A DNA stretch of 11,838 nt, taken from positions 1 to 11,838 of the forward strand of contig JAFGPY010000174.1 in assembly GCA_016935955.1 (NCBI GenBank), in the 5' to 3' direction. Origin of the DNA: Planctomycetota bacterium. Its GTDB lineage: Bacteria > Planctomycetota > Phycisphaerae > FEN-1346 > JAACEH01. Positions 1-11,838 of the stretch are shown piece after piece (within the stretch, counting starts at the first letter, position 1; each line of letters opens with the position of its first letter). The notes below the pieces were generated by a model. The model was not told where the DNA came from. It was given only the letters and a program-made list of their open reading frames with translations, and did no database searches. A program made the position numbers and the translations under genes.

Positions 1-544
1 CATGCTCGGCGACGAGGGCGAAGCCGGGCTGTCGCGCGACTACTCCCTGAACATCCTCGAGCAACTGGCCCTGGCGGCCTACCTCCGCGACGGCGGGCAA
101 CTGTTGCTCTCGGGCTCGCAGCTCAGCGAAGACCTGAACGATGTCTACTCGCGGCTCGACAACACCCGCATGAATGATGCCACGTTCTGCGCCGATTACC
201 TGAAGGTGACCGGCTCGACCGGCAACGCCGGAACCCACGCGGTCGCCTCCGGCAGCGGCATCTTCGCCGGCGTGAAGCCGTTCGGCTTCGATGACGGCAG
301 CCTGCACTACGACGTCGCAGCGGCCGACGTGCTTCAGCCCGGCCCGGGCGCCGCGACGTGCCTGAGCTACGAGGGCGGCAAGTCTGCGGCCATTCAGTAC
401 GCGGGAACATTCGGCGGCGGCAAGGAGGCCGGGAAGATCGTGTACCTGGGCTTCCCGTTCGAGAGCATCGTCGACCAGCAGTCGCGAGCCGCCGTCATGA
501 CCGGCGTGATGGAGTACTTCGGCCTGGCGGCGCCGCGGAAATGA
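1..544 (+). CDS. C-terminal end of a large secreted-type protein (5' end outside window)
   Basis: This is the last 180 or so codons of a gene that begins upstream. The frame is open to the window edge, so the ATG at 2 is probably internal; the stop is TGA at 542-544. The visible part reads as one alpha/beta domain. It has a Leu-Gly-Asp-Glu motif near the start, a helix, then a strand ending in GGQLLLSGSQLSEDL (about residues 31-45). Next comes a region with Gly-Ile-Phe-Ala-Gly and Phe-Asp-Asp-Gly-Ser (about 86-100), then a strand YLGFPFESI (about 148-156) and a final helix. I recall this layout at the C-terminus of planctomycete xanthan-lyase or N-acetylmuramoyl-alanine-amidase-like secreted proteins. 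The catalytic part is not visible, so no activity is assigned. The CapA-like gene follows 99 bases later with its own promoter, so the two need not be co-transcribed. Confidence 0.75.
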   Translation, partial: MLGDEGEAGLSRDYSLNILEQLALAAYLRDGGQLLLSGSQLSEDLNDVYSRLDNTRMNDATFCADYLKVTGSTGNAGTHAVASGSGIFAGVKPFGFDDGSLHYDVAAADVLQPGPGAATCLSYEGGKSAAIQYAGTFGGGKEAGKIVYLGFPFESIVDQQSRAAVMTGVMEYFGLAAPRK

Positions 545-579
545 CCGACTCCGGCCACGACACAGTGCGGCCTTTCCGC

Positions 580-609
580 TTGCCGGATCCGCACGCACGG
601 AAGTATCAT
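580..609 (+). promoter_or_regulatory. Candidate sigma70-type promoter of the CapA-like gene
   Basis: The -35 box is TTGCCG (580-585) and the -10 box TATCAT (604-609, five of six consensus bases), with an 18-base spacer. Transcription would start near 616, giving a leader of about 28 bases that contains the ribosome site GAGGAG at 631-636. Seen by eye; no start site has been measured. Confidence 0.5.
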
Positions 610-643
610 TCGCTCGAACAGCACGACCCAATGAGGAGTAGCG

Positions 644-1882
644 ATGGCCATTGACTGGAACAACGGAACGTGGACGGCCGACGGGGCCGCAGGGGCGCCC
701 GAGGCGCGGATCATGGTGACGGCCGACTGGGCGCCGCTCAGGCAGTACGAGGAGTTGATCCCGTCGCGGCCCGAGGCCGTCTACGGCGACCTGCTGCCGG
801 AGATCCGCGCCGCCGATCTGGCCGTGACGAACGTCGAGTGCGTGCTGGGCGACGAGGGCCGGGCGATCCCGAAGGCCGGACCGAACCTGCGGGCCGGGGC
901 CGCGGCGGTCGCAGGCCTGACGGCGGCCCGCTTCACCGTGGCGACGCTGGCCAACAACCACGTGCTGGACTTCGGCGGCGAGGGGCTGGCCGCGACACTC
1001 GACACGCTCCGCGGCGCAGGCCTGCGGACTGTCGGCGCGGGGATGACCGAGGCCGCGGCGACGGTGCCGCTCGTGGTCGACGTGGCCGGGACGAGCGTCG
1101 GCCTGGCCAGCTTCTGCGAGGGCGAGGACGAGACGGACGCCCGCGGCGAACGGCCGGGCACCTGCGGCTGGGATCTGGGGCGCGCGGAGGCGACGGTCCG
1201 CCGGCTGCGCGGCGAGGTGGACGTCGTGCTGGTCGTCTGCCACGCCGGCCGCGAGCATACCCCCTGTCCGCCGCCGTACATCGTGGCCGCCTACCGCCGC
1301 ATGGCTGCGGCCGGGGCCGATGCCGTGATCGCCCACCATCCGCACGCACCGCAAGGCGTCGAGGTCCGCGACGGCACGCCGATCGTCTACAGTATGGGCA
1401 ATTTCGTCTTCTACCAGCGGCCGGATCTGTTCTTCCGCCACAGCGGCTACATGGTCGAGCTGTCGCTGCGCGGCCGCCGGCTCGCGGGCCTGCGGCTCGT
1501 GCCGTACGTGATCGGCGACGAGGGACTGCGACTGATGACCGGGCGGCTGCGGTCGTGGTTCTTCGACCGGCTGCGCGAGGCCTCCGAACCGCTGGCCGAC
1601 GAGGCGGCGCTGGCCGAGGCCTGGGACGCGTTCATCGACCTGCGGCAAGAGGCCGGCTTCCCGGACGAACTGAATTGGGCGCTGGGGGCCTGGAAGGACG
1701 ATCCGGCGCTCGGGGCGGCCCGGGTACGGAACCTGTTCATCACGCCGGCCCACGTGACCCTATGGACGCGCGGCCTGTCGCGGATCGTCAATGGTCGCGC
1801 CGACTCCGCGCCCGAGTGGGCCCGCAAGCTGGTCCGCCTCTGGACCACCCTGCCGATCGCCGAGGGCCTAACAGCCCGTTGA
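644..1882 (+). CDS. CapA-family (PGA_cap) metallophosphatase-like protein
   Basis: The 412-residue product belongs to the CapA/poly-gamma-glutamate capsule family of calcineurin-like metallophosphatases. Family landmarks are in order. Asp28 sits in VTADW, where most members have a Gly-Asp. Then come NVE (63-65), LANNHVLDFG (102-111), CHAG (199-202), HHPH (231-234) and YSMGNFVF (249-256). The Asp, Asn and His residues would bind two metals. Residues 300-412 form a helical tail. Start: ATG at 644 has GAGGAG at 631-636, spaced 7 bases. There is no signal peptide or membrane segment, whereas the classical CapA capsule protein is membrane-anchored, so a cytoplasmic hydrolase is more likely. No capB or capC genes are nearby, so capsule synthesis should not be assumed. 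The family call is firm; the substrate is unknown. Confidence 0.88.
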   Translation: MAIDWNNGTWTADGAAGAPEARIMVTADWAPLRQYEELIPSRPEAVYGDLLPEIRAADLAVTNVECVLGDEGRAIPKAGPNLRAGAAAVAGLTAARFTVATLANNHVLDFGGEGLAATLDTLRGAGLRTVGAGMTEAAATVPLVVDVAGTSVGLASFCEGEDETDARGERPGTCGWDLGRAEATVRRLRGEVDVVLVVCHAGREHTPCPPPYIVAAYRRMAAAGADAVIAHHPHAPQGVEVRDGTPIVYSMGNFVFYQRPDLFFRHSGYMVELSLRGRRLAGLRLVPYVIGDEGLRLMTGRLRSWFFDRLREASEPLADEAALAEAWDAFIDLRQEAGFPDELNWALGAWKDDPALGAARVRNLFITPAHVTLWTRGLSRIVNGRADSAPEWARKLVRLWTTLPIAEGLTAR

Positions 1883-1904
1883 AGAAGTCAAAGCTTATGG
1901 GGCA

Positions 1905-1959
1905 CGCCCGACCTCGGGCGTGACACAAGGCGGCAAACGACCGTTTAGGTCCGTGTCAC
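1905..1959. terminator. Hairpin pair between convergent genes, possible terminator
   Basis: Two overlapping inverted repeats follow the CapA-like stop. The first is CGCCCG (1905-1910), loop ACCT, CGGGCG (1915-1920). The second is GTGACAC (1920-1926) pairing with GTGTCAC (1953-1959), with a small AAAC/GTTT stem inside its loop. They share G1920, so they are partly exclusive. Neither is followed by a T run, so a standard intrinsic terminator is not proven. The rest of 1883-2058 shows no gene. Confidence 0.35.
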
Positions 1960-2029
1960 CCGGTCGGGGGCTAGAGAACTCCTGGCCGCAAGCGGTCATG
2001 GCGCCTATATCATCGCGTCTCTTGCTCAA

Positions 2030-2059
2030 AGCACTGTGCAATCGTTGTTGCACCGTGCT
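2030..2059 (-). terminator. Hairpin at the stop of the vWA gene, candidate terminator
   Basis: Twelve-base arms (2030-2041 and 2048-2059) pair with a single mismatch around a 6-base loop. In minus-strand sense the hairpin starts at the TGA stop codon (2061-2059) and is followed by a short TTT within CTTTGAG. The position fits termination of the vWA transcript, but the T tract is weak. Confidence 0.5.
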
Positions 2060-3987
2060 CAGCGATCCATCTGCGGGTCGCGCGGGGGGCCGCCGGGTTG
2101 CGGGGTCACCTTCGGGAAGGGTTCGCGGGTTTCCTTCATCGGTTCCTCGACGTACTCCAGCAGTACGCCGATGAAGGCGTCGACGCGCTCGCGGTAGCTG
2201 ACGTCGAGGGCGGCGCGCAGCACTTGGCGCATGATCACACGTTCGGCCATGTTGCCCTCGGTCGGCTGGGCGGTGCCGCGCCAGCGCGGGTTCATCTGCG
2301 ACTGCGTCCAGAACGCCACCCATTCGCTCGTGCCGTTGCCCCACTGGGCGATCTTGTCGAGCGTCGTCAGTTCCTTGTCGTAGTTGGGCAGCTTCAGCAT
2401 CCGCTCCACGTACTTGCTCGTGCGCACCTTGATGCAGTGGAACTGGAACCGCCGGTCGGCCCACGTGGTGACGAACTTCTCGATGTCGCCGAGGCTCTTC
2501 TCCTGCGGCGGCGCGTCGCTCATAATGACAACTACGCGCTTGGCTGCCGGGCTGGCCGACCATTTCTGGTGCTTGACGATCTCGACCAAGGCATCGAGCA
2601 CGGCCTCGGGAATGTCGCCGCCGCCCTTGGGGCCTTCGGGGCCCAGGCGCTTCTGCAGGTCCACGGCGTTGGTCGTCAGCGGGATGGTCCGCGTGACGTA
2701 CGCGTCGCCGTGATCGCGATAGAGCGTGACGCCGATGCGCGGCTCGCGGCTGATGAGTTCGAAGGCCCGCATCATCTTCACCACGTCGCGTTTGATCCAA
2801 TCCAGCGGCGCGCCCATCGAGCCCGTGGCGTCCAGCGCCAGGCCGACGTCCAACTGGTCCAGGTGAAACCGCCGCAGCTCCAGGTCGCGCCGCCACTTGG
2901 GGTCGGCCGTGTCGGCGATCTTCTCGCCCGGAGGCATGATCGTGCCCCCGCCGACGTAGGGCATCGCGTCGCGCGGGTCGATCTCCGTGAACGACTGTCG
3001 CTTGTACCAGTCCATCCATCGCTGGTACGTCGTGCCCCACATGACCTTCGAGCTTTCCATTCGCAACGTGCCGTGGTACTCGACCTCTTCGGGGGCGATC
3101 GTCCGCAGGACCAGTTCGGCGCGGTAGGCGTCGTCGAGGGTCTTCATCTGCTCGATGAACCAGAGGATCATGTCGCCGCTCTGCCAGCGGACGGTCATGT
3201 CGCCGAGGGCCCACAGCGTCCGGATGTCGCCGGGATTGATGCTGTTGGTGGCCATGAAGATCTGCTTGGCCCACTTCTTGTTCTCGGGAGTGGGGCCGCC
3301 TTCCTCGATCAGGCCCACCAGCCCGAGCCGCATGTCGCCGCGAAGCTGGCCCTTCTCGGCGAACTCGAAACCGCGCATCTTCCACTGCGCCCGCTGCTGC
3401 GGATTCAGGCGACCCTGACGGGCGTGCAGCGCTTCCCATGCGTAGAGCCGCACGATCGCCGCTCGGTCGTCTTCCATGACTTCGATCAGCTTGTTGGTGG
3501 TCCGCGGGTCGTCCACCATGGCCAAGCCGGTCACGGCCATGCTCCGGGCGATCCAGTCGTCGCTGGCCAGATGCTCGTCGTAGACCTGCAGGTAGTGCTT
3601 GAGGAACTTCTCGATCGTCTCGGGCTGCTGCGAGAAGGTCAGCGGCTTCTGCTCTTTCTTCTCCGGCTGGCCCTCGCCGCCGTCGGGCGTCTGGGGAGTC
3701 TGCGACGGGTCGGCTTCCGGCGATTCGGCGGGTTCCGGCCCGAACCCCGGCTGCGGACCGGAGTCGTCCGGCTCGTCGGGTTCCTGCGGCTTGGGCGAAG
3801 GAGGCTTCGGAGCGGGCGTCTCCTTCTGCATCGCCTCCGACAGATTGTCCAGGGCCGTTTGGACCTCCTGCGACGCGGCGGCCCGGTTTCGCCGCGACGG
3901 CGAACTCGCCTCGTCGGCCGCCACGGCCCATGCCGCCGACACCAGCAACGCCACGGCGCAGCCTACCGCTGCAACTCCATCCCTCAT
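2059..3987 (-). CDS. Secreted protein with HEAT-like region and von Willebrand factor A domain
   Basis: The 642-residue product starts with a signal peptide: a hydrophobic core at about 5-22 with probable cleavage after AVA at 21-23. A long Pro/Glu/Asp-rich linker (about 57-115) follows. A helical region (about 120-300) resembles HEAT-type repeats; its segment 141-190 has the usual alternation of Ala/Leu-rich helices. A vWA domain spans about 378-570. Its metal-binding MIDAS motif reads DATGS (Asp386, Thr388, Ser390), a conservative form of DxSxS. Supporting landmarks are YRDHGD (423-428), GGGDIPEA (455-462) and SDAPP (490-494). Start: ATG at 3987 has GGGGAG a few bases upstream and the signal peptide begins immediately. 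vWA domains bind protein ligands through a divalent metal, so a cell-surface or periplasmic binding role is likely. Partners and exact role are unknown. Confidence 0.88.
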   Translation of the reverse strand: MRDGVAAVGCAVALLVSAAWAVAADEASSPSRRNRAAASQEVQTALDNLSEAMQKETPAPKPPSPKPQEPDEPDDSGPQPGFGPEPAESPEADPSQTPQTPDGGEGQPEKKEQKPLTFSQQPETIEKFLKHYLQVYDEHLASDDWIARSMAVTGLAMVDDPRTTNKLIEVMEDDRAAIVRLYAWEALHARQGRLNPQQRAQWKMRGFEFAEKGQLRGDMRLGLVGLIEEGGPTPENKKWAKQIFMATNSINPGDIRTLWALGDMTVRWQSGDMILWFIEQMKTLDDAYRAELVLRTIAPEEVEYHGTLRMESSKVMWGTTYQRWMDWYKRQSFTEIDPRDAMPYVGGGTIMPPGEKIADTADPKWRRDLELRRFHLDQLDVGLALDATGSMGAPLDWIKRDVVKMMRAFELISREPRIGVTLYRDHGDAYVTRTIPLTTNAVDLQKRLGPEGPKGGGDIPEAVLDALVEIVKHQKWSASPAAKRVVVIMSDAPPQEKSLGDIEKFVTTWADRRFQFHCIKVRTSKYVERMLKLPNYDKELTTLDKIAQWGNGTSEWVAFWTQSQMNPRWRGTAQPTEGNMAERVIMRQVLRAALDVSYRERVDAFIGVLLEYVEEPMKETREPFPKVTPQPGGPPRDPQMDR

Positions 3988-4028
3988 CCCACTCCCCTTC
4001 GTCGAATGCCCGCGCGGCCGTCACAGCT

Positions 4029-4037
4029 ATTGTATCA
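4029..4037 (-). promoter_or_regulatory. Extended -10 promoter of the vWA gene
   Basis: On the minus strand TGATACAAT (4037-4029) gives an extended -10 (TGn plus TACAAT, five of six consensus bases) in an otherwise GC-rich stretch. No good -35 box lies at 17 bases, which is normal for extended -10 promoters. Transcription would start near 4021, leaving a leader of about 34 bases before the ATG at 3987. The vWA gene can therefore be expressed independently of the TPR gene upstream. Confidence 0.5.
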
Positions 4038-4091
4038 AACACCGCCCGCGGCAAATGGAGTCGCGTAAGCAACGTAAGGCACTCACCTAAA

Positions 4092-4250
4092 TCATGGCTC
4101 GGCACGCGCCTGGACCGCAGCACCCGGCACGACACCCAGCCGGATGCCAAGCGTCTGGGTGTCCGCCTGGGTCGCCACAACAACGCGCCCATCCACAATC
4201 GCAGCCGCGTTGTCAGACGCTATGGCTTGGTCCGGAGCTCCTCCAGTCTC
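4092..4250 (-). pseudogene. Possible coding remnant in the -1 frame after the TPR gene
   Basis: A 52-codon open stretch lies on the minus strand between TAA (4253-4251) and TGA (4094-4092). It overlaps the last codons of the TPR gene in the -1 frame. Its translation contains AIVDGRVVVATQADTQTLGI, which reads like beta-strand-rich protein and not like random GC-rich sequence. The only usable start is GTG at 4196, and it has no ribosome site. It could be the 3' remnant of a displaced gene, a frameshifted C-terminus of the TPR gene, or chance. I do not recognise a family. Confidence 0.2.
4131..4163 (-). terminator. Perfect 9-bp inverted repeat downstream of the TPR gene
   Basis: GACACCCAG (4131-4139) and CTGGGTGTC (4155-4163) are perfect inverted copies around a 15-base loop, about 57 bases past the TPR stop. 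No T run follows in the minus sense, so this may be a weak or Rho-dependent terminator or a processing stem. Confidence 0.3.
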
Positions 4251-6301
4251 TTAGGCTCTTCCTCCTTGATAATTTCCTCAACAAGCAATAGCGAATTCCA
4301 GATATTGAGCCTCAATTCACTCCATTGACTGGAAGCACTCTCAGGCAACCGGCCGTCAGCTTCGGCGAAGGCCGCCTTGGCCGCAGCGACATGCGCGGAA
4401 GCACGAATCCACTGCTCGTCTTTCATTGCCAACAAGGCATGATTCATCTCGCGTATCATTCTGAACTCAGGAGAGATGCTGCCGCCCCCTACGGCCGAAG
4501 CATGCTTCTCAGCATCACTCAGCAATCGCTCCGCTTCTTCAGGAGATGCCGCTAAGACTTTCCTCATACACACCAAAGCATACATCAGGTTCGCCCATTC
4601 ATGCGATGGGCACTCGCGAACGGCTGCGCCCAGTAAGTCATACGCCTTGTCGAACTGGCCTAGCTTCGTAGCAGCGGCGGCTACTGCACATCTTGCATCT
4701 GCTCTGAAGAGGGCACATGGGTCCTTCTCGCACAAGGCCAGTCTCGGTTCCAGATACTCGTAGGCAGCATCAGGGCCTTCTGACAAGAGAATGACAGAGC
4801 CGTTGACGAAGTGTGCCCTTGCGCAGTGTGTGTCGTAGTTCGTCGCCTCCTTCGCCAACACTGCGGCCTCGGCATGGTTTCCCAGCAGAAGCTGTACTTG
4901 GGCCAAGTTGGCCGTTTCGATGGATCGCTCTCGATCTGTGTCCGCTAACGTGATCGCCTTGCGATAAGCTCCTGATGCGGCATCATACTCCTGAAGGTTC
5001 ACGTACGATGAACCCAGAATGGACCAGCTTTCTCGGTCGTTCGGGTTAGTCTTCACCAGCTCGAGGCCAGCCGCCTTGGCCTCGCCCGGCTGGAAGTTGC
5101 GAATGAGCAACCAACCGAGCTGCAACTGTATGAAATGCCTCATTGCCGCAGTCTTCGGCGACCCCAGCGCCTCACGGCATGTTTGGATGGCGTCAGCGCG
5201 ACGCCCCATTGCCTCTAAGCATCCCAAAGCATACTCCACGGCCTCTGATGACAATCCTCGCAGCACCTCGTCGGTGTAAAAGTCGACGGCCTTATCCACT
5301 TTCCCGAGCCTCTGATGTACATACCCAAGATTAACGCTCAGATTCGGAAGGTCGCTACACTCCGTTCGCGAACGCTCGAGCAAGGATAAGGCGTCCGAGT
5401 ATTCTTCTCTCAGTATTGCCATGTGGCCCAGATGAAACAGAGCAGAAGCACGGTCAGCAGACCGGGTCTCCGGGTTCTTGAGGGCTTCATTGAAACACTC
5501 TGCGGCCTTCTCTGTCGCACCGCCTTCCCGGTAGATGGCGCCAAGACGCACACTGAAACCGCTCTTGTGCATCGGTTCTGTAAAACGTCCGAGCGCCTGC
5601 TCAATCAATTCGATGGCCTCGGCTTGGCGCGTCTTGTCGGAGGCCCAGAGTGCCAGCCCCTTCAGGGCCTGAGCGTAGGCATGTGCGTTGCGTGTGTCGA
5701 GAATCTCGTCACCAGGCAAGACGCCTGCTTTGTCAAGCTGGACCACGGCCCGTTGGTACATGCCGTTGGCATAGAGAGCTAGGCCGTACACGAGAAACGG
5801 ACCTGCTGTCGATGGATGCAACTCCATCGCGTGTGCCGCCGTCTCAAGCGAGGCCGCTCTCGTATCCTCGGTCTGGGTCTGCTCCTGGGCCAACACCGCT
5901 TGTGCAACCCATTCCTTATCGGGGAATCGCCGAACGTATTCCTTTAATTGCGATTCCGCCTGCTCCCATTCAAGTTTGCGAGCAAGAGTGATGGCAAGCA
6001 GTAAACGTGCTTCCCCATTGTCAGGATTCAGATCCAGCGCCGCCCGGACCTGTGCCAGACGCTTGTCCAGATTGTGCTCAACCCGAGCGGAGCGTACAAG
6101 CCACCCGGAGGGATCGCCAAGCGCTCCGTCCCGAGACGCCTCGGACAACTGTCTCACCTCATGCTCGTTCGGGCCCCGCAGCAGAGAGGGGAATGCCATG
6201 AGTATGGTGATTACGGTGGCTAGGACCGTGAGGGCAATGAATATCCAATGCTTGGGCAACTCCTCAATCCAAATGCGGGCCTTGTGTAACCACTGACGCA
6301 C
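4220..6301 (-). CDS. Membrane-anchored tetratricopeptide-repeat protein
   Basis: The 693-residue product has a short positively charged N-terminus and one hydrophobic helix at about 18-36. The rest is a long helical array, so the bulk probably lies outside the inner membrane. TPR-type helix pairs are clear at about 78-127 (ALDLNPDNGEARLLLAITLA), 283-315, 319-343 and 421-450. The last part (570-693) is helical but poorly repeated and ends in a Glu/Lys-rich segment. Start: codon 6301-6299 is GTG, with AAGGAG at 6315-6310 spaced 8 bases. It lies 71 bases after the small membrane protein gene and probably shares its promoter. TPRs scaffold protein complexes; no catalytic domain is seen. The base composition is visibly poorer in G+C than its neighbours (one 60-base line near 4261 is 40% G+C, others 53-58%, against about 68% in the vWA gene), which suggests separate acquisition. 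Confidence 0.85.
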   Translation of the reverse strand: MRQWLHKARIWIEELPKHWIFIALTVLATVITILMAFPSLLRGPNEHEVRQLSEASRDGALGDPSGWLVRSARVEHNLDKRLAQVRAALDLNPDNGEARLLLAITLARKLEWEQAESQLKEYVRRFPDKEWVAQAVLAQEQTQTEDTRAASLETAAHAMELHPSTAGPFLVYGLALYANGMYQRAVVQLDKAGVLPGDEILDTRNAHAYAQALKGLALWASDKTRQAEAIELIEQALGRFTEPMHKSGFSVRLGAIYREGGATEKAAECFNEALKNPETRSADRASALFHLGHMAILREEYSDALSLLERSRTECSDLPNLSVNLGYVHQRLGKVDKAVDFYTDEVLRGLSSEAVEYALGCLEAMGRRADAIQTCREALGSPKTAAMRHFIQLQLGWLLIRNFQPGEAKAAGLELVKTNPNDRESWSILGSSYVNLQEYDAASGAYRKAITLADTDRERSIETANLAQVQLLLGNHAEAAVLAKEATNYDTHCARAHFVNGSVILLSEGPDAAYEYLEPRLALCEKDPCALFRADARCAVAAAATKLGQFDKAYDLLGAAVRECPSHEWANLMYALVCMRKVLAASPEEAERLLSDAEKHASAVGGGSISPEFRMIREMNHALLAMKDEQWIRASAHVAAAKAAFAEADGRLPESASSQWSELRLNIWNSLLLVEEIIKEEEPKRLEELRTKP

Positions 6302-6309
6302 GGTAGTTG

Positions 6310-6315
6310 CTCCTT
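6310..6315 (-). promoter_or_regulatory. Ribosome binding site deciding a GTG start
   Basis: In minus sense AAGGAG lies 8 bases before the GTG at 6301. This near-ideal site supports GTG as the TPR start codon. Confidence 0.7.
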
Positions 6316-6372
6316 AGAAGCGTGGCTAAGCCATGTCGTCGGCCAGGTCGGTCCAACAGGCCCGGCGTCTCC

Positions 6373-6714
6373 CTAGCTCGATGCCCGGGCGGCCAGATCG
6401 GCCGCATCCGGACCCAGGTCGTCCCGCCAGACCTCGATCGCGTTGAGGATCTTCTGCCGCTGGGCGCCGATCGTGCTTCGATACGCAATGAGCGACGGAA
6501 TGAAAACCACCAGGAAGACCGGGATGATGCTCATGATGCCCAGGACGATTACCATCGTCTTGCCGCTGGTTCGGGCGGCCTCGAAATCGGCCATGGCGTT
6601 GAGGATGTAGAGCCGCTTGGCCTTGGCGATCTCCTCGCGCGGCAGGTTGACCAGCGAGGCGGCAAAGGCCGACAGCGCAGCCGGATCCAGCGAAACCATC
6701 GTGTTGCCCGCCAT
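6373..6714 (-). CDS. Small single-pass membrane protein of unknown function
   Basis: The product is 113 residues. An in-frame ATG at 6765 would add 17 residues, but the ATG at 6714 has AAGGAG at 6726-6721 spaced 6 bases, while the longer form has none; I choose 6714. The protein has a mildly amphipathic N-terminal half (residues 1-48), one strongly hydrophobic segment at about 53-77 and a charged C-terminal tail with a helix (about 84-98) ending in Ala/Asp-rich residues. There is no cleavable signal peptide and no known motif. It is first in a minus-strand transcript with the TPR gene 71 bases downstream, so the two may interact at the membrane; that link is inferred from order only. I do not recognise the family. 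Confidence 0.7.
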   Translation of the reverse strand: MAGNTMVSLDPAALSAFAASLVNLPREEIAKAKRLYILNAMADFEAARTSGKTMVIVLGIMSIIPVFLVVFIPSLIAYRSTIGAQRQKILNAIEVWRDDLGPDAADLAARASS

Positions 6715-6720
6715 CGCGTT

Positions 6721-6726
6721 CTCCTT
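6721..6726 (-). promoter_or_regulatory. Ribosome binding site for the small membrane protein
   Basis: AAGGAG in minus sense, 6 bases before the ATG at 6714. It decides against the longer in-frame start at 6765. Confidence 0.65.
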
Positions 6727-6777
6727 GTTCGCCTGCCGCCGAGTCGCACCCCAGTGCCCTGCCAACCGCCGCCTTTG

Positions 6778-6806
6778 AGTCTAGCAATCGGCCGCCACAC
6801 TGTCAA
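6778..6806 (-). promoter_or_regulatory. Sigma70-type promoter for the small membrane protein/TPR unit
   Basis: In minus sense the -35 box is a perfect TTGACA (6806-6801) and the -10 box is TAGACT (6783-6778), separated by exactly 17 bases. Transcription would start near 6771, leaving a leader of about 56 bases. It lies back to back with the promoter of the ABC permease. Confidence 0.6.
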
Positions 6807-6843
6807 ACCCGTGCGTCGCGGTCGCGCGGCCGCGGCTCGCGCC

Positions 6844-6872
6844 TTGCCTTTCGCGGCGCGGGCGGGTAGATT
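6844..6872 (+). promoter_or_regulatory. Candidate promoter for the ABC-2 permease gene
   Basis: TTGCCT (6844-6849) and TAGATT (6867-6872) are 17 bases apart; each matches four of six consensus bases. A transcription start near 6880 fits translation from GTG at 6914 better than from GTG at 6884, which would leave almost no leader. Confidence 0.45.
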
Positions 6873-6902
6873 AGTGGGTCGCCGTGCAGGCCGTGACGGC
6901 TC

Positions 6903-6907
6903 GGAGG
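6903..6907 (+). promoter_or_regulatory. Ribosome binding site deciding a GTG start
   Basis: GGAGG lies 6 bases before GTG at 6914, in frame with the permease. The upstream GTG at 6884 has no such site. Confidence 0.6.
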
Positions 6908-6913
6908 ACTTTC

Positions 6914-7780
6914 GTGCGCAGCATCGCAGCCATTTCAGTCAACACCTTCCGCGAGGTCGTGCGCCAGCCGATCTTCATCCTCGTGCTGGCCCTGGCCGCC
7001 GCCGTGCTGGTGCTGATGATGGTCCTGCCGCTGTTCGGCTTCGCCGACGAGATCGTCCTCTTCAAGGACCTGGCCCTGCACACCTCGGCCCTGGCGGTGG
7101 TCTTCCTGGTGGCCCTGACGGCGGCAAGCTCCGTAGCCGAAGAGCTGGAGTCCAAGACGGCCCTGGCCCTGCTGGCCAAGCCGGTCGGCCGCTGGCAGTT
7201 GCTGGTCGGCAAGTTCGCCGGCATCGTGCTGGCCCTGGTCGTGGCCACGGCCGTCCTGGCGGTGCTGCTCTTCCTGACCACCTACGTGAAGGTCTACAAC
7301 GGCGCCCTGCCCAGCGAACGGCACGGCGCCTTCTCGATGAGCCAGAGCGCCCCGGTGCTGGCCTTCCAGGCCAAGATGTGGAACCATGCCGTGAGCACCA
7401 TGCCGGCCTGCGTGATGATTCTCTACCGCGGGGCGATTCTTGCTGCCGTGGCCGTGGTCCTCAGCGCCAGCTTCAGCCGCGTCCTGGCCGTCATCGTCAC
7501 TTTCGGCCTCTACCTGGTCGGCCACCTGACGGAGTTCCTGACCGACGCCGTGCGGCACTCGGCGGCTGCCGTCCGCGAGACGGTCACCCCGGCGGCGCAC
7601 CTGCTGCCGTTCCTGCAGAACTTCGACATCGTCAACCAGGTGGCCAGCACCATGGCCGACCAGCCGTCGTTCGCCGGTGTCTGGCCGTACACGGCGTGGG
7701 TCGGCCTCTACACGCTCGGTTACGTCACGTTCATCCTGCTGATCGGCATCTACCTGTTCAATCGCCGCGAGATTGACTGA
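6914..7780 (+). CDS. ABC-2 family transporter permease subunit
   Basis: The 288-residue product is an integral membrane protein with about six hydrophobic segments (roughly 19-40, 56-74, 100-124, 164-185, 188-207 and 258-282). Between the second and third is the segment EELESKTALALLAKPVGRWQ (76-95), then LLVGKF. This acidic, then Lys-Pro-x-x-Arg, then Gly-Lys pattern is characteristic of ABC-2 type permeases, where the loop helix contacts the ATPase. The N-terminal Asn-Thr-Phe-Arg-Glu also fits the family. Length is usual for an ABC-2 half transporter, which acts as a dimer with a separate ATP-binding protein. No ATPase or accessory gene lies in the window, so the partner must be encoded elsewhere and the substrate cannot be inferred. 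Start GTG 6914 was chosen from its ribosome site; GTG 6884 would add ten residues. Confidence 0.85.
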   Translation: MRSIAAISVNTFREVVRQPIFILVLALAAAVLVLMMVLPLFGFADEIVLFKDLALHTSALAVVFLVALTAASSVAEELESKTALALLAKPVGRWQLLVGKFAGIVLALVVATAVLAVLLFLTTYVKVYNGALPSERHGAFSMSQSAPVLAFQAKMWNHAVSTMPACVMILYRGAILAAVAVVLSASFSRVLAVIVTFGLYLVGHLTEFLTDAVRHSAAAVRETVTPAAHLLPFLQNFDIVNQVASTMADQPSFAGVWPYTAWVGLYTLGYVTFILLIGIYLFNRREID

Positions 7781-7859
7781 GTTCGCCGCGCAGGCATCCA
7801 CGACGAACGAAGACCTGCTCGCGACGACCCCACTGCGCAACTTTCCCGCTCGCACGTCC

Positions 7860-7892
7860 CCGGATTGACGCCGGATTGACGCCGGATCTGCG
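7860..7892 (+). repeat. 11-bp tandem repeat just upstream of a -35 box
   Basis: CCGGATTGACG occurs twice perfectly (7860-7870, 7871-7881), then a third, diverged copy CCGGATCTGCG (7882-7892). The array ends 7 bases before the -35 box at 7900. An 11-base period puts the copies on nearly the same face of the helix, as expected for activator sites, but a simple slippage duplication is also possible. Confidence 0.6.
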
Positions 7893-7899
7893 TTTCGTC

Positions 7900-7928
7900 T
7901 TGACAGGGCGGCCGGTGGGGAGTATCCT
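7900..7928 (+). promoter_or_regulatory. Sigma70-type promoter of the deoxyhypusine-synthase-like/hldD unit
   Basis: A perfect TTGACA (7900-7905), a 17-base spacer and TATCCT (7923-7928) form a good promoter. The start would be near 7935, immediately before the palindrome at 7938. The leader to the ATG at 8009 is about 73 bases. Confidence 0.6.
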
Positions 7929-7937
7929 CCGAGGTTC

Positions 7938-7964
7938 GTATTACGATAATCATAATCGTAATAC
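7938..7964. promoter_or_regulatory. 27-bp near-perfect palindromic operator at the transcription start
   Basis: The element has a 13-1-13 layout: left arm GTATTACGATAAT (7938-7950), centre C7951, right arm ATAATCGTAATAC (7952-7964). Twelve of 13 positions per arm pair, and the outer ten are perfect. It is strongly AT-rich in GC-rich surroundings and lies exactly where RNA polymerase would begin transcription, the usual place for a repressor operator. The core at 7945-7957 matches 12 of 13 bases of the right part of the classical Fur box (GATAATCATTATC), so a Fur-family metal regulator is one candidate. No regulator gene is in the window. As RNA it could also form a hairpin at the start of the message. 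Confidence 0.65.
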
Positions 7965-8008
7965 CGCCGGGCGGGCGGGTTCGCCCATCGGGACACCAGG
8001 GAGAGGTC

Positions 8009-9121
8009 ATGCCGCAAGAGACGTCCAGCGCCGACCGGTCGGGGCCGGTCGCATCGGCCGTGCTGACACCGCGAGCCCGGCAGCGCAAGAACGAGTTGTT
8101 GTCCAAGCCCGTGGCTCCGCTGCGGGTGTCCGGGGGACTGACCGTGGCCGACATGGTCGAGGCCATGGGCGGGATGTCGATCCAGGCCCGCAACATCGGC
8201 CGCTGTGCCCGGGTGCTCGACCGCATGATGCGCGACGAGGATCGCCCGACCGTGATGCTGGGCCTGGCCGGTCCGCTGATTGCCGCCGGGCTGCGGGACG
8301 TCATCCGGGCGCTGGTCGCCGGCGGCTACGTGGACGTGGTCGTGTCGACGGGGGCCGTCATCTACCAGGACGTGTACCAGGCCCGCGGCTACCGCCATTA
8401 TCACGGGGAGCCGCACGCCGACGACACGGCCTTGCGCGACCTCTACATCGACCGCATCTACGACACGTACGTCGACGAGGAGAAGTTCTGGGAGACCGAC
8501 GTGTGGTGCGGCCAGGTGGCCGACGATCTGCCGCCGGGCAACTACTCCTCGCGGCAGTACCTGGAGCACCTGGGCTCGAAACTCGACGACGAGGGGTCCA
8601 TCCTGCGGACCTGCCGCGAGGCGGGCGTGCCGGTGTTCTGCCCGGCGCTGAACGACAGCTCGATCGGCATCGGCCTAACGCACCACCGGCATCGCTGCCG
8701 CCAGGAGGGGCGGTCCGGGGTGGCCATCGACTCGATCCGGGACAACTACGAACTGACGCAGATCGTCGTGCAGTCGAAACAGACGGCCGCCATCTACGTG
8801 GCCGGAGGCGTGCCGAAGAACTACATCAACGATTCGGTCGTCATGGGCTACATTTTCGGGCTCGATCGCGGACACGCCTACGCCGTCCAGGTAACCACGG
8901 CCGTCACGGCCGACGGCGGCCTGTCGTCGAGCACCCTGGGCGAGGCCCAGAGCTGGGGCAAGATCCACCGGGAAGCCGACTTCGCCACGGCCTGGGTGGA
9001 ACCGAGCGTGGCCCTGCCGCTGCTGGTCGGGTACCTGGTGGACCGTCACCCGGCGCCGGCCCGGCGTCCGCTCCAGATGCAGTGGCGGGACGATCGTCTG
9101 GAGTCGCTGCGGGTGCGCTGA
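8009..9121 (+). CDS. Deoxyhypusine-synthase-family protein, probably a bacterial polyamine-modifying enzyme
   Basis: The 370-residue product spans the length of the deoxyhypusine synthase (DHS) family (human enzyme 369). Family landmarks are VVSTGAVIYQD (111-121), GYRHYHG (127-133), the IDRIYDTYVDE region (148-157), CPALNDSSIG (211-220), GGVPKNYI (266-273) and EAQSWGKI (312-319). By hand alignment Lys318 corresponds to the catalytic human Lys329 and Trp316 to Trp327. NAD and spermidine are the usual substrates: the enzyme moves an aminobutyl group through an imine on this lysine. Bacteria lack eIF5A, and bacterial homologues are thought to make homospermidine or related polyamines, so eIF5A modification is unlikely here. 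Several human spermidine contacts differ (His288 to Asn271, Asn292 to Asp275, Asp316 to Leu305). Start ATG 8009 follows AGGGAG at 7998-8003. Probable operon with hldD, 38 bases downstream. Confidence 0.85.
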   Translation: MPQETSSADRSGPVASAVLTPRARQRKNELLSKPVAPLRVSGGLTVADMVEAMGGMSIQARNIGRCARVLDRMMRDEDRPTVMLGLAGPLIAAGLRDVIRALVAGGYVDVVVSTGAVIYQDVYQARGYRHYHGEPHADDTALRDLYIDRIYDTYVDEEKFWETDVWCGQVADDLPPGNYSSRQYLEHLGSKLDDEGSILRTCREAGVPVFCPALNDSSIGIGLTHHRHRCRQEGRSGVAIDSIRDNYELTQIVVQSKQTAAIYVAGGVPKNYINDSVVMGYIFGLDRGHAYAVQVTTAVTADGGLSSSTLGEAQSWGKIHREADFATAWVEPSVALPLLVGYLVDRHPAPARRPLQMQWRDDRLESLRVR

Positions 9122-9145
9122 CGTCCGCCGCCGCTCGGATGGGGG

Positions 9146-9152
9146 AAGGGAG
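9146..9152 (+). promoter_or_regulatory. Ribosome binding site deciding the hldD start
   Basis: AAGGGAG lies 7 bases before GTG at 9160. The alternative ATG at 9139 has no site before it and would add seven residues ahead of the nucleotide-binding strand. Confidence 0.6.
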
Positions 9153-9159
9153 TTCGCGG

Positions 9160-10122
9160 GTGTACATCGTAACGGGAGGCGCGGGATTCATCGGCAGCAA
9201 CCTGGTTCGCGGCTTGGTCGCGCGCGGGCATCGCGTGCTGGTGGTCGACGACATGGCCAATCGCGACAAGGTGGCGACGAACCTCGGCGGCGTGCCGGTC
9301 GTGGACTGCCTGGACAAAGAGTTCTTCCGCGAGGCGGTGGCCGCGGGCCGCACGTTCGGCTCGGTCGAGGGACTGTTCCACCAGGGCGCCTGCGCCGACA
9401 CGCTCTGCACCGACCGCTGGCGGTTGTGGTGGGACAACTATGAGTACTCGACGCTCATGCTCCGCTGGGCCCTGGTCCAGCGGATTCCGCTGGTGTACGC
9501 TTCCAGCGCCGCCGTTTATGGGGCCGCTACATCGTTCACCGAGGAGCCCGACAACGAGCGGCCGCTGAACTTCTACGGCTGGTCGAAGCTGCTATTCGAC
9601 CGCTACGTGCGGCTGCACGCCCGAGGACCGGGCAGCACGGTGGTCGGGCTGCGATACTTCAACGTCTACGGTCCCGGCGAGGCCCACAAGGGGCGCATGG
9701 CCTCAACGGCCTACCAGGTGTATCGGCAGGTGCGGCGGAGCGGCGTCGCGCGGCTCTTCGAGGGCACCGGCGGCTTCGCCCGCGGCCAGCAGCAGAGGGA
9801 TTTCGTTCACGTCTCGGACGTCGTCGCGGTCAACCTGCACTTCATGCAGTCGGCCCCGCGCCGCGGCATCTACAACGTCGGAACGGGCGCCGCCCGGACC
9901 TTCAACGACCTGGCCCGCGCCGTCACCCGCGAGGTGGGCACGGGGTCCATCGTCTACGTTCCCGTGCCCAAGCCCCTTCGCGACACCTACCAGAGCTTCA
10001 CCGAGGCCGACCTGACCGAGTTGCGGCGGGCGGGCTATGACGGCGACTTCGCGTCGCTGGAAGTCGGCGTCGCGGATGCCGTGGCCCGATGGAACAAGGA
10101 GCCCGCCGACAGTGCCGCCTGA
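9160..10122 (+). CDS. hldD: ADP-L-glycero-D-manno-heptose 6-epimerase
   Basis: The 320-residue product is an extended short-chain dehydrogenase close to E. coli HldD (310 residues) along its whole length. It inverts C6 of ADP-D-glycero-manno-heptose using bound NADP, giving the heptose donor for the lipopolysaccharide inner core. Visible motifs: the Rossmann fingerprint TGGAGFIG (5-12), FHQGACADT (73-81, E. coli has FHEGACSST), YASSAAVYG (113-121), YGWSK (139-143), RYFNVYGPGEAHKG (165-178) and FTEADLTELRRAGYD (280-294). Tyr139 and Lys177 match the two catalytic residues of E. coli (Tyr140, Lys178). The GTG at 9160 puts the fingerprint at the very N-terminus, as in the family. It lies 38 bases after the DHS-like gene, without a visible promoter of its own, so it is probably read from the operator-controlled promoter. 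Other heptose genes are not in the window. Confidence 0.92.
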   Translation: MYIVTGGAGFIGSNLVRGLVARGHRVLVVDDMANRDKVATNLGGVPVVDCLDKEFFREAVAAGRTFGSVEGLFHQGACADTLCTDRWRLWWDNYEYSTLMLRWALVQRIPLVYASSAAVYGAATSFTEEPDNERPLNFYGWSKLLFDRYVRLHARGPGSTVVGLRYFNVYGPGEAHKGRMASTAYQVYRQVRRSGVARLFEGTGGFARGQQQRDFVHVSDVVAVNLHFMQSAPRRGIYNVGTGAARTFNDLARAVTREVGTGSIVYVPVPKPLRDTYQSFTEADLTELRRAGYDGDFASLEVGVADAVARWNKEPADSAA

Positions 10123-10124
10123 CG

Positions 10125-10145
10125 GCGGCGCGGGGTTCGCGCCGC
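10125..10145. terminator. GC-rich hairpin between convergent hldD and SGNH/LRR genes
   Basis: GCGGCGCG (10125-10132) and CGCGCCGC (10138-10145) form a perfect 8-bp stem with a 5-base loop. It fills the 23-base gap between two convergent stop codons, so it could stop transcripts from both sides. There is no T run on either side. Confidence 0.5.
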
Positions 10146-11522
10146 TTACGGCTTCTGGTCGGCCAGGCCCTTGGGATCGAACTTGCGGGCCCAGGCGGCG
10201 ACCGCTTCGGGCAGGTTCTTCAGGTGGTTGTCGGCCAGCGAGAGCAGCTTCAGGTTCGTCAGCTTCGCGATCTCCTCGGGCAGCGTCCGCAACTCGTTCT
10301 GGTTCAGCAGCAACTCCTCCAGCTTCGTGCAGCGGCCGATAGCCGGCGACACCTTCTCCAGCAACGGATGGCCCAGCGACCGGTCGCCGTAGAGGTGCAG
10401 CACGCGAAGCTCCGTCAGTTCGCCGATGGCGTCCGGCAGCACCTTCACGCCGCCCTCCTGCAGGTAGAGCTTGACGACGCGGCCGTTCTCGACCACCGAG
10501 ACGCCCACGACCGGCCGCGTCAGGTCGTTCGCGGCGAGGATGGCCTGCACGGCCTTGTAGTCCGGATGGTCGCCGGCCAGCAGTTCGACCGGCACAGCCA
10601 TATCACCCTTGGCCTCCGACGGTGCGGCGGGGTCTTTGGCGTCCTTCGGCGGCGCGTCGTCGCCCGAGCCGGGCTTCCACTTGAAGGCGTCGCGGAGCAC
10701 GAGCAGGAATCCCTTGGCCATCATCGTCTGCCCGGCGTCGAGGTTCGGATGCACGCCGGCCGGGTCCTTGCTGTACTCCGGACAGTAGCCATGCCCGCAA
10801 CGGAAATCGTCGCTGAGAATCTTGCCCAGGTCATAGAGCGGCGCCTTGCCCTTGTAACGTTGCCGCACCAGCTCGCTCCAAGCGTGCGCCTGCTCGTTGA
10901 GCTTGGCCTGTTTGTCCTTGTCCATGAAGCCGGCCGTCACGTAGATGAACCGGATGTTCGGCATGGCCTTCTGCATGGCGTCCATCTTCGTCGCGTACTG
11001 CTCGAAGTTCTTCGGGTCGGCCGTGTGGAAGTAGATGACCACGACGTCGGCCTGCTTGCCGAACTCGTGCGGCTTCTGGGTGAGCACCTGCTCGACCTCT
11101 TCGACGCGTTTGGTGTGCGGCCAATAGGTGGCCAGGAAGTGGACGAAGTTGGCCTGCTTGAAGGCGTCAGCCGGAATCACGCCGACGTCGCCATTGGCCT
11201 TGAAGACGTCGTAACGGGCGTACGACGAGAGGAACTCGTACTTGGCGTCCTCGCGGGCCAGGGCCTTCAGGCCGGCGCAGAGGTTCAGGCCGAAGCTGCG
11301 GCTGGCGAACAGGATCTTCTTGCCGCGCAGCATCTGCATGTCCTCGGCCGTGATCTCCTTGAAGCGTTCCTTGATCGTCGCCGAGTCCACGTATGGAGCG
11401 GCGCCCTTCTTGCCCTTGTCCGCGGCGACGGCGCCGGCGACCGTGCCGAGCAGCACCACCAACGACAGGACTGAGGGAACCAGGGCCCGAAACGCGCGTG
11501 TTCCTGCGATAGTGCGAAGCAT
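10146..11522 (-). CDS. Secreted protein with SGNH-hydrolase-like domain and C-terminal leucine-rich repeats
   Basis: The 458-residue product has a signal peptide: Arg-rich start, hydrophobic core about 12-31, probable cleavage near AVAA at 31-34. The N-terminal domain (about 66-280) looks like a diverged SGNH/GDSL hydrolase: a first strand KKILFASRSFG (68-78) with Ser76 at the nucleophile position, ADVVVIYFHTADP (158-170), RFIYVTAGF (191-199), and DPAGVHPN (253-260) with Asp253 and His258 as the likely last block, followed by DAGQ. An Ala/Pro/Lys linker (about 284-305) leads to four leucine-rich repeats (about 349-445) of the LxxLxLxxNxLxxLP type, the clearest being LEELLLNQNELRTLPEEI. Repeats of this type usually bind proteins. 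Start: ATG 11522 has AAGGA spaced 7 bases and begins the signal peptide; an upstream in-frame ATG at 11606 adds 28 non-signal residues. An esterase activity is possible but unproven. Confidence 0.8.
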   Translation of the reverse strand: MLRTIAGTRAFRALVPSVLSLVVLLGTVAGAVAADKGKKGAAPYVDSATIKERFKEITAEDMQMLRGKKILFASRSFGLNLCAGLKALAREDAKYEFLSSYARYDVFKANGDVGVIPADAFKQANFVHFLATYWPHTKRVEEVEQVLTQKPHEFGKQADVVVIYFHTADPKNFEQYATKMDAMQKAMPNIRFIYVTAGFMDKDKQAKLNEQAHAWSELVRQRYKGKAPLYDLGKILSDDFRCGHGYCPEYSKDPAGVHPNLDAGQTMMAKGFLLVLRDAFKWKPGSGDDAPPKDAKDPAAPSEAKGDMAVPVELLAGDHPDYKAVQAILAANDLTRPVVGVSVVENGRVVKLYLQEGGVKVLPDAIGELTELRVLHLYGDRSLGHPLLEKVSPAIGRCTKLEELLLNQNELRTLPEEIAKLTNLKLLSLADNHLKNLPEAVAAWARKFDPKGLADQKP

Positions 11523-11582
11523 AGGCTCTTCCTTTCTATATGCCGCCCGGTTCTGCCGCCGCGGCGTTGCTGTTGAGCCGCC

Positions 11583-11611
11583 ACTGTAATCCACGGCCGC
11601 CCCCATGGCAA
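11583..11611 (-). promoter_or_regulatory. Sigma70-type promoter of the SGNH/LRR gene
   Basis: In minus sense TTGCCA (11611-11606, five of six) and TACAGT (11588-11583) are 17 bases apart. The start would be near 11576, inside the longer open frame, which supports translation from ATG 11522 with a leader of about 54 bases. Confidence 0.55.
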
Positions 11612-11717
11612 GGGCTCCGATCTATGAAACAACCGTAACAATATGTCGGCCTTGGAGATTCCGCGGCGCATTCCGGTCCGCCGGCCGGCAGCTTCGGGCT
11701 GCTAGGCGTCGGCTTGC

Positions 11718-11733
11718 CCCATGGACGCATGGG
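11718..11733 (-). terminator. Small hairpin just after the minus-strand gene at the window end
   Basis: CCCATG (11718-11723), loop GACG, CATGGG (11728-11733) form a 6-bp stem two bases beyond the TAG stop at 11738-11736. It has no T run, so it is only a weak terminator candidate. Confidence 0.25.
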
Positions 11734-11735
11734 AA

Positions 11736-11838
11736 CTAGCGCTCGGGCACGGGTTCGATGACGTGGAGTTCGGTGCCGCCGAGGAGGATGCGGCCGTCGT
11801 CCAGGACCGCCATGGGCAACATGCCGCCGTAGCCGCCG
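11736..11838 (-). CDS. 3' end of a minus-strand gene cut by the window edge
   Basis: On the minus strand the frame from 11837 to TAG (11738-11736) encodes the last 33 residues of a protein, including GGMLPMAVLDDGRILLGGTE and ending VIEPVPER. The Asp-Asp-Gly-Arg-Ile-Leu-Leu-Gly-Gly pattern resembles one blade of a beta-propeller (PQQ- or NHL-like), but so short a piece cannot be assigned. The stop lies 214 bases upstream of the SGNH/LRR start on the same strand; that gene has its own promoter. Confidence 0.55.
   Translation of the reverse strand, partial: GGYGGMLPMAVLDDGRILLGGTELHVIEPVPER

Follow-up and report, generated by a model that had tools for sequence, protein, structure and literature searches.

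NikR is a ribbon-helix-helix nickel regulator whose N-terminal strand contacts DNA. According to passages of PMC7055735, Ni-NikR represses nickel import in E. coli, where the nikABCDE operator is GTATGA-N16-TCATAC. In passages of PMC545781, delta-proteobacterial NikR sites span 27-28 bp and consist of an inverted repeat (GTGTTAC-[N13/14]-GTAACAC); half-sites in other or opposite order are also reported there, as is the left heptamer GTaTTAC at one D. desulfuricans site. In the excerpt of PMC2667541 that concerns transporters, the row for three planctomycetes is empty. Among the titles and abstract openings listed by literature searches, with subscription journals mostly uncovered, there was no account of NikR with polyamines, of deoxyhypusine synthase (DHS) with nickel, of planctomycete NikR operators or of NikR with GTATTAC.

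The window (the whole stretch of DNA analysed, 11,838 nucleotides) contains a 27-bp palindrome, GTATTACGATAATCATAATCGTAATAC, at 7938-7964, upstream of a gene for a DHS-like protein. Judged from comparison of sequences, this palindrome is very probably a NikR operator whose half-site is specific to the lineage, placed before a target not found described. The locus was compared with L001, a locus of a Phycisphaerae MAG (JAAYDY010000056.1) that holds the closest DHS relative found (84% protein identity over residues 1-368; 80 of 160 relatives were kept); the window thus probably stems from the same part of the Planctomycetota. The features of the window locus are:

7900-7905, + strand: -35 hexamer TTGACA, from a promoter scan; identical hexamer and 17-nt spacing in L001.
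7923-7928, + strand: -10 hexamer TATCCT, from a promoter scan; identical hexamer in L001.
7938-7946, + strand: GTATTACGA, left half of the putative NikR operator; 9/9 in L001 and the top-scoring half-site of a matrix built on 20 other sites.
7947-7955, no strand: central 9 bases, a Fur-like, unconserved core; 4/9 in L001 and variable at other sites.
7956-7964, - strand: right half-site, TCGTAATAC on the + strand and GTATTACGA on the - strand; 9/9 in L001, supported by the matrix.
8009-9121, + strand: DHS-like gene encoding 370 aa, first in a proposed operon under this control; PF01916, E 9.2e-86.
9160-10122, + strand: hldD-type ADP-heptose epimerase gene with GTG start, proposed second gene; TIGR02197, 347.1 bits, cut-off 274.6.

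A repeat search recovered the 27-bp, 13-1-13 palindrome that the original prediction had placed after TTGACA-17-TATCCT: arms of 13 nt flank a single base, and 12/13 pairs (92%) are complementary, leaving one mismatched pair. It lies just behind TATCCT, as had been claimed, at a distance of 9 nt rather than the 10 or so then given (6 nt in L001). The transcription start, predicted from the promoter only, is near 7935, and 44 nt separate the palindrome from the ATG of the DHS-like ORF (8009). Allowing up to 3 mismatches, a 23-nt pattern modelled on the palindrome matched once in the window and in 0/200 shuffles; since the pattern was derived from the site itself, this result speaks for rarity and does not test whether the site is palindromic. 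The window-only repeat and shuffle results are too weak by themselves, and conservation in L001 is stronger evidence than the rarity of the pattern in the window. Elsewhere in the window, a second good promoter-like site (6778-6806, - strand; TTGACA-17-TAGACT, with TG before the -10) precedes an ORF of 130 aa (6373-6765) without Pfam match.

Read as GTATTAC-N13-GTAATAC, the 27-bp site has the geometry of published NikR sites, a pair of heptamers separated by 13 or 14 bases (passages of PMC545781), and GTATTAC is 1/7 off the published half-site GTGTTAC and 1/6 off GTATGA. Upstream of the DHS gene of L001, TTGACA-17-TATCCT is followed by GTATTACGATCATGGGATTCGTAATAC. All outer bases of the palindrome are identical in the two sequences (9/9 and 9/9; 18/18), compared with 4/9 of the central bases and 36/120 of the flank when aligned without gaps in that register; with gaps allowed, identity rises, chiefly near the promoter and 3' of the palindrome. 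Because the outer bases are kept and the centre is not, the conserved unit is GTATTACGA-N9-TCGTAATAC, of which the Fur-like core is the free part. A matrix of this unit was built from 20 of 29 sites in the class of L001 and contains neither the window nor L001; the sites left out are those of G001 (the genome of L001), G002, G016, G033, G169, G192 and G194 and both sites of G281. It gave the window its maximum score, 39.2, and L001 37.7. The bases after the heptamer are G in 34/40 and A in 36/40 cases.

With up to 2 mismatches, the site occurred in 26/298 genomes of the class (29 sites), and the backwards pattern in 4. Only two genomes of the family of L001, G001 and G002, were in the comparison; each has one exact site at this limit, and both encode NikR. 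NikR_C was found in 113/298 class genomes. NikR was encoded by 25/26 genomes with the site versus 88/272 without it at this limit (Fisher p 8.5e-11, only a guide because the genomes are related), and by 0/4 of the control genomes with backwards-pattern matches; G033 is the one site genome without NikR. When the spacer was allowed to vary between 0 and 25, 12 exact pairs of half-sites were counted in the 298 genomes (nine N9, two N10 and one N2), versus 0 for the backwards control. In a phylum sample, up to 1 mismatch allowed, 8 sites were present in 7/392 genomes, one of them the G001 site. When 32 NikR loci were scanned with the matrix, scores were high in three, L084 (27.0, a direct repeat), L125 (26.2) and L132 (24.2), so that many nikR genes have no nearby site. 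G001 and G002 match PF00374 (NiFe-hydrogenase family) only in part; the matching proteins may instead be complex-I-like relatives, and are thus weak evidence for nickel use in these genomes.

Genes for nickel handling adjoin a number of the sites: within 700 bp downstream of 36 distinct sites, nikR was found at 7, cbiM (Ni/Co uptake) at 10 and either gene at 14. Also present there were an exported family (11/36) and a methyltransferase (3/36), and one site each preceded DHS, OprB, DUF4198, FmdE-like, TonB and ExbB genes. In this tally some of the 36 sites count twice and Pfam names come from ten representatives; because the query proteins came mostly from neighbours of the sites, the tally serves as a test only for nikR and cbiM, two families recognised on independent grounds. 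Five of the 36 sites (G033, G194, G192, G370 and G604) stand before no query family, the one in G370 lying behind nikR. At three further loci (G026 C95, G257 and G269) nikR is on the opposite side and reads towards the site.

Promoter placement was compared at 30 of the 36 sites. A TTGAC hexamer lies 8-30 nt before the site in 17/30 loci, where about 1.2 would be expected, and in 14/30 it ends 11-14 nt 5' of the site; at the usual 17-nt spacing, the -10 in such loci would be TACGAT inside the site. The distance from hexamer to site is 32 nt in the window and 29 nt in L001, which puts the site just behind the -10. Both placements, over the -10 and behind it, suit a repressor.

In G002, the exact site precedes a porin gene of the OprB family, and at 3 mismatches G001 has a second site, GTATTAC twice in the same direction, before an OprB homologue. 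These same-direction half-sites of G001, with 13 bases between, are at L082:1501-1527. Imperfect ones (L084:2123-2149, score 27.0) occur upstream of a G001 NikR gene, and a Thermoguttaceae contig has same-direction half-sites twice (L002:2816-2842 and 3144-3170). To judge by such sequences, NikR may accept half-sites in this order.

Two groups of site neighbours were observed that may extend the set of nickel-controlled genes. The exported family behind 11/36 sites has a conserved GK-N-NE-H motif, and ten members align (L097:1558-2673, L100:355-1467, L104:1-1449, L107:1-1431, L108:310-1476, L095:1554-2630, L093:416-1441, L092:1537-2745, L089:434-1429 and L091:1595-2563). Their only Pfam matches were Dockerin_1 (3/10), DUF5689 (3/10; best E 0.0003) and PEP-CTERM (2/10); the family is perhaps a nickel-regulated surface protein. 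A SAM-dependent methyltransferase gene, directly behind the site in 3/36 loci (L103:1555-2169, L091 on the - strand, and L237), is a candidate member of a nickel regulon.

Presence of the site also varied with the type of NikR. The N-terminal strand was typed by profile alignment in the 113 NikR genomes, regular expressions being unreliable; two genomes (G052 and G239) in which it was unread were counted as 'other', and one of the two G001 copies was also unread. Strands of the R-x-S/T-x-S type were found in 22 genomes with the site and 15 without, R-x-G-V/I-S in 1 and 56, R-T-A/T-L/M-A/S in 1 and 13, and other or unread strands in 1 and 4, respectively. The site was thus present in 22/37 R-x-S/T-x-S genomes versus 3/76 others (p 8.7e-11, again a guide only among related genomes). 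The strands of G001 (VRVSLSI) and G002 (VRVSVSI) are both of the R-x-S/T-x-S type. Points against a NikR operator are the 15 genomes of this type, and the 88 with NikR in all, that lack the site at up to 2 mismatches, the three site genomes with other NikR types and G033 with none, the five sites before no query family, and a half-site other than the published ones. Both genomes with an exact N10 site (G051:C155:4678-4705 and G141:C415:9421-9448) have an R-T-A-L-A strand; with n = 2, operator spacing may follow regulator type.

Half-sites and promoter hexamers that are kept in the closest relative, and sites that occur with NikR and Ni/Co uptake genes, point to a NikR operator in the window. 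The narrow spacing, the fixed promoter placement and the co-variation with NikR strand type are further consistent with this assignment. The genome of the window would then be expected to encode a NikR of the matching kind. Nickel-loaded NikR would bind the two GTATTACGA half-sites just behind the -10, at the predicted transcription start, and, as long as nickel is sufficient, would block the promoter that drives the DHS-like gene and hldD; upon nickel shortage, both genes would be switched on. Nickel-dependent binding, a repressive effect and a single DHS-hldD transcript are all parts of this proposal.

A NikR-type site by origin could, as a relic or lineage accident, have no working role at DHS-hldD, which we consider unlikely. 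In its favour, the site is confined to one of the 80 DHS relatives: it was absent from the other 79 when all 80 loci were scanned up to 520 nt before the match, with spacers of 12-14 and half-sites inverted or in the same direction (next best score 10.2, versus 37.7 for L001). The expectation that the same palindrome would precede related DHS-like genes was thus borne out in the closest relative found and not in the remainder, and the apparent DHS link of the site rests on two sequences, the window and L001. In addition, DHS genes adjoin HldD-like genes elsewhere without the site. Such a gene is directly 3' of DHS in 12/80 loci (L001, where hldD shows 75% identity, L007, L010, L022, L030, L032, L034, L036, L038, L042, L046 and L066) and precedes DHS within about 0.7 kb in 2/80 (L045 and L051). 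This seemingly old pairing spans several phyla, mostly without the site; its recurrence makes the gene pair wider than the nickel link. The DHS type of the window was present in 1/8 genomes of the order, and G002 has neither DHS nor hldD. Against a relic, the window has the top matrix score and its half-sites are fully kept in L001 despite a diverged flank. Moreover, the gene 5' of the site is an ABC-2 permease in the window and another ORF, which we take to be NadD-like, in L001, so that the site has stayed with DHS while its upstream neighbour differed.

Since all of the evidence is association, another regulator that travels with NikR might bind the site in its place. We regard this as very unlikely: the geometry matches, and the half-site resembles, that of published NikR sites (PMC545781, in the passages on these operators), presence of the site tracks the strand type of NikR, and 7/36 sites are directly upstream of nikR, as in autoregulation.

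The original prediction had proposed a metal-responsive or other dimeric repressor, with Fur or Zur in mind, for DHS-hldD. A metal-responsive regulator is supported by the present results; Fur and Zur are not, and the evidence favours NikR, which that prediction did not name. The features that had suggested the Fur family are literally in the sequence, namely a core that agrees with part of a Fur box at 12/13 bases, and two TCGTAAT half-sites, one on each strand, in everted order. The GATAATnATTATC-type Fur core is, however, unconserved (4/9 in L001) and different at other sites. The Bacillus Zur box is TCGTAAT-N-ATTACGA. In the window, this order is reversed to ATTACGA-N9-TCGTAAT, also relative to Zur sites of the Geobacter type, whose consensus TAAATCGTAATnATTACGATTTA contains the same heptamers (passages of PMC545781). 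A single regular expression detected no Fur-type metal-binding motif in the 36 site loci, and the sites adjoin nikR and cbiM; binding by a Fur-family protein to the AT-rich core or to the TCGTAAT half-sites is highly improbable. The CIRCE element of HrcA, TTAGCACTC-N9-GAGTGCTAA (consensus from passages of PMC545781), has the same 9-N9-9 layout but a half-site other than GTATTACGA, and this reading was rejected too.

That the palindrome acts as an RNA hairpin, stabilising or regulating the message from its 5' end, is scarcely credible: the RNA folded from 7935 does have a stem of 10 bp (minimum free energy -29.7 kcal/mol over 86 nt; z -2.18, with 7/200 shuffles folding equally well) and the site is at the predicted transcript start, but at 14/30 sites the promoter hexamer is so close that the -10 would fall inside the site and most of it would lie outside the message or at its very edge, the 9/10 spacing and the NikR link are left unexplained, and no Rfam match was obtained for 7700-8200 at E up to 1.

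The DHS-like protein belongs to the PF01916 family (288.1 bits, cut-off 27), and all its NCBIfam matches are below their cut-offs (best 314.3 bits versus 500). Its alignment with DHS chains of solved structure (best E 1.3e-28) runs through the segment SWGKI, which presumably holds the catalytic lysine; activity is therefore probable, and the protein may be a homospermidine synthase. Nickel control of DHS-hldD by NikR might reflect a response of the envelope that includes the porin, a polyamine that binds metal, or a substitute for a step that depends on nickel. More speculatively, and as a reading that we hold to be possible rather than probable, NikR of this planctomycete lineage would run an envelope programme for nickel shortage, in which an OprB porin, an ADP-heptose epimerase and a polyamine enzyme of the DHS family are derepressed, and a homospermidine-like polyamine together with an altered heptose-bearing lipopolysaccharide would aid uptake or holding of nickel or replace a nickel-dependent step.

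For Planctomycetota, GTATTACGA-N9-TCGTAATAC is a proposed NikR operator sequence that can be tested. Together with the recognisable strand type of NikR that accompanies it, it offers a route to nickel regulons in uncultured bacteria. The analysis also predicts that nickel controls hldD and an enzyme of the DHS family, and cautions that a palindrome with a partial Fur box match and Zur half-sites most likely belongs to neither regulator. The proposed operator is of a known kind with a variant half-site; DHS-hldD was not found described as a target.

Passages of PMC9992855 describe SpeY, a bacterial homologue of DHS whose product is homospermidine and which is not used for deoxyhypusine; it is of the same protein family as the DHS-like protein of the window. 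The latter reaches no NCBIfam cut-off, and its activity is a prediction; nickel control goes unmentioned in those passages of PMC9992855. The E. coli operator (passages of PMC7055735) shares with the proposed one a palindrome ended by GTAT and about two helix turns between half-sites, and differs in spacing (N16 versus N15), in half-site (GTATGA versus GTATTA) and in target, which in the window is not an importer. The delta-proteobacterial operators of nikMQO, nikK and hydAB, as given in passages of PMC545781, have GTGTTAC where the window has GTATTAC followed by GA, and DHS-hldD is not among the targets named there; they resemble the proposed operator in their 27-28 bp heptamer repeat and in the nickel uptake genes among their targets.
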